64,000 bases of DNA. Source: Psychrobacillus lasiicapitis. Lineage in GTDB: Bacteria > Bacillota > Bacilli > Bacillales_A > Planococcaceae. The DNA lies in the NCBI RefSeq assembly GCF_006861795.1, contig NZ_VDGH01000009.1, forward strand, positions 124,001 through 188,000, written 5' to 3'. Positions 1 to 64,000 of the stretch are shown one piece after another (the first letter of the stretch is position 1; every line of letters begins with the position of its first letter). The position numbers and the translations under genes are program-made. The notes under the pieces were generated by a model that saw only the letters and a list, made by a program, of their open reading frames with translations, had not been told where the DNA came from and ran no database searches.

Positions 1-312
1 TGGAAATGCAAGATTATCAGCCAGTAATTTTACTTCAGGAGGTAATTGATGAAAGAATCGGCTAATCTTGATAACAAGACCAGAACAATTTAAGTCGTGC
101 ATTTGTTTTATTAGCTCGCAGAACTTCTCTGTGTCATCCTTAAAAGCATATCCCGTTGAAAGGAGAAGATGATTTTCGGCTAAAAAGTTAATCACGTCAG
201 GTGTATCAGATATATTTACAGATTGTACATTTCTTGTTAGACCGCGGTGGCCTGCAAGTACAATACCTTCTTTCATGCCTTCCAATATAAATAAGTCATT
301 TATGGTTTTCAT
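1..312 (-). CDS. PucR-family transcriptional regulator, N-terminal part (cut by window edge)
   Basis: Reading leftwards from ATG at 312 gives 104 uninterrupted codons running off the window start. The sequence has the PucR N-terminal domain pattern: a Gly-rich turn (AGHRGLTRNVQSV), then SDTPDVINFL and ENHLLLSTGYAFKDD, matching the family's 'W-hVsElpd...gELLLTTG' signature. PucR proteins are activators of purine and ureide degradation; the DNA-binding C-terminal helix-turn-helix would lie outside the window. An AGAGAGGG ribosome site precedes the ATG. It is divergent from the permease and ureide genes, so it is probably their regulator, sensing a purine or ureide intermediate (inference from family and position). 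Confidence 0.85.
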   Translation of the reverse strand, partial: MKTINDLFILEGMKEGIVLAGHRGLTRNVQSVNISDTPDVINFLAENHLLLSTGYAFKDDTEKFCELIKQMHDLNCSGLVIKISRFFHQLPPEVKLLADNLAFP

Positions 313-550
313 GCGAATACCCTCTCTACTAAAGTTTCCATAAGAAATATTACTCTAGTTCCTATACTATCCATTTTACGTTAAAAGTAAACAAAAATCA
401 AAGCTCAAATTGGTCATAGTAAACAATGACAATTTCAAACAATAGCTGTAGACTAGAATAGATAAAGGCTAAAAACTAGGGAATACTAAATTGGTCATAC
501 ATCCAGTACAGATGCATTAGTAGTTATAATTCTACGGAGCATTAAGACTG
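313..550. promoter_or_regulatory. Divergent regulator/permease control region with a 12-bp direct repeat
   Basis: This AT-rich region separates the PucR-type gene from the permease. The 12-mer AAATTGGTCATA occurs twice in the same orientation, at 408-419 and 488-499, 80 bases apart. Spaced repeats in a divergent intergenic region are what an operator for the adjacent regulator would look like, but no binding-site consensus was tested. No clear promoter hexamers were assigned. Confidence 0.4.
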
Positions 551-1927
551 TTGTTATTCATAAAAAGAAAGGTGATTGTTATTAACGAATTATTAAAATC
601 AAGCAACTGGATTTCGGGCTTACAGTGGCTCTTTTTTATTTTTACGAACATTGTTGTCATACCGATCACTGTCGGAGCGGCTTTTGAACTTTCCCCTGGC
701 ACAATTGTCAATATGCTTCAGCTTTCCTTTATCGTGACAGGATTGGCATGTATCGTGCAAGCGTTTTTGGGGCATAAAAGAGCCATTATGGAAGGGCAAT
801 CGGGCCTATGGTGGGGTGTAATTTTAACGCTATGTAGTACAGCTGCGGCACAAGGGATGCCATTACCTATTTTAGGGGGCAGTTTAACCGTTGGAATTAT
901 CATTACCTCAATTTTGACTTTTTTGATTGGTGTAACAGGGCTAGGACCTCGTCTGGCCAATTTATTTAAACCTGCCGTAATGGGTGTGTTTATGTTTTTG
1001 TTCGGTTGTCAATTAATTGGAATCTTTTTAAAGGGAATGCTAGGCATTCCATTTGGTAACCAGGCAGCGGGTGCTCATATCGACGTATCCATTTCTTTAT
1101 TATCGATCATAGTTGCGATTATTGTAATCGTGATTAGTGTAAAGGCACCTTTAAGTGTACGACGCTATGGTCTACTTATCGGAATTATCGGTGGTTGGAT
1201 TGTTTATGCGCTTATTTTTAAGCCAGAAAGTCCTGTCAGTGAAGCCACATCGTTTGGCCTTGAGCTATTTCCACTAGGAAAGCCTGCATGGGATATCGGA
1301 ATTATCATGACGACTGTTATCGCCGGATTATTAAACTCTGCAAATACGATAGGCGCACTAAAGGGAACGGAAAGTATGTATAAGGTGGAAACGACTAAAT
1401 CTGAATACAGAGCTTCCTTTACGATTACAGGTATTTTTACGCTTATCGCCGGATTTTTTGGGCTAGTTCCAAATTCACCTTACGTATCTTCGATCGGCTT
1501 CTTAAGTCAGACGGGAATTATAAAAAGAATTCCTTTTGTTCTTGGTGGATTAATGTTTCTTGTAATGGGTCTAATACCGCCAATCGGTCACTTTTTCTCA
1601 CAGCTTCCATTAAGTATTGGTAGTGCAGCATTATTTGTTTCTTATTTGCTTCTTTTAAATTCTTCCTTGAATTTCTTCAAACAGGTTGAATTCAATACGG
1701 TAAATGTCTATCGTTCGGCTGTTCCGTTGTTTGTAGGAGTTGTAATTATGACCCTTCCTGCATCTTATTTTGTTACTATTCCAAGTGTAATCCGTCCAGT
1801 TCTTAGCAGTGGATTGCTAGTGGGAATCATCCTAGCTCTACTATTAGAGAACTTGTTTAAATGGGATAATTACGGGAATGAAGATAATGGCAAGCAAAAG
1901 GATACAACAAGTCCGGTTAATGATTAA
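551..1927 (+). CDS. NCS2-family uracil/purine/ureide permease (YbbY-like)
   Basis: Polytopic membrane protein of about 450 residues with roughly 12-14 hydrophobic segments. It has the NCS2 (nucleobase:cation symporter-2) layout, including the early GQSGLWWG segment, which resembles the substrate-site region of this family, and a mid-protein segment around NSANTIGALKGTESMY. Its position at the head of an allantoate-degradation cluster parallels E. coli YbbY, so import of a purine or ureide is likely; the exact substrate cannot be read from sequence. The start is uncertain. The longest frame begins at TTG 551, but the AAGGTG around 569-574 looks like a ribosome site for a start a few codons later, near the segment VIVINELL. 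Confidence 0.75.
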   Translation: MLFIKRKVIVINELLKSSNWISGLQWLFFIFTNIVVIPITVGAAFELSPGTIVNMLQLSFIVTGLACIVQAFLGHKRAIMEGQSGLWWGVILTLCSTAAAQGMPLPILGGSLTVGIIITSILTFLIGVTGLGPRLANLFKPAVMGVFMFLFGCQLIGIFLKGMLGIPFGNQAAGAHIDVSISLLSIIVAIIVIVISVKAPLSVRRYGLLIGIIGGWIVYALIFKPESPVSEATSFGLELFPLGKPAWDIGIIMTTVIAGLLNSANTIGALKGTESMYKVETTKSEYRASFTITGIFTLIAGFFGLVPNSPYVSSIGFLSQTGIIKRIPFVLGGLMFLVMGLIPPIGHFFSQLPLSIGSAALFVSYLLLLNSSLNFFKQVEFNTVNVYRSAVPLFVGVVIMTLPASYFVTIPSVIRPVLSSGLLVGIILALLLENLFKWDNYGNEDNGKQKDTTSPVND

Positions 1928-2186
1928 ACCGCTCCAAAGTAAATGACGAGAACAGGAATTTGGCAAGAAAAGTGAGATATCATAAATGGATAAATAAAAT
2001 ATAGAAATTTGTCCATTTATGCTAAAGACTATTTTTGTGGCAATGATTACAATGGAGAGTGTAGCGAAAGACAATAAGTTGATGAAAGACAATTCAGTGC
2101 ATACTATCCGCAAGTATTACAAACAATAGAAGCGTTACCAAAACAATTATAGAAATTACATAGCGCAGAGAAGGATGGTGAAATAG

Positions 2187-3446
2187 GTGGACGATATGAA
2201 AGACATTATACAAAAGCTTGACAATTTAGCTGAAGAAACAGCTGGCAAGCTTGAATGGTTAGCCGAATTCGGAAAAGATCCAGAAGGCGGAGTTTCTCGT
2301 TTACTTTATACAAATGAGTGGGTTGAAGGTCAACATGCATTAAAAGAATGGATGGAGAACGAAGGCCTGGAAGCTCGATTTGATGATATTGGGAATTTAT
2401 ACGGGACTTTAACAGGAAAAAACACAAACGAAACTGTTTTGACTGGTTCACATGTGGATACTGTAAAAAATGGCGGCCGTTTTGACGGTGCATATGGAAT
2501 AGTTGCGGGAATTATTGCATTGAAATATTTGAAAAAACATTTTGGTCAACCACTAAGAAATATCGAAGTTGTTTCGATGGCTGAGGAAGAAGGAAGTCGT
2601 TTTCCGTATGCCTTCTGGGGTTCTAAAAATATAGTCGGATTAGCAAAAAGAGAAGATGTAAAAGATATCACAGATTTTGATGGTATTCCTTTTGTGGAAG
2701 CGATGTCAAAAGCTGGATTTAAATTTAAAGCGGATGATACTGCAAAGCGTGAAGATCTCAAAGCATTTGTAGAAATTCATGTGGAACAAGGTAGCGTTCT
2801 GGAAACGGAACAAATTCCAGTAGCGGTTGTCTACAGCATTGTGGGACAAAGACGTTTCACTGTTGAAATTACAGGAGAAGCAAATCACGCAGGCACGACG
2901 CCGATGGGCTACCGAAAAGATACAGTTTATGCGGCTAGCCAAATGATATTTGAACTTATTTCGATGGCTAGAGAAGAAGGAGATCCACTTGTTGCAACAG
3001 TCGGCAAGATTGAAGCGGAGCCGAACATTGTAAACGTTGTTCCTGGAAAAGCGATTTTCACGATAGATGTTCGTCATACAAATAAAGAAATATTGGTGAA
3101 CTTCACAGAAAAGATGACTGAAAGAATGAAAGAAATTTCAAAAGAACATGGTGTTGAAACAGTTATTGATATGTGGATGGATGCAGATCCAGTTCCAATG
3201 GATGCAACCATTGTTCAACTGATTGAAAACCAATTTAAACAAAATGGTTTAAATTATAAATTAATGCACAGTGGTGCGGGACATGATTCTCAAATCTTTG
3301 CTCCAGTTGTACCAACAGCTATGCTGTTTGTTCCAAGTTTAAAAGGGATCAGCCATAATCCGGCTGAGTTTACAGAACCAGCAGATTTAGCAGAAGGTGT
3401 AAAAGCACTTATTGGTGCACTTTATGAATTGGGTTATAAAGAATAA
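2187..3446 (+). CDS. allC: Allantoate amidohydrolase (M20 family)
   Basis: Hydrolyses allantoate to ureidoglycine, CO2 and ammonia (EC 3.5.3.9) in the cytosol. The 419-residue protein carries the M20 amidase/carbamoylase metal ligands: H89 and D91 in GSHVDTV, D100 in GGRFDGAYG, the AEEEGSRF segment at 132-139 and H198 in VEIHVEQG; a late HNPAEF supplies the last histidine. Length matches E. coli AllC. GTG 2187 and ATG 2196 are both possible starts; AAGGATGG (2171-2178) suits the GTG and GGTGG (2186-2190) suits the ATG. It is first in a same-strand run of ureide genes. A second, more distant paralogue lies at 11749-12993. Confidence 0.9.
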   Translation: MDDMKDIIQKLDNLAEETAGKLEWLAEFGKDPEGGVSRLLYTNEWVEGQHALKEWMENEGLEARFDDIGNLYGTLTGKNTNETVLTGSHVDTVKNGGRFDGAYGIVAGIIALKYLKKHFGQPLRNIEVVSMAEEEGSRFPYAFWGSKNIVGLAKREDVKDITDFDGIPFVEAMSKAGFKFKADDTAKREDLKAFVEIHVEQGSVLETEQIPVAVVYSIVGQRRFTVEITGEANHAGTTPMGYRKDTVYAASQMIFELISMAREEGDPLVATVGKIEAEPNIVNVVPGKAIFTIDVRHTNKEILVNFTEKMTERMKEISKEHGVETVIDMWMDADPVPMDATIVQLIENQFKQNGLNYKLMHSGAGHDSQIFAPVVPTAMLFVPSLKGISHNPAEFTEPADLAEGVKALIGALYELGYKE

Positions 3447-3501
3447 CACTGTGAATTTAATATACAGATAAAAATATAAGCAAACAGAGGAGAATGTAAT
3501 A

Positions 3502-4266
3502 ATGGGTTATCCAAAGGATTTACTTTCAAGCAGATCAATTATTAAACCAGGTCAATATGCGCTTATCGCTCCAGAGGGATTAGTAAATAATGTTATCCCT
3601 GGATTTGAAAATTGCAGAATTTCCATCTTAGGTTCACCAAAACTTGGTGCTAGCTTTGTTGACTACGTAGTAACAATGCACGAAGGCGGAAAGAATAGCA
3701 AAGGTTACTGCGGTGAAGAAGATGTACAATGCTTTGTTTATGTTCTTAGCGGAAAAGTGAAAGCAAAAGCGGATGACCAAGAGTTCATTCTAGAAGAAAG
3801 TGGCTATTTATATTGCCCACCAGGCGTAACAATGTATTTGGAAAACATGGAATCAGGAGATTCTCGTCTATTCCTATACAAACAAAAACACAACCCACTA
3901 GAAGGACAGAAGCCTTGGGTTGTTTCAGGTCATGCGAATGAGATTGAGTATATGGATTATGATGATATGCACAACGTACATCTTAAAGATCTTTTACCAT
4001 TAGATCTTGCTTTTGATATGAATTTCCACATTCTTTCATTTGACCCGGCAGCTAGCCACCCATTTGTTGAAACACATTACCAAGGACATGGTGCTTACCT
4101 ATTATCTGGTGAGGGTATGTATAACCTAGATAATGAATGGATTCCAGTCAAAAAAGATGATTACATCTTTATGGCTCCATATGTGCATCAAGCAGCGTAT
4201 GCAGTTGGTAGAGAGCCATTAACATACGTTTATTCTAAAGATTGCAATCGGGATGCATCATTATAA
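3502..4266 (+). CDS. allE: (S)-ureidoglycine aminohydrolase (bicupin)
   Basis: Converts (S)-ureidoglycine to (S)-ureidoglycolate and ammonia (EC 3.5.3.26). The protein is 254 residues, close to E. coli AllE/YlbA, with two cupin halves. The C-terminal cupin has the metal-ligand set E190, H192 and H196 in VETHYQGHG and Q230 in YVHQAAY, as expected for the Mn(II) site of this family. The N-terminal cupin (about 50-125) shows a degenerate motif. A ribosome site (AGAGGAGAA) precedes ATG 3502. It lies between allC and allD, in pathway order, so stereospecific deamination feeds the dehydrogenases that follow. Confidence 0.92.
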   Translation: MGYPKDLLSSRSIIKPGQYALIAPEGLVNNVIPGFENCRISILGSPKLGASFVDYVVTMHEGGKNSKGYCGEEDVQCFVYVLSGKVKAKADDQEFILEESGYLYCPPGVTMYLENMESGDSRLFLYKQKHNPLEGQKPWVVSGHANEIEYMDYDDMHNVHLKDLLPLDLAFDMNFHILSFDPAASHPFVETHYQGHGAYLLSGEGMYNLDNEWIPVKKDDYIFMAPYVHQAAYAVGREPLTYVYSKDCNRDASL

Positions 4267-4290
4267 TACATTAAAAAAAGAGGTGTCACG

Positions 4291-5340
4291 ATGAGATTGA
4301 AAAGCGAAGACTTAAAAAGTCTAATCAAAACAAAGCTTCACAAGGCCGGTCTAAACGAAGAGCATGCTGATGTCGCGGCAGACGTATTAACGTTTGCCGA
4401 CGCAAGAGGCATTCACTCCCACGGTGCTGTTCGCGTGGAGTATTATGCAGAACGAATTGCAAAGGGCGGGATCAATACGAACCCAGACTTTAAATTCGAG
4501 AAAACAGGCCCTGCATCTGGCGTATTTCATGGTGATGGCGGTAATGGCCATATAGCTGCGAAATTAGCCATGGATGAGGCAATCAAAATGGCTAAAGAAA
4601 GTGGCGTTGCCATTATTGGTGTGAGAGATATCTCTCATAGCGGTGCAATTTCCTATTTCACTGAACAAGCTGCAAGTGAAGGTCTAATTGGTATTTCTAT
4701 GTGTCAATCTGATCCTATGGTTGTTCCTTTTGGCGGAGCTGAGCCTTATTACGGGACTAATCCAATCGCTTTTGCTGCACCGAGCAGTGATGGCAGAATG
4801 ATTACATTAGATATGGCAACTACTGTCCAAGCTTGGGGGAAAATTCTTCATGCTCGTTCCAAAAAAGAATCTATTCCTGATACATGGGCAGTTGACAGCA
4901 ATGGGGAACCAACAACAGATCCTTTAAATGTAAATGCATTATTACCGATTGCAGGTCCAAAGGGATATGGTCTTGCGATGATGGTCGATGTATTATCTGG
5001 GATTCTTCTTGGACTTCCATTCGGTAACAAAGTTTCTTCTATGTACGAAGATTTATCTGAATATCGAAAATTAGGTCAGCTTCATATTGTTATCAACCCA
5101 GCATTCTTTACTGGGATAGCTAATTTTAAAAATAGCATTACCGAAACAATGAGTGATTTAAACCAAATCAAACCTGCACCTGGCTTCTCAAAAGTCCTTT
5201 ATCCTGGTCAAAATAATGATATTGTCATTGAGGATTATAAGGAAAATGGTATTGAAATTGTGGAAGACATTTATGAGTATTTAAAATCAGATGTTATCCA
5301 TAATAATCAATATGATCATAAAAACCCATTTGCAGAATAA
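4291..5340 (+). CDS. allD: Ureidoglycolate dehydrogenase, copy 1
   Basis: NAD-dependent oxidation of (S)-ureidoglycolate to oxalurate (EC 1.1.1.350), malate/L-sulfolactate dehydrogenase superfamily. At 349 residues it equals E. coli AllD in length and shares blocks such as ADARGIHSHGAVRVEYYAER, HSGAISYF, CQSDPMVVPFGGAEPYYGTN, MATTVQAWGK and the C-terminal NPFAE end. The His-Ser-His segment of ARGIHSHG and the HSGA block are active-site regions in this fold. ATG 4291 has an AAAGAGGTG ribosome site. It is followed 51 bases later by a full-length paralogue, so one copy may be redundant or shifted in substrate. Confidence 0.9.
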   Translation: MRLKSEDLKSLIKTKLHKAGLNEEHADVAADVLTFADARGIHSHGAVRVEYYAERIAKGGINTNPDFKFEKTGPASGVFHGDGGNGHIAAKLAMDEAIKMAKESGVAIIGVRDISHSGAISYFTEQAASEGLIGISMCQSDPMVVPFGGAEPYYGTNPIAFAAPSSDGRMITLDMATTVQAWGKILHARSKKESIPDTWAVDSNGEPTTDPLNVNALLPIAGPKGYGLAMMVDVLSGILLGLPFGNKVSSMYEDLSEYRKLGQLHIVINPAFFTGIANFKNSITETMSDLNQIKPAPGFSKVLYPGQNNDIVIEDYKENGIEIVEDIYEYLKSDVIHNNQYDHKNPFAE

Positions 5341-5391
5341 TTTATGATTCGAATATAGATAATCGGTTGAAAAATAGGAGGGACGAGTGGA

Positions 5392-6441
5392 ATGAGATTA
5401 AGTAGCGAGCAATTGAATGAGTTGATTACTACAAAGCTGCATAAGGCAGGATTAACTGAGGATCATGCGCGTGGTGTTGCTGACGTTCTAGTCCATGCAG
5501 ATGCTAGAGGAGTCCATTCTCATGGAGCAATGAGAGTGGAGTATTATGCTGAAAGAATTGCTAAAGGCGGAATTAATGCAAATCCCGATTTCAAATTTGA
5601 AAAAACTGGTCCTGCAACAGCTGTCTTTGATGGTGATAATGGAGCAGGGCATGTTGCAGCTAAGTTAGCAATGGACGAAGCGATTCAAATAGCAAAAGAA
5701 AACGGTGTAGCTGTTGTTGGTGTAAGAAGAATCAGTCATAGTGGGGCGCTTTCTTACTTTGTTCAACAAGCTGCGAACGAGAACTTGATTGGTATTTCTG
5801 TTTGTCAATCGGATCCGATGGTCGTTCCTTTTGGTGGATCGGAGCCTTATTATGGAACAAATCCTATTGCTTTTGCAGCACCAGGCAAAAACGGGCAGAA
5901 CATTACATTTGATATGGCGACTACCGTTCAAGCATGGGGGAAAATTCTTCACGCTCGTTCCAAAAACGACTCCATTCCTGACACATGGGCGGTTGATGTT
6001 GATGGAAACCCTACAACCGATCCATTTAAGGTAAATGCTTTAGTACCAATTGCTGGGCCAAAGGGTTACGGTCTCATGATGATGGTAGACGTTTTATCTG
6101 GAATACTTCTTGGACTTCCATTTGGAAACAAAGTATCATCCATGTACCATGATCTTACCGAGCATCGAAATCTTGGCCAACTTCACATTGTGATAAATCC
6201 GGAATATTTCACAGCGTTGAATCTATTCCAGGAAAGCATCGCGACAACCATGCAAGACCTGAATAACATTAAACCGGCTCCTGGTTTTGATCATGTTTCT
6301 TACCCTGGACAAAGAAGTGCTGAAAGGGAAAAGAAATACGAAGAAAACGGAATCGAAATTGTTGATCATATTTATGAGTATTTAGTTTCAGAAGTAGTTC
6401 ACAACAATGCTTATGATAACAAAAGCCCTTTTGCTAAGTAA
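5392..6441 (+). CDS. allD: Ureidoglycolate dehydrogenase, copy 2 (tandem paralogue)
   Basis: Second full-length AllD, also 349 residues and collinear with copy 1 along its whole length, with every conserved block intact (ARGVHSHGAMRVEYY, HSGALSYF, DPMVVPFGGSEPYYG, NPIAFAAP, MATTVQAWGK). Differences concentrate in surface positions and in the C-terminal third. Both copies look functional: neither has a frameshift nor lost motif residues. The start ATG 5392 has an AGGAGGGACG ribosome site. A hairpin follows the stop, so copy 2 closes the first half of the operon. Whether it prefers ureidoglycolate or a related 2-hydroxy acid is unknown. Confidence 0.88.
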   Translation: MRLSSEQLNELITTKLHKAGLTEDHARGVADVLVHADARGVHSHGAMRVEYYAERIAKGGINANPDFKFEKTGPATAVFDGDNGAGHVAAKLAMDEAIQIAKENGVAVVGVRRISHSGALSYFVQQAANENLIGISVCQSDPMVVPFGGSEPYYGTNPIAFAAPGKNGQNITFDMATTVQAWGKILHARSKNDSIPDTWAVDVDGNPTTDPFKVNALVPIAGPKGYGLMMMVDVLSGILLGLPFGNKVSSMYHDLTEHRNLGQLHIVINPEYFTALNLFQESIATTMQDLNNIKPAPGFDHVSYPGQRSAEREKKYEENGIEIVDHIYEYLVSEVVHNNAYDNKSPFAK

Positions 6442-6449
6442 AAGATAAA

Positions 6450-6476
6450 GGGTGGTCAACTGTGACCACCCCATTT
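6450..6476 (+). terminator. Hairpin terminator or attenuator after allD2
   Basis: A perfect 9-bp stem GGGTGGTCA / TGACCACCC with a 4-base loop (ACTG) is followed by CATTTT. The T-run is weak, so partial read-through into allF is plausible. Confidence 0.6.
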
Positions 6477-6552
6477 TCTGTGCTTATTTTACTCGGGCAT
6501 ATTCGGTTTACAGATTTTAAGTAAAAATAATAATAAAGAGGTGCATTCAAAC

Positions 6553-8298
6553 ATGCTTTATACAATTGTTAAACAGAATTCTTATCAGGATTCAGTTAAT
6601 TTAATGCTTCTTACAAATAAAATATCTACAATGGAAGGCATTAACAAAGTTCAAATTATGATGGGAACTCCAGCCAATAAAGATATTTTAAAGGCAGCTG
6701 GACTATACACAGATGAACTTGAAGGTGCTGCATCTAATGATATGTGTATCGTTGTTGATACTGACTCAGAAGAGAAAATCCAAGAAGTTCTTGATGAAAC
6801 AGACAACTATTTAAATAACCAAGCAATCGCAAGCGGTAAGGAAGCTTTCGAAACTGTTCGTTCTTGGGATAAAGCAACAAATGCATTACCAGGTGCAAAT
6901 CTAGCGATTATTTCTACGCCAGGTCAATATGCAGCTGAAGAAGCTGAAAAAGCACTTGATAGAGATATGCACGTTCTTATTTTCAGTGATAACGTAACAG
7001 TGGAAGATGAACGTCGTATTAAAGAAAAAGCACATGAAAAAGGTCTTCTTGTAATGGGACCTGACTGTGGTACAGCAGTAGTTTCTGGCGTGCCTCTTGC
7101 ATTCGCAAACGTTATGAAAACTGGTAAAATTGGTGTAATTGGAGCTTCTGGTACAGGTATTCAAGAAGTTACAACTGAAATTGATCGTTTAGGTGCTGGA
7201 GTTAGTCATGCAATCGGTACTGGTGGTCGTGACCTAAATGATAAAATCGGTGCGATTACAATGTTAGATGGTATTAAAGCATTAGCACAACATAGCCAAA
7301 CAGAAGTCATTACATTAATTTCAAAACCACCTGCAAAAGAAGTACGTGACGAGGTTGTTCAATTACTTCAAAGCATTTCTAAACCAGTGGTTGCGATTTT
7401 CCTTGGTGAAGAACCACATAACCACGAAGGTAATGTGTATTATGCTAACACACTTGAAGAAACAGCTGCGATTGCTGTGGATCTTGCAAAAGGTAACCCA
7501 ATTAAGTCAAATTACAACAGCTTACAAGATGAAGTACCTGCTGTAAACTTAAAACCAGAGCAAAAAACAATCAAAGGTCTATACTCAGGTGGTACATTAG
7601 GTTACGAAGCAGCTACTTTAATTAGTAGTGGTCTTAATTATGATAATAGTGGTGCTCACGAGGAAGGATACCTTCTAAATGCAAATGGATTTGAAGTAAT
7701 CGACCTTGGTGATGACATTTATACACAAGGTAAACCACACCCAATGATCGACCCAGATACAAGAATTCAATACTTCCAAAAAGCAGCACAAGATGAGTCA
7801 ACTGCAATTATCCTATTTGACCTAGTTCTTGGATATGGTTCTCATGAAGATATGGCGGGCGCACTTATCCCTGGTATCGAAAAAATTCAAAAAGATGCAC
7901 AAGCAAAAGGTAAAGAAATTTACTTCGTAGCATCTGTATGTGGTACTGACCAGGATCCACAAGGCATTGACGAGCAAAAAGCGAAATTAGAAAAAGCTGG
8001 AGTTATTTTACGTGATAGCAATAACCAAGCGGTTCTTACTGCATTAGCTATGCTTGATATTCAAATCGAAGAAGTACAAAAAGAAGTAGTTCCTGCAAAA
8101 GAAACTGCACCTGTTGAAATTACTGTTTCAGAAGCTATCCAAAAACTATTAACTGAAAAACCAAACGTTGTTAACGTTGGATTAAAGAAATTTACAGAAG
8201 CGATTACTGCTAATGGTGGAAGAGTTGTTCAGTATGACTGGCGTCCAGTTGCTGGCGGTAACGCAAGACTACGTAAAGTTTTAAGCGTACTTCGTTAA
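6553..8298 (+). CDS. allF: Oxamate carbamoyltransferase subunit AllF (FdrA)
   Basis: With AllG and AllH this forms the oxamic transcarbamylase that splits oxalurate with phosphate into oxamate and carbamoyl phosphate (established for E. coli AllFGH). It resembles E. coli FdrA over its length: start pattern KQNSYQDSVNLM, MGTPANK, the acyl-CoA-synthetase-like Rossmann block LVMGPDCGT, GVIGASGTGIQE, GGRDL, and the C-terminal YDWRPVAGGN. Start chosen at ATG 6553, with AAAGAGGTG upstream; an in-frame GTG at 6541 is less likely. Gives 581 residues, slightly longer than E. coli FdrA owing to an insertion before the last domain (about 510-540). Confidence 0.9.
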   Translation: MLYTIVKQNSYQDSVNLMLLTNKISTMEGINKVQIMMGTPANKDILKAAGLYTDELEGAASNDMCIVVDTDSEEKIQEVLDETDNYLNNQAIASGKEAFETVRSWDKATNALPGANLAIISTPGQYAAEEAEKALDRDMHVLIFSDNVTVEDERRIKEKAHEKGLLVMGPDCGTAVVSGVPLAFANVMKTGKIGVIGASGTGIQEVTTEIDRLGAGVSHAIGTGGRDLNDKIGAITMLDGIKALAQHSQTEVITLISKPPAKEVRDEVVQLLQSISKPVVAIFLGEEPHNHEGNVYYANTLEETAAIAVDLAKGNPIKSNYNSLQDEVPAVNLKPEQKTIKGLYSGGTLGYEAATLISSGLNYDNSGAHEEGYLLNANGFEVIDLGDDIYTQGKPHPMIDPDTRIQYFQKAAQDESTAIILFDLVLGYGSHEDMAGALIPGIEKIQKDAQAKGKEIYFVASVCGTDQDPQGIDEQKAKLEKAGVILRDSNNQAVLTALAMLDIQIEEVQKEVVPAKETAPVEITVSEAIQKLLTEKPNVVNVGLKKFTEAITANGGRVVQYDWRPVAGGNARLRKVLSVLR

Positions 8299-8367
8299 TC
8301 AATAGAATTTATACAAAATTTAGGTCATCCAATTATAAGACCAATGAATTTTCGGGAGGAAAGCATA

Positions 8368-9642
8368 ATGTACGGACAATTTAAAACAATTGATGAAGCA
8401 AACAGAGCCGTTATTGATAAAATTGTATCAGGCGCACCATTTTTAGTGGATGTTGTTCCAGCTAAATCTGTTATTAAAGAATTAAATGGAAAAGTATTAC
8501 TTCATGCAGGACCACCTATTAAATGGGAAAACATGACAAGCCCAATGCAAGGATCTTGTGTAGGAGCTACATTATTTGAAGGTTGGGCAGCTAACGCTGA
8601 TGAAGCATTTAAAATGCTTGAAAATGGAGAAATTGAATTCATTCCATGTCACCATGTGAACGCAGTTGGCCCAATGGGTGGAATTACATCTGGAAGCATG
8701 CCAGTTCTTGTTGTAGAAAATCGCGATGGCGGAAATCAAGCATATTGCACAATGAACGAAGGTATTGGTGCAGTTCTACGTTTTGGTGCTTATTCAGAAG
8801 AAGTAATCAACCGTTTAGGTTGGTTCAGAGATGTACTTGGACCAACATTATCTAAAGCTATTAAAGTTAAAGGTGACGGATTAAACGTTAACGTTATGAT
8901 CGCGAAAGCAATTACAATGGGAGATGAGTTCCACCAACGTAATATTGCAGGGTCACTTATCTTCTTAAAAGATCTTGTACCGTATATCTTACAAACAGAT
9001 GCAACTGATCAAGAAAAACAAGATGTTATTCAATTCTTGGCTGATACTGACCAATTCTTCTTGAATGTTGCGATGGCAACTACTAAAGCAGTAATGGACA
9101 CAGCACGTGAAATCCAACATGGTACTGTTGTAACAGCAATGTGCCGTAACGGTCATGAATTCGGAATCCGTATTGCTGGTATGGGTGACCAATGGTTTAC
9201 AGCACCAGTTAATACACCTCAAGGTCTATTCTTTACTGGCTACGATCAAGACATGGCTTGTCCTGATATGGGAGACAGTGCAATCACTGAAACATACGGC
9301 GTCGGTGGTATGGCAATGATCGCTGCTCCTGGTGTTACACGCTTCGTCGGTGCTGGTGGTATGGACGACGCAGTTAGCACAAGTAATGACATGATGGAAA
9401 TTTGTATTGATCATAACCCTAACTTCTCTATTCCAACATGGGACTTCAAAGGTTCTTGTCTTGGAATCGATGCAAGAAAAGTTGTTGAAACAGGTATTGA
9501 GCCAGTAATCAACACAGGAATTGCACATAAAGAAGCTGGAGTAGGCCAAATTGGTGCAGGTACAGTTCGTGCTCCATTAGCTTGCTTTGAAAAAGCAATT
9601 GATGCATATGCTGTAAAACTTGGTCTAATTGACCCGCAATAA
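8368..9642 (+). CDS. allG: Oxamate carbamoyltransferase subunit AllG (YlbE, DUF1116)
   Basis: 424-residue YlbE-family protein, the second component of the oxamate carbamoyltransferase. Recognised by order in the allF-G-H block and by family blocks such as GPPIKWENMTSPMQGSCVG, PCHHVNAVGPMGGITSG, CRNGHEFGIRIAG and FVGAGGMDDAVS. The track-length frame begins at 8344, but GGGAGGAAAG at 8355-8364 sits ideally ahead of ATG 8368, so I use the latter. Soluble, Gly-rich. Its stop codon touches the next gene's ATG, indicating translational coupling and a stoichiometric complex. Confidence 0.88.
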   Translation: MYGQFKTIDEANRAVIDKIVSGAPFLVDVVPAKSVIKELNGKVLLHAGPPIKWENMTSPMQGSCVGATLFEGWAANADEAFKMLENGEIEFIPCHHVNAVGPMGGITSGSMPVLVVENRDGGNQAYCTMNEGIGAVLRFGAYSEEVINRLGWFRDVLGPTLSKAIKVKGDGLNVNVMIAKAITMGDEFHQRNIAGSLIFLKDLVPYILQTDATDQEKQDVIQFLADTDQFFLNVAMATTKAVMDTAREIQHGTVVTAMCRNGHEFGIRIAGMGDQWFTAPVNTPQGLFFTGYDQDMACPDMGDSAITETYGVGGMAMIAAPGVTRFVGAGGMDDAVSTSNDMMEICIDHNPNFSIPTWDFKGSCLGIDARKVVETGIEPVINTGIAHKEAGVGQIGAGTVRAPLACFEKAIDAYAVKLGLIDPQ

Positions 9643-10548
9643 ATGAATAATTGCACTCTTTTTGGAGAGGACTATAGTTATCTAGTTCCTCTCCTTCTTT
9701 ATAAAAGTGAAAATGGATACGTTCATAGTCGTTTTGCCAATGGCTTTAATATTAAAATGGAAGATTCTCTTGTATTTATAGGAAATAATAAAAACGGACT
9801 TCTGCCATTTGGAATTCATCTTCGAGAAGAAGATACGTTAAGAGCTGTTTCCTCTGTGAATAATGGAGATCCAGTTACTTGGAATAAAAATACGAACTCC
9901 ATTGAATTACCAAGGGTAACAATTAGTATTGAAAAAGGCAATAGCTTTAAAAATGAATTAACTACTTTAAATAGTACGGCTATTTTTAAAGCAAGTTTTG
10001 AACAATTTTGTTTGCAATTAATGAAAATAGAAGACCGCACTGGACTGGATGTTTCGTTCAACGAATTTTTAAACAAGCTTCATGCAGCTGACGAACAAAG
10101 TTGGCTTGGTGCTGAAGCCTATTTGATAATGTTGATGGAAGCTGCTATGTCAAGTGACGAAGATTTAATGGAGAAAGTCCTTAGATATTTTCTTGGAAGA
10201 GGACAAGGCTTGACTCCATCAGGCGATGATATGATTGTTGGGATGCTTGCCTTTGATGCCGTTTCCCCAACTCTTTCCACGAGCTTTTATGAAAAAGTTT
10301 CAGAGCTAATTGAGGGAGAATCGATTACTACTGATGTGGCAAGAGAATATTTACGTTATGCACTTAAACAGGAATTTAGCTCAACTGTTTCAAATCTGGT
10401 CAATGCTTTTGCTGACGGTAATGACCCTAATTTTGAGAAAGTCTTATATGACTTGATTGGAGTTGGACATAGTTCCGGTTTGGATACGGTATTAGGTATT
10501 CTTATTGGAATGTTAGCTTTTAGAAAAACAAAAATAGATACAAATTAA
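9643..10548 (+). CDS. allH: Oxamate carbamoyltransferase subunit AllH (YlbF, DUF2877)
   Basis: 301-residue DUF2877 protein with the family signature GRGQGLTPSGDDMIVGML near residues 185-202. Third gene of the transcarbamylase block. The ATG directly follows allG's TAA (TAAATG, no gap) and there is no strong ribosome site of its own, so translation probably depends on ribosomes finishing allG. It is the least conserved of the three subunits, as in other species. No membrane or export signal. Confidence 0.85.
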   Translation: MNNCTLFGEDYSYLVPLLLYKSENGYVHSRFANGFNIKMEDSLVFIGNNKNGLLPFGIHLREEDTLRAVSSVNNGDPVTWNKNTNSIELPRVTISIEKGNSFKNELTTLNSTAIFKASFEQFCLQLMKIEDRTGLDVSFNEFLNKLHAADEQSWLGAEAYLIMLMEAAMSSDEDLMEKVLRYFLGRGQGLTPSGDDMIVGMLAFDAVSPTLSTSFYEKVSELIEGESITTDVAREYLRYALKQEFSSTVSNLVNAFADGNDPNFEKVLYDLIGVGHSSGLDTVLGILIGMLAFRKTKIDTN

Positions 10549-10567
10549 AAGGTTGGAGAGTGTTTAT

Positions 10568-11503
10568 ATGAGTAAAGTCGTTTTAGCGATTGGCGGTAAC
10601 GCTATCATTAAAGAAGGCCAAAAAGGAACAATTGAAGAACAACGAGAAAACTTAGTTGAGAGTTCTGCACCTGTTCTTGATTTAATGGAACAAGGACATA
10701 CAGTTGTGATCACTCACGGAAATGGTCCACAAGTTGGGAATACGTTAATCAGAGGGGAAATGGCTAAATCAGTAATCCCCGAGTATCCTTTAGATGTATA
10801 TGGCGCAGAAACGCAAGGTAACTTAGGATATTTGATCCAACAAACATTTAAAAATAAAATGGCGGAACGCAATATCAATAAAACAATTGCAACAGTTGTA
10901 ACTCAATCAGTTGTTTCAAAAGATGATTCTGCATTTGAAAACCCTACAAAACCAATTGGCCCATTCTATTCTAAAGAAGATATGGAGAAAATTGTAGCTG
11001 AGCGTAACTTAACATTTGTTGAAGATGCTGGACGTGGATATAGACGTGTTGTTGCATCTCCAAAGCCAGTTAGAATTGTTGAAAAAGAAGCAATTGAAAC
11101 TTTGCTTAACAATGGTATTTCTGTTATTTCCACTGGTGGCGGTGGAATTCCTGTAATTGAAAATAACGGAAAAATCGAAGGTATTGAAGCTGTAATCGAT
11201 AAAGACTTCGCAAGTGCATTACTTGCAGCTGATATTAACGCTGATTATTTATTCATCTTAACTGGTGTTGAACAAGTTGCTATCAACTTCGGTAAACCAA
11301 ACCAAGAAAATTTATTAGAAATGACAATTGATGACGCACTTCGTTATTTAGATGAAGGTCAATTCCCTAAAGGAAGCATGGGACCAAAAATTGAAGCTGC
11401 GATTCTGTTCCTACAAAAAGGCGGAAAGAACGTTATCATTACGTCAATTGATAAACTTCAAGATGCAATTGAAGGAAAAACTGGTACACGTATTGTAATG
11501 TAA
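10568..11503 (+). CDS. allK: Carbamate kinase
   Basis: Transfers phosphate from carbamoyl phosphate to ADP, yielding ATP, CO2 and ammonia (EC 2.7.2.2): the energy-conserving last step of anaerobic ureide use. 311 residues with amino-acid-kinase-fold blocks VVLAIGGNAI at the N-terminus, THGNGPQVGN, GYLIQQ, STGGGGIPV, IDKDFASALLA, ILTGVEQV and PKGSMGPKIEAA. Start chosen at ATG 10568 behind TTGGAGAG; the longer frame from 10553 overlaps that ribosome site. It could equally be called arcC by family; the cluster argues for the allantoin-pathway role (E. coli AllK/YbcF). Confidence 0.92.
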   Translation: MSKVVLAIGGNAIIKEGQKGTIEEQRENLVESSAPVLDLMEQGHTVVITHGNGPQVGNTLIRGEMAKSVIPEYPLDVYGAETQGNLGYLIQQTFKNKMAERNINKTIATVVTQSVVSKDDSAFENPTKPIGPFYSKEDMEKIVAERNLTFVEDAGRGYRRVVASPKPVRIVEKEAIETLLNNGISVISTGGGGIPVIENNGKIEGIEAVIDKDFASALLAADINADYLFILTGVEQVAINFGKPNQENLLEMTIDDALRYLDEGQFPKGSMGPKIEAAILFLQKGGKNVIITSIDKLQDAIEGKTGTRIVM

Positions 11504-11517
11504 TATATAAAGTTGTT

Positions 11518-11571
11518 CTGTCTACCCCTACTTTCTATAAGAATGAAGGGGTAGACAGTGCTTTTTTATTT
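11518..11571 (+). terminator. Strong intrinsic terminator ending the all operon
   Basis: An 11-bp perfect stem (CTGTCTACCCC, 11518-11528, with GGGGTAGACAG, 11548-11558) is followed by TGCTTTTTTATTT. It separates the carbamate kinase from the second amidohydrolase gene. Confidence 0.92.
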
Positions 11572-11748
11572 ATTTAATTTTTTTCTTCATCACCCCCGCA
11601 AAACTTTAAATCTACATAATGGTTATGAACTGTCAGAAAAGACTAGCTAACTATGTTCACTTTTTTTATACTTAGATTATTAACGACTAAAATATTCCGA
11701 AGATTTATAATAAGTAGAAACTACGATGATAAGACAGGAGATATCTAT

Positions 11749-12993
11749 ATGGATACTAAGCAAAGATATCAAATACTTTTTAATAAAATCAATCAATATA
11801 ATTCAGGGAATAAAGGAATTACCAGAGTTGCATATACAAATGAAGAGCAGGCATGTACACAAGCATTTATGCGAGCGTGTAAAGACGAAGGACTAGAAAT
11901 CCGGATCGATCCATGTGGAAATGCAATTGGGAGAAGAGAAGGTAGAATAAAGGGGCTTCCACCTGTGTTAATGGGTTCTCATTTGGATACGGTTTATCAA
12001 GGCGGTAAGTATGACGGGGTTGTAGGTGTTACTGCTGCATTGGAAGTTATTAAACGACTGAACGAAAAGGGAATTGAAACAGATCATCCAATTGAGATTA
12101 TTTCATTTGCTTGTGAGGAGTCTTCTAGGTTCGGTGTTTCCACACTAGGAAGTAAAGCGATGGCCGGTACATTCGATAAGGATAAAGTTAGATATTTAAA
12201 AGACCGCAATGGGGTTACATTGGAAGAGGCACTTGCTTTATGTGCACTTGAAATTGATAGTATTGAACATGCGAGTAGGAAAGATGAGAAGATAAAGGCC
12301 TTTTTTGAATTACATGTAGAGCAAGGCCCAGTATTAGAGAATGAAAATATAAAGATTGGGATCGTTACCGGAATAGCAGCTCCGGTTAGATTTTCGATAA
12401 GAATAATAGGAACTCCTTCTCATTCTGGTACAACACCAATGAATATGCGAAACGATGCGCTTCTTGGAGCATCCCAAATAGCATTGGAACTTGAAAAAAT
12501 AGCATTAAATGAACAAAGCTATGGAACGGTTGCTACGGTTGGTGTTTTAGATATCCCAGCCAGTGCGATGAACGTAGTGCCGGGTGAAGTAGAGATCAAA
12601 GTTGATATCCGAGGAACTTCATTAGAATCACGACAGCGCGTGTTGGATCATCTAAATCAAACGATCGAATTAGTAAAAAGAAACAGGCAGTTAGAAATCA
12701 TTAGTCAGGAAATCATTTCGGAGGAACCAGTACTACTCTCTACTGAAATTACAGAAACAATGGAAACAATTTGTAAGGAACAGGCTATTTCTTATAAAAT
12801 GATGCCAAGTGGAGCAGGACATGATGCTATGAACATGGTAAAGCTATGCCCTACCGGACTTATCTTTGTTCCATCTGTAAATGGTCTTAGCCACCATCCA
12901 GATGAGTATACCGACCATGATGATATATTAATAGGTATTGATGTGTTAGAGAAAACTGTCATACATTATGCTAAAATGGAATCGAACATTTAG
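11749..12993 (+). CDS. M20 amidase/N-carbamoylase, AllC-like paralogue
   Basis: 414-residue Zn-dependent amidohydrolase of the hydantoinase/carbamoylase family. Ligand motifs are intact: H78 and D80 in GSHLDTV, D89 in GGKYDG, ACEESSRFG (121-129), ELHVEQG and a final LSHHPDEY. ATG 11749 is chosen because ACAGGAGAT (11734-11742) precedes it; the open frame extends upstream to 11653 without a ribosome site. Candidate substrates are allantoate, ureidoglycolate or N-carbamoyl-L-amino acids. Position just beyond the all operon's terminator suggests independent expression and a related but distinct substrate. It has a much-diverged sequence compared with the allC at 2187, so this is not a recent duplication. 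Confidence 0.8.
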   Translation: MDTKQRYQILFNKINQYNSGNKGITRVAYTNEEQACTQAFMRACKDEGLEIRIDPCGNAIGRREGRIKGLPPVLMGSHLDTVYQGGKYDGVVGVTAALEVIKRLNEKGIETDHPIEIISFACEESSRFGVSTLGSKAMAGTFDKDKVRYLKDRNGVTLEEALALCALEIDSIEHASRKDEKIKAFFELHVEQGPVLENENIKIGIVTGIAAPVRFSIRIIGTPSHSGTTPMNMRNDALLGASQIALELEKIALNEQSYGTVATVGVLDIPASAMNVVPGEVEIKVDIRGTSLESRQRVLDHLNQTIELVKRNRQLEIISQEIISEEPVLLSTEITETMETICKEQAISYKMMPSGAGHDAMNMVKLCPTGLIFVPSVNGLSHHPDEYTDHDDILIGIDVLEKTVIHYAKMESNI

Positions 12994-13047
12994 GGAAATA
13001 AGTGAGCGAGTAAGTAAGTAAATAATTTTCACCTCATAAATATAGAT

Positions 13048-13087
13048 ATAACCACTTCTCAAAATCAGAGGGGTGGTTATTTTTTTG
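13048..13087 (+). terminator. Intrinsic terminator
   Basis: Stem ATAACCACTTCTC (13048-13060) with GAGGGGTGGTTAT (13068-13080), 13 pairs including two G-T, then TTTTTTT. A near-identical hairpin ends the gene at 29522-30712. Confidence 0.9.
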
Positions 13088-13305
13088 CTTTTGAAAATTA
13101 TAGGATAATGTATGTGGATTAAATTTTAGCGGTCAACTAATAGAGTTTTTTAAGACGTATTATCCCTAGTTAGTATATGTCTTTAATTATCCAACTCCTA
13201 AAGTATTTGCAAGTAATGTATGAGATGTAATTTCTAGAAAATTCAATAAAAGTGATAATAGACCTATTATAATTTTCTGTCATTTATAAATAAAAAATAC
13301 TAGTG

Positions 13306-13334
13306 TCGACAAGAAATGATAAGTTCTTTATACT
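13306..13334 (+). promoter_or_regulatory. Probable sigma-A promoter for the riboswitch operon
   Basis: TCGACA (13306-13311) and TATACT (13329-13334), separated by 17 bases, stand about 55 bases ahead of the riboswitch. Five of six positions match the -35 consensus and five of six the -10. Confidence 0.6.
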
Positions 13335-13388
13335 ATTAGAGTGATATGAAATCATGATATTAGTACTATTATACCTAAAATTGAAAAA

Positions 13389-13462
13389 GGCAAACTTATT
13401 GAAAGGTAAGGACGCAAAGCTACGAGTCTAAAATCCTCTTGGATAATGATAGTCGGGTTGCC
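13389..13462 (+). promoter_or_regulatory. Cyclic di-GMP-I (GEMM) riboswitch
   Basis: The segment begins GGCAAAC and ends GGGTTGCC, which pair as the closing P1 helix. Inside are the near-invariant GEMM-I elements: the GAAAGGTAAGGACGCAAAGC stretch (tetraloop-receptor side and ligand pocket) and later TGATAGTCGGGTTGCC. It lies in the leader of a three-gene operon ending in a chemoreceptor, a common target for this class. Ligand binding would couple intracellular c-di-GMP to motility/chemotaxis gene expression. Established for the class; inferred for this copy from sequence. Confidence 0.93.
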
Positions 13463-13486
13463 AAGAATATAATGAATGATTCTTTG

Positions 13487-13520
13487 GCTATCCCTATCTA
13501 GGATTGGGATAGCTTATATT
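13487..13520 (+). terminator. Riboswitch expression-platform terminator
   Basis: Stem GCTATCCC (13487-13494) with GGGATAGC (13506-13513), then TTATATTTT. It lies 24 bases after the aptamer and 73 bases before the next start codon, so ligand-dependent termination is the likely mechanism; whether c-di-GMP turns expression on or off cannot be told by eye. Confidence 0.65.
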
Positions 13521-13592
13521 TTAGGATTCCCCCATAAGCAAATAAAAGTAACCTAAGAAATGTAGCAGTCTATAGGAAAAAGGAGATTAGAG

Positions 13593-13961
13593 ATGATAGT
13601 AGTAGATAAAAGGAAATATAAAATGGCTATTAATGAGGTCGCGAAGGAAGTTCAAGTACAGGTGCATGGATTAATGAGAGCGGAAGATGCAGAAGGTTAT
13701 TTGGTAGATTTACAGGATACGATTAATAAAGTCTCAAGACAAGATTATACGTTTGTTATCGACGGGACTCACCAAACTCCTGTCCCATCAAAAGTTGTAC
13801 CGCAGTTGGAGCAAACGATGCAATTTTATTCTAGCTTAGGTTTTAAGGATATCCTTGTAGTAAAGCCTGCCTCTAAAATTGCTCAAGTGCAAATTAGAAA
13901 TGTACTTGAAAGAATTGAGTTCACAGGTACATTTATCGATAAAGTACGTCATTCCATGTAA
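13593..13961 (+). CDS. Small protein, STAS-like; family not firmly recognised
   Basis: 122 residues, soluble, no export signal. The arrangement (a beta-rich opening with VQVHGLMRAEDAEGY, central YTFVIDGTHQ strand, helix EQTMQFYSSLG, strand DILVVKP, C-terminal helix) is like small STAS/SpoIIAA-type domains, but I cannot name the family with certainty. First gene after the c-di-GMP riboswitch, with GGAGATTAG ahead of ATG 13593. Its neighbours, an acetyltransferase-like protein and a chemoreceptor, suggest a role in signalling connected with motility or surface behaviour. Confidence 0.55.
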   Translation: MIVVDKRKYKMAINEVAKEVQVQVHGLMRAEDAEGYLVDLQDTINKVSRQDYTFVIDGTHQTPVPSKVVPQLEQTMQFYSSLGFKDILVVKPASKIAQVQIRNVLERIEFTGTFIDKVRHSM

Positions 13962-14017
13962 TGTTAGGTTCAATAGAAAGAGATTTTAATTTTATAATCT
14001 GGAAGGAAGATCAATAA

Positions 14018-14728
14018 GTGCAAATAACACAAGAGTTGTATACATATGAGATTATAACGAAGGAACAAACAGATGTAATTCCGAAAGCAGCTGCGTGTTT
14101 AGCTCGTTCATTTATTGGAGTAAATGTTTCAGGGAAATGGGTTCAAGAACCAATGGTAGGTCAATTAAATTTAGATTATGATGACTTCTATCAGTTTACC
14201 TTAGGTTATTTAGAATCTACTGTAGAGCAAGGTTATTGTGCAGTAGCTCAAGATATTCATCAAAATGTTGTTGGTGTGCTTGCTGGGGATACAAATGCAC
14301 CAGAGATTATTGGGGAAGATGTATTTGAAGGTTCTTTTTATGATATGAATGTAATTCTGCGTGTACTGGAAGATGTAGATAAACGTTTCATGGAAGATTA
14401 CAAAAAGCGAAACGGTGAAGATATTAAAGACGGAGAGTTATTACACCTATTCATGTTAGGAGTGACAGCTGAACATGGCCGCCACGAGATTATTCAGCAA
14501 TTAGGAAGTAGATTAATGACAAAGGCATCGTCACAAGGAGTGAAGGCTGTTTTAGGGGAAGCAACAAACCCGAAGTCGATACGTGTAATGGAAAAATATC
14601 ATAATATGAAAAAATATAAAGATTTAGATGGAAATTATATTGTTCATAAATATCAGGATAATAATAAGTTAAATGGTATTCCTGCAAATATAGCAGATGG
14701 AACGTATATCCTTTTGAAGGAGCTTTAA
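14018..14728 (+). CDS. GNAT-like acetyltransferase
   Basis: 236-residue cytosolic protein with features of a GNAT fold: central strand LHLFMLGVTAEHGRHEIIQQLGSRLMTKASSQG (acyl-CoA pyrophosphate-loop region around HGRHEIIQQLG) followed by ATNPKSIRVMEKYHNMKKYK, the typical 'N..S..lyek.Gf' segment. Substrate unknown. GTG 14018 is chosen because GGAAGGAAG lies 8 bases upstream. Middle gene of the riboswitch operon, 56 bases after the first gene and 58 before the chemoreceptor. The N-terminal 110 residues are less typical of GNATs and may bind the acceptor. Confidence 0.6.
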   Translation: MQITQELYTYEIITKEQTDVIPKAAACLARSFIGVNVSGKWVQEPMVGQLNLDYDDFYQFTLGYLESTVEQGYCAVAQDIHQNVVGVLAGDTNAPEIIGEDVFEGSFYDMNVILRVLEDVDKRFMEDYKKRNGEDIKDGELLHLFMLGVTAEHGRHEIIQQLGSRLMTKASSQGVKAVLGEATNPKSIRVMEKYHNMKKYKDLDGNYIVHKYQDNNKLNGIPANIADGTYILLKEL

Positions 14729-14786
14729 ACTGTTCATAACATTACTAATTCAATACTAAAAATAGGAGTTAGGAGATTTATTTATC

Positions 14787-15971
14787 ATGGAAGCTATTAT
14801 GCTAGGTATAATTGTTATCTTAATAGGGGTCTCGGTGTATTTTGCTTACCGTTATTATTCGCTAAAACATCATCCTCATATTAATAAAGAAATAATAAAT
14901 GGAATGAAAGAATTATCAGCAGGTAATATCACAAGCCCAGTGGATGAAAAAAGTGCTGATTATGCTATTTTTAATCAGCTAATTGGGTTTTTCAACCTTG
15001 TAAGGGAAAAGTTTTTTTCATTTTCAAAAAACGTCCAAGAAAAGGGAGAAAATCTAGCGGAGATCGGTGAATATGCTTCTGAGAAAGCGGATATTGTTAG
15101 AGCTGCAATTGATGAAGTAGGTAGAGGATTACAAAAACAATTAATAGCTACCGAAGAAAGTGCCGAATCAATGGAAGAAATGGCTCAGGCTATTGAAGAT
15201 TTATCTGTAAGATCCAATCAAATCTCAGAGCAATCGATTACTACTTTAGAATTGACCGAAGAAGGAAACGGGAAGTTAAAGAATTCCTTAGAAAAAATGG
15301 AGCAGTTTAACCAAACGATCAATACCACATTTGATGCCATAAACAAACTTGGAGAAAAGTCTCACGAAATCGGTACTATTGTAAAAGTAATTACAGGGAT
15401 ATCTGAACAAATTAATTTATTGGCATTGAATGCGGCAATAGAAGCTGCCCGTGCGGGGGAACATGGGAAAGGATTTGCGGTTGTTGCCGATGAGGTAAGG
15501 AAATTGGCCGAACAATCACGCCAGTCTTCTTCTGAAGTATCAAATATAGTAAAGAATATACAAGAAGAAACGGATATAGTTGTTAAGTCAATGCGACAGG
15601 GAACAGAAGAATTTAAAGATACAAATACGACTATTGTAGAAGTTGGAACTATGTTTGATACAATTCTATCTACTACAAAAATTATTGCTGAAAACAATGA
15701 AAACTCCTCTGCAAGTACAGAAGAACTATCTTCTGCCTCTCACCAGATAATGACAACAATTGTTGAAATAGCTTCTATCTCTCGAGAATCTGTTGAAATG
15801 TTTGAGGAACTAATAGAGATTAGTGATGATGAACTGCAAACAATGCAAAAGCTTGTTCAAGAAGCAGAGAATCTTGTGGAGTTAAAAAATGATGTTAACA
15901 AATTGGTATATGCATGGAATGATGGTGTATATACAGAAGAAGCTAAAGAAGGTCAAAGTGCTGCACACTAA
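14787..15971 (+). CDS. Methyl-accepting chemotaxis protein, single-pass, no external sensor domain
   Basis: 394 residues. One N-terminal transmembrane helix (about 4-22) is followed directly by cytoplasm: there is no second helix or periplasmic sensor domain. Coiled coil extends from about 90 to 370. The signalling hairpin tip, which contacts CheA/CheW, is [20 protein letters not shown] followed by [21 protein letters not shown] chemoreceptor without an obvious input domain may sense an internal or membrane state, possibly via the proteins encoded just upstream. Expression is probably set by the c-di-GMP riboswitch at 13389. Confidence 0.92.
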
Positions 15972-16010
15972 GGCTTAGGATAACAGTATAAAACTTAAGC
16001 TGATAAATAT

Positions 16011-16058
16011 AAGAGTGCTTCTTATAGGTTGATCCAACTTGTGGGAAGCATCTTTTTT
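16011..16058 (+). terminator. Long imperfect hairpin terminator after the chemoreceptor
   Basis: About 20 bases on each side (AAGAGTGCTTC... with ...GAAGCATCTT, inner GGTTG/CAACT) fold around a short ATC loop, followed by TTTTTTAT. It closes the riboswitch operon. Confidence 0.75.
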
Positions 16059-16102
16059 ATGCATAAAACTACTTCTAGTAAAAACATCAAGGAGGTAAAA
16101 AG

Positions 16103-17755
16103 ATGAAGAAAATACAAAAGCTGTTTCCTAGTATGGATGGGAATGACTTTCAAAGAGAAGAAATATTATCCTATTTTAGGTCGATTTTAACGAAAATAGA
16201 TGAATTAAAGGATCCTAATAAATTAACGCTAGGAGAAATGCCCGAATACACAGAGGATTACTATAATCGTGTCATTCAAAAGGCAGATGTTCCGAAAAAG
16301 GGATTGCCAATGGAGGAAGTAATCCAAGAACTTCTAAAGTTAGTAGAAGGACACCGCTACGTCAATCGAAATTATGTAGCCAATGCAGCGCCCCTTCCGA
16401 ATATTGCTAGTATTATCGGAAATTTAGTAATGGTGCTAGTCAATGGGAACAATCTTTGGGATGTGGAAGGTCCAGCAGCGGCAACAGCAGAAATCGAGAT
16501 AACTAGTATGCTATCCAAACTTATCGGATACGATGAAAGCACTAGTGCAGGATACACAACTTGGGGTGGACAAGGGGCTGTTTTTAACTCTTTACGTCTT
16601 GCCATCGCTCGTTACGCCCCGTCGTCTAATCAAAATGGAGTACCGCAAAATCTCTATTGTTTCTGTTCAGAGCTTTCACACTATAGTCTGTATAAATCTG
16701 TAGAAGCAACAGGAATTGGCGTTGAAAACATGATTCGCGTGAAAGCCAATGTTGATCATTCGATGAATCTAGAAGATTTAAAAGAAAAAATGGAGCATGT
16801 TATTGCAAAAGGCGGTATTCCTCTGTATGTCCTTGCCACAATGGGAACTACTGATACTTTTGGGGTTGATGACATTAAAGGAATAAAGAGGATAGCAGAA
16901 GAATTGGAATGCACATACGGTATATGTCCAATCTACATCCATGCAGACTCTGCGATGGGAGGCATGTATACTTTCTTTAATAATTACGACTTTGAGAGCA
17001 ATCCTCTCCTATTTAAAGACAACGTTAAGGAAGTATTAAAATGCTATCAACAGAAGTTTGAACATATCAAACTTGCCGATAGTATGGTCTTTGATTTCCA
17101 TAAGCTTGGCCAAACACCATATATTACGAGTTTATTTATAATCAAAAACAGAGAGTATCTTAAGTATGTTGATTTAGATACAGCAGAAACGCCGTATGTT
17201 GGAAATCGCGGTTATGGTAGTTATCATACAGGATATACGCTCGAATGCTCGCGGATGGGAAGTGCTCTGACAATATATGCTTCTTTGTTAGCATTTGGAA
17301 TAGAAGGTTATCAAGAGCTTTTAGCCAACTATATTCGTGTCAATATTGCATTTAGAGAGACGTTGACAAAAGAAATTTCGAACGTAGTGATTACGAATGA
17401 GGTTTCTCCGATTACAACATTCCGTTTTTATCCCGAAAAAACAAGATGGAACGAGGAAATGAAAGGAATTTTAACAATAGAAGAAATGACGGAAATCAAT
17501 CAATTCAATGACGATTTTGCAGAGGTAATTGGTGCCGAACGAGATACCGTCTTCTATGGAAATACGAAAAAACAGTGTCTCGTAAAAGCTGCAAACTCAA
17601 ACAAACCGATATCCGTATACGCGCATAAATTTTTTGCAATCTCGCCATACTCCACAATAGAAGAGGTAGACCGTTACGTAGGATTTCTAAAAGAACATCT
17701 AGCATTCTTTCTGAAAACGAGTAGTAATAAAAATATGATTCTAACAACAGGTTAA
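16103..17755 (+). CDS. Group II pyridoxal-phosphate-dependent amino acid decarboxylase
   Basis: 550 residues, group II decarboxylase fold. H280-A-D282 in YIHADSAMGG is the pyridine-nitrogen-binding region; K334 in DFHKLGQ is the likely Schiff-base lysine, with H333 before it. Resembles tyrosine/glutamate-type decarboxylases rather than the short GadB class; the substrate is not readable. Monocistronic: a terminator lies on each side and a strong AAGGAGGTAAAA site precedes ATG 16103. Aromatic or acidic amino-acid decarboxylation could serve amine production or acid tolerance (inference). Confidence 0.8.
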   Translation: MKKIQKLFPSMDGNDFQREEILSYFRSILTKIDELKDPNKLTLGEMPEYTEDYYNRVIQKADVPKKGLPMEEVIQELLKLVEGHRYVNRNYVANAAPLPNIASIIGNLVMVLVNGNNLWDVEGPAAATAEIEITSMLSKLIGYDESTSAGYTTWGGQGAVFNSLRLAIARYAPSSNQNGVPQNLYCFCSELSHYSLYKSVEATGIGVENMIRVKANVDHSMNLEDLKEKMEHVIAKGGIPLYVLATMGTTDTFGVDDIKGIKRIAEELECTYGICPIYIHADSAMGGMYTFFNNYDFESNPLLFKDNVKEVLKCYQQKFEHIKLADSMVFDFHKLGQTPYITSLFIIKNREYLKYVDLDTAETPYVGNRGYGSYHTGYTLECSRMGSALTIYASLLAFGIEGYQELLANYIRVNIAFRETLTKEISNVVITNEVSPITTFRFYPEKTRWNEEMKGILTIEEMTEINQFNDDFAEVIGAERDTVFYGNTKKQCLVKAANSNKPISVYAHKFFAISPYSTIEEVDRYVGFLKEHLAFFLKTSSNKNMILTTG

Positions 17756-17837
17756 AGGTACGATACACTTTCAGGCTGATTACATGACTATATGTAACCA
17801 ATTGTTTGTGGAAAAAATGCATATGACTCATTATCAG

Positions 17838-17879
17838 AAGGACTCCCAACAGTTTGCAAAACTGTTGGGAGTCCTTTTC
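17838..17879. terminator. Strong intrinsic terminator
   Basis: A perfect 18-bp inverted repeat (AAGGACTCCCAACAGTTT, 17838-17855, with its complement at 17858-17875) is followed by TTCTTC. The only spacer is GC, so the real loop takes in neighbouring A/T pairs. Confidence 0.85.
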
Positions 17880-18084
17880 TTCTTGTTTTCTTGACATATT
17901 GAGTGCGACAGAAAAACTTTTTATAAAGGGGAAGAACTATCTTTCGGTTAAATATTGAAATGCAAAGAGTAAAATAACTAAGTTTGAATCAAACTGTATA
18001 AAAAGGTTTTATCTTAGATTCTCTGTGAGAAAACAAGATGCGTTCAATTTATTAGTCATCCTACTAAGCAAGGAGTTAAATAAC

Positions 18085-19260
18085 ATGATATTTACTGCTC
18101 ACCATAAATTAGAGGAAATCAGACAGGCGCTCAATTTCAAGTTTCTTGAACGAGAAAATGAGGTGGAAGGAATACTAGTGGCATTACTCTCTAGGCAGCA
18201 TATGCTCATGATCGGGCCTGCAGGAACTGCTAAATCTGCTTTGTCGAGTGAATTATCTAAAATCATCGAAGGAACTTCCTATTTTCAATGGTTGCTGACA
18301 AAGTTTAGTACACCCGAGGAAGTATTTGGTCCATTGTCGTTAAAAGATTTAGAACAGGGCATATATAAGCGAATTACTAAAACTAAAATGCCGGAAGCGA
18401 ATATTGTTTTCTTGGATGAAATATTTAAAGCGAACTCAGCTATTTTGAATAGCTTGCTGACGCTTATTAACGAAAGACTTTTCTATAATAACGGGTTACC
18501 GGATCGAGTTCCCTTGATGTCTGTAATAGGTGCTTCCAATGAGTACCCTGAGGAGGAGGAAGGACTTGAAGCACTTTTTGATCGTTTTCTCTTGCGATTT
18601 GAGATTAACCCTATAGTTGATGAAAAGAATTTTATCTCGATGCTAAAAGCAGAGGGGGAAGTTATGCATATGCCGTGTATGACAATGGAAGAGTTGATGC
18701 ATCTCCAGTTCTTGACCGATAAAGTAGTTATTCCCGACGAGGTATATAAAGCCCTATCCAAGATTCGTGTGGGATTAAGAGATGAAGGAATTCATCCGTC
18801 AGATCGGAGGTTCAAGCAGTCCTTAAGCATTCTGCAAGCGAAAGCATTGATTAACCAAAGGCAAGTCGTTCAGGTGGATGATATTAAGATTCTTGAAAAT
18901 GTTCTTTGGGAAAAGGTGGATCAAAAAGAGGTTGTATCACACGTTATTCGAAACAATGCACACGATGTTTTAACACAAACTCTTTATTCCTTGCAAAATG
19001 AAGCAGATGAAGTGTTCTACTCCATCCTCCACGATCAGTCGCCAGAGGCTGCAATGGAAGCGACTCAAAAAATGAAGGACCTAGTGGCCGATTTAAATAA
19101 GCTTAAAAGTCACCATTCAAGTCGAGAAGCTGATATCGATGTCTTACTGAATAAAGTAACCTTGATGCAACATGAAATTTTAAATAGAATTTTAGAACCT
19201 TCTTATTTGGATAATCTAGAGGAAAAAAGATGGTCCACGAGTATCTTTTTTAAAATGTGA
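18085..19260 (+). CDS. MoxR-family AAA+ ATPase (RavA-like)
   Basis: 391 residues. Walker A is GPAGTAKSAL, Walker B VFLDEIFKANSAILN, sensor region SVIGASNEYPEEEEGLEALFDRFLLRF, and the C-terminal lid plus helical extension runs to 391. MoxR ATPases act as chaperones that activate or assemble partner complexes, usually with a von Willebrand factor A protein, which is the next gene here. The start is set at ATG 18085 behind AAGGAG (18069-18074); the frame is open from 18025 but lacks a ribosome site there. Partner targets unknown; in E. coli RavA-ViaA acts on membrane and respiratory complexes. Confidence 0.85.
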   Translation: MIFTAHHKLEEIRQALNFKFLERENEVEGILVALLSRQHMLMIGPAGTAKSALSSELSKIIEGTSYFQWLLTKFSTPEEVFGPLSLKDLEQGIYKRITKTKMPEANIVFLDEIFKANSAILNSLLTLINERLFYNNGLPDRVPLMSVIGASNEYPEEEEGLEALFDRFLLRFEINPIVDEKNFISMLKAEGEVMHMPCMTMEELMHLQFLTDKVVIPDEVYKALSKIRVGLRDEGIHPSDRRFKQSLSILQAKALINQRQVVQVDDIKILENVLWEKVDQKEVVSHVIRNNAHDVLTQTLYSLQNEADEVFYSILHDQSPEAAMEATQKMKDLVADLNKLKSHHSSREADIDVLLNKVTLMQHEILNRILEPSYLDNLEEKRWSTSIFFKM

Positions 19261-19275
19261 AAAGGGGAGACATCT

Positions 19276-20706
19276 ATGAATTCTTCTATAGGTTACCGAG
19301 ATAATCTCTCAGTATTAAACACGGACTCATTCGATAAAAGGCGTTTCAAAGAAGTTTTGGGGATATCACCAGGTCTACAAAAGGTTAGAGGAGAAGGTGT
19401 ATTGCCGTTGTTTGAACCATTATTAGGGGACATTTGGGCTTCGTTATATAAGATGAAACCTGAAATTACGGAAAGTGATGTAGATAATGTTCTGATGGTC
19501 AATAAATCACTCATGGAAAGAATTATGAAGGAACAATATTTTGTAGAATACCGGAACTTCACTCGATTAGATGATTTGTCGTCAGCTATTGCCACGGTGA
19601 AATTCGGGGAGAAAACAAACCAATGGCTAGCTGAACAAGAAGGAAGTTTTCAGAAACAGCTAAAAGAACTTCACACTATTCATAGGGAATTTCAAAAGCA
19701 AAAACGGCAAGAAAGTTCAGCAAATGAGAAAGTGATAGAAGAGAAGCTTAAAGAAGCGATGCATAATTTTAATGAAAAATTGCAATGGCTGCTTCATAGC
19801 AACAGTGACACCTTTTCCCAATCCATGGCGCAAGCGATGCAAGAAACAAAACAAGTGAAAGAGGGGTTGAAATCGTTATTGGGAGGTTATAGTGCAGGAA
19901 ATGCTGATGCAGAACTGAAAAAGATTCCTTTGCGTGACCAAATCTCATTAGCTGAAAAAATTGCATCTAATAGAAAAATGAAAGAAATTGCAGAGTGGGC
20001 TGGAAGATTCAAACAAATAGCTAGCAATAAGCAAAAGCCTAAGAAATGTGATTCAATAGGAAGAAGTGGAGTTATATTAGGCAACGATGTGGAGAAATTA
20101 TTACCGATAGAGTGGAGCTTATTTATGCACCTTATAACAAGGAAAGACTTTCTCCGTCGTTTTGTAGAAGGACAGACGATGCAATATGAGCAAAAAGGAC
20201 ACGAGGTATTGGGGAAAGGACCAATCATCCTATGTCTAGATCAATCGGGAAGTATGCAAAGGCTGGATACCCAATCCAAAGGTTTTGCGTTAGCTCTTAT
20301 CTCCATTGCAAGGAGGCAAAGAAGGGATTTTTGTTTAATTTTGTTCTCTTCCACTACGCAAGTTTTAACATTTGAAAAAGGGCACATAAAAAGCTCCGAC
20401 ATAATCCAGTTAGCCCAAACATTCTTAGGTGGAGGCACAAACTTTGAGCTTCCTCTTGATAGCGCATTAAATGTAATTAATGAAAGCCGGTTTAAACTAG
20501 CAGACATTGTGTTTGTTACGGACGGAGAAGATGAGGTACCGAGTTCGTTCATGGAAGTATTCAATATAAAGAAAAAGGAAAAAGATTTTCATGTGCTATC
20601 TCTTGTAATAGGAAGTAGTATGGATGCGGTTCAACAATTTGCCGATAAAGTGATTCAAGTTAATGATCTTAATGAAGATGGGAGTTTTACTGCGTTTGAA
20701 ATATAG
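19276..20706 (+). CDS. VWA-domain protein, ViaA-like partner of the MoxR ATPase
   Basis: 476 residues. A helical, charged N-terminal half (1-270) precedes a von Willebrand factor A domain whose metal-binding MIDAS motif D-x-S-x-S is seen in LCLDQSGSM near residue 320; a later FVTDGEDE supplies another MIDAS acidic position. Follows the MoxR gene by 15 bases behind AAAGGGGAGA, so the two form an operon. The layout (helical N-term plus C-terminal VWA) is that of ViaA/CoxE-type partners. Cytosolic; substrate unknown. Confidence 0.82.
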   Translation: MNSSIGYRDNLSVLNTDSFDKRRFKEVLGISPGLQKVRGEGVLPLFEPLLGDIWASLYKMKPEITESDVDNVLMVNKSLMERIMKEQYFVEYRNFTRLDDLSSAIATVKFGEKTNQWLAEQEGSFQKQLKELHTIHREFQKQKRQESSANEKVIEEKLKEAMHNFNEKLQWLLHSNSDTFSQSMAQAMQETKQVKEGLKSLLGGYSAGNADAELKKIPLRDQISLAEKIASNRKMKEIAEWAGRFKQIASNKQKPKKCDSIGRSGVILGNDVEKLLPIEWSLFMHLITRKDFLRRFVEGQTMQYEQKGHEVLGKGPIILCLDQSGSMQRLDTQSKGFALALISIARRQRRDFCLILFSSTTQVLTFEKGHIKSSDIIQLAQTFLGGGTNFELPLDSALNVINESRFKLADIVFVTDGEDEVPSSFMEVFNIKKKEKDFHVLSLVIGSSMDAVQQFADKVIQVNDLNEDGSFTAFEI

Positions 20707-20738
20707 ATGAATGTTTCTTATTTGGCTCTTCTTTTCAT

Positions 20739-21704
20739 TTACTTTAAAGAGAAAGAAGAGCCATCGATTATTTCAATATCTTTTCTTGTTTTTACTTCCT
20801 CCATTAATCTAAAAAGCGCCTCATCTTTCTTCTTTGCCTCAATCATACAATCAATTTGGGGTATACTGCCTTTAGTTACGTGAAGGAATTGAAAAAACAT
20901 ATCGATGTCCACATAATCTGCATGATGGCGAAAGGCTTTTTCATTCTTTGGGCTCGATATGTGCATTTTTATGGGGAGCGGAGAATGCTTCCATGTCTGT
21001 ATCACTCTATTCCAGTGGACCTCCCAATTTGCATTTTGATGATACGCAAGATGATGATGATAATCGAAAACTAGTGGTATATCTAGTTTTTCACATAAGT
21101 AAAGTGTATCTTCTAGAGTAAAGGAAGTATCATCATTTTCGAGCATAATCATATTTTGAAGCACTTTTGGAACGTCCATCCAATTATCGACAAAACGTTC
21201 TAGTGACATTTCGGTTTCTTTGTAATTTCCACCAACATGCATAACGCAGCGATGAGTTGGATCAATCCCCATTGCCTTTAATAATAAGTAATGTAGCTTT
21301 AAAGTATTGATAGAATTTTTCAAGATATGCTTTTCTTTCGAGTTAATGAGCACAAAGTGATCCGGATGAAAATCAATTCTCATGTTATGTTTTTTTGCGA
21401 AATTCCCAATCTCCCGAAGTGTTTCTTTTAATGGCTTTAAATAATTCCAATCAAGAAGCTCTTCGTGGTTTGCTAAAGGGATTAGGTGAGAGGTTAAACG
21501 ATAAAAATGGATATCAGATGCTACGTTATGTTTTAACAGTCTTAATGTGTTTTGTAAATTCGAAAGTGCGATGCGTTCTAATTTACGAATCGCGGCTTCC
21601 CGATCATCAATTTTTGTGAATTGGGTAAAAGTCATTGTTTGTGATGGAGATGCGTTTTTTAGTTCCATACTCATTGCGACATAACCAAGACGTACGATTG
21701 TCAT
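20739..21704 (-). CDS. uvsE: UV damage endonuclease UvsE, copy 1
   Basis: Nicks DNA 5' to UV photoproducts and some other lesions. 321 residues with the TIM-barrel UVDE pattern: RLGYVAMSM at the start, FHPDHFVL, CVMHVGGNYKE, IMLENDD, FDYHHHLAYH, KMHISSPK, RHHADYVD and IDCMIEAKKKDEAL at the end, which together carry the metal-binding His, Glu and Asp residues. GAGGTGG precedes ATG 21704. It lies downstream of a second UvsE on the same strand (gap of 41 bases). A terminator-like GAAAGAAGAGCC/GGCTCTTC sequence overlaps the 3' end near 20721-20765. Confidence 0.9.
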   Translation of the reverse strand: MTIVRLGYVAMSMELKNASPSQTMTFTQFTKIDDREAAIRKLERIALSNLQNTLRLLKHNVASDIHFYRLTSHLIPLANHEELLDWNYLKPLKETLREIGNFAKKHNMRIDFHPDHFVLINSKEKHILKNSINTLKLHYLLLKAMGIDPTHRCVMHVGGNYKETEMSLERFVDNWMDVPKVLQNMIMLENDDTSFTLEDTLYLCEKLDIPLVFDYHHHLAYHQNANWEVHWNRVIQTWKHSPLPIKMHISSPKNEKAFRHHADYVDIDMFFQFLHVTKGSIPQIDCMIEAKKKDEALFRLMEEVKTRKDIEIIDGSSFSLK

Positions 21705-21745
21705 TTATTCCACCTCGTCGATTTTATTTATTCTATTCTCCAGCG

Positions 21746-22699
21746 TTACCATTCCACAGATGAACTTGTAATCCGTTTAACTCCTCGAAGTGCAGCTATC
21801 TCCTCTACTAGTCTTTGCATTGCAAGGTTCTTTTGTTTGGCTTCTATCATTATGTCAAAATCCTGATTAAGCTCCTTTGCCATTTTTAAGAAGGGAAGGA
21901 TAAAGTCTAAGGAAACAAAATCTGCATGGGAACGATAGGTTTGATCCGATTTTGGAGAAGAAATGTGGACTTTCGGTATTGTATTAAAGTTATTCCATGT
22001 GTTATAAATACGTTGTAGGTAAAGAGGTAGGTCATTCTCGCCGGTATTTGCCATGTGGTGATGATAATCGAGTACCATTGGAATGTTTTCTTTTTCACAA
22101 GTCATGAGTGTTTCCTTCACATCATACGTTTTATCATCATTCTCCAGTGTCATATGCTTCTTAATTTTCTTTGGTAGTTTTTTTAGATTTTGATGGAATC
22201 TATTTATGGCATTATTTTTATCCCCATAGGCACCACCGATATGAATATTTATCAACCCCGTATCAAGAGCATTCATCGCTTCAAGCATCTTATAATGATA
22301 TTCCATATCTTTTACTGCATTTATAGTTACTTCTTCTTTTGGGCTCGTGAAAAGTGTAAATTGATTGGGATGAAAACTTACTCTTAGTTTAGACTGTTGG
22401 ATAATACTTCCGAGCTCTTCCCATTCCGTTTTGAATGGAGTTAAGAAATCCCAACATACTTCGGGGTGGGTTGCTAACGGAACAAGTGAGCTGGAAAGTC
22501 GGTACAATTCTATTTCATGCGCGATATTGTAATACAAAATTCTTTTTGTATGCTGTAAATTTTGTGCAGTTATAGATTTCAACTTTTCCATTCGTTCATT
22601 TTTAGGAAGCGTAGAATACCGAGCAAAAGTTACAGTTTTTGAAGGACTTGCATCCCATAAGCCTAAAGCATTTGCTACATAGCCGAACCGAATCTTCAT
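21746..22699 (-). CDS. uvsE: UV damage endonuclease UvsE, copy 2 (upstream paralogue)
   Basis: 317 residues, same family: RFGYVANALGL, SFHPNQFTL, INIHIGGAYGDK, HMTLENDDKTYD, LDYHHHMANTG, KVHISSPKSD, RSHADFVSLDF and FDIMIEAKQKN. All metal-site blocks are retained in both copies, so neither looks decayed. Starts at ATG 22699 with AAAGGGGAAA. Most genomes with this enzyme carry one copy; two divergent full-length copies in tandem suggest an old duplication with possible split in lesion specificity (inference). Confidence 0.9.
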   Translation of the reverse strand: MKIRFGYVANALGLWDASPSKTVTFARYSTLPKNERMEKLKSITAQNLQHTKRILYYNIAHEIELYRLSSSLVPLATHPEVCWDFLTPFKTEWEELGSIIQQSKLRVSFHPNQFTLFTSPKEEVTINAVKDMEYHYKMLEAMNALDTGLINIHIGGAYGDKNNAINRFHQNLKKLPKKIKKHMTLENDDKTYDVKETLMTCEKENIPMVLDYHHHMANTGENDLPLYLQRIYNTWNNFNTIPKVHISSPKSDQTYRSHADFVSLDFILPFLKMAKELNQDFDIMIEAKQKNLAMQRLVEEIAALRGVKRITSSSVEW

Positions 22700-22964
22700 C
22701 TAGTTTCCCCTTTATTTATTGCTTCAGCAGATTTTTTCAGAGCATTTTATAGCTTATCTTATCATCCGCAAAATCTATTCATGTATACGTCAAATAAGGA
22801 GAAGATGGTGGTAATTCTGCGTTTCTCCATTCTATTTACAAGCTGATGGAGACTTTTTGTGTTCTTTCCAAATATACCCAAACAGTCAAAGTGGAACTTT
22901 TATCAGCTGAGCTGATTTTGTGTCTAAATTATGTATTAGGATACTGGTAGAGTGTAAAAAAAAC

Positions 22965-23012
22965 TTGAATTATAGCAATTTTTTTTGTTATAGTTAAAAA
23001 CAGACCGGTTGG
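22965..23012 (+). promoter_or_regulatory. Promoter and probable TetR operator for the efflux pair
   Basis: TTGAAT (22965-22970) and TATAGT (22989-22994) are 18 bases apart. Just downstream AGACCGGTTGGT (23002-23013) resembles half of the LmrA/QacR-type operator (ACCGGT-centred inverted repeat). Its position over the transcription start fits autorepression by the TetR encoded next. Confidence 0.6.
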
Positions 23013-23035
23013 TATGGTGGAGGTGTGCTACGGGA

Positions 23036-23587
23036 ATGGATACAAAATCGCTGATAATAGACGTCGCGACAAATCTTTTTCAACAAAAAGGATATAAAGG
23101 AGTGGGACTAAATGAAATTATTAAAGCGTGTAATATTTCAAAAGGTTCGCTTTATCATCACTTTCCAAATGGAAAAGAAGAATTACTCATTGCTTGTCTT
23201 CAATTGTTGAATGAAGAGATTACAAAGGATATTGTAGAGATTTTCGAACGATATCCGACTACACGTGAAGCCGCAGAAGCAATGATTTCAAAATTAGTGG
23301 AAAATTTTGAGGCGGAGGGAACCCTTACTGGATATACATTTAGCAGTATTGTGAGTGAAATGGCTTCGTTAAGTGAGCCAGTACGAAATGCATGTGCTCA
23401 GTTGTATCAAAAGATACAAGCTATTTATATGGAAAAGTTATTAGCAGATGGATTTACAAAGGATAAAGCTAATGCTATTGCACTTATGATGACAGCTTCC
23501 ATTGAAGGGGCCATGCTTCTTTGCCTGACTCAAAAAGAGGCAGAACCGCTTAAGATTATTTCACAGTTATTACCCAAAATGCTTTAG
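23036..23587 (+). CDS. TetR-family repressor, LmrA/YxaF-like
   Basis: 183 residues. N-terminal helix-turn-helix with GYKGVGLNEIIKACNISKGSLYHHFPNGKEEL, very close to the LmrA/QdoR type; C-terminal ligand domain with IVSEMASLSEPVRNAC and TASIEGAMLLC. Start set at ATG 23036; the frame is open from TTG 23009 but that runs through the operator. GGAGGTG lies about 13 bases upstream, a little far. Followed after 14 bases by the MFS pump, so it probably represses its own operon until a drug-like ligand binds. Confidence 0.85.
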   Translation: MDTKSLIIDVATNLFQQKGYKGVGLNEIIKACNISKGSLYHHFPNGKEELLIACLQLLNEEITKDIVEIFERYPTTREAAEAMISKLVENFEAEGTLTGYTFSSIVSEMASLSEPVRNACAQLYQKIQAIYMEKLLADGFTKDKANAIALMMTASIEGAMLLCLTQKEAEPLKIISQLLPKML

Positions 23588-23601
23588 AGGAGATTTATTA
23601 A

Positions 23602-24996
23602 GTGAAGAAAGAAATAAAAACTGGCCCTATAATGACAGCTCTATTAGTTGCTGGCTTTGTAGGACTTTTTAGTGAAACGGCACTAAATATTGCTTTGGGG
23701 GACTTGGGTAATATTTTCGAAGTTGGACCAACAACAGTTCAATGGTTGGCAACAGGTTACTTTTTAACGCTAGGTATTTTAATACCAGTTACAGGTATTC
23801 TTATGCAAAAGTTCACAACAAGGCAAATGTTTTTAACTTCTATTATCCTAACTATTTTAGGTACAGTTTTAGCTGCATTAGCGCCTTCATTTGGTTTTTT
23901 ATTGGCGGGCCGTATTATCCAAGCGGCAGGGCTAGCTATTAACTTACCGTTAACGCAAAATGTCATTTTCACTATTTTCCCTCCAAATCGACGTGGAGCG
24001 GCTATGGGGATTATGGGATTAGTTATGTTAGCTGGACCAGCTTTAGGTCCGACAATAGCTGGACTTATATTAGATACATTATCGTGGGATTGGATTTTCT
24101 GGGCTCAAGTACCGTTCCTATTACTGTCACTTATTATCGGAGTCTTTTATGTACCGAATGTGAATGAAGTACGTAAAATTTCCATTGACCTATTATCCGT
24201 CATTCTTTCAACGATTGGATTTGGTGGGATCGTGTACGGATTCAGTGTATCCGGTGATAATGGATGGACTAGTTCAATAGTTATCGGATCAATTGTTATT
24301 GGTTTAATAGGAGTTATTTTATTCTCTATGCGTCAAATGAAAATGGAGCAGCCAATGATGAATTTAAGAGCGTTTAAGTATCCTCTTTTTGTTCTTGGTG
24401 TATTTATGAGTTTTATAACATTTTTTAATATGCTTTCTATGCTAGTAATTTTACCGATGTATATGCAGATGGCTTTATTAATTGCGGCATTTACAACTGG
24501 GCTCGTACTTCTGCCTGGTAGCTTACTTAACTGTATTTTAGCACCTATAATAGGTGGGTTATTTGACAAATATGGTCCAAGAGCAATTATCACTCCTGGT
24601 ACAATTTTAGTAATTATTGCTTATGCACTTTATGCACAATTAGGGACAGATGCGGCTCTATGGGTTGTTATCGTTATCCATATTATCATGATGCTAGGGA
24701 TCGGTGCTGTACTTGCTTCTACACAAACAAATACACTAAATTCTTTGCCGAAACGATACTATCCAGATGGGATCGCTATCACGCAAACCATCCAACAAGT
24801 AGCAGGTGCGGTTGGGATTGCAGTAATGGTTTCACTGTTATCTGCTAAACAAAATAGTTATCTAGCAATAGTTAACGATCGTTTACCGGAGGCTGTAGCA
24901 TCTGGCTCATCCTTTGTATTTACGATAGGTTTAGTATTTGCAGTGATCAATTTTATATTGTCATTGTTTATGAAAAAACCAGTAGATGTACATTAA
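23602..24996 (+). CDS. DHA2-family MFS multidrug efflux transporter (LmrB/EmrB-like)
   Basis: 464 residues, about 14 hydrophobic helices as in the 14-TMS drug:H+ antiporter-2 group. Motif-like segments: GPTTVQWLATGYFLTLGILIPVTG (motif D1 style), GRIIQAAGLAINLP and GPALGPTIAGLI (motif C). Starts at GTG 23602, behind TAGAGGAGAT. Exports hydrophobic compounds using the proton gradient. Regulated together with the TetR gene just upstream. Confidence 0.88.
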   Translation: MKKEIKTGPIMTALLVAGFVGLFSETALNIALGDLGNIFEVGPTTVQWLATGYFLTLGILIPVTGILMQKFTTRQMFLTSIILTILGTVLAALAPSFGFLLAGRIIQAAGLAINLPLTQNVIFTIFPPNRRGAAMGIMGLVMLAGPALGPTIAGLILDTLSWDWIFWAQVPFLLLSLIIGVFYVPNVNEVRKISIDLLSVILSTIGFGGIVYGFSVSGDNGWTSSIVIGSIVIGLIGVILFSMRQMKMEQPMMNLRAFKYPLFVLGVFMSFITFFNMLSMLVILPMYMQMALLIAAFTTGLVLLPGSLLNCILAPIIGGLFDKYGPRAIITPGTILVIIAYALYAQLGTDAALWVVIVIHIIMMLGIGAVLASTQTNTLNSLPKRYYPDGIAITQTIQQVAGAVGIAVMVSLLSAKQNSYLAIVNDRLPEAVASGSSFVFTIGLVFAVINFILSLFMKKPVDVH

Positions 24997-25001
24997 TTAT
25001 T

Positions 25002-25040
25002 AAAAAAGAAGTCATGACTGAATGTCATGACTTCTTTTTT
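25002..25040. terminator. Bidirectional terminator between convergent genes
   Basis: A perfect 17-bp stem (AAAAAAGAAGTCATGAC at 25002-25018 with its complement at 25024-25040) and a 5-base loop; A-run on one side and T-run on the other serve both strands. Confidence 0.93.
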
Positions 25041-25049
25041 TTGAAAGTA

Positions 25050-26510
25050 TTAAACCCATTTTGTAGTGATCACTTTTTTTCTTGTGTAAAATTGTAATCC
25101 ATCTTTTCCGTTGGCATGTAGATCTCCGTAGAAGGAATCCTTCCATCCAGAGAATGGGAAGAAAGCCATCGGAGCGGGAACGCCAATATTTACACCTAAC
25201 ATACCTGCATCGATTGTTTCGCGGAACTTGCGAACACTTCCACCATCTTTTGTAAAGATACAAGCACCATTCGCAAAACGTGATTGGTTACTTAAGTCAA
25301 TTGCCTCTTCCAGGTTTTTTACTCTGGAAATCGACAATACTGGCGCGAAAATTTCCTCCTGCCATATTTTCATTTCTGAAGTTACATTATCAAAGATAGT
25401 AGGTCCTACAAAATATCCCTCTTGTTTGGCAGCTTCGTCTAGACGACCATCACGGACAAGTTTAGCTCCTTCTTTTTCGCCACTTTCGATAAAGTCAAGT
25501 GTACGCGTTTTATGATTATCACGGATGACAGGACCAAGGAAAATCCCTTCATCTAATCCGTTTCCAATTTGAATTTGGTTCGCTTTTTCTGTAAGTAATG
25601 TAATAAACTCATCGGCTATTGAATCTTCTACCGCAACTACAGAAGCAGCCATGCAACGTTCTCCAGCAGACCCAAATGCAGCATTCATAATTTGTGTTGT
25701 CGCATTTTCCAAATTTGCATCGCTTAAAACGATGGAATGATTTTTCGCTCCTGCTAGGGCCTGAACACGTTTTAGGTTACTTGTGCCTCGTTTGTAGACA
25801 TAATCGGCAACAGGTTGAGAACCAACAAAAGAAATGGCTGCTGTTTGTTTGTGATCCAATAAACTATTTACAACATCATGTGCTCCGTGCACAATATTAA
25901 ATACGCCAGCTGGTAAACCTGCTTCTTCCAGTAGCTCTGCCAAGCGATTTGCAAGTAATGGTGTGCGCTCTGAGGGCTTCATAACAAATGTATTTCCAGT
26001 AGCAATAGCCATTGGGAACATCCAGCAAGGTACCATCATTGGAAAGTTAAATGGTGTAATTCCTGCAATAACGCCAATTGGATAGCGGTATACGCCCGAT
26101 TCTAAATCTGTGGCAATCGATGGAAGTGATTCACCCATCATTAGTGTTGGGGCACCTGCAGCAAATTCCACATTTTCAATTCCGCGTTGCACTTCTCCGT
26201 ATGCTTCTGTAAAGTTTTTACCGTTCTCTATAGTGATCAATTTTGCCAGTTCATCATGATTGTCTACCAATAATTGCTGATACTTAAATAGAATACGAGC
26301 CCGTTTTGGAACAGGGACGTCTTTCCAAGTTTCAAATGCTTCTGCGGCAACCTCAATTGCATGGTCTGTATCTTTTGTAGTTGAAATTGGAACATGTGCG
26401 ATTATTTCACCTGTCGCTGGATTATAGACTTCAAGTGATTGATCTGTATCTGCCTCTATCCATTTACCACCTACATAGTTTTTTAGTGTTTTTAATGTTG
26501 TTTGTGTCAA
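25050..26510 (-). CDS. mmsA: CoA-acylating methylmalonate/malonate-semialdehyde dehydrogenase
   Basis: 486 residues, aldehyde dehydrogenase superfamily. Catalytic Cys286 lies in [11 protein letters not shown]. The usual general-base Glu of hydrolytic ALDHs is replaced by Asn257 in [10 protein letters not shown], the mark of the CoA-dependent MMSDH group, which makes propionyl-CoA or acetyl-CoA from methylmalonate or malonate semialdehyde with loss of CO2 (EC 1.2.1.27/1.2.1.18). Cotranscribed 30 bases after the Fe-alcohol dehydrogenase, probably from the sigma-54 promoter at 27775. The pairing suggests oxidation of an alcohol such as 3-hydroxypropionate to malonate semialdehyde, then to acetyl-CoA (inference). 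Confidence 0.88.
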
Positions 26511-26540
26511 TGAAAAAACCTCCTGATGAATCTCTTATTT

Positions 26541-27740
26541 TTATTTTGTTACCATACTTTCTGAGCTGAATTGATAGTCAAAGCACACTTCATAAAGTTC
26601 TTCTATTTCTTGTTTCGTAGGTACTTTTGGATTGTTATTTGGACTCCCACTTGTAAGTGCATCTTCTGCCATTTTGCTAATTGCATTTTTAAATGCCTCT
26701 GGTTGGATTCCCCATCCTTTTAAATTAGGAATCTCTAATTCTTGGCAAAGCTTTTTGACTTCATATACAGTTAGTTCAGCAGCCTCTTTAGTGGAAAGAT
26801 TACCACAGTCAGGCTTAAACAATCTAGCTAAATCAGCTAAGCGTTCAATACAGGCATCTAAACTGAATTCAAGAACAGCAGGCAGTAGCATTGCATTAGA
26901 TATACCGTGCGGGACATGAAATAATGCACCGATTGGTCTAGACATCCCATGAACAAGACAAACGGATGCATTGGTAAAAGCCATACCAGCTTGTAGCGAT
27001 CCTAGCGACATTGCTTCTCTTGCATCGATGTTTTTTCCATCCTCATAAGCAATTTTTAAGCTTTGTACTATTTTTTCTATAGCGGAGAGGGCAAGCATAT
27101 CTGTCATTGGCTGTGCTTTTATAGATAAGTATGCCTCTATTGCATGACTTAGTGCATCCACACCTGTGGCTGCTGTAACACCCTTTGGTGAAGAAAGTGT
27201 CAATAATGGATCGACAATCGCAACTTCCGGCATAAATGCTGGTTGTTTAATCATCATCTTTACATCATTGGACGTGTTCGTAATAATGGTTGCATCTGTT
27301 GCTTCTGAACCAGTTCCGGCAGTTGTCGGAATAGAAATATGAGGGATTGGCTGCTTATCAGCAAGTTTTTTTCCACCCATATAGTCTCCTATGTAACCAC
27401 CATTAGTTGCTAACACTGAAATTGCCTTTGCAGTATCAATACAGCTTCCTCCGCCAAGGGAAATGATTACATCGCAGTTTTCCTTATCAAATATTTCAAG
27501 TGATTCTGCTACATACACATCGGTTGGTTCGGAATCAACTCCAGTGTAAAAAGCACTTTCAACTTTCCAATTTAAAAGCAATTTTCTACATTCCTCTATA
27601 TAGCCTAAACTTTCCATCACTTTATCACTGATGATTAAAGCTTTTTTTCCTTTGGCTGACGTTTCCTCACCGACTTTTTCAAAGGCTTTTCGACCATAAT
27701 GAATTGTTTGAGGGGTACGAAAAACAACAGGTTGATCCAA
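26541..27740 (-). CDS. Iron-containing alcohol dehydrogenase (group III)
   Basis: 399 residues. NAD-binding GGGSCIDTAK at 96-105 and PTTAGTGSEAT at 138-148. Metal ligands by family alignment: D195 and H199 in VDALSHAIEAY, H264 and H278 in VHGMSRPIGALFHVPHG. Substrate undetermined; the family includes 1,3-propanediol, 4-hydroxybutyrate and short-chain alcohol dehydrogenases. A sigma-54 promoter lies 35 bases upstream of its start and mmsA follows. GAGGTAATTT precedes ATG 27740. The paralogue at 29522 keeps the same four ligand positions. Confidence 0.85.
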   Translation of the reverse strand: MDQPVVFRTPQTIHYGRKAFEKVGEETSAKGKKALIISDKVMESLGYIEECRKLLLNWKVESAFYTGVDSEPTDVYVAESLEIFDKENCDVIISLGGGSCIDTAKAISVLATNGGYIGDYMGGKKLADKQPIPHISIPTTAGTGSEATDATIITNTSNDVKMMIKQPAFMPEVAIVDPLLTLSSPKGVTAATGVDALSHAIEAYLSIKAQPMTDMLALSAIEKIVQSLKIAYEDGKNIDAREAMSLGSLQAGMAFTNASVCLVHGMSRPIGALFHVPHGISNAMLLPAVLEFSLDACIERLADLARLFKPDCGNLSTKEAAELTVYEVKKLCQELEIPNLKGWGIQPEAFKNAISKMAEDALTSGSPNNNPKVPTKQEIEELYEVCFDYQFSSESMVTK

Positions 27741-27774
27741 TTAAATTACCTCCCTTTCTTTTCATATATAACTA

Positions 27775-27791
27775 TGCAAGAACCATGCCAA
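27775..27791 (-). promoter_or_regulatory. Sigma-54 (-24/-12) promoter for the Fe-ADH/mmsA operon
   Basis: On the minus strand the sequence reads TTGGCATGGTTCTTGCA: GG and GC doublets with the proper spacing, matching TGGCAYR-N4-TTGCW at every fixed position. It is oriented towards the Fe-ADH gene, and a sigma-54 enhancer-binding protein is encoded immediately upstream. Confidence 0.9.
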
Positions 27792-27826
27792 GTTATAAAC
27801 GCCAGTATGAGAAGTCCTCCAATAAA

Positions 27827-27854
27827 AAAAGTGTAGCTAGTATGCTACACTTTT
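27827..27854 (-). terminator. Terminator of the sigma-54 regulator gene
   Basis: Stem AAAAGTGTAGC/GCTACACTTTT with a 6-base loop. On the minus strand it is followed by a run of T (TTTTTTTATT), so it ends transcription of the regulator before the Fe-ADH promoter. Confidence 0.85.
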
Positions 27855-27888
27855 GTAGAAGGTGTTGCTTTTAAACTACAATAATCGA

Positions 27889-29310
27889 TTACTGCAAGCC
27901 GTGTTTCTTCAACTTTTTGTATAAAGTCGTACGATGGATTCCTAGTCTATCGGCTGCTTTTGATTTATTTCCTCCCGAATCCTTCATTGCTTGTATGATT
28001 ATTTCCTTTTCTTTATTATCGTCCTCCTCTTTCAATTGATTGATTGGTGAAAGAGAAGGGATAGAGGAAAAATGCTGACCTTTAATATAATTAGGGAGAT
28101 GGTGTGAATCAATAACATTTCCATCTGTTAAGATGACTACCTTTTCAATAATATTAGCTAGTTCTCGTATGTTTCCATACCACTCATAATTCATTAAAGA
28201 GGAAATTGCATTCTCTGTAATTTCTTTTTCCGCCATCTCATATTTCTTACAGATGTCTGTCAAGAAATGAGCGATTAGAATGGGAATATCCTCCGATCTC
28301 TTTCTGAGTGGTGGGATAGCAAGTTCAATCACATTTATTCGATAATATAAATCCTCTCGAAAAGTACCTGACTGAACCATTTCCTTTAAATTTCGATTCG
28401 TTGCTGCAACAACTCTCGCCTTTAATTGGATTGGTTTAATTCCTCCAACTCGTTCAAACACTTTTTCCTGTAAGACACGAAGCAATTTTGTTTGCATCAT
28501 TTGGGGCATTTCACCAATCTCATCTAAAAATATCGTGCCAGATTCCGCTAATTCAAGTTTACCGGGTTTACCACCTTTTTTTGCACCGGTAAAAGCACCT
28601 TCTTCATAGCCAAATAACTCTGATTCAAATAGATGGTCAGGAATTGCCCCGCAATTTACACTTATAAAAGGACCTTGGGTATAGTGACTAAGATCATGAA
28701 TACTATGTGCAAACATTTCCTTCCCTGTCCCGCTTTCCCCTGAAATTAAAACGGTTGCTTCTGTTTTAGCCACTTTTCTCGTCATACGTTTGAGATTGGC
28801 AATAGCATCACTTGTACCAATGATTCGATCTAAAGTTGAGTTACTTACTTTTGTATTTTCAACAAGCTTTTGACTATTAATTTTTCCGGTCTGTGCCGTC
28901 TTTTCGAGAAAACGTTCATAAATACGATAAAGTTCTGTCACCCCTTCAAAAATCAACATACCAACAGCTCCAACCAACACTCCTTCTTTCCATAATGGAA
29001 TACGGTGAACGACCATTGGTTGGCCTTGAATATATTGAATGACACCTCGTTCAGAAATTCCAGTCTTTACTGTATGATGAAGATTTGTATTGTCGATAAC
29101 TTCGGAAACAGGACGACCAATTGCGTCTTTTTTATCTACACTTATAAATCGACTGTAAGCATCATTAAACTCTACTATAATTCCGTTCTTATCAACAACA
29201 GTTACTCCTTCGTAGGCACTGTTTAAAATGATTTCTAATATGTCCGTAGTATGTAAGTCTGGAGTTTTTCCTGCTAGTTTTCCTTGTCGCAAATTCTCAC
29301 CCCGTATCAT
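27889..29310 (-). CDS. Sigma-54-dependent transcriptional activator (PAS-AAA+-Fis)
   Basis: 473 residues. PAS-type sensor domain about 20-125 (EGVTVVDKNGIIVEFNDAY), AAA+ domain with Walker A GESGTGKE at 191-198, the sigma-54-contacting GAFTGA loop at 238-243, Walker B IFLDEIGEMP at 260-269, and a Fis-like helix-turn-helix at the C-terminus (GGNKSKAADRLGIHRTTLYKKLKK). Lacks a receiver domain, so it responds to a ligand rather than a kinase. Almost certainly drives the -24/-12 promoter at 27775. ATG 29310 is the longest start; a TTG seven codons in, with GGGGTGAG ahead of it, is an alternative. Confidence 0.92.
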   Translation of the reverse strand: MIRGENLRQGKLAGKTPDLHTTDILEIILNSAYEGVTVVDKNGIIVEFNDAYSRFISVDKKDAIGRPVSEVIDNTNLHHTVKTGISERGVIQYIQGQPMVVHRIPLWKEGVLVGAVGMLIFEGVTELYRIYERFLEKTAQTGKINSQKLVENTKVSNSTLDRIIGTSDAIANLKRMTRKVAKTEATVLISGESGTGKEMFAHSIHDLSHYTQGPFISVNCGAIPDHLFESELFGYEEGAFTGAKKGGKPGKLELAESGTIFLDEIGEMPQMMQTKLLRVLQEKVFERVGGIKPIQLKARVVAATNRNLKEMVQSGTFREDLYYRINVIELAIPPLRKRSEDIPILIAHFLTDICKKYEMAEKEITENAISSLMNYEWYGNIRELANIIEKVVILTDGNVIDSHHLPNYIKGQHFSSIPSLSPINQLKEEDDNKEKEIIIQAMKDSGGNKSKAADRLGIHRTTLYKKLKKHGLQ

Positions 29311-29422
29311 TATATCGAAAGACTAATCTTCTATTAGTATACCTGTTTTTTAAGAACATAGAATAGTCAGATTGGTTTTTGAATAAGAGAATACGTGAAA
29401 TAATCTGAAAATTATTATATAA

Positions 29423-29470
29423 TGATGAATCTATTATGTGTATCATGTAAATATGGAGTTAGATTCATCA
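29423..29470 (+). promoter_or_regulatory. 11-bp inverted repeat upstream of the second Fe-ADH
   Basis: TGATGAATCTA (29423-29433) and its exact complement TAGATTCATCA (29460-29470) flank 26 bases. It sits about 50 bases before the next gene's GTG and within 160 bases of the sigma-54 regulator start. It may be an operator or the activator's upstream binding site. No -24/-12 sequence is visible for this gene. Confidence 0.4.
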
Positions 29471-29521
29471 ACAAACTCCCCAAGCAAATAAATAAGTTTA
29501 AGAATAATAGGAGGGATATGC

Positions 29522-30712
29522 GTGAAAACTTATAGCTATTTTTGCTCTACTCAAATCGAAATGGGAATCGGAAAAGCTAAACAACTACCAGAAATGCTGC
29601 AATCGCTTGAAATCGGCTCATCTATTTTATTAGTAAGTGATCCTGGTGTAGTCCGTGCAGGCTTGGTTGCACCTATAAAAACTGCCCTAGAGACGGCTGG
29701 TTATCGTACATTATTATTTGACTCCATTGAACAAAACCCTCGAGATACAGATTGTTTGGAAGGGGCCAAAATATTTCACGACTTTACTGCAGACGCTGTA
29801 GTAGCTATTGGCGGTGGAAGTGCGATGGATACTGGGAAAACTATTGCTCTATGTGGACCAAATGGTGGAACTCCATCTGATTATGCGGATGGTTTACGTG
29901 CTTACACGAATATTGCTCCCATTATTTGTATTCCAACTACAGCTGGAACAGGCTCAGAAGTGACTCGATCGGCTGTTATTACCGAGAAATCAACACATCG
30001 AAAGATGACACTCAAAAATGCTTCCTTGAGACCGATCCTAGCTGTACTTGATCCTTCCTTAACATTCAGCGTTCCATCAGCTGTTACCGCTGCAACTGGT
30101 GTGGATGCATTAGTTCACGCTATTGAAGGGTATACATGTAAAGTAACTAATCCCATTTCGCAAGCCCTAGGCGCTAAAGCGATGGAAACGATTGTTTCTG
30201 CGTTGCCTATTGCTTTTCGTGATGGACAAAATGAAAAGGCTCGTCATGACATGTTAGAAGGCAGCTTACTTGCTGGTTTATGTTTTGGTTCTGCGGATGT
30301 CGCAGCAGTTCATTGTTTAGCAGAAGCACTGGGTGGGCTTTACGATACTCCTCATGGTGTTGCAAATGCAGTGTTCTTACCACATGTATTACGTTTCAAT
30401 GCAGAAGAAGACAAGCAAATGCATGCAACATTGGCACGTTATATGAAATTTGCAAATGATTCGGACACAGAGGATATGGCTGTTGAAAAGCTAATAGAAG
30501 GGATTACGTCCTTTACAGATCAACTCAAAATCCCTAAGTTAAAAGATTTACCGGGTGTACAGGAAAAAGATTTCCCACGCATTGTGGAGTTAGCAATGCA
30601 GAACAATTCGACCCCAAGCAATGTTCGTTCCGTTACATCTGCTGATTATTTAAAGATTCTGGAGAATGCTTACTATAATGTGCACAGTAACTTTAAAGAA
30701 GTAAGTAGATAA
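29522..30712 (+). CDS. Iron-containing alcohol dehydrogenase, second paralogue
   Basis: 396 residues, divergent from the sigma-54 regulator. NAD-binding GGGSAMDTGK at 97-106 and PTTAGTGSEVT at 138-148; ligands D195, H199, H264 and H278 (TPHG). GTG 29522 is the start, behind GGAGGGATATGC; the ATG at 29518 is out of frame. Similar in length to the other Fe-ADH but clearly different in sequence, so it may act on a second alcohol or hydroxy acid of the same pathway. Ends at a hairpin terminator. Confidence 0.82.
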   Translation: MKTYSYFCSTQIEMGIGKAKQLPEMLQSLEIGSSILLVSDPGVVRAGLVAPIKTALETAGYRTLLFDSIEQNPRDTDCLEGAKIFHDFTADAVVAIGGGSAMDTGKTIALCGPNGGTPSDYADGLRAYTNIAPIICIPTTAGTGSEVTRSAVITEKSTHRKMTLKNASLRPILAVLDPSLTFSVPSAVTAATGVDALVHAIEGYTCKVTNPISQALGAKAMETIVSALPIAFRDGQNEKARHDMLEGSLLAGLCFGSADVAAVHCLAEALGGLYDTPHGVANAVFLPHVLRFNAEEDKQMHATLARYMKFANDSDTEDMAVEKLIEGITSFTDQLKIPKLKDLPGVQEKDFPRIVELAMQNNSTPSNVRSVTSADYLKILENAYYNVHSNFKEVSR

Positions 30713-30719
30713 ACAAGCT

Positions 30720-30757
30720 ATAACCACTTCTCGAAATTAGAGGGGTGGTTATTTTCG
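30720..30757 (+). terminator. Intrinsic terminator (same type as at 13048)
   Basis: ATAACCACTTCTC (30720-30732) pairs with GAGGGGTGGTTAT (30740-30752), the same stem as the one at 13048-13080, followed by TTTTCG. Confidence 0.85.
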
Positions 30758-30961
30758 TAGATTAAGAGTGAAAAAGGTAACAAAAACCGATGCTTCTATG
30801 CATTTCAAAAGACCTTTAGATTAAAGGGAGAAAATGACTTATGAAGCAATTGTAAGATATTAGCTGGATTTCAATTGTTCAGGTCAAGGAATTATGCTAA
30901 TTATTAGAATATGAAGTAAATAGAATATACTCATGCATTTATTTCTTTAAGGAGTGCTGTC

Positions 30962-31630
30962 ATGTGGAAAAATTATAGTTTAATAGTATGGCTCGTAATC
31001 ATTGGCTTAGTAATGGGAGGTTGTCAAATGGGAAAGGGAAGTGAAAGGGATATAAAACCTTCAGAAATGAAGGCGGAGGATTTGCCGGATGTCCGGGCAC
31101 TACAAGACGAATTTACGCGTAGTTTCATCGAGTCCACTGAAGAGGTGGAGCCAGGATATTATTCTTTCCTTTCGGGGACGAAGCAGTATCGAATGCTATT
31201 TCCAAAAGAAGGAGTAATTCATCAAGGGTATGGGGTGAAAGAAGATCAATTTGAAGGCTTTTTAATGAGTACTATAAATGACAATGGAACCGATTCCCAA
31301 ATTAAGATCAACTATTATGCCTATGCGACTATAGAAAGCGTTGAAGGTGGATTGGAAATGTTGGAAGGGAGTGTTGGACAAAAGCTGGAGTTTGAAAAAG
31401 TGAAAGCTGAAACTTCAGAGCTATACTATGCGCCATTCCAATTTGATTCAGATACATTCGGCATAGCAGCATTGGTCGCAAGTCTAAAAGAGAACGGTGT
31501 GATTCAAATTGTATATGATACGCAATGTAAGAAGGATCAAAATGAGTGTAAGCAGATAAAAGAAGAAGAAGTGGATAAGATGATCCACTGGGCCGAATCG
31601 ATTGAGTTCGTAGATAAAGAAATCAAATAA
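30962..31630 (+). CDS. Lipoprotein, tandem copy 1
   Basis: 222 residues with a signal peptide ending in a lipobox VMGGC (Cys21 region), so exported and lipid-anchored. The mature part is acidic, with EFTRSFIESTEEVEPGYYSFLSGTKQYRMLFPKEG and two cysteines late in the sequence (QCKKDQNEC), which may form a disulfide. I do not recognise the family. The next gene encodes a close paralogue and starts with the same context (AAGGAGTGCTG ahead of ATG). Neighbours downstream are a large unknown protein and a small helical protein; the set looks like one functional unit. Confidence 0.7.
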   Translation: MWKNYSLIVWLVIIGLVMGGCQMGKGSERDIKPSEMKAEDLPDVRALQDEFTRSFIESTEEVEPGYYSFLSGTKQYRMLFPKEGVIHQGYGVKEDQFEGFLMSTINDNGTDSQIKINYYAYATIESVEGGLEMLEGSVGQKLEFEKVKAETSELYYAPFQFDSDTFGIAALVASLKENGVIQIVYDTQCKKDQNECKQIKEEEVDKMIHWAESIEFVDKEIK

Positions 31631-31820
31631 AAGCGTTGATGGACTAGTTGAATTGAGGACATTTCGATAATCTTCGGGGCAACCAACTTTATTGAAAGGA
31701 AACTTTATCTTAATTTTACCAGATAAAAGGGCTTCACTTTACTTCAGATTACAAGTGTAGTCTGCTAGTAAAGCTAGGTAAGTTGATGGTGTAATATCTA
31801 CTTCAATAAGGAGTGCTGAC

Positions 31821-32477
31821 ATGTGGAAAAACCATAAACCATTATTATTTATGGTAGGCATTAGTTTAGTGCTGGGAGGTTGTCAAATAGCAAAGGAAAA
31901 AAAAACTTCAAAAATGCAGGAGCTCGATTTGCCAGATGTCCGAGCGCTACAGGATGAATTTACACGAGGTTTCATCGAGTCTACTGAAGAAGTGGAAAAA
32001 GGATATTATTCTTTCCTTTCGGGGACGAAGCGTTACCGGATGCTATTTCCAAAAGAAGGAGTGATTCACCAAGGGTATGGAATAAGAGACGACCAATTTG
32101 AAGGTTTTTTAATGAGTACTCTAAATGACAATGGAACTGATTCTCAGATTAAGATCAATTATTATACTAATGAGTCGACTGAAAACGCCCCAGTAGTCCT
32201 GGAAATCTTAGAAGGGCGTGTCGATCAGAAGCTAGAGTTCGAAAAAATTACTTCTGAATCTTCGGAAGTCTACTATGCGCCAATTGAATTCGAACCCGAT
32301 GTGTTCGGTATAGCTGCATTGGTCGTAAGTTTAAATGGTGAAGGTTCGGTCCAAATCGTTTATGACACGCAATGTAAGAACGATAAAAATGAGTGTCAGC
32401 AGATAAAAGAAGAAGAAATAGAGAAAATGATCCATTGGGCCAGGTCCTTTGAGTTCGTAGATCAAGAAGTCCAATGA
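31821..32477 (+). CDS. Lipoprotein, tandem copy 2
   Basis: 218-residue paralogue of the preceding lipoprotein, collinear throughout and sharing long blocks including LPDVRALQDEFTRGFIES, SFLSGTKRYRMLFPKEGVIH and the C-terminal CK.D.NEC.QIKEEE. Signal peptide with lipobox VLGGC. Differences lie mostly in the linker after the lipobox and around 90-125. The paralogues are separated by 190 bases of non-coding DNA, and the second is 15 bases from the next gene, so it belongs with that transcript. Function unknown. Confidence 0.7.
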   Translation: MWKNHKPLLFMVGISLVLGGCQIAKEKKTSKMQELDLPDVRALQDEFTRGFIESTEEVEKGYYSFLSGTKRYRMLFPKEGVIHQGYGIRDDQFEGFLMSTLNDNGTDSQIKINYYTNESTENAPVVLEILEGRVDQKLEFEKITSESSEVYYAPIEFEPDVFGIAALVVSLNGEGSVQIVYDTQCKNDKNECQQIKEEEIEKMIHWARSFEFVDQEVQ

Positions 32478-32492
32478 AAGAGGTGATGACAA

Positions 32493-34379
32493 ATGGAAAA
32501 TGATATCTTAAATTCTGATATTCTCCGGCTACGTTTAATTGATCTAGAGTACAAAGGTCTGAAAAATGAAGACTTTGAAAAGGAAATCAGAAGGATTTAT
32601 TTTGAAGAAACTGGTCACGAATTGAAAGCGGATATCGAAATATTAAAATCGAGCGATGCGAAAAGCATAAAAGGCGATGAATCTGGCTATGACGGTACTG
32701 CTGTTTATTTCAAGACGGAAGGCAAGGATAATGACCAATTATATATCCTTTCCCAAGGCAGTCAGCAGGCGAAGGATTGGGAGTACAATATGAATGCAAT
32801 GTTGGCAGGGCAAGATGCATCACAGACTTATGCCACATATAACTTCGTCAAAGATGCAAAGGAGCACTTTAACGTCAATGATACAGCAAATCAGACAGAT
32901 ATTATCGGAATGTCCCATTCGCTTGCCCACAATAATAATGCATCAACACAATTGATCTACAATGTGTTTGATAGAGTCTACAGTGTGAACGGAGCCCAGA
33001 CAAATTATTATCAGCTTTATTCAGCAAACGCAGAGTTTCGTCAAGAAGTGAATAAGCAATTTTCCTTAAATCGAAATGATTATTTAGCTATTTATAAACT
33101 AGATCCAGCACAATTGCGGAATTTCACAGAAGAGTATTATGAGAAGAAAGGAAATACAAAAGGCATTTACCAGCTCATTTCAACAGATGATCCTTTATAT
33201 GGCATCAGTGGGGCAAGAGGTTTCTTTCCTGTAGGAACTGTTGAAATGATTGATACAAATACAGAAAGACCAGGAATCCGTGACATATTCGATCAGCTAC
33301 CCGATTCAGAAGTAGCACATTTGCAACAGCTTGCCATCACGTATACGGTAGCAGAGAAAGCAGGCAGCGCAAATGGCCTTAAGGAACTGACAGGATTAGA
33401 CATATCGATATTTGAAGGGGCAAAGGGGAACTGGGATTATGCAAAGTTGTACATGACAAAAGGCGATGAAATCAATGCGATGATCGCAGACATGAATACA
33501 AAAGTTCCCCCGCTGATAGATTCCATCAAAAAAATGACAAGTAATAGTGATGTCATTTTTAGTCACTTTGTCGATGCAGGATATTTGAGTGAAGCTGATA
33601 AAGATATTGTCGTCAAGGAATTGACGAATATTGAAGGGCTTTTGGAAGAAATGAAGTCCCTCATCCAGACGAATAACTCCATCCGGGAATCCCAATACGA
33701 TGGGAACTATTCGGGTAGTAATCCATTCATGACGGTCCTCGGTGCAGATATCGGCTCGCTAATCCGTCTATTGAATTTGAAAGATTCATTTACGGAGAGC
33801 TTCGAAAAGCTACAACATATATTAGGACCTATGCTTGCAGAAATCGGAGATAGTCATTCCATTCTCGAAATGCTAAATGCACTGGGACTCCAATCCGGTC
33901 GTGCTTATTCAGGGAGTGATCTTATTTTAGTGAAAGGGAGCGGAGCTGATAAAATCAAGGTAAATATTTCTGCAGCAGTTCGTATGTATCAGCAGGGCAA
34001 CGAATCATTGGAAGTAAAAAACCGCCATGTAGAGGCGCTTATAGCAGCATTGGATGCCGAATTGGTAGACGGGTTTATGCTAGAGCGGACAAAAGTCGTA
34101 AGTCGGATCAATGAGATTGAAAGTAATCCATCTTCCTATGCCGACCATATCAATGCATGTGTTGCTCCTTCAGGAAATAAAGCAGAGGTCGTAGGGGCCA
34201 ATGTCCATGAATATTTACCGCCTTTAAGTGGTATTCAGTTCGACGGCATTCAATCGATTTTACAAACAGAAATTACGAATGCGAAAACATTTCTAACTAC
34301 GTCGAGAACAGCAATCGAAACCCTGTTTGATAAGGATGAATTTGTTGCAGCGCTGTTCGACTATGTTCCAGGAGGTTAA
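32493..34379 (+). CDS. 628-residue protein of unknown function, possible alpha/beta-hydrolase-like part
   Basis: Soluble, no signal peptide or membrane helix. The N-terminal 200 residues (YDGTAVYFKT, LYILSQGSQQAKDWEYN, DIIGMSHSLAHNNN) look like a lipase-type alpha/beta fold; SHSLA would be a degenerate nucleophile elbow (GHSLG in lipases), which reminds me of DUF6792-type Bacillus proteins, though I cannot confirm that. The remaining 400 residues are largely helical. Follows a lipoprotein gene by 15 bases and precedes a small helical protein, an order like secreted-effector operons with lipoprotein partners. No family is claimed. Confidence 0.55.
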   Translation: MENDILNSDILRLRLIDLEYKGLKNEDFEKEIRRIYFEETGHELKADIEILKSSDAKSIKGDESGYDGTAVYFKTEGKDNDQLYILSQGSQQAKDWEYNMNAMLAGQDASQTYATYNFVKDAKEHFNVNDTANQTDIIGMSHSLAHNNNASTQLIYNVFDRVYSVNGAQTNYYQLYSANAEFRQEVNKQFSLNRNDYLAIYKLDPAQLRNFTEEYYEKKGNTKGIYQLISTDDPLYGISGARGFFPVGTVEMIDTNTERPGIRDIFDQLPDSEVAHLQQLAITYTVAEKAGSANGLKELTGLDISIFEGAKGNWDYAKLYMTKGDEINAMIADMNTKVPPLIDSIKKMTSNSDVIFSHFVDAGYLSEADKDIVVKELTNIEGLLEEMKSLIQTNNSIRESQYDGNYSGSNPFMTVLGADIGSLIRLLNLKDSFTESFEKLQHILGPMLAEIGDSHSILEMLNALGLQSGRAYSGSDLILVKGSGADKIKVNISAAVRMYQQGNESLEVKNRHVEALIAALDAELVDGFMLERTKVVSRINEIESNPSSYADHINACVAPSGNKAEVVGANVHEYLPPLSGIQFDGIQSILQTEITNAKTFLTTSRTAIETLFDKDEFVAALFDYVPGG

Positions 34380-34386
34380 AAAGGGA

Positions 34387-34737
34387 ATGTATCGTTATTA
34401 TTCAGTAAATCTAACGGCAAGAATTTTACCATATGAGAGTCATTTGGATAAGAAAGATAAACTCCAACAGTATGTGGATGCTATCCGCGAAGAGGATCGG
34501 AAATTTTTGAAATTAGTGCAAGACATCATGGCGGACGACGCAAGTACTGGTAAAATTGTAGAAGCCATTGATCAAAATGCGATTGAGCAACATCAAAAAA
34601 ACGAGGCGGCACTTCAACTTGTTAGTTCAGATATTTCGAAGATGGTTCAATCCTTCGAAGATCAAGTGGATGATATGAAAACACAATCGATGACAATTGA
34701 CTATCGAGTGTGGGAGGAAGAGGCGGAGGCCAACTAA
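34387..34737 (+). CDS. Small helical protein, possible partner of the 628-residue protein
   Basis: 116 residues from ATG 34387. Start is set by AGGAGG (34369-34374) and AAAGGG (34381-34385); the frame also runs upstream inside the preceding gene to 34327, with no ribosome site. Predicted almost entirely helical: KLQQYVDAIREEDRKFLKLVQDIM and SSDISKMVQSFEDQVDDMKTQS. Such small helical companions accompany type VII-secreted proteins, but no WXG motif is seen. Begins 7 bases after the stop of the large gene. Family not recognised. Confidence 0.55.
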   Translation: MYRYYSVNLTARILPYESHLDKKDKLQQYVDAIREEDRKFLKLVQDIMADDASTGKIVEAIDQNAIEQHQKNEAALQLVSSDISKMVQSFEDQVDDMKTQSMTIDYRVWEEEAEAN

Positions 34738-34803
34738 ATAGAAGGTTAATAATCTTTTATTGACGTCTGAACAAAGAAAGACATAATATAGTTTTACTAT
34801 AGT

Positions 34804-34847
34804 AGAAATCGTCCACTCATATTATCGATGAACGATTTCTTTTTTTA
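34804..34847 (+). terminator. Intrinsic terminator
   Basis: Stem AGAAATCGT (34804-34812) with ACGATTTCT (34832-34840), followed by TTTTTTT. Closes the lipoprotein/unknown operon. Confidence 0.8.
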
Positions 34848-34962
34848 TTTGGGTCTGTTAAAGTTAGTGGACAACTTTTTCCTAAGGCGTTCGTTAATGA
34901 AGTAAGAAATTCTGTATCAATTGAACGAAGATAATCTCCAAAAGCTCCTTCCATACACAAAC

Positions 34963-35814
34963 TTAGCTAATCCAATGGGAAGGGCGTTGTATATGTGAGG
35001 GTAATATTGTCTTTACATCACCTTTAGCTGAATTAATTTGCATTTGAGTTAAGAACATACTCGTTGATAAGTTCGCCCCACTTAAATTAGCATCACGCAA
35101 ATCGGTACCAATAAAACTCACCGCTCTTAAATCTGTATTTTCCATATCGGCAGCAATTAAATATGCTCCCCTGAAATCAGTTCCCCTCAAATCTTTATCC
35201 TTTAATTTTTTTCCTATCCAATCGGCTCTTGCATGGTCATATTCTTTCACCTTTTTAGCACCAGGTAACTTTGCAATAATATCCTCTCTAATAATATCAC
35301 TGGTTGCTGTAAGCAATTCATTCAACGTATATCGATACATCACTAGATCAAGAGATAATAGTTCATCAGAATCCAACTTGGTTAAACACTGCAGCTCCAT
35401 TAATTTCTGACTCAACTTATCAGATAAGGTAGCTGGAATATCGTACGAAATGGCTTCTGCTGCATACGCAATCATTTCATGGATTTGCTCCATTATAGGA
35501 AACACTTGGAACATTTTTTCTCTAGTTTCAGGATTATCTCGCCAACTGTGGCCGTTAAAAGTAACCTGAGAAACTACTTGCCCAGCACCTAAACAGTCAA
35601 ATACTGTACAGCCTTTAAAGCCTTTTTCTCTTAACTGGCTATGAATTTGGCAACTATAATCAGATTGTAAATTCATGCAAGGAGTACCTGCGGGTTTAAT
35701 AATTGGAAAATCACTAGATGGCATAATATTAAGTGCTGTGCAGCAGAGTCCAAAGCATTTAGTACAATCAGCAATTAACCCTTTTCTTATATTTTTGGTT
35801 GTTTCTTTATTCAT
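34963..35814 (-). CDS. Cys-rich N-terminal domain plus pentapeptide-repeat protein
   Basis: 283 residues. N-terminal half: cysteines in DCTKCFGLCC, TPCMNL, YSCQIH and CTVFDC, likely a metal or Fe-S cluster site as in YkgJ-type proteins. C-terminal part (about 205-255) has pentapeptide repeats of the A(D/N)LXX type: DLRGTDFRGAYL, DLRAVSFIGTDLRDANLSGANL, which form a right-handed beta helix. The combination is found in Bacillales; function is unestablished. Oriented towards the preceding operon. Followed upstream by the immunity-like gene on the same strand. Confidence 0.75.
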   Translation of the reverse strand: MNKETTKNIRKGLIADCTKCFGLCCTALNIMPSSDFPIIKPAGTPCMNLQSDYSCQIHSQLREKGFKGCTVFDCLGAGQVVSQVTFNGHSWRDNPETREKMFQVFPIMEQIHEMIAYAAEAISYDIPATLSDKLSQKLMELQCLTKLDSDELLSLDLVMYRYTLNELLTATSDIIREDIIAKLPGAKKVKEYDHARADWIGKKLKDKDLRGTDFRGAYLIAADMENTDLRAVSFIGTDLRDANLSGANLSTSMFLTQMQINSAKGDVKTILPSHIQRPSHWIS

Positions 35815-35853
35815 TTTTAACCCTCTTTAAATTTCTACTTTTCAGTTGAGCAA

Positions 35854-36285
35854 CTATGGTTTACCAATTACGGGATATACATCCGTTATATCTTCTAAAT
35901 CTTTAATCAAATCCTTTAAATACGATTGATTTGACATAAATTCAAAGGACAGCACTGCACCAGTTCCTACTGGATAACAAGTCTCTCCAGACCATTCTAT
36001 ATGACCTAACTTATCCATTTTTCCCTCAAAGTGTATAAAGCTATCTAAATTATTCAATATAGCCTTTCCCGATAAATGCCTATCCATTAACTTCAAATCA
36101 TCAACAAAATCTCTAATTTCATCTGTCCTTAAACTTGCATTAAAATCAACATAATACCCTGGAATTTGAACTTTTACATTTGAAACAACCCAGTTTCCAT
36201 CCCAATAATCATAGCTATTCGGATGTTCACGTCCTAAGATCTCTATTTCAACTTTAGTTTTCTCCCCTAACAGACGAAACTTCAC
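35854..36285 (-). CDS. WapI-family-like immunity protein
   Basis: 143 residues, soluble. The opening (KVEIEILGREHPNSYDYWDGNWVVSNVKVQI) and the later GHIEWSGETCYP and LSFEFMSNQSYLKDLIKDL match the pattern I associate with WapI-type immunity proteins, which neutralise WapA-type contact-dependent toxins. No toxin gene is visible next to it, so it may be an orphan immunity gene protecting against toxins of relatives. A moderate-confidence family call by eye. Confidence 0.55.
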   Translation of the reverse strand: MKFRLLGEKTKVEIEILGREHPNSYDYWDGNWVVSNVKVQIPGYYVDFNASLRTDEIRDFVDDLKLMDRHLSGKAILNNLDSFIHFEGKMDKLGHIEWSGETCYPVGTGAVLSFEFMSNQSYLKDLIKDLEDITDVYPVIGKP

Positions 36286-36373
36286 CTTACCACCTTCCTT
36301 ATTGGACTAAACTGCGGTGTTAGTTTAAATGAATTTAATGGAATTAATCAACTTTTTTCTTAAAGTGAGCCTA

Positions 36374-37294
36374 TTATTTATTCAACGAAAATGTTTCTAT
36401 ATTCGACCAATCTCTCGCATGCTTCAATGTAATTTCGATAAACATTGCTAGTGCCGGGGAAACCCACTTGTTTTTATGATAAGCAAATTGAGAGAAAATC
36501 GGATAAAAGCCCCCATCACAAGGAATCACTTTTAATTTACCTTCTTTGATTTCTTCATTTACTGCCATTAAAGGTAGACAAGCAATACCTAAACCACTCA
36601 TGACACAACGTTTCATCGCTTCGACACTCCAAAGCTTCATGGTGTGAGAAGGTGTAATTCCTCTATCTCCTAGGTATTCTTCAAACATATTTCGGTAACT
36701 ACAATCTTCCTCATTCACGATTAAACATTCGCTTAGCTTTTGGTTATCATAGCTATTATCTAACATATTCAGCGAACAATCAGGGCTTCCGACAAGGACA
36801 ATAGGTTCATCCAGTAAGGGATGGACGATTAAATCTGAATCCTGCAGTTGTGGCAACATAAGAAATGCAATATCTGCATTACCACTAAGTATTGCTCTTT
36901 TGTTATCTCCGCAAGTGGCGTTACTTAAACTGATGCTTACATGTGGAAACTTCTTTCTATACTCTCTTAGTATTGGTTCTAGGCGGTATACGGTTAAGGA
37001 CTCCGGAGCGGAAATCTTTAACTCTCCACTCATCTCCTCTTCATCGCTAGTAATAGTTTCTATTCTTCCATAGGTTTCTAAAATTTCTTTCGTATAAGGC
37101 AATAGCTTTTTGCCGACATCGGTCAATCTTAGTTTCCGACCCATTCGATCAAATACAGGGGCACCTAAATGTTCTTCAAGTGCTTGAATATGAGAAGTTA
37201 CGGTAGATTGTGTATATCCTAAATGTTCTGCAGCCTGGGTGAAGCTTCCCGTTTCTATCACTTTTTTAAACGTAACAAAATGGCGTATTTCCAT
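36374..37294 (-). CDS. LysR-family transcriptional regulator
   Basis: 306 residues. N-terminal winged helix with FKKVIETGSFTQAAEHLGYTQSTVTSHIQALEEHLGAPVFDRMGRKLRLT, then the periplasmic-binding-like effector domain. AGGTGA is ahead of ATG 37294. Divergent from the MFS gene with about 135 bases between them, the classic LysR arrangement in which the regulator controls the neighbour. The effector is unknown. Confidence 0.92.
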   Translation of the reverse strand: MEIRHFVTFKKVIETGSFTQAAEHLGYTQSTVTSHIQALEEHLGAPVFDRMGRKLRLTDVGKKLLPYTKEILETYGRIETITSDEEEMSGELKISAPESLTVYRLEPILREYRKKFPHVSISLSNATCGDNKRAILSGNADIAFLMLPQLQDSDLIVHPLLDEPIVLVGSPDCSLNMLDNSYDNQKLSECLIVNEEDCSYRNMFEEYLGDRGITPSHTMKLWSVEAMKRCVMSGLGIACLPLMAVNEEIKEGKLKVIPCDGGFYPIFSQFAYHKNKWVSPALAMFIEITLKHARDWSNIETFSLNK

Positions 37295-37430
37295 TATTTC
37301 ACCTACTCTGATTTTATGTTTACTACAATAGTATCAGAGATATCAATAGATAACTTCATAAATTTCAATTTTACTGATAATTTGAAATGGGTTAATGTTA
37401 AGGAAAGTATCTTAGGTGGAGGGAATTGTT

Positions 37431-38684
37431 TTGAAACGTATACATTATAGTTGGTTTATCCTTGCTGTAACATTTTTCTCCATTATAGTAGCGGGAATTA
37501 CGATGTCGTCATCGGGAGTTTTTATAACTCCTTTCGAAAGCGAATTTGGCTGGGATCGATCGGTTATTGCAATTGCTTTTGCGATTAGCTTGTTCTTATA
37601 TGGAATATCTGGTCCGTTTATGGCGGCATTACTCAACGTGATAGGCTTAAGGAAAATGATGATGATATCGATGGTCACATTACTAACGGGGATGCTTTTC
37701 ACTTTTATTATGCAACAAGCATGGCAGCTAATCATCATTTGGGGAGTCATTATTGGGCTTGGATCTAGTCTTTTTTTAACGGTATTAAGCCCGTATGTGG
37801 CGAATCATTGGTTTGAGAAAAGAAGAGGTCTTGCAGTAGGGATTTTAACCGCGAGTACAGCGACGGGACAGCTCATTTTGCTTCCTGTATTGGCAGGGAT
37901 TATTGAGAACTATTCGTGGCGTCCCGCGATGGGACTAATTGTGACTTTGAGTTTGATAATGCTGATGATCATTTTAATATTTATGAAAAATAGTCCAAAA
38001 GATATTGGACTTCTTCGATATGGGCAGGAAGAGGAAGTAGAAGACGGCGAGGAAGGGCAAAAGGAAAATCCAATTGTAACTGCATTTGAAGGTTTAGCAA
38101 CTGCGGTGAAAGTGAAGGCGTTTTGGTTATTAGCAGGTAGTTTCTTTGTTTGTGGGTTTTCCACGAATGGTTTGATCGGTACGCACTTTGTTTCCTATTG
38201 TATCAGCTTTGGAATTCCTTTAGTTACGGCAGCTTCCCTTCTTTCGTTCATGGGAGTCTTCAATTTGGTTGGTACTACTTTATCTGGTTGGCTATCGGAT
38301 CGTTTTGATAATCGCTGGCTCCTATTTACCTACTATGCTTTGAGAGGGGCTTCTTTAGTTTTTCTTCCTTGGGCGTTAAAGGAAGGGTCTATGACTTTAT
38401 TGTTTGTTTTTTCTATATTTTATGGATTAGATTGGATCGCTACTGTACCACCAACAATTAGTATCTCTAGGCAAATTTTTGGCATAAAACAAAGTGGCGT
38501 CATTTATGGTTGGATTTTTGCATCTCACCAAGTAGGTGCAGCAGCTGCTGCTTATGGAGGGGGACTCATTTATCAATTTTTTAATTCTTACACAGGGTCA
38601 TTCCTTATGGCAGGGATTTTCTGTTTATTAGCAAGCTTTTTTGTTATTTTTATAAAAAAACAATACTCTGGTCGATTGGCGTAA
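37431..38684 (+). CDS. MFS transporter, oxalate/formate-antiporter-like group
   Basis: 417 residues with about 12 transmembrane helices, a YSWFILAVTFFSIIVAGITMSSSGVF opening and GWLSDRFDNR (motif A-like) between helices 8 and 9. The family includes OxlT-type and monocarboxylate-type carriers; the substrate is unknown, but the small organic acid group is plausible. Start chosen at TTG 37431 behind GGTGGAGGGAA; the frame is open from GTG 37416, which overlaps that site. Probably controlled by the divergent LysR. Confidence 0.8.
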   Translation: MKRIHYSWFILAVTFFSIIVAGITMSSSGVFITPFESEFGWDRSVIAIAFAISLFLYGISGPFMAALLNVIGLRKMMMISMVTLLTGMLFTFIMQQAWQLIIIWGVIIGLGSSLFLTVLSPYVANHWFEKRRGLAVGILTASTATGQLILLPVLAGIIENYSWRPAMGLIVTLSLIMLMIILIFMKNSPKDIGLLRYGQEEEVEDGEEGQKENPIVTAFEGLATAVKVKAFWLLAGSFFVCGFSTNGLIGTHFVSYCISFGIPLVTAASLLSFMGVFNLVGTTLSGWLSDRFDNRWLLFTYYALRGASLVFLPWALKEGSMTLLFVFSIFYGLDWIATVPPTISISRQIFGIKQSGVIYGWIFASHQVGAAAAAYGGGLIYQFFNSYTGSFLMAGIFCLLASFFVIFIKKQYSGRLA

Positions 38685-38788
38685 CTACAGAACTACCACT
38701 AAGTTATAAGTACTAGAAACAACATAAACCACAAAATAAAGTCATAGGTTTTGAAGCGAAATCCTTCATTCTATAAAGAGGTTTTACA

Positions 38789-39048
38789 ATGGGAAAGCTA
38801 TTTTGGACTGAAAACGAACAGATGAAAATTGTTTAGTATATTGTTGATACTGAGCTTATCGGAAAAACAAAGAAACGACATCTGAAAGGATGAAAATCAA
38901 TGATGGCATTGTGAAAAAGGCTATGCTTGATCCTGCTTTTAAGGGAAGATTACAAGCAGTCCGTCCTGAGAACACCATTATGCAACATATAAATGAATGG
39001 GTAAAACATTTAGAAGACGGTAAGAAGAGGCCACCGTTGAAAAGATAA
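38789..39048 (+). pseudogene. Degraded small gene(s)
   Basis: ATG 38789 has a good ribosome site (AAAGAGG, 38775-38781) but the frame meets TAG after 15 codons; the same frame stays protein-like beyond it (YIVDTELIGKTKKRHLKG) to a TGA. A second frame from ATG 38890 encodes 52 residues ending at 39048 (NTIMQHINEWVKHLED part). Together they look like a broken gene or genes; no family recognised. Alternatively the 52-residue ORF is a separate intact gene, but it lacks a properly spaced ribosome site. Confidence 0.4.
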
Positions 39049-39084
39049 TCCAGTACAGTAAGTAAAATTTAATAATCCAATTTA

Positions 39085-39111
39085 GAGCGTCCCCATAAGG
39101 ACGTTCTTTTT
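39085..39111 (+). terminator. Hairpin terminator, repeat copy A
   Basis: Stem GAGCGTCC (39085-39092) with GGACGTTC (39099-39106) followed by TTTTTGG. Similar hairpins occur at 39851 and 40268, and the 40 bases after this one are repeated after the 40268 copy. Confidence 0.75.
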
Positions 39112-39268
39112 GGTTCGAAAAAAACCGGAAACGCAGTATAAGCTAGTGTTATTTTTTATGCTTATTGGTAATAGTGATGTATAAATCCAAATGTAAATGG
39201 CATCAAATGAATTGATACTAGACTATATGAGCATAATAGCCATAGATAAAAATATAAAGGATGATAAC

Positions 39269-39784
39269 ATGATTTATATATATAATGACTATGGCGGAAC
39301 GCATACCACGGCTTTGGCGGCCGCTTATCATTTAAAAGAAATTACCCAATCAGAGAAAAAGTTAACAAAAGAACAAATATTAAATGTAAACTATTTCAAT
39401 AAATTAACTAAAAAGGATGCTGGACGAATCATTTTTCATGGTAGTGATGAAGATGGAGACTCAGTGTATACAATAGGCCGGAAATCCTCTAAGCTAGTTG
39501 TACCAGCAATGAAAGATTTAATTTTATTGATTCAAAATAAACACCAATTCAATGAAAAGATAATTTTCTCCAATACATCTCCAACTGTCCCAATGGTAAT
39601 GTCAATTGGAGGTTTTTTTTCAAGAGGACTAAAAATTGATTTTATAGGTGTACCATTATTAGTTTTAGGTGCCCAACAATGCTGTGATAATATTTTTCGA
39701 TTGGTAGAAAATACGAAACAAATGGGACATACTCCAAGTGAGGAACGAGTTATTGTTCTAGAAAATACAGCTTACAAAGACTAA
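39269..39784 (+). CDS. DUF3189-family protein
   Basis: 171 residues, starting IYIYNDYGGTHTTALAAAYHL, characteristic of DUF3189 (PF11385) proteins of Bacillales; later blocks DAGRIIFHGSDEDG and VPLLVLGAQQCCDNIF. Function unestablished. ATG 39269 follows AAAGGATGA, and the frame's earlier start at 39197 has no ribosome site. Has a terminator of the repeated type 67 bases after its stop. Stands alone between small hypotheticals. Confidence 0.75.
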   Translation: MIYIYNDYGGTHTTALAAAYHLKEITQSEKKLTKEQILNVNYFNKLTKKDAGRIIFHGSDEDGDSVYTIGRKSSKLVVPAMKDLILLIQNKHQFNEKIIFSNTSPTVPMVMSIGGFFSRGLKIDFIGVPLLVLGAQQCCDNIFRLVENTKQMGHTPSEERVIVLENTAYKD

Positions 39785-39850
39785 TTAATGATGTAGTTAG
39801 TTTGGGAACCTAATGCGTCGTAAGAGAAGTGAAAAGAATAAACTTTGGGG

Positions 39851-39874
39851 GAACGTCACTGGGCGTTCTTTTTC
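39851..39874 (+). terminator. Hairpin terminator, repeat copy B
   Basis: GAACGTC (39851-39857) pairs with GGCGTTC (39862-39868) around an ACTG loop, then TTTTTCTT. Confidence 0.7.
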
Positions 39875-39998
39875 TTATATTGGCATGTATATTTTTATCT
39901 CTTTTTATATCTTAAACATTATAAAAATTAATATACGGAATAAAAACTATTTAATATGAGTATATTTATTATAAGTATTTAAGGAAAAGAGGGAGATT

Positions 39999-40235
39999 AT
40001 GTCTAAGTTGAGAGTTGTGGAAATTGCAAATGAAGAAGCTGTTAAAGTCTTCCCGGAATTTGAGGTTACTAATCCCTCTTATATTGCAGGGGCAGCGACA
40101 AATGTATCAGATAAATTCTTTTATTTATATGGGCTAGCTACAAATGATTCTGATTCTAGTATTCGGCAACTCTTGTCGATACTATTAAGAGATTTAAGGG
40201 ACTCCATGGATTTAAAATCAACATCTGGGACATAG
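39999..40235 (+). CDS. Small hypothetical protein
   Basis: 78 residues, soluble, acidic; starts MSKLRVVEIANEEAVKVFPEF and ends KSTSGT. GAAAAGAGGGAG lies directly before ATG 39999. Central part (SYIAGAATNVSDKFFYLYGLATND) has mixed hydrophobic character but no transmembrane helix. Followed 33 bases later by a terminator. No recognised domain; small size and context among degraded genes suggest a mobile-element gene. Confidence 0.55.
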   Translation: MSKLRVVEIANEEAVKVFPEFEVTNPSYIAGAATNVSDKFFYLYGLATNDSDSSIRQLLSILLRDLRDSMDLKSTSGT

Positions 40236-40267
40236 AATTCTTAAGAGAAAAGAATAAACTTTATGAG

Positions 40268-40292
40268 GAACGTCCACACGGGCGTTCTTTTT
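40268..40292 (+). terminator. Hairpin terminator, repeat copy C
   Basis: GAACGTCC (40268-40275) pairs with GGGCGTTC (40280-40287) around ACAC, then TTTTTGG. The following 40 bases resemble those after copy A. Confidence 0.7.
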
Positions 40293-40407
40293 GGTCTGAA
40301 AAACTCGTAAACGCAGGATAAACTAGCTTTATTTTTTATATCAAAATATTGTTAAAGGAAACACCTTGCTTTTGCCGAAATAGGAAAGATGAAAGGAAGG
40401 TAGTCTA

Positions 40408-40590
40408 ATGAAAGTATTAACAGATTTAATATCAAAAATCAAAAGCGTTCAAAAACCATCTAATAAGTCATGTCATTTTTGCTTAAGAAAAACAAATGAT
40501 ATGCGAACTTATAAGAATGAAAGAAATCTAAAAGTAAAAGTTTGTCCCTTATGCGTTGAATATGCAGAAAGACGAGCGTTCCGGAAATAA
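40408..40590 (+). CDS. Small protein with two CxxC pairs (putative zinc binding)
   Basis: 60 residues, Lys-rich. CHFC and CPLC lie about 26 residues apart (roughly 23-26 and 49-52), the spacing of a treble-clef or zinc-ribbon knuckle. GAAAGGAAGG precedes ATG 40408. Basic charge suggests nucleic-acid contact, but that is inference. Small zinc-ribbon proteins are common in phage and integrative elements. Confidence 0.6.
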   Translation: MKVLTDLISKIKSVQKPSNKSCHFCLRKTNDMRTYKNERNLKVKVCPLCVEYAERRAFRK

Positions 40591-40652
40591 ATTTTAGCCT
40601 TCCACAGATTGAAGTGGAGGGTGTTTTTTATATTGAGATAGGGGGAATGGGA

Positions 40653-40928
40653 ATGACGGAAGGGAGTAGGCCGTCAATGTTCGAAACAGTGAAAGGACAT
40701 GCGGTACAATTGAACAACCACGAAGAAAGAATAAAAGCATTAGAAAAAGTTGATGAAAAGCATGATGAACGTATTCAAAAGCTGGAAGAACAGTCCATGA
40801 AATTAGAGAATACTATTTTTAAAACAAGCAATGAAACACGAGAAGTAATGCGTGAACAAACGGAACAGCAAACAGAAAAATTATATGAACTTTTAAAGAC
40901 AGCTATGGGAAAATGCAGGCGGGGGTAA
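40653..40928 (+). CDS. Coiled-coil phage-type protein, probably truncated (XhlA-like N-terminal part)
   Basis: 91 residues from ATG 40653 (GGGGG just upstream). Almost all coiled coil with NNHEERIKALEKVDEKHDERIQKLEEQSMKLE, like XhlA/holin-accessory or tail-associated helical proteins of Bacillus phages, which normally end in a membrane helix; here the frame stops abruptly (GKCRRG) with no helix. Downstream frames to about 41055 remain protein-like, which fits a frameshift or deletion. Likely phage remnant. Confidence 0.55.
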   Translation: MTEGSRPSMFETVKGHAVQLNNHEERIKALEKVDEKHDERIQKLEEQSMKLENTIFKTSNETREVMREQTEQQTEKLYELLKTAMGKCRRG

Positions 40929-41164
40929 TGGATACGAAAATTATGTTTATCCAGGTAGCACAAAATCAATCTCTTATCAAAACATTATCCATGAAGAAAT
41001 CATCAAGAAGATAGGTAAAATGGAGACGAATTTATTAACTAAAAAAACGTTTTTTTAAAATTCGTCACACAACGGTCATATGGCAAATAAAATCAACAAA
41101 TAAAATGATTGAATTCAAACATAAAAAAGACCTAACGCCTTGATGCGAAAGGTTTTTCGTGTGA
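40929..41164 (+). other. Stretch between phage-like ORF and att-like region
   Basis: Holds possible continuation of the truncated coiled-coil gene in another frame (amino acids YENYVYPGSTKS then HEEIIKKIGKME, ending near 41055) and a hairpin AAAAAGACCTAACGC...GAAAGGTTTTTC around 41125-41160. No intact gene seen. Confidence 0.35.
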
Positions 41165-41203
41165 TGATCTGAGAGGGATTCGAACCCCCGACCCCGTCCC
41201 TGT
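41165..41203 (-). other. tRNA 3'-end-like sequence, candidate attachment (att) core
   Basis: On the minus strand the sequence has a T-arm GGGGGTTCGAATCCCTC followed by TCAGATCA, matching the 3' half of a tRNA (T-arm, acceptor strand and discriminator). No 5' half, D-arm or anticodon arm is recognisable on the other side. Integrases of phages and ICEs recombine at tRNA 3' ends and leave such copies, so it may be an att site. Direct repeats at 41332 support this. Confidence 0.5.
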
Positions 41204-41331
41204 CAAATTTGTAACACTAAATCAACCTAGTAAAACTGAATTCGATTTAGTTAAATAAGTCTGATTTAATAAGGTTTTCGAGACTGTGAAAATCAGTTAC
41301 GTAAAATCGGATCGATACAAAAAAATAATTA

Positions 41332-41351
41332 TGCGGACAATTTGCGGACAA
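41332..41351 (+). repeat. Tandem TGCGGACAA repeat (possible integrase arm site)
   Basis: TGCGGACAA occurs at 41332-41340 and 41343-41351, separated by two bases (11-base period). Short direct repeats next to a tRNA-derived core are the usual look of tyrosine-integrase arm-binding sites. No integrase gene remains beside it. Confidence 0.45.
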
Positions 41352-41491
41352 AGAGTAAACAGGTGGTCTGTATTACTTTTTTTGATTCTAACAGCATGTA
41401 ATATAAAAGTCATTTAATTTAAGCTTCTATTCTTTAACTAAAACACCAGTTAATTAAACAATAAAGTAATTACCTGCCTACCTTATAGTAA

Positions 41492-41744
41492 CTAATATTC
41501 ACCCAATCCTTCTAAAAACTCATAAGCAATCTCTCTTTGGGAATATCCTTTTTATTCATCTCCATATATTCTAAAACTAAATCAGGGCTGCTAAGGACAG
41601 TATTGTTACTAATTCACCTGCACCACTTGCCATTAAATTGAAACTAATTTCATCAATTTTATTTACATCTTTACCGATATTTTTAAAAATTAACTCACTT
41701 ATAATAAAATTTGATAGAAGTGATGGAATGGATTGTATGTTCAT
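41492..41744 (-). pseudogene. Degraded small gene with frameshifts
   Basis: From ATG 41744 leftwards, 50-odd residues run clean (NIQSIPSLLSNFIISELIFKN, then NKIDEISFNLMASGAGELVTILS) to a stop, after which the reading continues in the next frame (SSPDLVLEYMEMNKKDIPK) and then the third (EIAYEFLEGLGEY, stop 41492-41494). Two frameshifts in 250 bases mark a dead gene. Family not recognised. Lies directly upstream of the ATPase gene, divergently oriented. Confidence 0.6.
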
Positions 41745-41836
41745 TCCATTTTTTGTTTTTATCGATATAATAAAAGAAAGAATATTTTAATATTATTAAG
41801 TTTTATAAAAGGGTAGAGCTATAAAAAGGAGGATTT

Positions 41837-43399
41837 ATGAAATTTAGAAAGTTGCCAGTAAACTCAGAAATAGAAAAATGTGAAAATGGATTTTTTTATT
41901 TATTAGAAGATAATTGGAATGATTGGTGGGAATTTAAAACTTTATATCAATTATATTATAAAGAAGATAATGGGGAAGTAATTTATATTGGTGGGGTGAA
42001 AATTGGTGAAATCGAAATGGAATCTGATCAACGGAGTCCAAACTTAGAAGAATATTTCACTAAACTTGACGATCGATTCTTTTCTATTGGCGAAGATATA
42101 TATTACTATGAAAATTTAAATAAATTAGGGGATGAATTAAGAGATAACGTATTAGAAAATTTAAAAGATATTGCTTTGGATAAAAAATTATTTAACAAAG
42201 TAAAAAATTTGAGGGTCACAACTAGATCATTATTGCGAGATAAAATATCTAAGTTAAAAAAGCTTCAGAATCTTGCTCTTGGTAACTCTATTTTAACTCC
42301 ATATAATTTTAGCTTCTTTTATCATAGCCATGAAACTAATTTATCGAAAGAGTTTACTTTTTATTCAAAACCAAATTCACATCCACCTACTAACGTTCAA
42401 GTAATTATAGGAAGAAATGGTGTTGGGAAAACGTATTTAATGAACAATTTGTTATTTTCTATTATGAATAAGGATAGTAAATCACAAATCAAATCAAATT
42501 ATGAAAAGTTTGGATATGATGAAAAAATATTCGAGAACATTATGTATATATCATTTAGTGCATTTGACGGGACTGATTTTGTCAAAAACACTAAAAAAAG
42601 TAAAAAAAGACCCTCTTACTCGTATATTGGATTAAAGGCTATGAACAGTAAAGGGAATGTTTTTAACAAAAATACAGAAATGTTAGTTGAAGAACTTATA
42701 AATAGTATGTGGAAATGTAGAAAAATACCTTCAAAAAGAGCTCGACTACAGCAAGCTTTATTAGAATTAAATATTGATCCAATATTTAATCAATCTGATC
42801 TCATTGAAAAACTTAAAATAAAAGAAGTAGAGTTCAATAAGCAAAATGAAGATATGAAAAAGTTACTTAAAGAATCTTTTTATTCAGAATTAAGACCTAT
42901 TTGTAAGAAGTTTAGTTCTGGGCATTCAATTGTTTTATTGACAATTTGTAAATTAATAGAAGAATTAGAAGAAAAAACTTTAGTGCTTCTAGATGAACCA
43001 GAAAGTCATCTACATCCCCCATTACTTTCGACTTTCATTAGAATATTATCTGATTTACTTGTCAAAAGAAATGGCATTGGTATAATAGCAACACATTCCC
43101 CAGTAATTTTGCAAGAAGTACCAAGTGAATGTGTCTATATTTTGGATAGACAGGGTTTTGAAATTAATACTCATAGACCTACTATAGAAACTTATGGAGA
43201 AAATATAAATACCTTAACAAAGGAAGTTTTTTCTTTTGAGCTTACAAATTCAGGCTTCCACAATGCATTAATAGAAGTTGCAAATAAATTCAACACCTAT
43301 GAAGAGGCACTAGCCTATTTTGATGGAAAATTAGGATTAGAAGCAAAGGCCATTCTAAGAAATCTTATTAATATTAAGGAAAGAGATGCAGATGCGTAA
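41837..43399 (+). CDS. ABC-type ATPase, Septu PtuA-like (anti-phage candidate)
   Basis: 520 residues. ABC/SMC-like ATPase: Walker A GRNGVGKT at 192-199, a signature-like FSSGHS at 359-364, Walker B TLVLLDEPESHLHPP at 381-395, and H-loop ATHSPV at 418-423; this is the AAA_15/AAA_21 organisation of overcoming-lysogeny (OLD)-like and PtuA-type defence ATPases. The N-terminal 140 residues are not of a type I recognise. Overlaps the HNH nuclease gene by 14 bases, so the pair is translationally coupled. ATP-driven control of nuclease activity is the expected role (inference). Confidence 0.75.
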   Translation: MKFRKLPVNSEIEKCENGFFYLLEDNWNDWWEFKTLYQLYYKEDNGEVIYIGGVKIGEIEMESDQRSPNLEEYFTKLDDRFFSIGEDIYYYENLNKLGDELRDNVLENLKDIALDKKLFNKVKNLRVTTRSLLRDKISKLKKLQNLALGNSILTPYNFSFFYHSHETNLSKEFTFYSKPNSHPPTNVQVIIGRNGVGKTYLMNNLLFSIMNKDSKSQIKSNYEKFGYDEKIFENIMYISFSAFDGTDFVKNTKKSKKRPSYSYIGLKAMNSKGNVFNKNTEMLVEELINSMWKCRKIPSKRARLQQALLELNIDPIFNQSDLIEKLKIKEVEFNKQNEDMKKLLKESFYSELRPICKKFSSGHSIVLLTICKLIEELEEKTLVLLDEPESHLHPPLLSTFIRILSDLLVKRNGIGIIATHSPVILQEVPSECVYILDRQGFEINTHRPTIETYGENINTLTKEVFSFELTNSGFHNALIEVANKFNTYEEALAYFDGKLGLEAKAILRNLINIKERDADA

Positions 43400-44228
43400 T
43401 TTACCTCAGCCAGAATTTTTATTAAAAGAAGTTTATACAAGCTGTGTTAATGATTTTACTGATGAAGAAAAAAAGAAAAGACTGAATGATTGTTTAACTT
43501 ATATCTTGGGTAAAGAGAAAGCTTATTTAGAACTAAAAGGTGTAAAGTTATTATATAGCCTTACAGATGAGATATGTTCCGAATTAAGTATAGAAAAAAA
43601 AGAATTAAAATCCGTATACAAACAAAAATTTTCAGCAGAAAAAGGACCAGGTAGAGATACTTATTTAAAAATAAGAAGTGCTAGTCCACAAAATACTTGT
43701 CCAACATGTGGGCAAAGGAAAGTAACTACATTAGATCATTATTTAGCACAAACACACTATCCATCATTAGTAGTTGCACCAATAAACCTTGTTCCCTCTT
43801 GTTTTGATTGTAATAAAAAGAAGCTTTCTTCAAAACCAAGTACTCATCTAGAAGAAACATTGCATCCATACTTGGATGATTTAGGTGATGAAAGATTTCT
43901 ATATATGGAGATTAAAGAAGATAAAGAGTTAAATATATGCTTTTATATTTCTAAAGCTAGTATGTGGGATGAGGATTTTTACTATAGGGTTCAGTTTCAC
44001 TTTAAGGACATGGATTTAAATGAGTTGTATATCAGTCATGCGGTTGATGAGATAATTGGTAATTTAGATATATGGAGAGAAATGAATTCGTTGGATTTAA
44101 AACAGCATTTGATAGAATTGTCAAATTCAAGAAGAAAGATAGATTTGAATTGTTGGCAAGTTGCTTTATTTGAGGGACTATCAAATAGCGAATGGTTTTG
44201 TGAGGAAGGAGTTAAAAGTTTATTTTAG
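43386..44228 (+). CDS. HNH endonuclease, Septu PtuB-like partner
   Basis: 280 residues. HNH fold around 105-145: zinc knuckle C105-P-T-C108, catalytic D117-H118, N134 in PINLVPS, second pair C139 and C142, with N143 in CFDCNKKK. This fits a beta-beta-alpha-metal DNA (or RNA) nuclease. The N-terminal 100 residues are helical and charged, and the C-terminal 130 residues resemble a second, non-catalytic domain. Overlaps the ATPase gene by 14 bases. In Septu the ATPase PtuA holds PtuB in check until phage infection. Confidence 0.75.
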   Translation: MQMRNLPQPEFLLKEVYTSCVNDFTDEEKKKRLNDCLTYILGKEKAYLELKGVKLLYSLTDEICSELSIEKKELKSVYKQKFSAEKGPGRDTYLKIRSASPQNTCPTCGQRKVTTLDHYLAQTHYPSLVVAPINLVPSCFDCNKKKLSSKPSTHLEETLHPYLDDLGDERFLYMEIKEDKELNICFYISKASMWDEDFYYRVQFHFKDMDLNELYISHAVDEIIGNLDIWREMNSLDLKQHLIELSNSRRKIDLNCWQVALFEGLSNSEWFCEEGVKSLF

Positions 44229-44463
44229 ATTTTTATTCAGTTTTATAAATTGATTTTTTAAATCAAAAATTCATTAATCCTAAAATATTCAAAAAACTTC
44301 GTAAGGAGCCTTTGGACCCTATTTAATAAGCTTTTATTACATCCATTAATGAAAATGAAAAAAGAATCCATTTCTGATAGGTTAAATCATCATAATACAA
44401 CCCGCAGAAAGGATTCTTATAATAGTTACATTATTGCTAAACGCGCTAAATTACAATTGTCTT

Positions 44464-44610
44464 ATTAAATTATCAAATGACGGAGGGGCTTTTTCTTCGT
44501 ATACAGGTAGCCTCGTATTTCGAGAATTTGATGAAAAAAACGGCTTTTTGAGACAGTGGCGAAGCATCTTCAATTACATGACGAACGATCTTATTAGAAC
44601 TGATACGTGA
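44464..44610 (+). mobile_element. IS1380-family transposase N-terminal remnant
   Basis: 49 codons of protein-like sequence, IKLSNDGGAFSSYTG then FREFDEKNGF, match the N-terminal region I know from IS1380-family transposases, followed by a stop; the rest of the transposase is missing. It lies between the Septu-like pair and the type I system and marks an old insertion. Confidence 0.6.
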
Positions 44611-44665
44611 AGAAACAAAATGGCAAGCAAACTCATAACTAAAAAATATTATTGGAGGAAAAACA

Positions 44666-47600
44666 ATGAGCCAGAGAAATACATTTAACGAAGCAACTCG
44701 TGTACAAATGCCAGCCATGGTACATCTTACAAGACTTGGTTTTAACTACTTTGGCAAAATATCAGAAGAAAATGCCGGGCAAATCTATGATCCGGATACC
44801 AATATTCTCTTGGACGTTTTTAAAGAACAATTTGAAAAATTAAATCCCGAAAATGGTGGAGATGCAGAACACGTTTTGCGTGAAATTTGCCAGGAATTGG
44901 ATAATGATGATTTGGGGCGTAGTTTTTATAATCGTCTAACTTCTGTTTCTCCCACAAGATTAATCGACTTCGACAATCCAAAAAATAATATTTTTCATTT
45001 TACAGCAGAGTTCACCTGTAAACGTGATCAGGATGAATTTCGTCCTGATATCTCACTTTTTGTGAATGGGCTTCCTCTTGTGTTTATCGAAGTAAAAAAA
45101 CCAAATAATCAAGGTGGCATGGTGGCTGAAAGCAACCGTATGAATCGTCAGCGTTTCCCAAATAAAAAGTTTCGTCGATTCGTCAACATCACACAGTTAA
45201 TGATATTTTCTAACAATATGGAATACGACACTATGGGAGGTATTGTTCCTATCCAGGGTGCTTTTTACTGCACAGCAGCTCGTGAGTCTGCTCCTTTCAA
45301 TAGTTTCAGAGAAGAAAATCCGGCAGATCAAGAGATAGCACCTTATATCCAAAATTATTGTTATAATGCTATCAATGTCGACGATGAGAGACGAATACTG
45401 TCTGATTATAATTGTCAGGTCATTCATACTGCTCCAGAATATCAAACTAATTTAAATTTCAATACACCTACAAATCGTATCATCACTTCGATGTGTAGTC
45501 CTGAACGATTGCTATTTATCGTTAAGTACGGAATTGCATATGTGAAGATGGAACGTGAAGTCGATGGTGCAATTGAGACTACAGATCAAAAGCACATCAT
45601 GCGTTATCAACAAATGTTCGCATCAATGGCTATATGTAGTAAATTGGATGAAGGGGTCAAATCTGGCGTTATTTGGCATACGCAAGGAAGTGGTAAAACC
45701 GCCCTCTCCTTCTATTTAAACCATGTGTTGTCGGATTATTTTGCTGCACAAAATAAAGTTGCAAAATTCTATTTCATCGTGGATAGATTAGATTTACTTG
45801 AACAAGCATCACAAGAATTCGAAGCTCGTGGTCTAGAAGTAAAAACAGCCGATTCTCGTGCTGAATTAATGGAACAATTCAAAACTAACCAAGCACTTGA
45901 AGGTAGTAGTGGTAAAAGTGAAATTACAGTTGTAAATATCCAACGCTTTGCCGAAGACAAAGAAAAAATTGAAATTCCACCTTATGCCACTAACCTTCAA
46001 CGTATTTTTATCATTGATGAAGCTCATCGTGGATATAATCCAACAGGCAGTTTTTTGGCTAATCTATTTGATTCAGACAAAAACTCTATCAAAATTGCTT
46101 TAACTGGTACGCCTCTTCTTAAAGAAGAACGGGCTTCTTGGAAAGTATTTGGCGATTACATTCATACGTATTACTATGATAAATCTATTCAGGATGGCTA
46201 TACTCTTAAAATTATCCGCGAAGATATTGAAACTTCATATCGCGAAAGTCTTTCTACAATCTATGAAAAATTGGAAAAGCTTGTTGAAAAGAAAGACATC
46301 AAAAAAAAACATATTATCGAACATGAGAGTTACGTAAAAGAGCTGGTTCGCTTTATCATTAAAGATCTAAAGAGCTTTAGATTAATACACGGGGATAACA
46401 CTCTTGGTGGTATGGTAATATGTGAATCGAGTGAACAAGCTCGAAACCTTTATGCTTTTTTTGACGATGTTCAATATGAAATCAATTCCCAGTCATCAGA
46501 AAAGAGTAATTTTAAAGTTGGGTTAATTCTTCACGATAGTGAAGATAAAGAAACCCGAAAAAAAATTGTTAAGGATTTCAAAAAGAATATGACAGTTGAT
46601 ATTTTGATAGTTTTTAATATGCTATTAACTGGGTTTGATGCGCCTCGTTTGAAACGTGTTTACTTCGGAAGAAAACTAAAAGATCATAATTTGCTTCAAG
46701 CTCTAACTCGTGTGAATCGTCCTTATAAAGACAACCGCTATGGATACATTATTGACTTTGCGGATATAAAAAAAAATTTCGTGGAAACGAATGAAGCATA
46801 TTTGAAAGAACTAAATCGCTTCAATGATACTGATGAAACAGGTGAAGGTAATGCTACAGATACATTTCAACAAGTCCTCGAAGATAAAGATGCATTAATC
46901 GCTCAGATGCGAGAGGTACGTCAAACATTGTTTAACTACACGACAGATAACCTTGAAGATTTCAGCTCTGAAATATCAACTATTGAGGATAAAAAAGAAC
47001 TTCTGCAATTGAAGAAGGTGTTAGTTTCTGCCCGTGATTGTTGTAATATTGTCCGTACTTTTGGAGATGAGGATTTAAAAGAAGCATTCTCTCATCTTGA
47101 AATAACTAAACTGCCAACAATGATTTCTGAAGTTCAACATCATATTAACAATATTAATCAAAAAGAAGCATTTTATCAAAATGATTCAACCAAAATGCTT
47201 GTTAACGAAGCGATGAAAGATATAACATTCAATTTCAGTAAGATCGATGAAGAAGAAATGAAGATTATTTTAGGCGGTATGGAATTGCAAAAAAAATGGA
47301 AGCGCGCCATTAATGATTTTACAGAAAATATGGATCCTGACGATCCAGAATTTATTACTCTACGTGAAGCGTTTATTTTAAGATTCAAAGAACATGGATT
47401 TGTTATTGATAGTGTTAATGAGTTCAAAGAACATTCAAAAGCATTAGATGAAGTTCTAAAAAAATTGCAAGAGCTGAAAAAACGAAACAATATACTATTA
47501 AAGAAATACAAAGGTGATGTAAAATTTGCTCGTGTTCACAAAAGAATTCGTGAAGAAAACGTAAAGCGTAAAATTGAACACAAAAAGCCAATGGTTTCGG

Positions 47601-47842
47601 AGTACGATGAATCAGTTATCAATACATTGCTTTATATCAAAAATGATATAGACCAGCAAGTTTATGACAGAAATGATATTCTTAAAAAAGACGCTTATTT
47701 TGAGCAAACAGTCATGAAGCAAATTAAAGAAGGCATGAATAAGCTCAACCTTGATAATTCAAGAGAAGACCGCCTATTCATCCAAGTTCGCATTACAAAA
47801 CAATATCTAAATCAATACAGTGGAACTTATCCCGCTGTATAG
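44666..47842 (+). CDS. hsdR: Type I restriction enzyme, R subunit
   Basis: 1058 residues. N-terminal PD-(D/E)xK nuclease: P127-D128 in FRPDISLF and E142-x-K144 in VFIEVKK. Helicase motor: Walker A TQGSGKT at 339-345, DEAH at 451-454 in FIIDEAHRGY, and SF2 motif VI-like VFNMLLTGFDAPRLKRV later. Long C-terminal helical region docks on HsdM/HsdS. Translocates and cuts unmodified DNA far from the recognition site. GGAGGAAAAAC precedes ATG 44666. First of three collinear genes (R-M-S order, hsdM 19 bases after). Confidence 0.95.
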   Translation: MSQRNTFNEATRVQMPAMVHLTRLGFNYFGKISEENAGQIYDPDTNILLDVFKEQFEKLNPENGGDAEHVLREICQELDNDDLGRSFYNRLTSVSPTRLIDFDNPKNNIFHFTAEFTCKRDQDEFRPDISLFVNGLPLVFIEVKKPNNQGGMVAESNRMNRQRFPNKKFRRFVNITQLMIFSNNMEYDTMGGIVPIQGAFYCTAARESAPFNSFREENPADQEIAPYIQNYCYNAINVDDERRILSDYNCQVIHTAPEYQTNLNFNTPTNRIITSMCSPERLLFIVKYGIAYVKMEREVDGAIETTDQKHIMRYQQMFASMAICSKLDEGVKSGVIWHTQGSGKTALSFYLNHVLSDYFAAQNKVAKFYFIVDRLDLLEQASQEFEARGLEVKTADSRAELMEQFKTNQALEGSSGKSEITVVNIQRFAEDKEKIEIPPYATNLQRIFIIDEAHRGYNPTGSFLANLFDSDKNSIKIALTGTPLLKEERASWKVFGDYIHTYYYDKSIQDGYTLKIIREDIETSYRESLSTIYEKLEKLVEKKDIKKKHIIEHESYVKELVRFIIKDLKSFRLIHGDNTLGGMVICESSEQARNLYAFFDDVQYEINSQSSEKSNFKVGLILHDSEDKETRKKIVKDFKKNMTVDILIVFNMLLTGFDAPRLKRVYFGRKLKDHNLLQALTRVNRPYKDNRYGYIIDFADIKKNFVETNEAYLKELNRFNDTDETGEGNATDTFQQVLEDKDALIAQMREVRQTLFNYTTDNLEDFSSEISTIEDKKELLQLKKVLVSARDCCNIVRTFGDEDLKEAFSHLEITKLPTMISEVQHHINNINQKEAFYQNDSTKMLVNEAMKDITFNFSKIDEEEMKIILGGMELQKKWKRAINDFTENMDPDDPEFITLREAFILRFKEHGFVIDSVNEFKEHSKALDEVLKKLQELKKRNNILLKKYKGDVKFARVHKRIREENVKRKIEHKKPMVSEYDESVINTLLYIKNDIDQQVYDRNDILKKDAYFEQTVMKQIKEGMNKLNLDNSREDRLFIQVRITKQYLNQYSGTYPAV

Positions 47843-47861
47843 ATTAACTTAGGAGAGTCAC

Positions 47862-49484
47862 ATGAATATTAAAGAACAGACAATATTACTTATTGATGAA
47901 CTCAAATCAACTTGTCAAACTTATGGAATGGGTAACGACGGCAATGAGTATAAAATAATTACGCAAGTTTTCCTATATAAGTATATCAATGACAAATTTG
48001 CATTTGAGGTAAAAAAAATCAACCCCGCTCTTGCTGAAGAAGAGAAATGGGAAATTGTATATGCAAACATGTCTGAGGATGACCGTCTAGATATTCTAGA
48101 TGAACTTTCTCCAGATGTTCCTCGTCTCAATCCAGAACACTTGATTTCTTCTCTTTGGAATCAACAGCAAAAAGGCGATTTTGATTTAATTTTTGATAGC
48201 ACGATGATTGATATTGCAGATAAAAATATCGATATCTTCGCAACACAAACAACACAAGATACCAGAATTCCTTTATTTGAGCCAAGTACTGTTTTTATTA
48301 CAGATACTGCAGAACGAGCACCTTTCGCACGTGCTTTAGTTGATAAATTGGTAAATTTTTCATTTGAAGGTGCATTTGCACAAAACTACGACTTCTTTGC
48401 GGCTATTTTTGAATATCTAATCAAAGATTACAATACTGCGGGTGGTGGAAAGTATGCAGAATACTATACTCCTCATGCTATCGCAACAATTATGGCTAGA
48501 TTACTCGTTGGAGATAATGCTGATTTGCACAACATTGAGTGTTACGATCCATCAGCTGGAACTGGGACTCTATTAATGGCTCTTGCCCACCAAGTCCATG
48601 AAGATCGTTGTACCATTTTTGCTCAAGACATCTCTCAACGAAGCAACAAAATGTTGAAACTAAATTTAATTCTAAATGGTCTTGTCTCTTCTCTAGATCA
48701 TGCGATTCAAGGAGATACTTTAGTTTCACCTTACCATAAAGCGAATGATGGGCAATCACTACGTCAATTCGATTTTGTCGTATCAAATCCTCCATTCAAA
48801 ATGGATTTCTCTGATACTCGTGAAAAATTGGCAGCTATGCCTGCACGCTTCTGGGCCGGAGTTCCAAAAGTACCAGCTAAAAAGAAAGATAGTATGGCAA
48901 TCTATACATGTTTTATCCAGCACGTTATTAACTCTCTGAAAAATACTGGACGCGGTGCAATCGTTGTTCCTACTGGATTTATCACTTCTAAAAGCGGTGT
49001 GGAGAATAAAATTCTAAAATACATCGTAGATGAAAAAATCGTTTATGGATGCATCAGTATGCCTTCAAATGTATTCGCAACAACTGGTACAAACGTCTCT
49101 GTACTATTCTTTGATAAATCAAAACAAAGCGAAAAAGTTATCCTAATTGATTCATCTAAAATGGGCGAAGAATATCAAGATGGTAACAACAAAAAACGTC
49201 GTTTGCGTCCGAATGAAATTGAGCAGATTGTATCAACTTTCAGAAACAAGGAAGCTATTGATAATTTCTCCGTTGCAGTTACTTATGATGAAATTATTGG
49301 AAAAAAATATTCCTTATCAGCTGGACAGTATTTCGATGTTAAGATTGAGTATATTGAACTAACTCAAGATGAATTTAATGCTCAAATGGAGGATTACTCA
49401 ACAAAACTACAATCGCTTTTTGCAGAAGGAAACCGATTACAAAATGAAATTATGGAGCAGTCGAAAAAGGTGAAATATGAGTAA
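47862..49484 (+). CDS. hsdM: Type I restriction enzyme, M subunit (N6-adenine methyltransferase)
   Basis: 540 residues. Helical N-terminal part, then gamma-class methyltransferase: SAM-binding motif I at D229-P-S-A-G-T-G-T, catalytic NPPF at 309-312. Methylates the two adenines of the recognition sequence chosen by HsdS. TTAGGAGAG is ahead of ATG 47862. Its 3' end overlaps hsdS by 8 bases, favouring coordinated complex assembly. Confidence 0.95.
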   Translation: MNIKEQTILLIDELKSTCQTYGMGNDGNEYKIITQVFLYKYINDKFAFEVKKINPALAEEEKWEIVYANMSEDDRLDILDELSPDVPRLNPEHLISSLWNQQQKGDFDLIFDSTMIDIADKNIDIFATQTTQDTRIPLFEPSTVFITDTAERAPFARALVDKLVNFSFEGAFAQNYDFFAAIFEYLIKDYNTAGGGKYAEYYTPHAIATIMARLLVGDNADLHNIECYDPSAGTGTLLMALAHQVHEDRCTIFAQDISQRSNKMLKLNLILNGLVSSLDHAIQGDTLVSPYHKANDGQSLRQFDFVVSNPPFKMDFSDTREKLAAMPARFWAGVPKVPAKKKDSMAIYTCFIQHVINSLKNTGRGAIVVPTGFITSKSGVENKILKYIVDEKIVYGCISMPSNVFATTGTNVSVLFFDKSKQSEKVILIDSSKMGEEYQDGNNKKRRLRPNEIEQIVSTFRNKEAIDNFSVAVTYDEIIGKKYSLSAGQYFDVKIEYIELTQDEFNAQMEDYSTKLQSLFAEGNRLQNEIMEQSKKVKYE

Positions 49485-50592
49485 TTGGACAGAAAAAAAT
49501 CTAGGAGATATTTCAAAAATAATCACTGGACCCTTCGGAACTCAACTTCATAAATCTGACTATAAAAGTTCCGGAATCGCTGTTATTATGCCGCAAAATA
49601 TTGGTGACAGAACAATTTCTTACGAAAAAATAGCTTTTATTTCTGAGGAAGATGCCAAAAGACTTAAAAGATATGTTGTTCATCAAAACGATATTGTCTA
49701 CGCTCGAAGAGGAGACGTTGAGAAACATGCTTTTATATCGGAAAAAGAAGATGGTGAGCTTTGTGGAACTGGTTGTTTTCTAGTCCGCTTTGAAAGCGAG
49801 GAAGTTATTCCAGAGTTTATTTCCTATTACTTGAATACTCCTCAAATTAAAAAATGGATTTTAAAAAACGCTGTTGGTTCTAACATGCCTAATTTAAATA
49901 CTGACATTCTAAAAAATGTACCTGTTAAATTTCCAGATATAAACATTCAAAAGCGTATAGTGAAAACAATGTCTCTAATTAGCAAAAAAATACTAACTAA
50001 CAGAGAAATAAATAATAATTTAGATAAGATGGCATATAAAACATATATGCACCTATACTTTGGAAAGAAGCCAAATGGTAAAGTTAGCGATATTCTCGTT
50101 GAAAATAGTAAGTCCAAAATTCAAGTAGGCGATGCTAAAGGTATAAAAGGGAATTACCCATTTTTTACAAGTGGTGATACGATTCTTGAATGGGACGATT
50201 ATTTAGTTAGCGGTAGAAACTGCTATTTAAACACTGGAGGTAATGCTGACGTTAAGTTTTACGTTGGGAAATCTGCCTATTCCACTGATACTTGGTGTAT
50301 TACTGCGAAAAACGGGATGGAAGATTATCTTTTCCTCATGTTAAAATCTATTACCCCAGAACTTAATATAAAGTTCTTCCAGGGAACAGGACTAAAACAT
50401 TTGCAAAAGCCCCTTCTTAAATATAGAGAGATTTATATCCCATCCGAACAGGAAATAAAATTCTTTAACAAAAAAATACAACCAATGTTCAACTTAATTG
50501 CCAGTAATACAAGAGAAAACCAAAATTTAATGAATCTCAGAGATTGGCTACTACCAATATTGATGAATGAGCAAGCTATAGTTGAAAACTAG
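49477..50592 (+). CDS. hsdS: Type I restriction enzyme, S (specificity) subunit
   Basis: 371 residues in two target-recognition halves. TRD1 (1-170) starts WTEKNLGDISKIITGPFG; the conserved helical spacer follows at about 155-195 (IQKRIVKTMSLISKKILTNREINNNL), then TRD2 (200-340) and the second helix at the end. The two TRDs set the bipartite DNA target, which can only be learned by methylation mapping. ATG 49477 lies inside the end of hsdM. A terminator at 50644 closes the operon. Confidence 0.93.
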   Translation: MSNWTEKNLGDISKIITGPFGTQLHKSDYKSSGIAVIMPQNIGDRTISYEKIAFISEEDAKRLKRYVVHQNDIVYARRGDVEKHAFISEKEDGELCGTGCFLVRFESEEVIPEFISYYLNTPQIKKWILKNAVGSNMPNLNTDILKNVPVKFPDINIQKRIVKTMSLISKKILTNREINNNLDKMAYKTYMHLYFGKKPNGKVSDILVENSKSKIQVGDAKGIKGNYPFFTSGDTILEWDDYLVSGRNCYLNTGGNADVKFYVGKSAYSTDTWCITAKNGMEDYLFLMLKSITPELNIKFFQGTGLKHLQKPLLKYREIYIPSEQEIKFFNKKIQPMFNLIASNTRENQNLMNLRDWLLPILMNEQAIVEN

Positions 50593-50643
50593 GCTGTTAA
50601 ATTATCGTTTAACCACTTAAATATATAAATATACTCCAATCGA

Positions 50644-50669
50644 GGACTTCATTTTAAGAAGTCCTTTTT
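50644..50669 (+). terminator. Intrinsic terminator of the hsd operon
   Basis: Stem GGACTTC (50644-50650) with GAAGTCC (50658-50664), 7-base loop, then TTTTT. Confidence 0.85.
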
Positions 50670-50740
50670 GGAGTTGACTGCAAAAAAAGGAACAACCAAA
50701 AAGTAACGGATGTCCAAATTGAACACCCCAGAGCCCAAAT

Positions 50741-50941
50741 TTAAAGGTTGGTGGTTTCTTCATATAAATTTATGTCGATGTCGTGTTTATTCATTAAATC
50801 CATTACAAAATGTAATCCTCGTAATTCCTCGTCATTCATACTTTTTATTTTTTCTATAGCTTTGACTAATACTTCACGTGGTACTTTGTGTTCTAATGCG
50901 TCTACTATAGTGTCTAATTTTTCCTTCTGTTCGTCAGTCAT
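50741..50941 (-). CDS. Small helical hypothetical protein
   Basis: 66 residues from ATG 50941, behind GAGGTG; the frame also starts at 50956, but that overlaps the ribosome site. Charged, helical, starts MTDEQKEKLDTIVDALEHK. No domain recognised. It follows the truncated YolD-like gene on the same strand, with the two nearly touching, so they probably form one phage-related transcript. Confidence 0.55.
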   Translation of the reverse strand: MTDEQKEKLDTIVDALEHKVPREVLVKAIEKIKSMNDEELRGLHFVMDLMNKHDIDINLYEETTNL

Positions 50942-50956
50942 TAAGCTACACCTCAT

Positions 50957-51196
50957 TTATTCTGTCGCGGTTACATCTATTATGTCGTCTAATTGAAATG
51001 TATGCAATCCGAATGGATCATCTAATTGTAATGTGCGCCGATATAAATCTACGTTTTCTATCATCCCACCTCTCACATTAGTTCTTCCGTCCTCCCAAAT
51101 TTTTAATATCACTTCACACTTTCTTTTAATCCCAATGTTTATTGTTTCTTCAATTGCATGCCCTAACAGTGGGGGTGACTTAAGAAAAATTAACAT
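50957..51196 (-). pseudogene. YolD-like protein, N-terminus missing
   Basis: 79 residues matching the C-terminal part of YolD-like proteins (usually about 110 residues): a charged strand CEVILKIWEDGRTNVRGGMIENVD, then RTLQLDDPFGLHTFQLDDIIDV. The conserved N-terminal block found in full-length members is absent, so the gene looks truncated. Full YolD genes usually sit next to a Y-family polymerase gene in phages and plasmids; no such polymerase is present here. Confidence 0.6.
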
Positions 51197-51313
51197 ATTT
51201 TTTTGTTAACAACTTGTGCAAAAGAAAAGGATTACTTGAAACTATGGCGAATATGTTAGTTTATAGGTATATTAAACTAAAGTATTAATAAATTGCGGAA
51301 AGAGGGAAATTGC

Positions 51314-51754
51314 ATGTATTGTTCTAGTTGTGGAGAAAAACAACCTGAAAAATCTAACTTTTGTTCCAGATGTGGAAACGGATTAATAAATAAAAGTGAT
51401 TCGATGGAAGATTTAAAACAAATACATATCAATCAATTACTTTCTATTAATAAAGCTAGGAAATCGCTCCTTATTTCTTTTATAGCTGTTTACTTTCTTC
51501 TCTTTTTAATTTTGGCTTTTAGAGAATATGAACCATATTATTATGTTAGTTTTTTTCCATATGGTCTATTTCAAGTTCTAATGATATTATCTGCAATTTT
51601 GTTTGCGTTTTTTTCTTATAAGCTATCAGGACTATTAAGGAAAAAAACTTCATTAATTATTATTTACACTCTTATTGCCCCATTTATGCTTATTAATTTT
51701 ATTCCCTTAATAGGGCTTTTAGCAGACTCGAAAAAACTAATCAATACTATTTAA
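51314..51754 (+). CDS. Zinc-ribbon membrane protein
   Basis: 146 residues from ATG 51314 (AAAGAGGG upstream). N-terminal zinc ribbon with MYCSSCG and FCSRCG, then three hydrophobic segments at roughly 48-68, 79-101 and 115-140. Common design of small Bacillales membrane proteins with a cytoplasmic zinc-ribbon head; function unknown. Single gene between the hsd operon and the McrB operon. Confidence 0.65.
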   Translation: MYCSSCGEKQPEKSNFCSRCGNGLINKSDSMEDLKQIHINQLLSINKARKSLLISFIAVYFLLFLILAFREYEPYYYVSFFPYGLFQVLMILSAILFAFFSYKLSGLLRKKTSLIIIYTLIAPFMLINFIPLIGLLADSKKLINTI

Positions 51755-51885
51755 ACTCCCTCGGTTCGTAAAATGTACTCTTACGAACTAGTACAAATAA
51801 TTTATAGTGCGGTTTTTCAAATTGAGATAAAATGATTTTTAAAAGTTTAGATATCCAAGTATTCAACTAATACAGCAAGTAAAAG

Positions 51886-51920
51886 TCACCTCACTATTTT
51901 TTTTTTTAGAGGTGATTTTT
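51886..51920 (+). terminator. Hairpin terminator
   Basis: TCACCTC (51886-51892) and GAGGTGA (51909-51915), then TTTTTT. The 16-base loop is mostly T. Confidence 0.6.
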
Positions 51921-52119
51921 TATTGGATAATTAAGTTTGAACGCCATAAAGATTGTGTGTAAAGTAAATTCAGAAGAGTGATAACCCACTATTAACTAGG
52001 TTTCCTTATGTGTTTTGCAATCGCACTTGATTATTGATGATTATAGACGGTTGTTAGTCAGAAAATTGCTAAATGAGATTACCAAATTTTATGATATACT
52101 CACTTTGAGGTGATTAATT

Positions 52120-52446
52120 ATGGAAGATAAAACATTAAAGAGGGCTATTGAAACGGCAGGTTGTTGGTTTGTGGCACATTATATTACAGAGGTACTTGAT
52201 AATTATCCTCGTCTAGAAATGGATCGTGCTTTTAAAAAAAAATTTACTCAAACTATTTTTGAAAAAGAACAAAGAGACCGAACCATTGGAGGTACACAGG
52301 CAAGAGTAAGTGCTTTAATGAAGGTTGTTCGTATGAATAAGGTTATTGAAGCAATGGAATACATTATTCAGTCAAAAAGATTGAATCAAGCAGACCCGAA
52401 GTCCGTAGAAATGGCGAAGGAAATACTTAAAAAGCTTTGTTCATAG
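52120..52446 (+). CDS. Small hypothetical protein heading the McrB operon
   Basis: 108 residues, helical and basic; no domain recognised. Features: ETAGCWFVAHYITEVLDNYPRL, FEKEQRDRTIGGTQARVSALMKVV. GAGGTGA lies just before ATG 52120. No terminator is visible in the 167 bases before the mcrB-like gene, so it may be the first gene of that transcript or a separately expressed regulator. Included as a possible component of the system. Confidence 0.6.
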   Translation: MEDKTLKRAIETAGCWFVAHYITEVLDNYPRLEMDRAFKKKFTQTIFEKEQRDRTIGGTQARVSALMKVVRMNKVIEAMEYIIQSKRLNQADPKSVEMAKEILKKLCS

Positions 52447-52613
52447 TCTTTTGTACCTATTCTCGAACAATTCAGATATATTCGTAGAATAGGATGCGAG
52501 AAAGCCTTGTAGTAAGCACTAACAGTCTTATTTTATTCTTTTATTTGTGAAAGGACAGTATCTGCGACTTAGAAAAGAAGTGATGCTGTAAATTGAATGA
52601 TGGGGGATGTATT

Positions 52614-54425
52614 ATGGCAAAGGTGTTTTATGACGTTATCGGAGATCGCGATAATGTATATAATGCAGCAAATGAATGGAAAGAAAACTGCTTGTTGCAA
52701 GATCGTTCATTATTTAATGAAAATCATACACTATGGACATTGGAAAATTTGAAATTATTAAAAAATAGATTTAATGACAGTCCAATGTATTCTGGACAAT
52801 TGACGTTTGATAAAAAATTTGAAATGCAATTACAAGGTGCACCTCAAGTGATTTATCAACTAGCCATGGAGATCATGTATGTTTATTATTTATTTCCATA
52901 TTCAAAAACCGTGAGTTACCGTACTAAGCTGCTAAAACTTAAAGATATTGCAAGCTGGGGAGAAGTTCCTTACGATAACAAGCATCCATTATTAAAGGAT
53001 TTAGAATTAGGGATTGGTGCAACAGGTACATATTATAATACAGCAAAATTTGAGGAGATTTCCTATATTATTCAGTTTGCAACCACGATTAAGCTCATGT
53101 CTGTTGAAGAGCGACATAACGTGCTAGACGATCCATGGGAGTTAAAGAAAGTTATTGCGGACACAAAAAACATAATTGGGAAAAATGTACAAGTACAACA
53201 TATAATATCACATCTAATTGCTCCCGATTATTTTGAATGTATGGCAAGTGCAACTCATAAATCATTAATCGTGAAAAGTTTTTATGATAGTATTCGTAAT
53301 GAAAATGAACCAGATATAGATAAGAAATTGTATGAAATTCGCGAAACCTTAGAAGCTGATGGACAGTATAATCCTGTGAACTTTTATCATAATAAAATGA
53401 TTTATGATATGTGGAAACCTAATCCGAAAAAAAATCCCAAAATAATACCACAACCATTACCACAACCTGTAGATGATAATTTTGACTTAAATATTTCAAC
53501 CTTGGGAAATCTCGTATTTGAAAATGAGGGAATATTGTTAAATCAAATTCAAACGGCATTAAAGAGTGGTAAACATATTATTTTAACTGGTCCCCCAGGT
53601 ACAGGGAAATCAAAACTAGCGACTGAAATTTGTAATCAAATTGGAATATCAAACAAGCTTGTAACAGCGACATCTAATTGGACAACCTACGATACCATAG
53701 GTGGCTATAAACCAACTAAAAATGGAGAGCTATATTTTGATTCTGGTATATTTCTAGAATGCTTCAAAAACAAAGAATTTATCAATCTAAATGAGTGGTT
53801 AATTATTGATGAAATTAATCGAGCGGATATCGATAAAGCATTTGGACCTTTATTTTCAGTGCTATCAGGGGATGAGGTAACACTTTCCTACGAAATGAAA
53901 GACGGGACTCCAATTATATTAAAACCTGAAAGTAAAGTGAATGGTGACATTCAAAAGAATGAGTTCGTTGTTCCGAATGATTGGCGAATTATCGGTACAA
54001 TGAACACCATTGATAAGTCGTCATTATTTGAAATGAGCTATGCATTTATGCGCCGTTTTGCCTTTATACCAGTAGGTGTACCGAAGTACATTTCACCACG
54101 TTTAGTAGATGAATATCTGGATGCTTGGTCTATTCAAAATTATATTCATACGGAAACGTTAACTACACTCTGGGAGCTTATCAATCAATACCGTAAGATT
54201 GGGCCAGCAATTGTCCGTGATATTGCAAATTATACTGCAGAAAGCGAAGATTTCACGTCAGCAATAATATTATATGTGCTGCCTCAATTCGAAGGGTTAA
54301 ATGATTATAAGATTAAAGACTTTGTCGCTCAGTTAAGTGTCAAGTTAGGCGACTTGATAGCAGAGGACCTTTTAAAGGATTTTATCGAAGACTTTTTCCA
54401 AATTGGTGTTGTAGATGAAGTATGA
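52614..54425 (+). CDS. McrB-like AAA+ GTPase, restriction NTPase subunit
   Basis: 603 residues from ATG 52614 (GGGGGAT upstream; the frame is open from 52593). N-terminal half (1-300) carries the presumed DNA-recognition domain, unlike the EVE or McrB domains I know. AAA+ motor: Walker A GPPGTGKS at 326-333, Walker B LIIDEINRADIDKAFGPLFS at 396-415, sensor MNTIDKS at 463-469 and the RRF arginine finger region near 480. DEINRADIDKAFG and MNTIDKS are McrB hallmarks. Overlaps the McrC-like gene by 11 bases. Expected: NTP-driven translocation coupled to the nuclease partner. Confidence 0.88.
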   Translation: MAKVFYDVIGDRDNVYNAANEWKENCLLQDRSLFNENHTLWTLENLKLLKNRFNDSPMYSGQLTFDKKFEMQLQGAPQVIYQLAMEIMYVYYLFPYSKTVSYRTKLLKLKDIASWGEVPYDNKHPLLKDLELGIGATGTYYNTAKFEEISYIIQFATTIKLMSVEERHNVLDDPWELKKVIADTKNIIGKNVQVQHIISHLIAPDYFECMASATHKSLIVKSFYDSIRNENEPDIDKKLYEIRETLEADGQYNPVNFYHNKMIYDMWKPNPKKNPKIIPQPLPQPVDDNFDLNISTLGNLVFENEGILLNQIQTALKSGKHIILTGPPGTGKSKLATEICNQIGISNKLVTATSNWTTYDTIGGYKPTKNGELYFDSGIFLECFKNKEFINLNEWLIIDEINRADIDKAFGPLFSVLSGDEVTLSYEMKDGTPIILKPESKVNGDIQKNEFVVPNDWRIIGTMNTIDKSSLFEMSYAFMRRFAFIPVGVPKYISPRLVDEYLDAWSIQNYIHTETLTTLWELINQYRKIGPAIVRDIANYTAESEDFTSAIILYVLPQFEGLNDYKIKDFVAQLSVKLGDLIAEDLLKDFIEDFFQIGVVDEV

Positions 54426-55683
54426 GTGGATGATTGATGAAGTAAGTAGCTATCTCTATGGATACTTAAAAGATGGGGTCATTCAAATAGACTCTTTTAT
54501 TCATAAAGCGCATTTTTCCATCGACCGACTCCAAGATTTGTTAAAACTGAGGTTCATTAAGAACAAGCGTACACTTATATTTATGAATTCATTAGAGGGT
54601 GCATTAGGTTCAATTAAATCATCAACAGATTCGAATACGCTGGAAAGTTATCATGAGGTACGTGGAGAAATATTATGGGAAGAAACGCTCCAAAGACGTT
54701 TGCAAACAAATCCGAAAGATAGTTTTCGATTTATTACTCGTGAAACGGAGCGTACGTTTAACACCGATGAAAACTTAGTATTAAAAGAGCTACTGGTTAA
54801 GTTGTATAATTATTGTTTCGATGATCAATTCCTAAACATTTTTGCATCCCGACCTTGGTATGAAGAAGTGCTGAATAATCGGGACTTTGTTGAGAAGGCG
54901 TTATACCAAAATGTGTATGTATCCAGAATTGTACGAAAAAACGTTTCAGATAGAACAATTAATAAAGTGAAATCTCATCGAAAGAAGATTTATAGAGAGG
55001 CAGCTCATCTCTTGTTTTTTATTCGGAAAATAGAACAGGAAGATTTTACTCCTGAACAATTAACTGAAGTACTGCATGAGTTTTTTATCATACCTACAAA
55101 TGAAGATGTTTTGTTCGAGCTGTACTGGATTGTTCAAATTTTAAAACAGCAAAACAATGTAACTTATTATTTAATGGATGGAACAAACTCGAAGGTTGCA
55201 AGCTGGGCAGATGGTGAATTTGATGTTCATTTGTATCATAATTCTACAGGTTCCAAGTTTGTGAAATTTCAAATTCATATTGATGAATTAGCGGATAGTG
55301 CCAACCCATATTTGATCCATAAAATGCAATCGATTCATCAATATAGAGAATTAGCAAAAACATTTTTTAACGTAGATAAGTCTGCGATTTATTGGGGTGG
55401 TAGACCAGATATTTTGATTGAAAAAGTTGATCGCAAAATGAACCGGTTAGATAGCCTTGTGATTGGGGAGATAAAAAACACACAGAAAATGGACTATGTA
55501 TCAAAAGGTTTAAGCGAGCTAATTGATTATATGTATCTGGTAAAAAATGATCGAGGTCAATACTTAGTTGATACGAATGTACAAATTAAGGGTTTACTTT
55601 GTGTTGGTGCAATAGAGTTAAAAGAAGTAGAAAAAGAGAAGATAAAAGTGGCAACCTTGTTTACAAAGGACTTACTAATTTAA
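54415..55683 (+). CDS. McrC-like PD-(D/E)xK nuclease subunit
   Basis: 422 residues. N-terminal part is helical, with ERTFNTDENLVLKELLVKLYNYC typical of the McrC/DUF2357 stretch. C-terminal nuclease core has P331-D332 in GGRPDILIE and E352-x-K354 in VIGEIKNT, i.e. the PD-ExK catalytic set, intact. The start overlaps the McrB-like gene (ATG 54415), so the two are co-translated. Pairs with McrB to cut modified or otherwise foreign DNA (established for the family; the target here is unknown). Confidence 0.85.
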   Translation: MKYEWMIDEVSSYLYGYLKDGVIQIDSFIHKAHFSIDRLQDLLKLRFIKNKRTLIFMNSLEGALGSIKSSTDSNTLESYHEVRGEILWEETLQRRLQTNPKDSFRFITRETERTFNTDENLVLKELLVKLYNYCFDDQFLNIFASRPWYEEVLNNRDFVEKALYQNVYVSRIVRKNVSDRTINKVKSHRKKIYREAAHLLFFIRKIEQEDFTPEQLTEVLHEFFIIPTNEDVLFELYWIVQILKQQNNVTYYLMDGTNSKVASWADGEFDVHLYHNSTGSKFVKFQIHIDELADSANPYLIHKMQSIHQYRELAKTFFNVDKSAIYWGGRPDILIEKVDRKMNRLDSLVIGEIKNTQKMDYVSKGLSELIDYMYLVKNDRGQYLVDTNVQIKGLLCVGAIELKEVEKEKIKVATLFTKDLLI

Positions 55684-55719
55684 AGTTTTTTTAAAATTAA
55701 AAGAAGTACTTTTAGTAAA

Positions 55720-56802
55720 ATGAAAATAATATCATTGAAAAAAGGTTGTGCTCAACGAATGGTTAAATTAACGACCAGGACAATCCAAGAACAAATTGTT
55801 TTAATTGGTAGTCAACTTGGTTTTCAAGCTTTTCGAGAATATTCCTTTACAAATATACCAGGTATGTATGCACCAAGATATGATGTTGTTTGGTTATTAA
55901 ATGTCTCAGAACTTAATGTGGAAAAGGTTGCAGATATCCCATTAATTAATGAAAAATATATTCCATTTGCAGCATTTGAGATTGAAGGCTCAACAACGTC
56001 TTCCAAAAATCAATTAGGTAATATTGGAAATTTAAAACTTTCTCCTTGCTATTTTAACTTTTTGGTTGTCAATAATGCTGCAGCTGCAAAAGAAAATGAT
56101 ACATATAGGCGTGCTATAAAAATCGTACGTACGATTCAAAAGGTAATGGGAGAGCGTCCCTTATTTCTATTTGATGCATGTATGTTGAAGGATTTACCAA
56201 CATTCAGTAAAACTTTGATTATTGGAAAATCAGATGAAAAATTACGATTAAAGGGTTCTGGTGGAGAAAAAGACTCAATTATAGTAGCTAAAAGTTTATT
56301 CAATAAACTTCAACAGTCAAATTTACAAATTGAATATGATCGTACCCCTGACTATTTTAAATGGGCGTTTCATCTAGAGAAAGAATTTATGCCATCTAAA
56401 TATTTTACTTTAGATCCCATTACATTTGAACAAAAACCTTTGAAACAAGATGGCCAGTATTTCTATAAACCTAAAATTGATATAGCGGTTGGCTTTCAAA
56501 TAGGTGAAGGATTTATCGATTTCTTAAGGGAAATCGCCATACGATTAAAAAGTGATGCGATTCATTTTCCTCTTTTAAAGTATCTGCTAGATAAACAAAT
56601 TAGGGAAATGTATTTCCCACTGCTTGGTATTGAAATTGAAATGAAAGAGTCTAAACATGCTTTAGGTGGTCTAATGAATCTAACAAACTTTCACCAATAT
56701 GGTTGGTTGGTAGCTCCAGTATCGATGGGACCATATATTGAAACGTATAAGCATCATCTAGGCATGCAAAATATAGAGCATATTAAGCTGGAGGAATTAT
56801 AA
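55720..56802 (+). CDS. Restriction-nuclease-like protein of unknown family
   Basis: 360 residues. The N-terminal 150 residues suggest a PD-(D/E)xK-like core: a leading helix with E24, D55 in PRYDVVWLL, and E87-x-E89 in AFEIEGSTTSSKN; the expected lysine of ExK is replaced by Glu, though K96 lies near. The C-terminal 200 residues contain no recognisable motif. ATG 55720 or ATG 55759 (AAAAAGG upstream, a little distant) could be the start. Two bases separate its stop from the nitrilase gene, and it follows McrC closely: part of the operon. No family claimed. Confidence 0.65.
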   Translation: MKIISLKKGCAQRMVKLTTRTIQEQIVLIGSQLGFQAFREYSFTNIPGMYAPRYDVVWLLNVSELNVEKVADIPLINEKYIPFAAFEIEGSTTSSKNQLGNIGNLKLSPCYFNFLVVNNAAAAKENDTYRRAIKIVRTIQKVMGERPLFLFDACMLKDLPTFSKTLIIGKSDEKLRLKGSGGEKDSIIVAKSLFNKLQQSNLQIEYDRTPDYFKWAFHLEKEFMPSKYFTLDPITFEQKPLKQDGQYFYKPKIDIAVGFQIGEGFIDFLREIAIRLKSDAIHFPLLKYLLDKQIREMYFPLLGIEIEMKESKHALGGLMNLTNFHQYGWLVAPVSMGPYIETYKHHLGMQNIEHIKLEEL

Positions 56803-56804
56803 TA

Positions 56805-58067
56805 ATGCAAATTTTATTAGTACAACCCTATGAAGATTATCAATATAATTATCAAAATCTTTATGATGAAGTGTTGGATATCATTAAACATCAAAAAGTT
56901 GACTTAGTGGTTTTTCCAGAAGCTTTTATTCAGTTGGAAAATGAAGAAGATCCATGGTCATTCATAGAAAATATAGCAGATTTTTTGAACAAACCAGTCT
57001 TACTAGGATTCTCTATGCCTGATGGTTCAGAAAGAGCTTATTATTTGAATTGGGAACCAAAAGAAGGGGAAACGGAGGAGAAATTCTATATTAAACATTC
57101 AACGGCTAGAAAAACACTATTTGATTTTGAGCTAACAAATGAAGAACAGCAGATGATGTACACACCGGTAATCCTAAATGGTAAACGTATTCAACCATAT
57201 ATTTGTCATGATATGTTTTTTCCATTAGTAACGGAACGCTTAGAAAAACAAGGTGCAGACATATTGATAAATCTAACGGGTGGCAATGTAAAAATGTCCA
57301 AATGGTGTAACATCTTAAAAGGGCGCTCTATCGAACTTAATTCGTATGTTTTTTGTACAATGGGCAATCGGATAAACATGAATCAACCTTCTGATCGTAT
57401 TGGTTATTACCAAGGACAGAAATTACGAGCATGCTACACAAAGGGTAACGGGGAAGAGGAACATGCTTATAGTATTTTTTCAATAGCAGATAAGCAAGTT
57501 TACTTAGATGAGATGTCCCCTTATTATAGCGATAAGATGTATGACCAATTTACAGTAGGTACTAATAGACTCTCCGATTGTATAATTGACATTACTTCTT
57601 GTACGATCAAATCTACTTTACAAAATAGATCAGATGATGAAGAGTACTCACTTATCCTTATAAAAGGGAAAGAAAATATACAAGTGCATATAGTTAACTA
57701 TGAAGATTTATATGATAGAACATATTTGTATAAGGTGAAGCAAAGTAGAGATGCTCATCAAATTTTTGTGTACATCACTAGTGATAAAGTTGATTTAGCT
57801 ACAACCATTGCTTTATTGAAGCTGAGAGTCATAGAGAACAGAATTGCGGCGGTAGTGGCTACCCCTGACCTGTTAATAGGCGCAAAAACTAATCGATATA
57901 AAGATGTACAGTTATTTGAAGGTAAAGATAATCAAATTGGATTTGATTTACAACATATGTATGGCACTTCCAGTATCTATCAAAAGAATGGAAATAGTAT
58001 GATGGGGATTGTGGAAAAACACAAAAAAAAATATGAAGGTTTATTATCGAACGAAATAAATATTTGA
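56805..58067 (+). CDS. Nitrilase-superfamily (carbon-nitrogen hydrolase) protein in a defence operon
   Basis: 420 residues. The N-terminal 290 residues have the nitrilase fold with all three catalytic residues: E39 in VVFPEAF, K97 in YIKHST and C134 in YICHDMFFP. The C-terminal 130 residues form an added domain unlike the usual nitrilase ending. Nitrilase-type enzymes cleave amide, nitrile or NAD-like C-N bonds; the substrate here is not readable. Begins 2 bases after the nuclease-like gene (AGGAATTATAAT upstream). A metabolic enzyme in this place suggests production or removal of a small molecule in defence (inference). Confidence 0.8.
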   Translation: MQILLVQPYEDYQYNYQNLYDEVLDIIKHQKVDLVVFPEAFIQLENEEDPWSFIENIADFLNKPVLLGFSMPDGSERAYYLNWEPKEGETEEKFYIKHSTARKTLFDFELTNEEQQMMYTPVILNGKRIQPYICHDMFFPLVTERLEKQGADILINLTGGNVKMSKWCNILKGRSIELNSYVFCTMGNRINMNQPSDRIGYYQGQKLRACYTKGNGEEEHAYSIFSIADKQVYLDEMSPYYSDKMYDQFTVGTNRLSDCIIDITSCTIKSTLQNRSDDEEYSLILIKGKENIQVHIVNYEDLYDRTYLYKVKQSRDAHQIFVYITSDKVDLATTIALLKLRVIENRIAAVVATPDLLIGAKTNRYKDVQLFEGKDNQIGFDLQHMYGTSSIYQKNGNSMMGIVEKHKKKYEGLLSNEINI

Positions 58068-58294
58068 CACCAAAGCACTTTTTAGATGAGAAGTGAATTC
58101 AATATGGATAATTCGGAAGTACTTTTTACCAAATTATTAGACGAAATCCTACGTCAGTTAAAATTTGTAGATCTTAATTAGATATGCGGGATGAACGAAT
58201 TGCATCGGCATAGTTATGCGAATTAATAAATATGTACGATGAAATTCTTTATTAAAAGAAGTGAAATAGTAATAGAAAGTAGGAGGGAGTACTG

Positions 58295-58525
58295 ATGGAT
58301 TTTAAAGATTTTCTAATGAAAGAATATAAACTAGGAAAAAAATCGGCTGATGATTATGCAAGTCGTTTTAACGGAATATTAGAAAGAGGGATTTATAAGG
58401 GGGAATCTCAAATTACTCCTAGCATGGAAGCAACCATTGAAAAGGAATTTGAAAAATCAAGTGGTCATTATATTCTAGCTCTAAGACGCCACATTGAATT
58501 TCAACAGAAGAATTTTACTAAATAA
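58295..58525 (+). CDS. Small protein like the SAM (core-binding) domain of tyrosine integrases
   Basis: 76 residues, GTAGGAGGGAG ahead of ATG 58295. The segment FKDFLMKEYKLGKKSADDYASRFNGILE is like the helical core-binding start of phage integrases, but no catalytic domain follows. It stands 228 bases after the nitrilase gene with no clear terminator in between. Could be a standalone DNA-binding accessory of the defence operon or a fragment of a mobile-element protein. Confidence 0.5.
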   Translation: MDFKDFLMKEYKLGKKSADDYASRFNGILERGIYKGESQITPSMEATIEKEFEKSSGHYILALRRHIEFQQKNFTK

Positions 58526-58656
58526 ACATCTAATTAAGTTATTCAACTCCTGTGATCTCAAGATAATGAAAAGTAAAAAGGTGTAAATCCACACAGACAA
58601 GAAATTAAATTTATTAACATATTATTAAATAATTACCTTATGTTATGGAGACTATC

Positions 58657-60438
58657 ATGAGTACTATAAAAAACATATTGACCTTTGGTGCATATGGGCG
58701 AATCGAAGAAGCAGTGGAAAAGTATAACAAAGTTAAGAAGCGATATAACTCTAGATTGTATAAAATGAAATTAAAAAGCCGCGAAGTGGATGCTGTGCTA
58801 GAAACAGTAGTACGAGTGAAAATTGAAGCGATAAAAAATCTTAATACATTTAAGGAATTTTCAGTAGGAAATATTGAAAACACGTTATATAAGTCAAATA
58901 AATTCAAATCAGCAGACTTCAAACACATAAATCAAACTTTGGAAAAAGGTCAACTGGCTTTGACAGCATCGGTTGGTGCAGCTGTTGGCGCAACAGCTGG
59001 AGTTGGAACCGCTCTTGCTACTTGGGGACTAGCTTCGACATTAGGAACAGCATCTACAGGCACAGCTATATCAACTTTATCTGGTGCAGCGGCAACAAAA
59101 GCAACATTAGCTTTGCTTGGCGGTGGATCAGTAGCAGCTGGTGGTGGCGGAATTACGGCAGGTGCGGCAGTACTTGGTGGTATTGTTGCAATTCCAGCTC
59201 TAGTAGCACTAGGAGTTTTCAGCCATTTAAGCGCAAAAAAGAAAATTGCGGAAATAGAATCTGCAATATATAAGATGAAAATTAATATGTATAAAATGGA
59301 CACAAACATAATTCGGTTAAAAGAAATCCAAAAAAAGTCAAATAAGTTAATCCGATTAATTAAGAAAAAATCCAAAAACCTAAAGTATGAGTTATACATT
59401 GCAAACCGAATTGTAAACGGAGAGATGAGTAAAATAACTAGTTTTTATCATCAAATAAGGACTACTATTTTCAACAGAAGTGTCACAAAACTAGCAAATG
59501 AGATTTCAATATTAATAGATACGCCGATTTTCAATGAGGATACTGAAAAAGATCATTTAAATAAAACGTATAACCAAAAGAATGCTACCCCTTACATTAT
59601 TTTAGCTGTTTTTTTAATAGCGGTTGCTCTATATATTCTTTCTGTACCTATGAATAAAGACATTTTCCCTTTTAATACATTTTTAAAAGACGAAATGGCA
59701 CGCGCAGTTAATACCATTAATGAAAGTAATTTAAATGAAGATTATGATGATGTTTTAGAACAAGCTGAACGATTAACACAAGCTGTAGAAAGTGGAGACA
59801 TAGAGCTTGTTAAATCAATACTAAATGCAGGAGTAGACCCTAATATAGATGCTTATGAAAGTCCTTCTGCTTTAAAAATAGCAAAATACAATGGTTATAA
59901 TGAAATCGCGGACTTGTTAACTGAAGCAGGTGCAAAAGGCGAGTATGACGATCAAATTATAGATTTAGTTAATGCTATAAATAATGGAGAGAACGACTAC
60001 ATAAAATTGCGATTAGAAAGCGGTCTAGATCCAAATAGCATGGATGAAGATGGTACAACATTATTAATTTTAGGTGTACTTTATCAAAACTTAGAGGCTG
60101 TAAAGTTACTCTTGTCTGCAGGTGCTGACCCGAATTTTGACTCTAATCCAGATGGGAGTACGGATTTTACTCCTCTTATGTACGCTGCACAAAATGGTAA
60201 TAAAGAAATTCTAATTACTTTGATTGAAGCTGGAGCAGATGTAAACAAAATTGAGAGTGATACAGCTTTAATTTGGGCTATTAGAGAGGGGCGTGCGGAG
60301 ATTGTTAAAGAACTCATAAACCAAGGAGTTGATGTCAATCCTTCAATCGATAGCTATTCACCATTAAATGAAGCAGAATATTATGGGAATGGTGATATTA
60401 TTGAACTATTAAAACAAGTAGGAGCTAAGAATTATTAA
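58657..60438 (+). CDS. Gly/Ala-rich membrane protein with C-terminal ankyrin repeats
   Basis: 593 residues from ATG 58657 (TATGGAGAC upstream). Order: helical basic N-terminus (1-95); a striking Gly/Ala-rich hydrophobic stretch (101-188) with AVGATAGVGTAL, GAAATKATLALLGGGS and AAGGGGITAGAAVLGG, like glycine-zipper or pore-forming segments; coiled coil (200-300); a true transmembrane helix at 312-331; and four to five ankyrin repeats (about 370-593) such as GDIELVKSILNAGVDPN and NLEAVKLLLSAGADPN. Membrane-perturbing part plus protein-binding repeats suggests a defence effector or interaction scaffold (inference). Confidence 0.7.
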   Translation: MSTIKNILTFGAYGRIEEAVEKYNKVKKRYNSRLYKMKLKSREVDAVLETVVRVKIEAIKNLNTFKEFSVGNIENTLYKSNKFKSADFKHINQTLEKGQLALTASVGAAVGATAGVGTALATWGLASTLGTASTGTAISTLSGAAATKATLALLGGGSVAAGGGGITAGAAVLGGIVAIPALVALGVFSHLSAKKKIAEIESAIYKMKINMYKMDTNIIRLKEIQKKSNKLIRLIKKKSKNLKYELYIANRIVNGEMSKITSFYHQIRTTIFNRSVTKLANEISILIDTPIFNEDTEKDHLNKTYNQKNATPYIILAVFLIAVALYILSVPMNKDIFPFNTFLKDEMARAVNTINESNLNEDYDDVLEQAERLTQAVESGDIELVKSILNAGVDPNIDAYESPSALKIAKYNGYNEIADLLTEAGAKGEYDDQIIDLVNAINNGENDYIKLRLESGLDPNSMDEDGTTLLILGVLYQNLEAVKLLLSAGADPNFDSNPDGSTDFTPLMYAAQNGNKEILITLIEAGADVNKIESDTALIWAIREGRAEIVKELINQGVDVNPSIDSYSPLNEAEYYGNGDIIELLKQVGAKNY

Positions 60439-60441
60439 TAA

Positions 60442-60474
60442 AAGAAGGAGAGGGTAATCCTCTCCTTCTTATTT
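60442..60474 (+). terminator. Intrinsic terminator
   Basis: A perfect 12-bp stem AAGAAGGAGAGG / CCTCTCCTTCTT with a 5-base loop (GTAAT), followed by ATTTT. Closes the ankyrin-protein gene. Confidence 0.9.
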
Positions 60475-61309
60475 TAATTCAGATAATAATTGAATAATCA
60501 TCTCTGAATATATAACGGAGTAGATAAGCCTAAAGAAGTTTCTGCAATACGTTTGTTATAGTACTCAAAGGTTCCACACTTTCAAATTCTTTATGCTATA
60601 GAAGTGATTACGGCCATTGGAATGTACCACCTCTGACATAGTTTTTACCACCGAATGACAAAGAATGACAGACTGTTTACCACTGCAATCTATCTGATGA
60701 TAAAAGATATAAAACCATAGTTTTGAGAATAAAAATGTTATAAAAAATTGATTGATTTTCAATAAGACCAGTCTTCTGCAAACGGTCCAGATTAACTCTT
60801 GTATTATGTAGTAGACTTATACTGCGCAGCAACAAATTTTAAGTTTGGCACTGTTACTGCTTAGTACATTTGTAACAATGAGTTCGAAAAAAGAGGATTT
60901 GCTTCAAAGGTACCATATCCAAACATGGTACTTTCTTTTTTAGAGTAATTATTTCATATTTATGAATAATTAGAACAATAAATTGTTATTTTCTGTTATC
61001 ATTTTAGTATGAAGATTGGTGAGATTGTGAAAATTTTCACTTAAAATAACGATTCAGGATAGTGAAACAAGGGGAAATAAATTGATTCACAATTGTAAAC
61101 GCCTGGATTACATGATTCAAGCGTTAAATTTTTTTAATTATCAACATAGTTATTTAACAGAGCCTTCTTTTAAAAAGTAAAAATCATGAAACTATTTTGT
61201 TTGGTTCATTTAATGCCAGCATAGTTCATCCAAGAGAAATCTTTAAACTTCTCATAAGAAAAAGTTGTGCATCCGCTATTGTGGTATTTTGGTGCTGTGC
61301 GATTATTAT
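60475..61309. other. Non-coding stretch with hairpins and a palindrome
   Basis: No credible gene seen. It contains a GGTACCAT/ATGGTACT hairpin followed by TTTCTTTTTT (about 60908-60941), the 14-base perfect palindrome GTGAAAATTTTCAC at 61027-61040, and a hairpin AACGCCTGGATT/GATTCAAGCGTT at 61098-61125 followed by AAATTTTTTT. These look like terminators of removed or unannotated small transcripts. Confidence 0.4.
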
Positions 61310-61954
61310 TCATTCTTTTATGTTCAGATCTACTTGTGGCGGGTTAGGGTATAATTCATTAATTAGTAGTACCAGAGCTTCGTTCAATTCATATCGTTCA
61401 ATTTTCCCTTTGTACTCTAAATTACGGATGTAGTTAATAGCACTATCTTGGTTATCGAATACGCGATTCTCTTGTTTTGGTAATGTAGATGTAAGATGAA
61501 GATCATTTAGCCTATCAAAAAAATTAGGAAAACCCTCTGCTGAAAGAAACTTGTTAAAAGACTCTCTCATATCTTTCCTCATGTAGCTGGCTTCATTTTC
61601 AGGATGTGTAATTTCTCTTATGGCTTTTATCGCTTCGCCATTCAAGCCCATATAAGAACACGCCTTCTCCAATGAAAATGAATCTTCATCAGTTTCACCA
61701 GTGAGATAGCCAACATCTAGACGAAAGAAATCTGCAATTAAAAGCATAGTATTGTATTTTGGAAAGCCGACTTCTCCATTTTTAATTTTGGCTCCTGTAT
61801 TCATCCATCGGCTAACATCTTTTTGGCCATAACTAGTTCCATATTTATTGTTTAAGGCTTCAGCAAAGGATGCTTGAGTATATCTGCCTGCATCCATACA
61901 CTTTTGTAATCTAATTTTCCAGTACGTCGCCTTTTCTTTTAATAAGTCATTCAT
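61310..61954 (-). CDS. Phage-type HTH repressor
   Basis: 214 residues from ATG 61954, with GGAGG at 61966-61970 (open from 61972). N-terminal helix-turn-helix region [52 protein letters not shown], cI/XRE-like with a long insert. C-terminal part is helical. Divergent from the small membrane protein gene, with 126 bases between, the arrangement of a lysogeny-type switch. Probably represses the neighbouring genes; no protease-linked domain is seen. Confidence 0.7.
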
Positions 61955-62080
61955 GTTATAACAATCCTCCATTTAAGACAAATTATATCCCGTGTGTAAG
62001 TCTTGTGCAACTTGAAACTTCGCGCTACTATTATATTAGAGAAATCGAGAAGAACAGCAGAAAGTCGAGGAGGTTCCAAC

Positions 62081-62524
62081 ATGGAGACCCAATTCATACC
62101 CAATCAGAAATTAACTGGGGACGTAAGAAAAAATAAGAACAAAAGCTTTTTTGAAAAAGCTAAAGAACATAAGAAGGAAATAGTAACTGGAACAGCAATT
62201 GTGTTTTCGGTGATGGGAGCGATCCTTGTTGTTAAAAACAGAGCAGTTATCAAATCAGCCATCAAGTCATCGCTCGTAGAAGAAGCCTTGACAAAGAGTA
62301 TAGAAACGAAAACTAATGTCAGTCCATTAGTTTTAGAGCCTATTGAAAAAAGTATCATAAATAAATTTCCAATTGATAATAAGATCAACGTTAGAGAACA
62401 TATTCGAAATCTTCCTAAAGGCTGGAATCCGTCGATTAACAAAGTGGAATTAGCATCAAAATATGGATATTCGTTAGAAGGACATCAAACATGGGTAAAC
62501 GCTTATACAAAGGCATCTGCCTGA
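62081..62524 (+). CDS. Small single-pass membrane protein, unknown
   Basis: 147 residues from ATG 62081 behind GAGGAGGTTC; the frame's longer version from 62003 lacks a ribosome site. Lys-rich N-terminus (NKNKSFFEKAKEHKKEI), one transmembrane helix (about 34-52, IVTGTAIVFSVMGAILVV), then soluble part with REHIRNLPKGWNPSINK and a helical end. Family not recognised. Controlled most likely by the divergent repressor. Confidence 0.6.
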   Translation: METQFIPNQKLTGDVRKNKNKSFFEKAKEHKKEIVTGTAIVFSVMGAILVVKNRAVIKSAIKSSLVEEALTKSIETKTNVSPLVLEPIEKSIINKFPIDNKINVREHIRNLPKGWNPSINKVELASKYGYSLEGHQTWVNAYTKASA

Positions 62525-62553
62525 GTAAAGAATAAGATGTGAGGAGTGAAATA

Positions 62554-62703
62554 ATGGATATATGTGAAAACTGTCAACAATCGTTGTCTGGCGGCGTTTT
62601 AACTCTTCCTTGGGAAGATGGAGATAATGCTCATGCATACGTCACATGCCCGCACTGTGGACATGAGAATATTAAATACGGTTTTGGCGGAGATGATGAC
62701 TAG
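62554..62703 (+). CDS. Small zinc-ribbon protein
   Basis: 49 residues, too short for most gene callers. Two zinc knuckles, CENC at 4-7 and CPHCG at 32-36, with a conserved-looking ENIKYGFGGDDD end. GAGGAGTGA is just ahead of ATG 62554. It lies in a small same-strand group with the membrane protein and the next zinc-ribbon gene. Confidence 0.65.
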   Translation: MDICENCQQSLSGGVLTLPWEDGDNAHAYVTCPHCGHENIKYGFGGDDD

Positions 62704-62737
62704 AGGTAATTTCTCGTCTTGAAAGGAGAAAAATAAT

Positions 62738-62971
62738 ATGATATGCCCAAGATGCGGAGAGCATTTTAATGTAAGCGAAACTAGATCATGGTTTAATTAT
62801 TATTATAGTGGAAGTGCTGAATGGAATTATGATAATGATCTATCAGAACGTTTATGTAAAGATTGTGCCGAGGACGATGTAAATTCTAGATGGATGGATG
62901 GAACACTTAAAGCTGCTGATGGGGACCCGCCTCCAGAAAGTCAGAAAAAATGGTGGAATTTAAAAAAATAA
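62738..62971 (+). CDS. Small zinc-ribbon protein
   Basis: 77 residues from ATG 62738 (TTGAAAGGAG upstream). CPRCG at the N-terminus and CKDCAED near 45-51; the rest is Trp- and Tyr-rich (SWFNYYYSGSAEWNYDND). Likely binds zinc; function unknown. Ends the small operon at a strong terminator. Confidence 0.65.
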   Translation: MICPRCGEHFNVSETRSWFNYYYSGSAEWNYDNDLSERLCKDCAEDDVNSRWMDGTLKAADGDPPPESQKKWWNLKK

Positions 62972-63018
62972 GCATTTTCTTCATAGGCCATTTATAACAT
63001 TGATATAAGAATGTAGAG

Positions 63019-63057
63019 AACGCATTTACCAAAACTTGCGGTGAATGCGTTTTTTTG
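63019..63057 (+). terminator. Intrinsic terminator
   Basis: 12-bp stem AACGCATTTACC / GGTGAATGCGTT with a 9-base loop and a TTTTTT tail. Confidence 0.9.
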
Positions 63058-63123
63058 CAGGGGGGTTATAAGATATTTTTGTCTTTATAGAAAAAGATTT
63101 AGGTGTAGTTGAACCTAAGGCGG

Positions 63124-63276
63124 ATGGATTTATCCGCTTTGAAAAATGCCTTTATGTATCCTTTCAGTAATGGCTTACTAGAAGGTCACGTTAATCGACT
63201 AAAGATGATTAAGCGTATGATGTATGGTCGTGCAAAGTTGGATCTCTTAGAAATACGTGTACTCTATCACCTCTAA
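63124..63276 (+). mobile_element. ISL3-family transposase C-terminal remnant
   Basis: 50 codons ending at TAA 63274-63276: FMYPFSNGLLEGHVNRLKMIKRMMYGRAKLDLLEIRVLY matches the C-terminal 'YpwSNGqvEG.vnrlKl.KR.myGRa' block of ISL3-type (DDE, IS204/IS1001) transposases. The N-terminal catalytic portion is absent, so it is a dead fragment. Confidence 0.75.
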
Positions 63277-63699
63277 CTACTTTATTAAAATAATGATAGA
63301 TTTTATCAATACATAAACTCGATACCTTTCACCAAAATTACGTAAGAACCTATTTAAATTAGCATTTATAAATAGCTAGCTCTTGATTAAATTTTACACC
63401 ATTGCAAAGTAAGCGGTAACCCACAATCTTATTACAGGAGCCACTTCCGTTATAGTAAATAAATTTCCATGTATTTTTTTACAACAAAGTATGAACACAA
63501 ACATTATAAATAAGTAAATATAATCTATTTAAAAGTGTACTTTTCTGAACAGGCGAAAATTATTGTATCACTCTGTTTTAAAGAGACAAGCTTTACAAGC
63601 ATCTATTATTAAATTGATAATATGGTATAATTGTCTCGATTGATTTAATAGTCAGATGGAACTAAATATGAAAAATTCATTTAGAACGGGGTAGTAAAA
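63277..63699. other. Non-coding stretch before the last gene
   Basis: About 420 bases of AT-rich DNA with stop codons in all frames. I see no gene, repeat array or strong hairpin. It ends with AACGGGGTAGT, the likely ribosome site of the following gene. Confidence 0.4.
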
Positions 63700-64000
63700 G
63701 TGAAAAGGTTTTGTTTATTGGTACTAATTTTAATAGTAACCCTTATCTATTTAACTGGGTGTAGTGAAGGGAATAATCCGTCTTCCAAAAACGAATTCTC
63801 TGGGCATTCGAAAAACATAGATGATTTACCCCAACAAGAGGAAAATATAGTGGACGATGTGAATTTAGATTATATAAATTGGTTTCGTAACCATTCAGAA
63901 ACAATTCTTCGGACCTCGACAGAGGAGGTTGCAAATAGTATTGGCAATTATAATAGCAATGATTTAACAAACACCATGAATAAAATTGAAGAGTTAATTA
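63700..64000 (+). CDS. Lipoprotein, N-terminal part (cut by window edge)
   Basis: 100 codons, starting GTG 63700 and running off the end. Signal peptide RFCLLVLILIVTLI then lipobox YLTGC, so the mature protein begins at Cys and is membrane-anchored outside the cytoplasm. The mature start (SEGNNPSSKNEF) is a typical flexible linker. The folded part is not visible. Confidence 0.75.
   Translation, partial: MKRFCLLVLILIVTLIYLTGCSEGNNPSSKNEFSGHSKNIDDLPQQEENIVDDVNLDYINWFRNHSETILRTSTEEVANSIGNYNSNDLTNTMNKIEELI

Follow-up and report, generated by a model that had tools for sequence, protein, structure and literature searches.

Nitrilase domains are already known in phage defence from DRT type 1 (PMC13275509, PMC7699616), a UG1 reverse transcriptase-nitrilase in which the nitrilase domain serves as the defence effector (PMC13275509, PMC9122126) and is held in check until infection (PMC13275509). 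In the open-licence papers covered, nitrilase effectors of phage defence are known only as such reverse transcriptase fusions. With this background, we analysed a 64,000-nucleotide stretch of the Psychrobacillus lasiicapitis contig NZ_VDGH01000009.1 (the window), in which a first-pass annotation had proposed a four-gene defence operon composed of McrB/McrC, a second nuclease-like protein and a nitrilase-fold enzyme. Our reading, held at about even confidence, is that the interval 52614-58067 comprises two independent two-gene modules, the second of which is most likely an anti-phage pair with the nitrilase-fold protein (NIT) as its effector.

The four genes lie on the forward strand in open reading frames 52593-54425, 54415-55683, 55720-56802 and 56805-58067, and the previously described arrangement, with an 11-base overlap between the McrB/McrC-like genes and a 2-base gap between the third and fourth genes, was confirmed on the sequence. 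The frames themselves stood, but two starts shifted when judged by those of homologues: the McrB gene begins at the ATG at 52614 instead of 52593, and the third gene at 55759 instead of 55720, giving its protein, named P360, 347 residues rather than 360. The McrC-like gene and P360 are 75 bases apart, with no terminator-like site called between them, and the 108-aa and 76-aa reading frames flanking the four genes had no relatives within the fetched loci.

The first two genes (module 1, 52614-55683) probably constitute a nucleotide-driven restriction system of a McrB-like AAA+ protein and a McrC-like PD-(D/E)XK protein. As in McrBC type IV restriction, an AAA+ protein bearing the NxxD motif of classical McrB (52614-54425; Walker A GPPGTGK; MNTID; AAA_5, E=2.7e-16; partial McrB match to PRK11331, E=2.7e-16) is followed by the overlapping gene of a D...ExK protein (54415-55683). 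The core of the latter, W-x-GRPD...GE(I/V)K, was conserved in nine aligned members, haloarchaeal plasmid proteins included, each of which adjoins an AAA+ gene; its GEIK glutamate is E352, one of the residues singled out in the first-pass annotation. In contrast to classical McrC, the window protein gave no match to Pfam McrBC PF10117 at E up to 1, and its alignment to a classical McrC was weak and centred on the catalytic core. Since a classical McrC at locus L021 of genome G148 matched PF10117 at 6.7e-37 in the same kind of scan, we labelled the window protein McrC-like rather than McrC. The classical pair at L021 (9577-14516) is on the opposite strand, with a NIT that lacks the Cys on one side and a C-terminal piece of NIT on the other, and the McrB/McrC-like pair of a haloarchaeal plasmid (L046, 3009-9377) adjoins QueD/QueE/QueC-type 7-deazaguanine genes.

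We searched each of 261 genomes of the order for NIT, P360 and the McrC-like protein. P360 was found in four genomes with NIT adjacent in all four, while NIT matches, some of them fragments only, occurred in ten and the McrC-like gene in seven. The window genome alone among the 261 had both P360 and the McrC-like gene. At the six McrB/McrC-like loci besides the window, the two partners were always together, and P360 and NIT were absent from all six. A second scan, which covered one genome per species by short sequence patterns that distant P360s could escape, recovered five P360 loci, namely those of Sporosarcina limicola, two Planococcus, Domibacillus epiphyticus and Bacillus sp. V5-8f. NIT was directly downstream of P360 at all five (as broken genes in Bacillus sp. 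V5-8f), the two genes being 2 bp apart or overlapping by 4 bp where both were intact, and no McrB/McrC-like pair was present nearby in the stretches read. The Sporosarcina limicola and Planococcus contigs also figure among the 261 genomes, so that the two samples together hold six distinct P360 loci, including that of the window. No further credible P360 was found in a 398-genome phylum sample and no close relatives of P360 or NIT in viral, phage and plasmid collections, the range of the pair being narrow (Planococcaceae, Domibacillus and Bacillus). Since P360 loci carry NIT without McrB/McrC, and McrB/McrC-like loci lack P360 and NIT, these results indicated that P360-NIT is a two-gene unit of its own (module 2, 55759-58067). 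The earlier placement of McrB/McrC in one system with the other two proteins was thus not borne out. The first-pass annotation itself had named, as grounds for giving up its proposal, that NIT and P360 are mostly found away from McrB/McrC, and this is the pattern seen.

The NIT gene (56805-58067) encodes a nitrilase-superfamily protein that matched Pfam CN_hydrolase (PF00795) at E=2e-10, with 40.9 bits against a cut-off of 23.2, and has the complete catalytic Glu-Lys-Cys set (E39, K97 and C134). Although its structure model is of middling overall quality (mean pLDDT 67), modelled residues 1-231 matched nitrilases and amidases at Z 16-18 and have the nitrilase fold in that model. The predicted nitrilase with intact triad, extra C-terminal domain and tight coupling to the upstream gene was upheld. 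NIT shares the fold and triad of nitrilase-superfamily amidases (PDB 9wpo, 5jqn and 3p8k) and differs from them by an added C-terminal domain of ~165 residues and by coming with a partner gene of its own. Profile self-alignment of this domain (residues 255-420, 57567-58064) with the second half of NIT itself gave a score reached by none of 200 column shuffles, which suggests a decayed half-nitrilase repeat. We also considered a CARF-like character for the domain; the Csm6_CARF match was weak (E=0.0055) and occurred in only one of eight family members, so this reading was not credited, and a Teneurin-like match was likewise weak.

The catalytic Cys was kept in all five readable NITs that are paired with P360 and lost in all four full-length unpaired ones, a small set in which three members with Ser come from one genus, the fourth being the G148 copy with Gln. 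A split Cys-bearing NIT without P360 also exists (L022), broken and with transposase-like genes between its parts. In the three species of that one genus (L018-L020), the lone NIT with Cys replaced by Ser lies in a conserved housekeeping neighbourhood and its C-terminal domain is still conserved.

P360 (55759-56802) has the invariant residues D42, E74-x-E76 and E292-x-E294. These motifs recall PD-(D/E)XK cores, also in the strand-helix patterns in which they are placed, and at the very low confidence of the AlphaFold model (mean pLDDT 35, too poor for a structure search) the resemblance is suggestive only. Sequence searches of Pfam, PADLOC, NCBIfam, PHROG and the PDB returned nothing usable for P360, and profile comparison with other nuclease-like proteins gave no match. 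The earlier description of this protein as nuclease-like has its basis in the motifs, with support from neither a profile nor a usable model. An internal duplication of P360 into two ExE blocks was suggestive only, the self-match being reached by 6 of 200 shuffles. At locus L026 (10001-11092), the P360 frame is interrupted by one internal stop (TAA) and the NIT gene after it is intact.

In comparison with named defence models, neither P360 nor NIT matched any family in a PADLOC copy dating from 2023, which could miss systems named later, and NCBIfam 2026 returned non-defence models only, mostly of generic nitrilase type. Pfam detected no reverse transcriptase domain in NIT or P360. Module 2 is like DRT type 1 and the UG5 RT-nitrilase in having a nitrilase-fold domain, with a role in phage defence that for NIT is a candidate one. 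It is unlike them in that NIT stands as a protein by itself, extended by a C-terminal domain, lacks a reverse transcriptase and has P360 as its partner. We found no description of a stand-alone nitrilase with P360 in the open-licence literature; the use of a nitrilase in phage defence is itself not new, DRT type 1 being the precedent.

Both P360 and NIT are under purifying selection, with dN/dS of ~0.06-0.11 for pairs with usable dS, and decayed copies of the pair are common. In the window, the defence-island setting noted before was corroborated upstream by a Septu-like PtuA/PtuB pair (41837-44228; PADLOC PDC-M01A, 6.6e-177; PDC-M01B, 1.8e-86; PtuA1, 5e-146) and by type I restriction-modification genes in the order HsdR, HsdM and HsdS (44666-50592), of which HsdR was identified by NCBIfam (2.1e-90) and HsdM and HsdS were assigned by reading only. 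Downstream, 58645-60438 encodes an ankyrin-repeat protein whose N-terminal part matches the candidate defence model PDC-M09A at 4.6e-32. Other defence genes were near P360-NIT at four of the five other loci (a type I HsdR fragment, GmrSD, a helicase-nuclease and Avs1a/Avs1b). The exception is Bacillus sp. V5-8f, whose broken copy is near a contig end, with no defence gene in view. As the family is small, few loci stand behind this context evidence, and the neighbouring defence genes indicate the setting of P360-NIT, not its function. Both Planococcus loci encode, 12 bases after NIT, a 162-aa protein with a D...ESKGS core (L016, 8437-8925; L017, 8270-8758). It was rejected as a third component: relatives occurred in 14 of the 261 genomes, 12 of which lack P360, and were mostly located elsewhere.

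Considering that DRT1 employs its nitrilase domain as a defence effector restrained until infection, we infer by analogy that NIT may be an effector amidase controlled by P360. In the proposed mechanism, a putatively nuclease-like P360 would sense or bind nucleic acid and control NIT, a Cys-Glu-Lys amidase that, once active, would hydrolyse an amide-bearing metabolite and so harm or arrest the infected cell, and the decayed C-terminal half-repeat would contribute to binding or assembly rather than catalysis. An effector role for NIT would fit the retention of the Cys in paired copies and its loss in unpaired ones. P360-NIT is thus a plausible candidate for an undescribed anti-phage pair of narrow range armed with a nitrilase. 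The proposal in full is put forward tentatively, as somewhat less likely than not: P360, as the founder of a new family, would sense nucleic acid and thereupon release NIT, a stand-alone amidase of nitrilase fold whose decayed half-nitrilase domain is regulatory, to attack an amide-containing metabolite.

The invariant acidic residues of P360 and their PD-(D/E)XK-like patterns in the very low-confidence model, together with the restriction genes near several P360-NIT loci, would also suit a restriction-like pair, in which P360 is the nuclease against invading DNA and the host is spared because NIT modifies either DNA, nucleotides or P360 itself. We consider this unlikely, because the nuclease fold of P360 is putative, no methylase or other modification gene accompanies the pair and, to our knowledge, no nitrilase acts on DNA. 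A metabolic role, with placement among defence genes by chance, is quite unlikely: nitrilase-superfamily enzymes are mostly metabolic and the lone NIT of one genus sits in a housekeeping neighbourhood, but the patchy distribution, island setting and decay of P360-NIT, which has no consistent metabolic neighbour, argue against it. Two tightly coupled genes, frequent decay and a Domibacillus copy that comes after what read like genes of a conjugative element could alternatively point to a toxin-antitoxin or element-maintenance module with no defence role; this is likewise quite unlikely, as the L026 NIT is intact, including its Cys, despite the stop in P360, and NIT is thus not obviously lethal without its partner. 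That all four genes form one undescribed system, with McrB/McrC cutting nucleic acid and P360 and NIT making or destroying a signal or modified base, is most improbable and was rejected on the co-occurrence counts, for despite the co-directional genes, the short McrC-P360 gap with no terminator-like site called in it and the classical McrBC pair adjoining NIT in G148, no other genome of the 261 shares both modules, and six McrB/McrC-like loci lack P360-NIT and five P360-NIT loci lack McrB/McrC. The G148 pair, moreover, is of a different McrBC family and is encoded on the strand opposite to the Cys-less NIT and the NIT fragment that flank it.

Returning to the anti-phage reading, P360-NIT is the interesting part of the interval, as a candidate that would combine a known type of effector with an arrangement for which we found no description. 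A nitrilase that stands alone and has a single partner dedicated to it, if true, would offer a simpler object than the reverse transcriptase fusions for finding the substrate of such an effector and how it is switched on.
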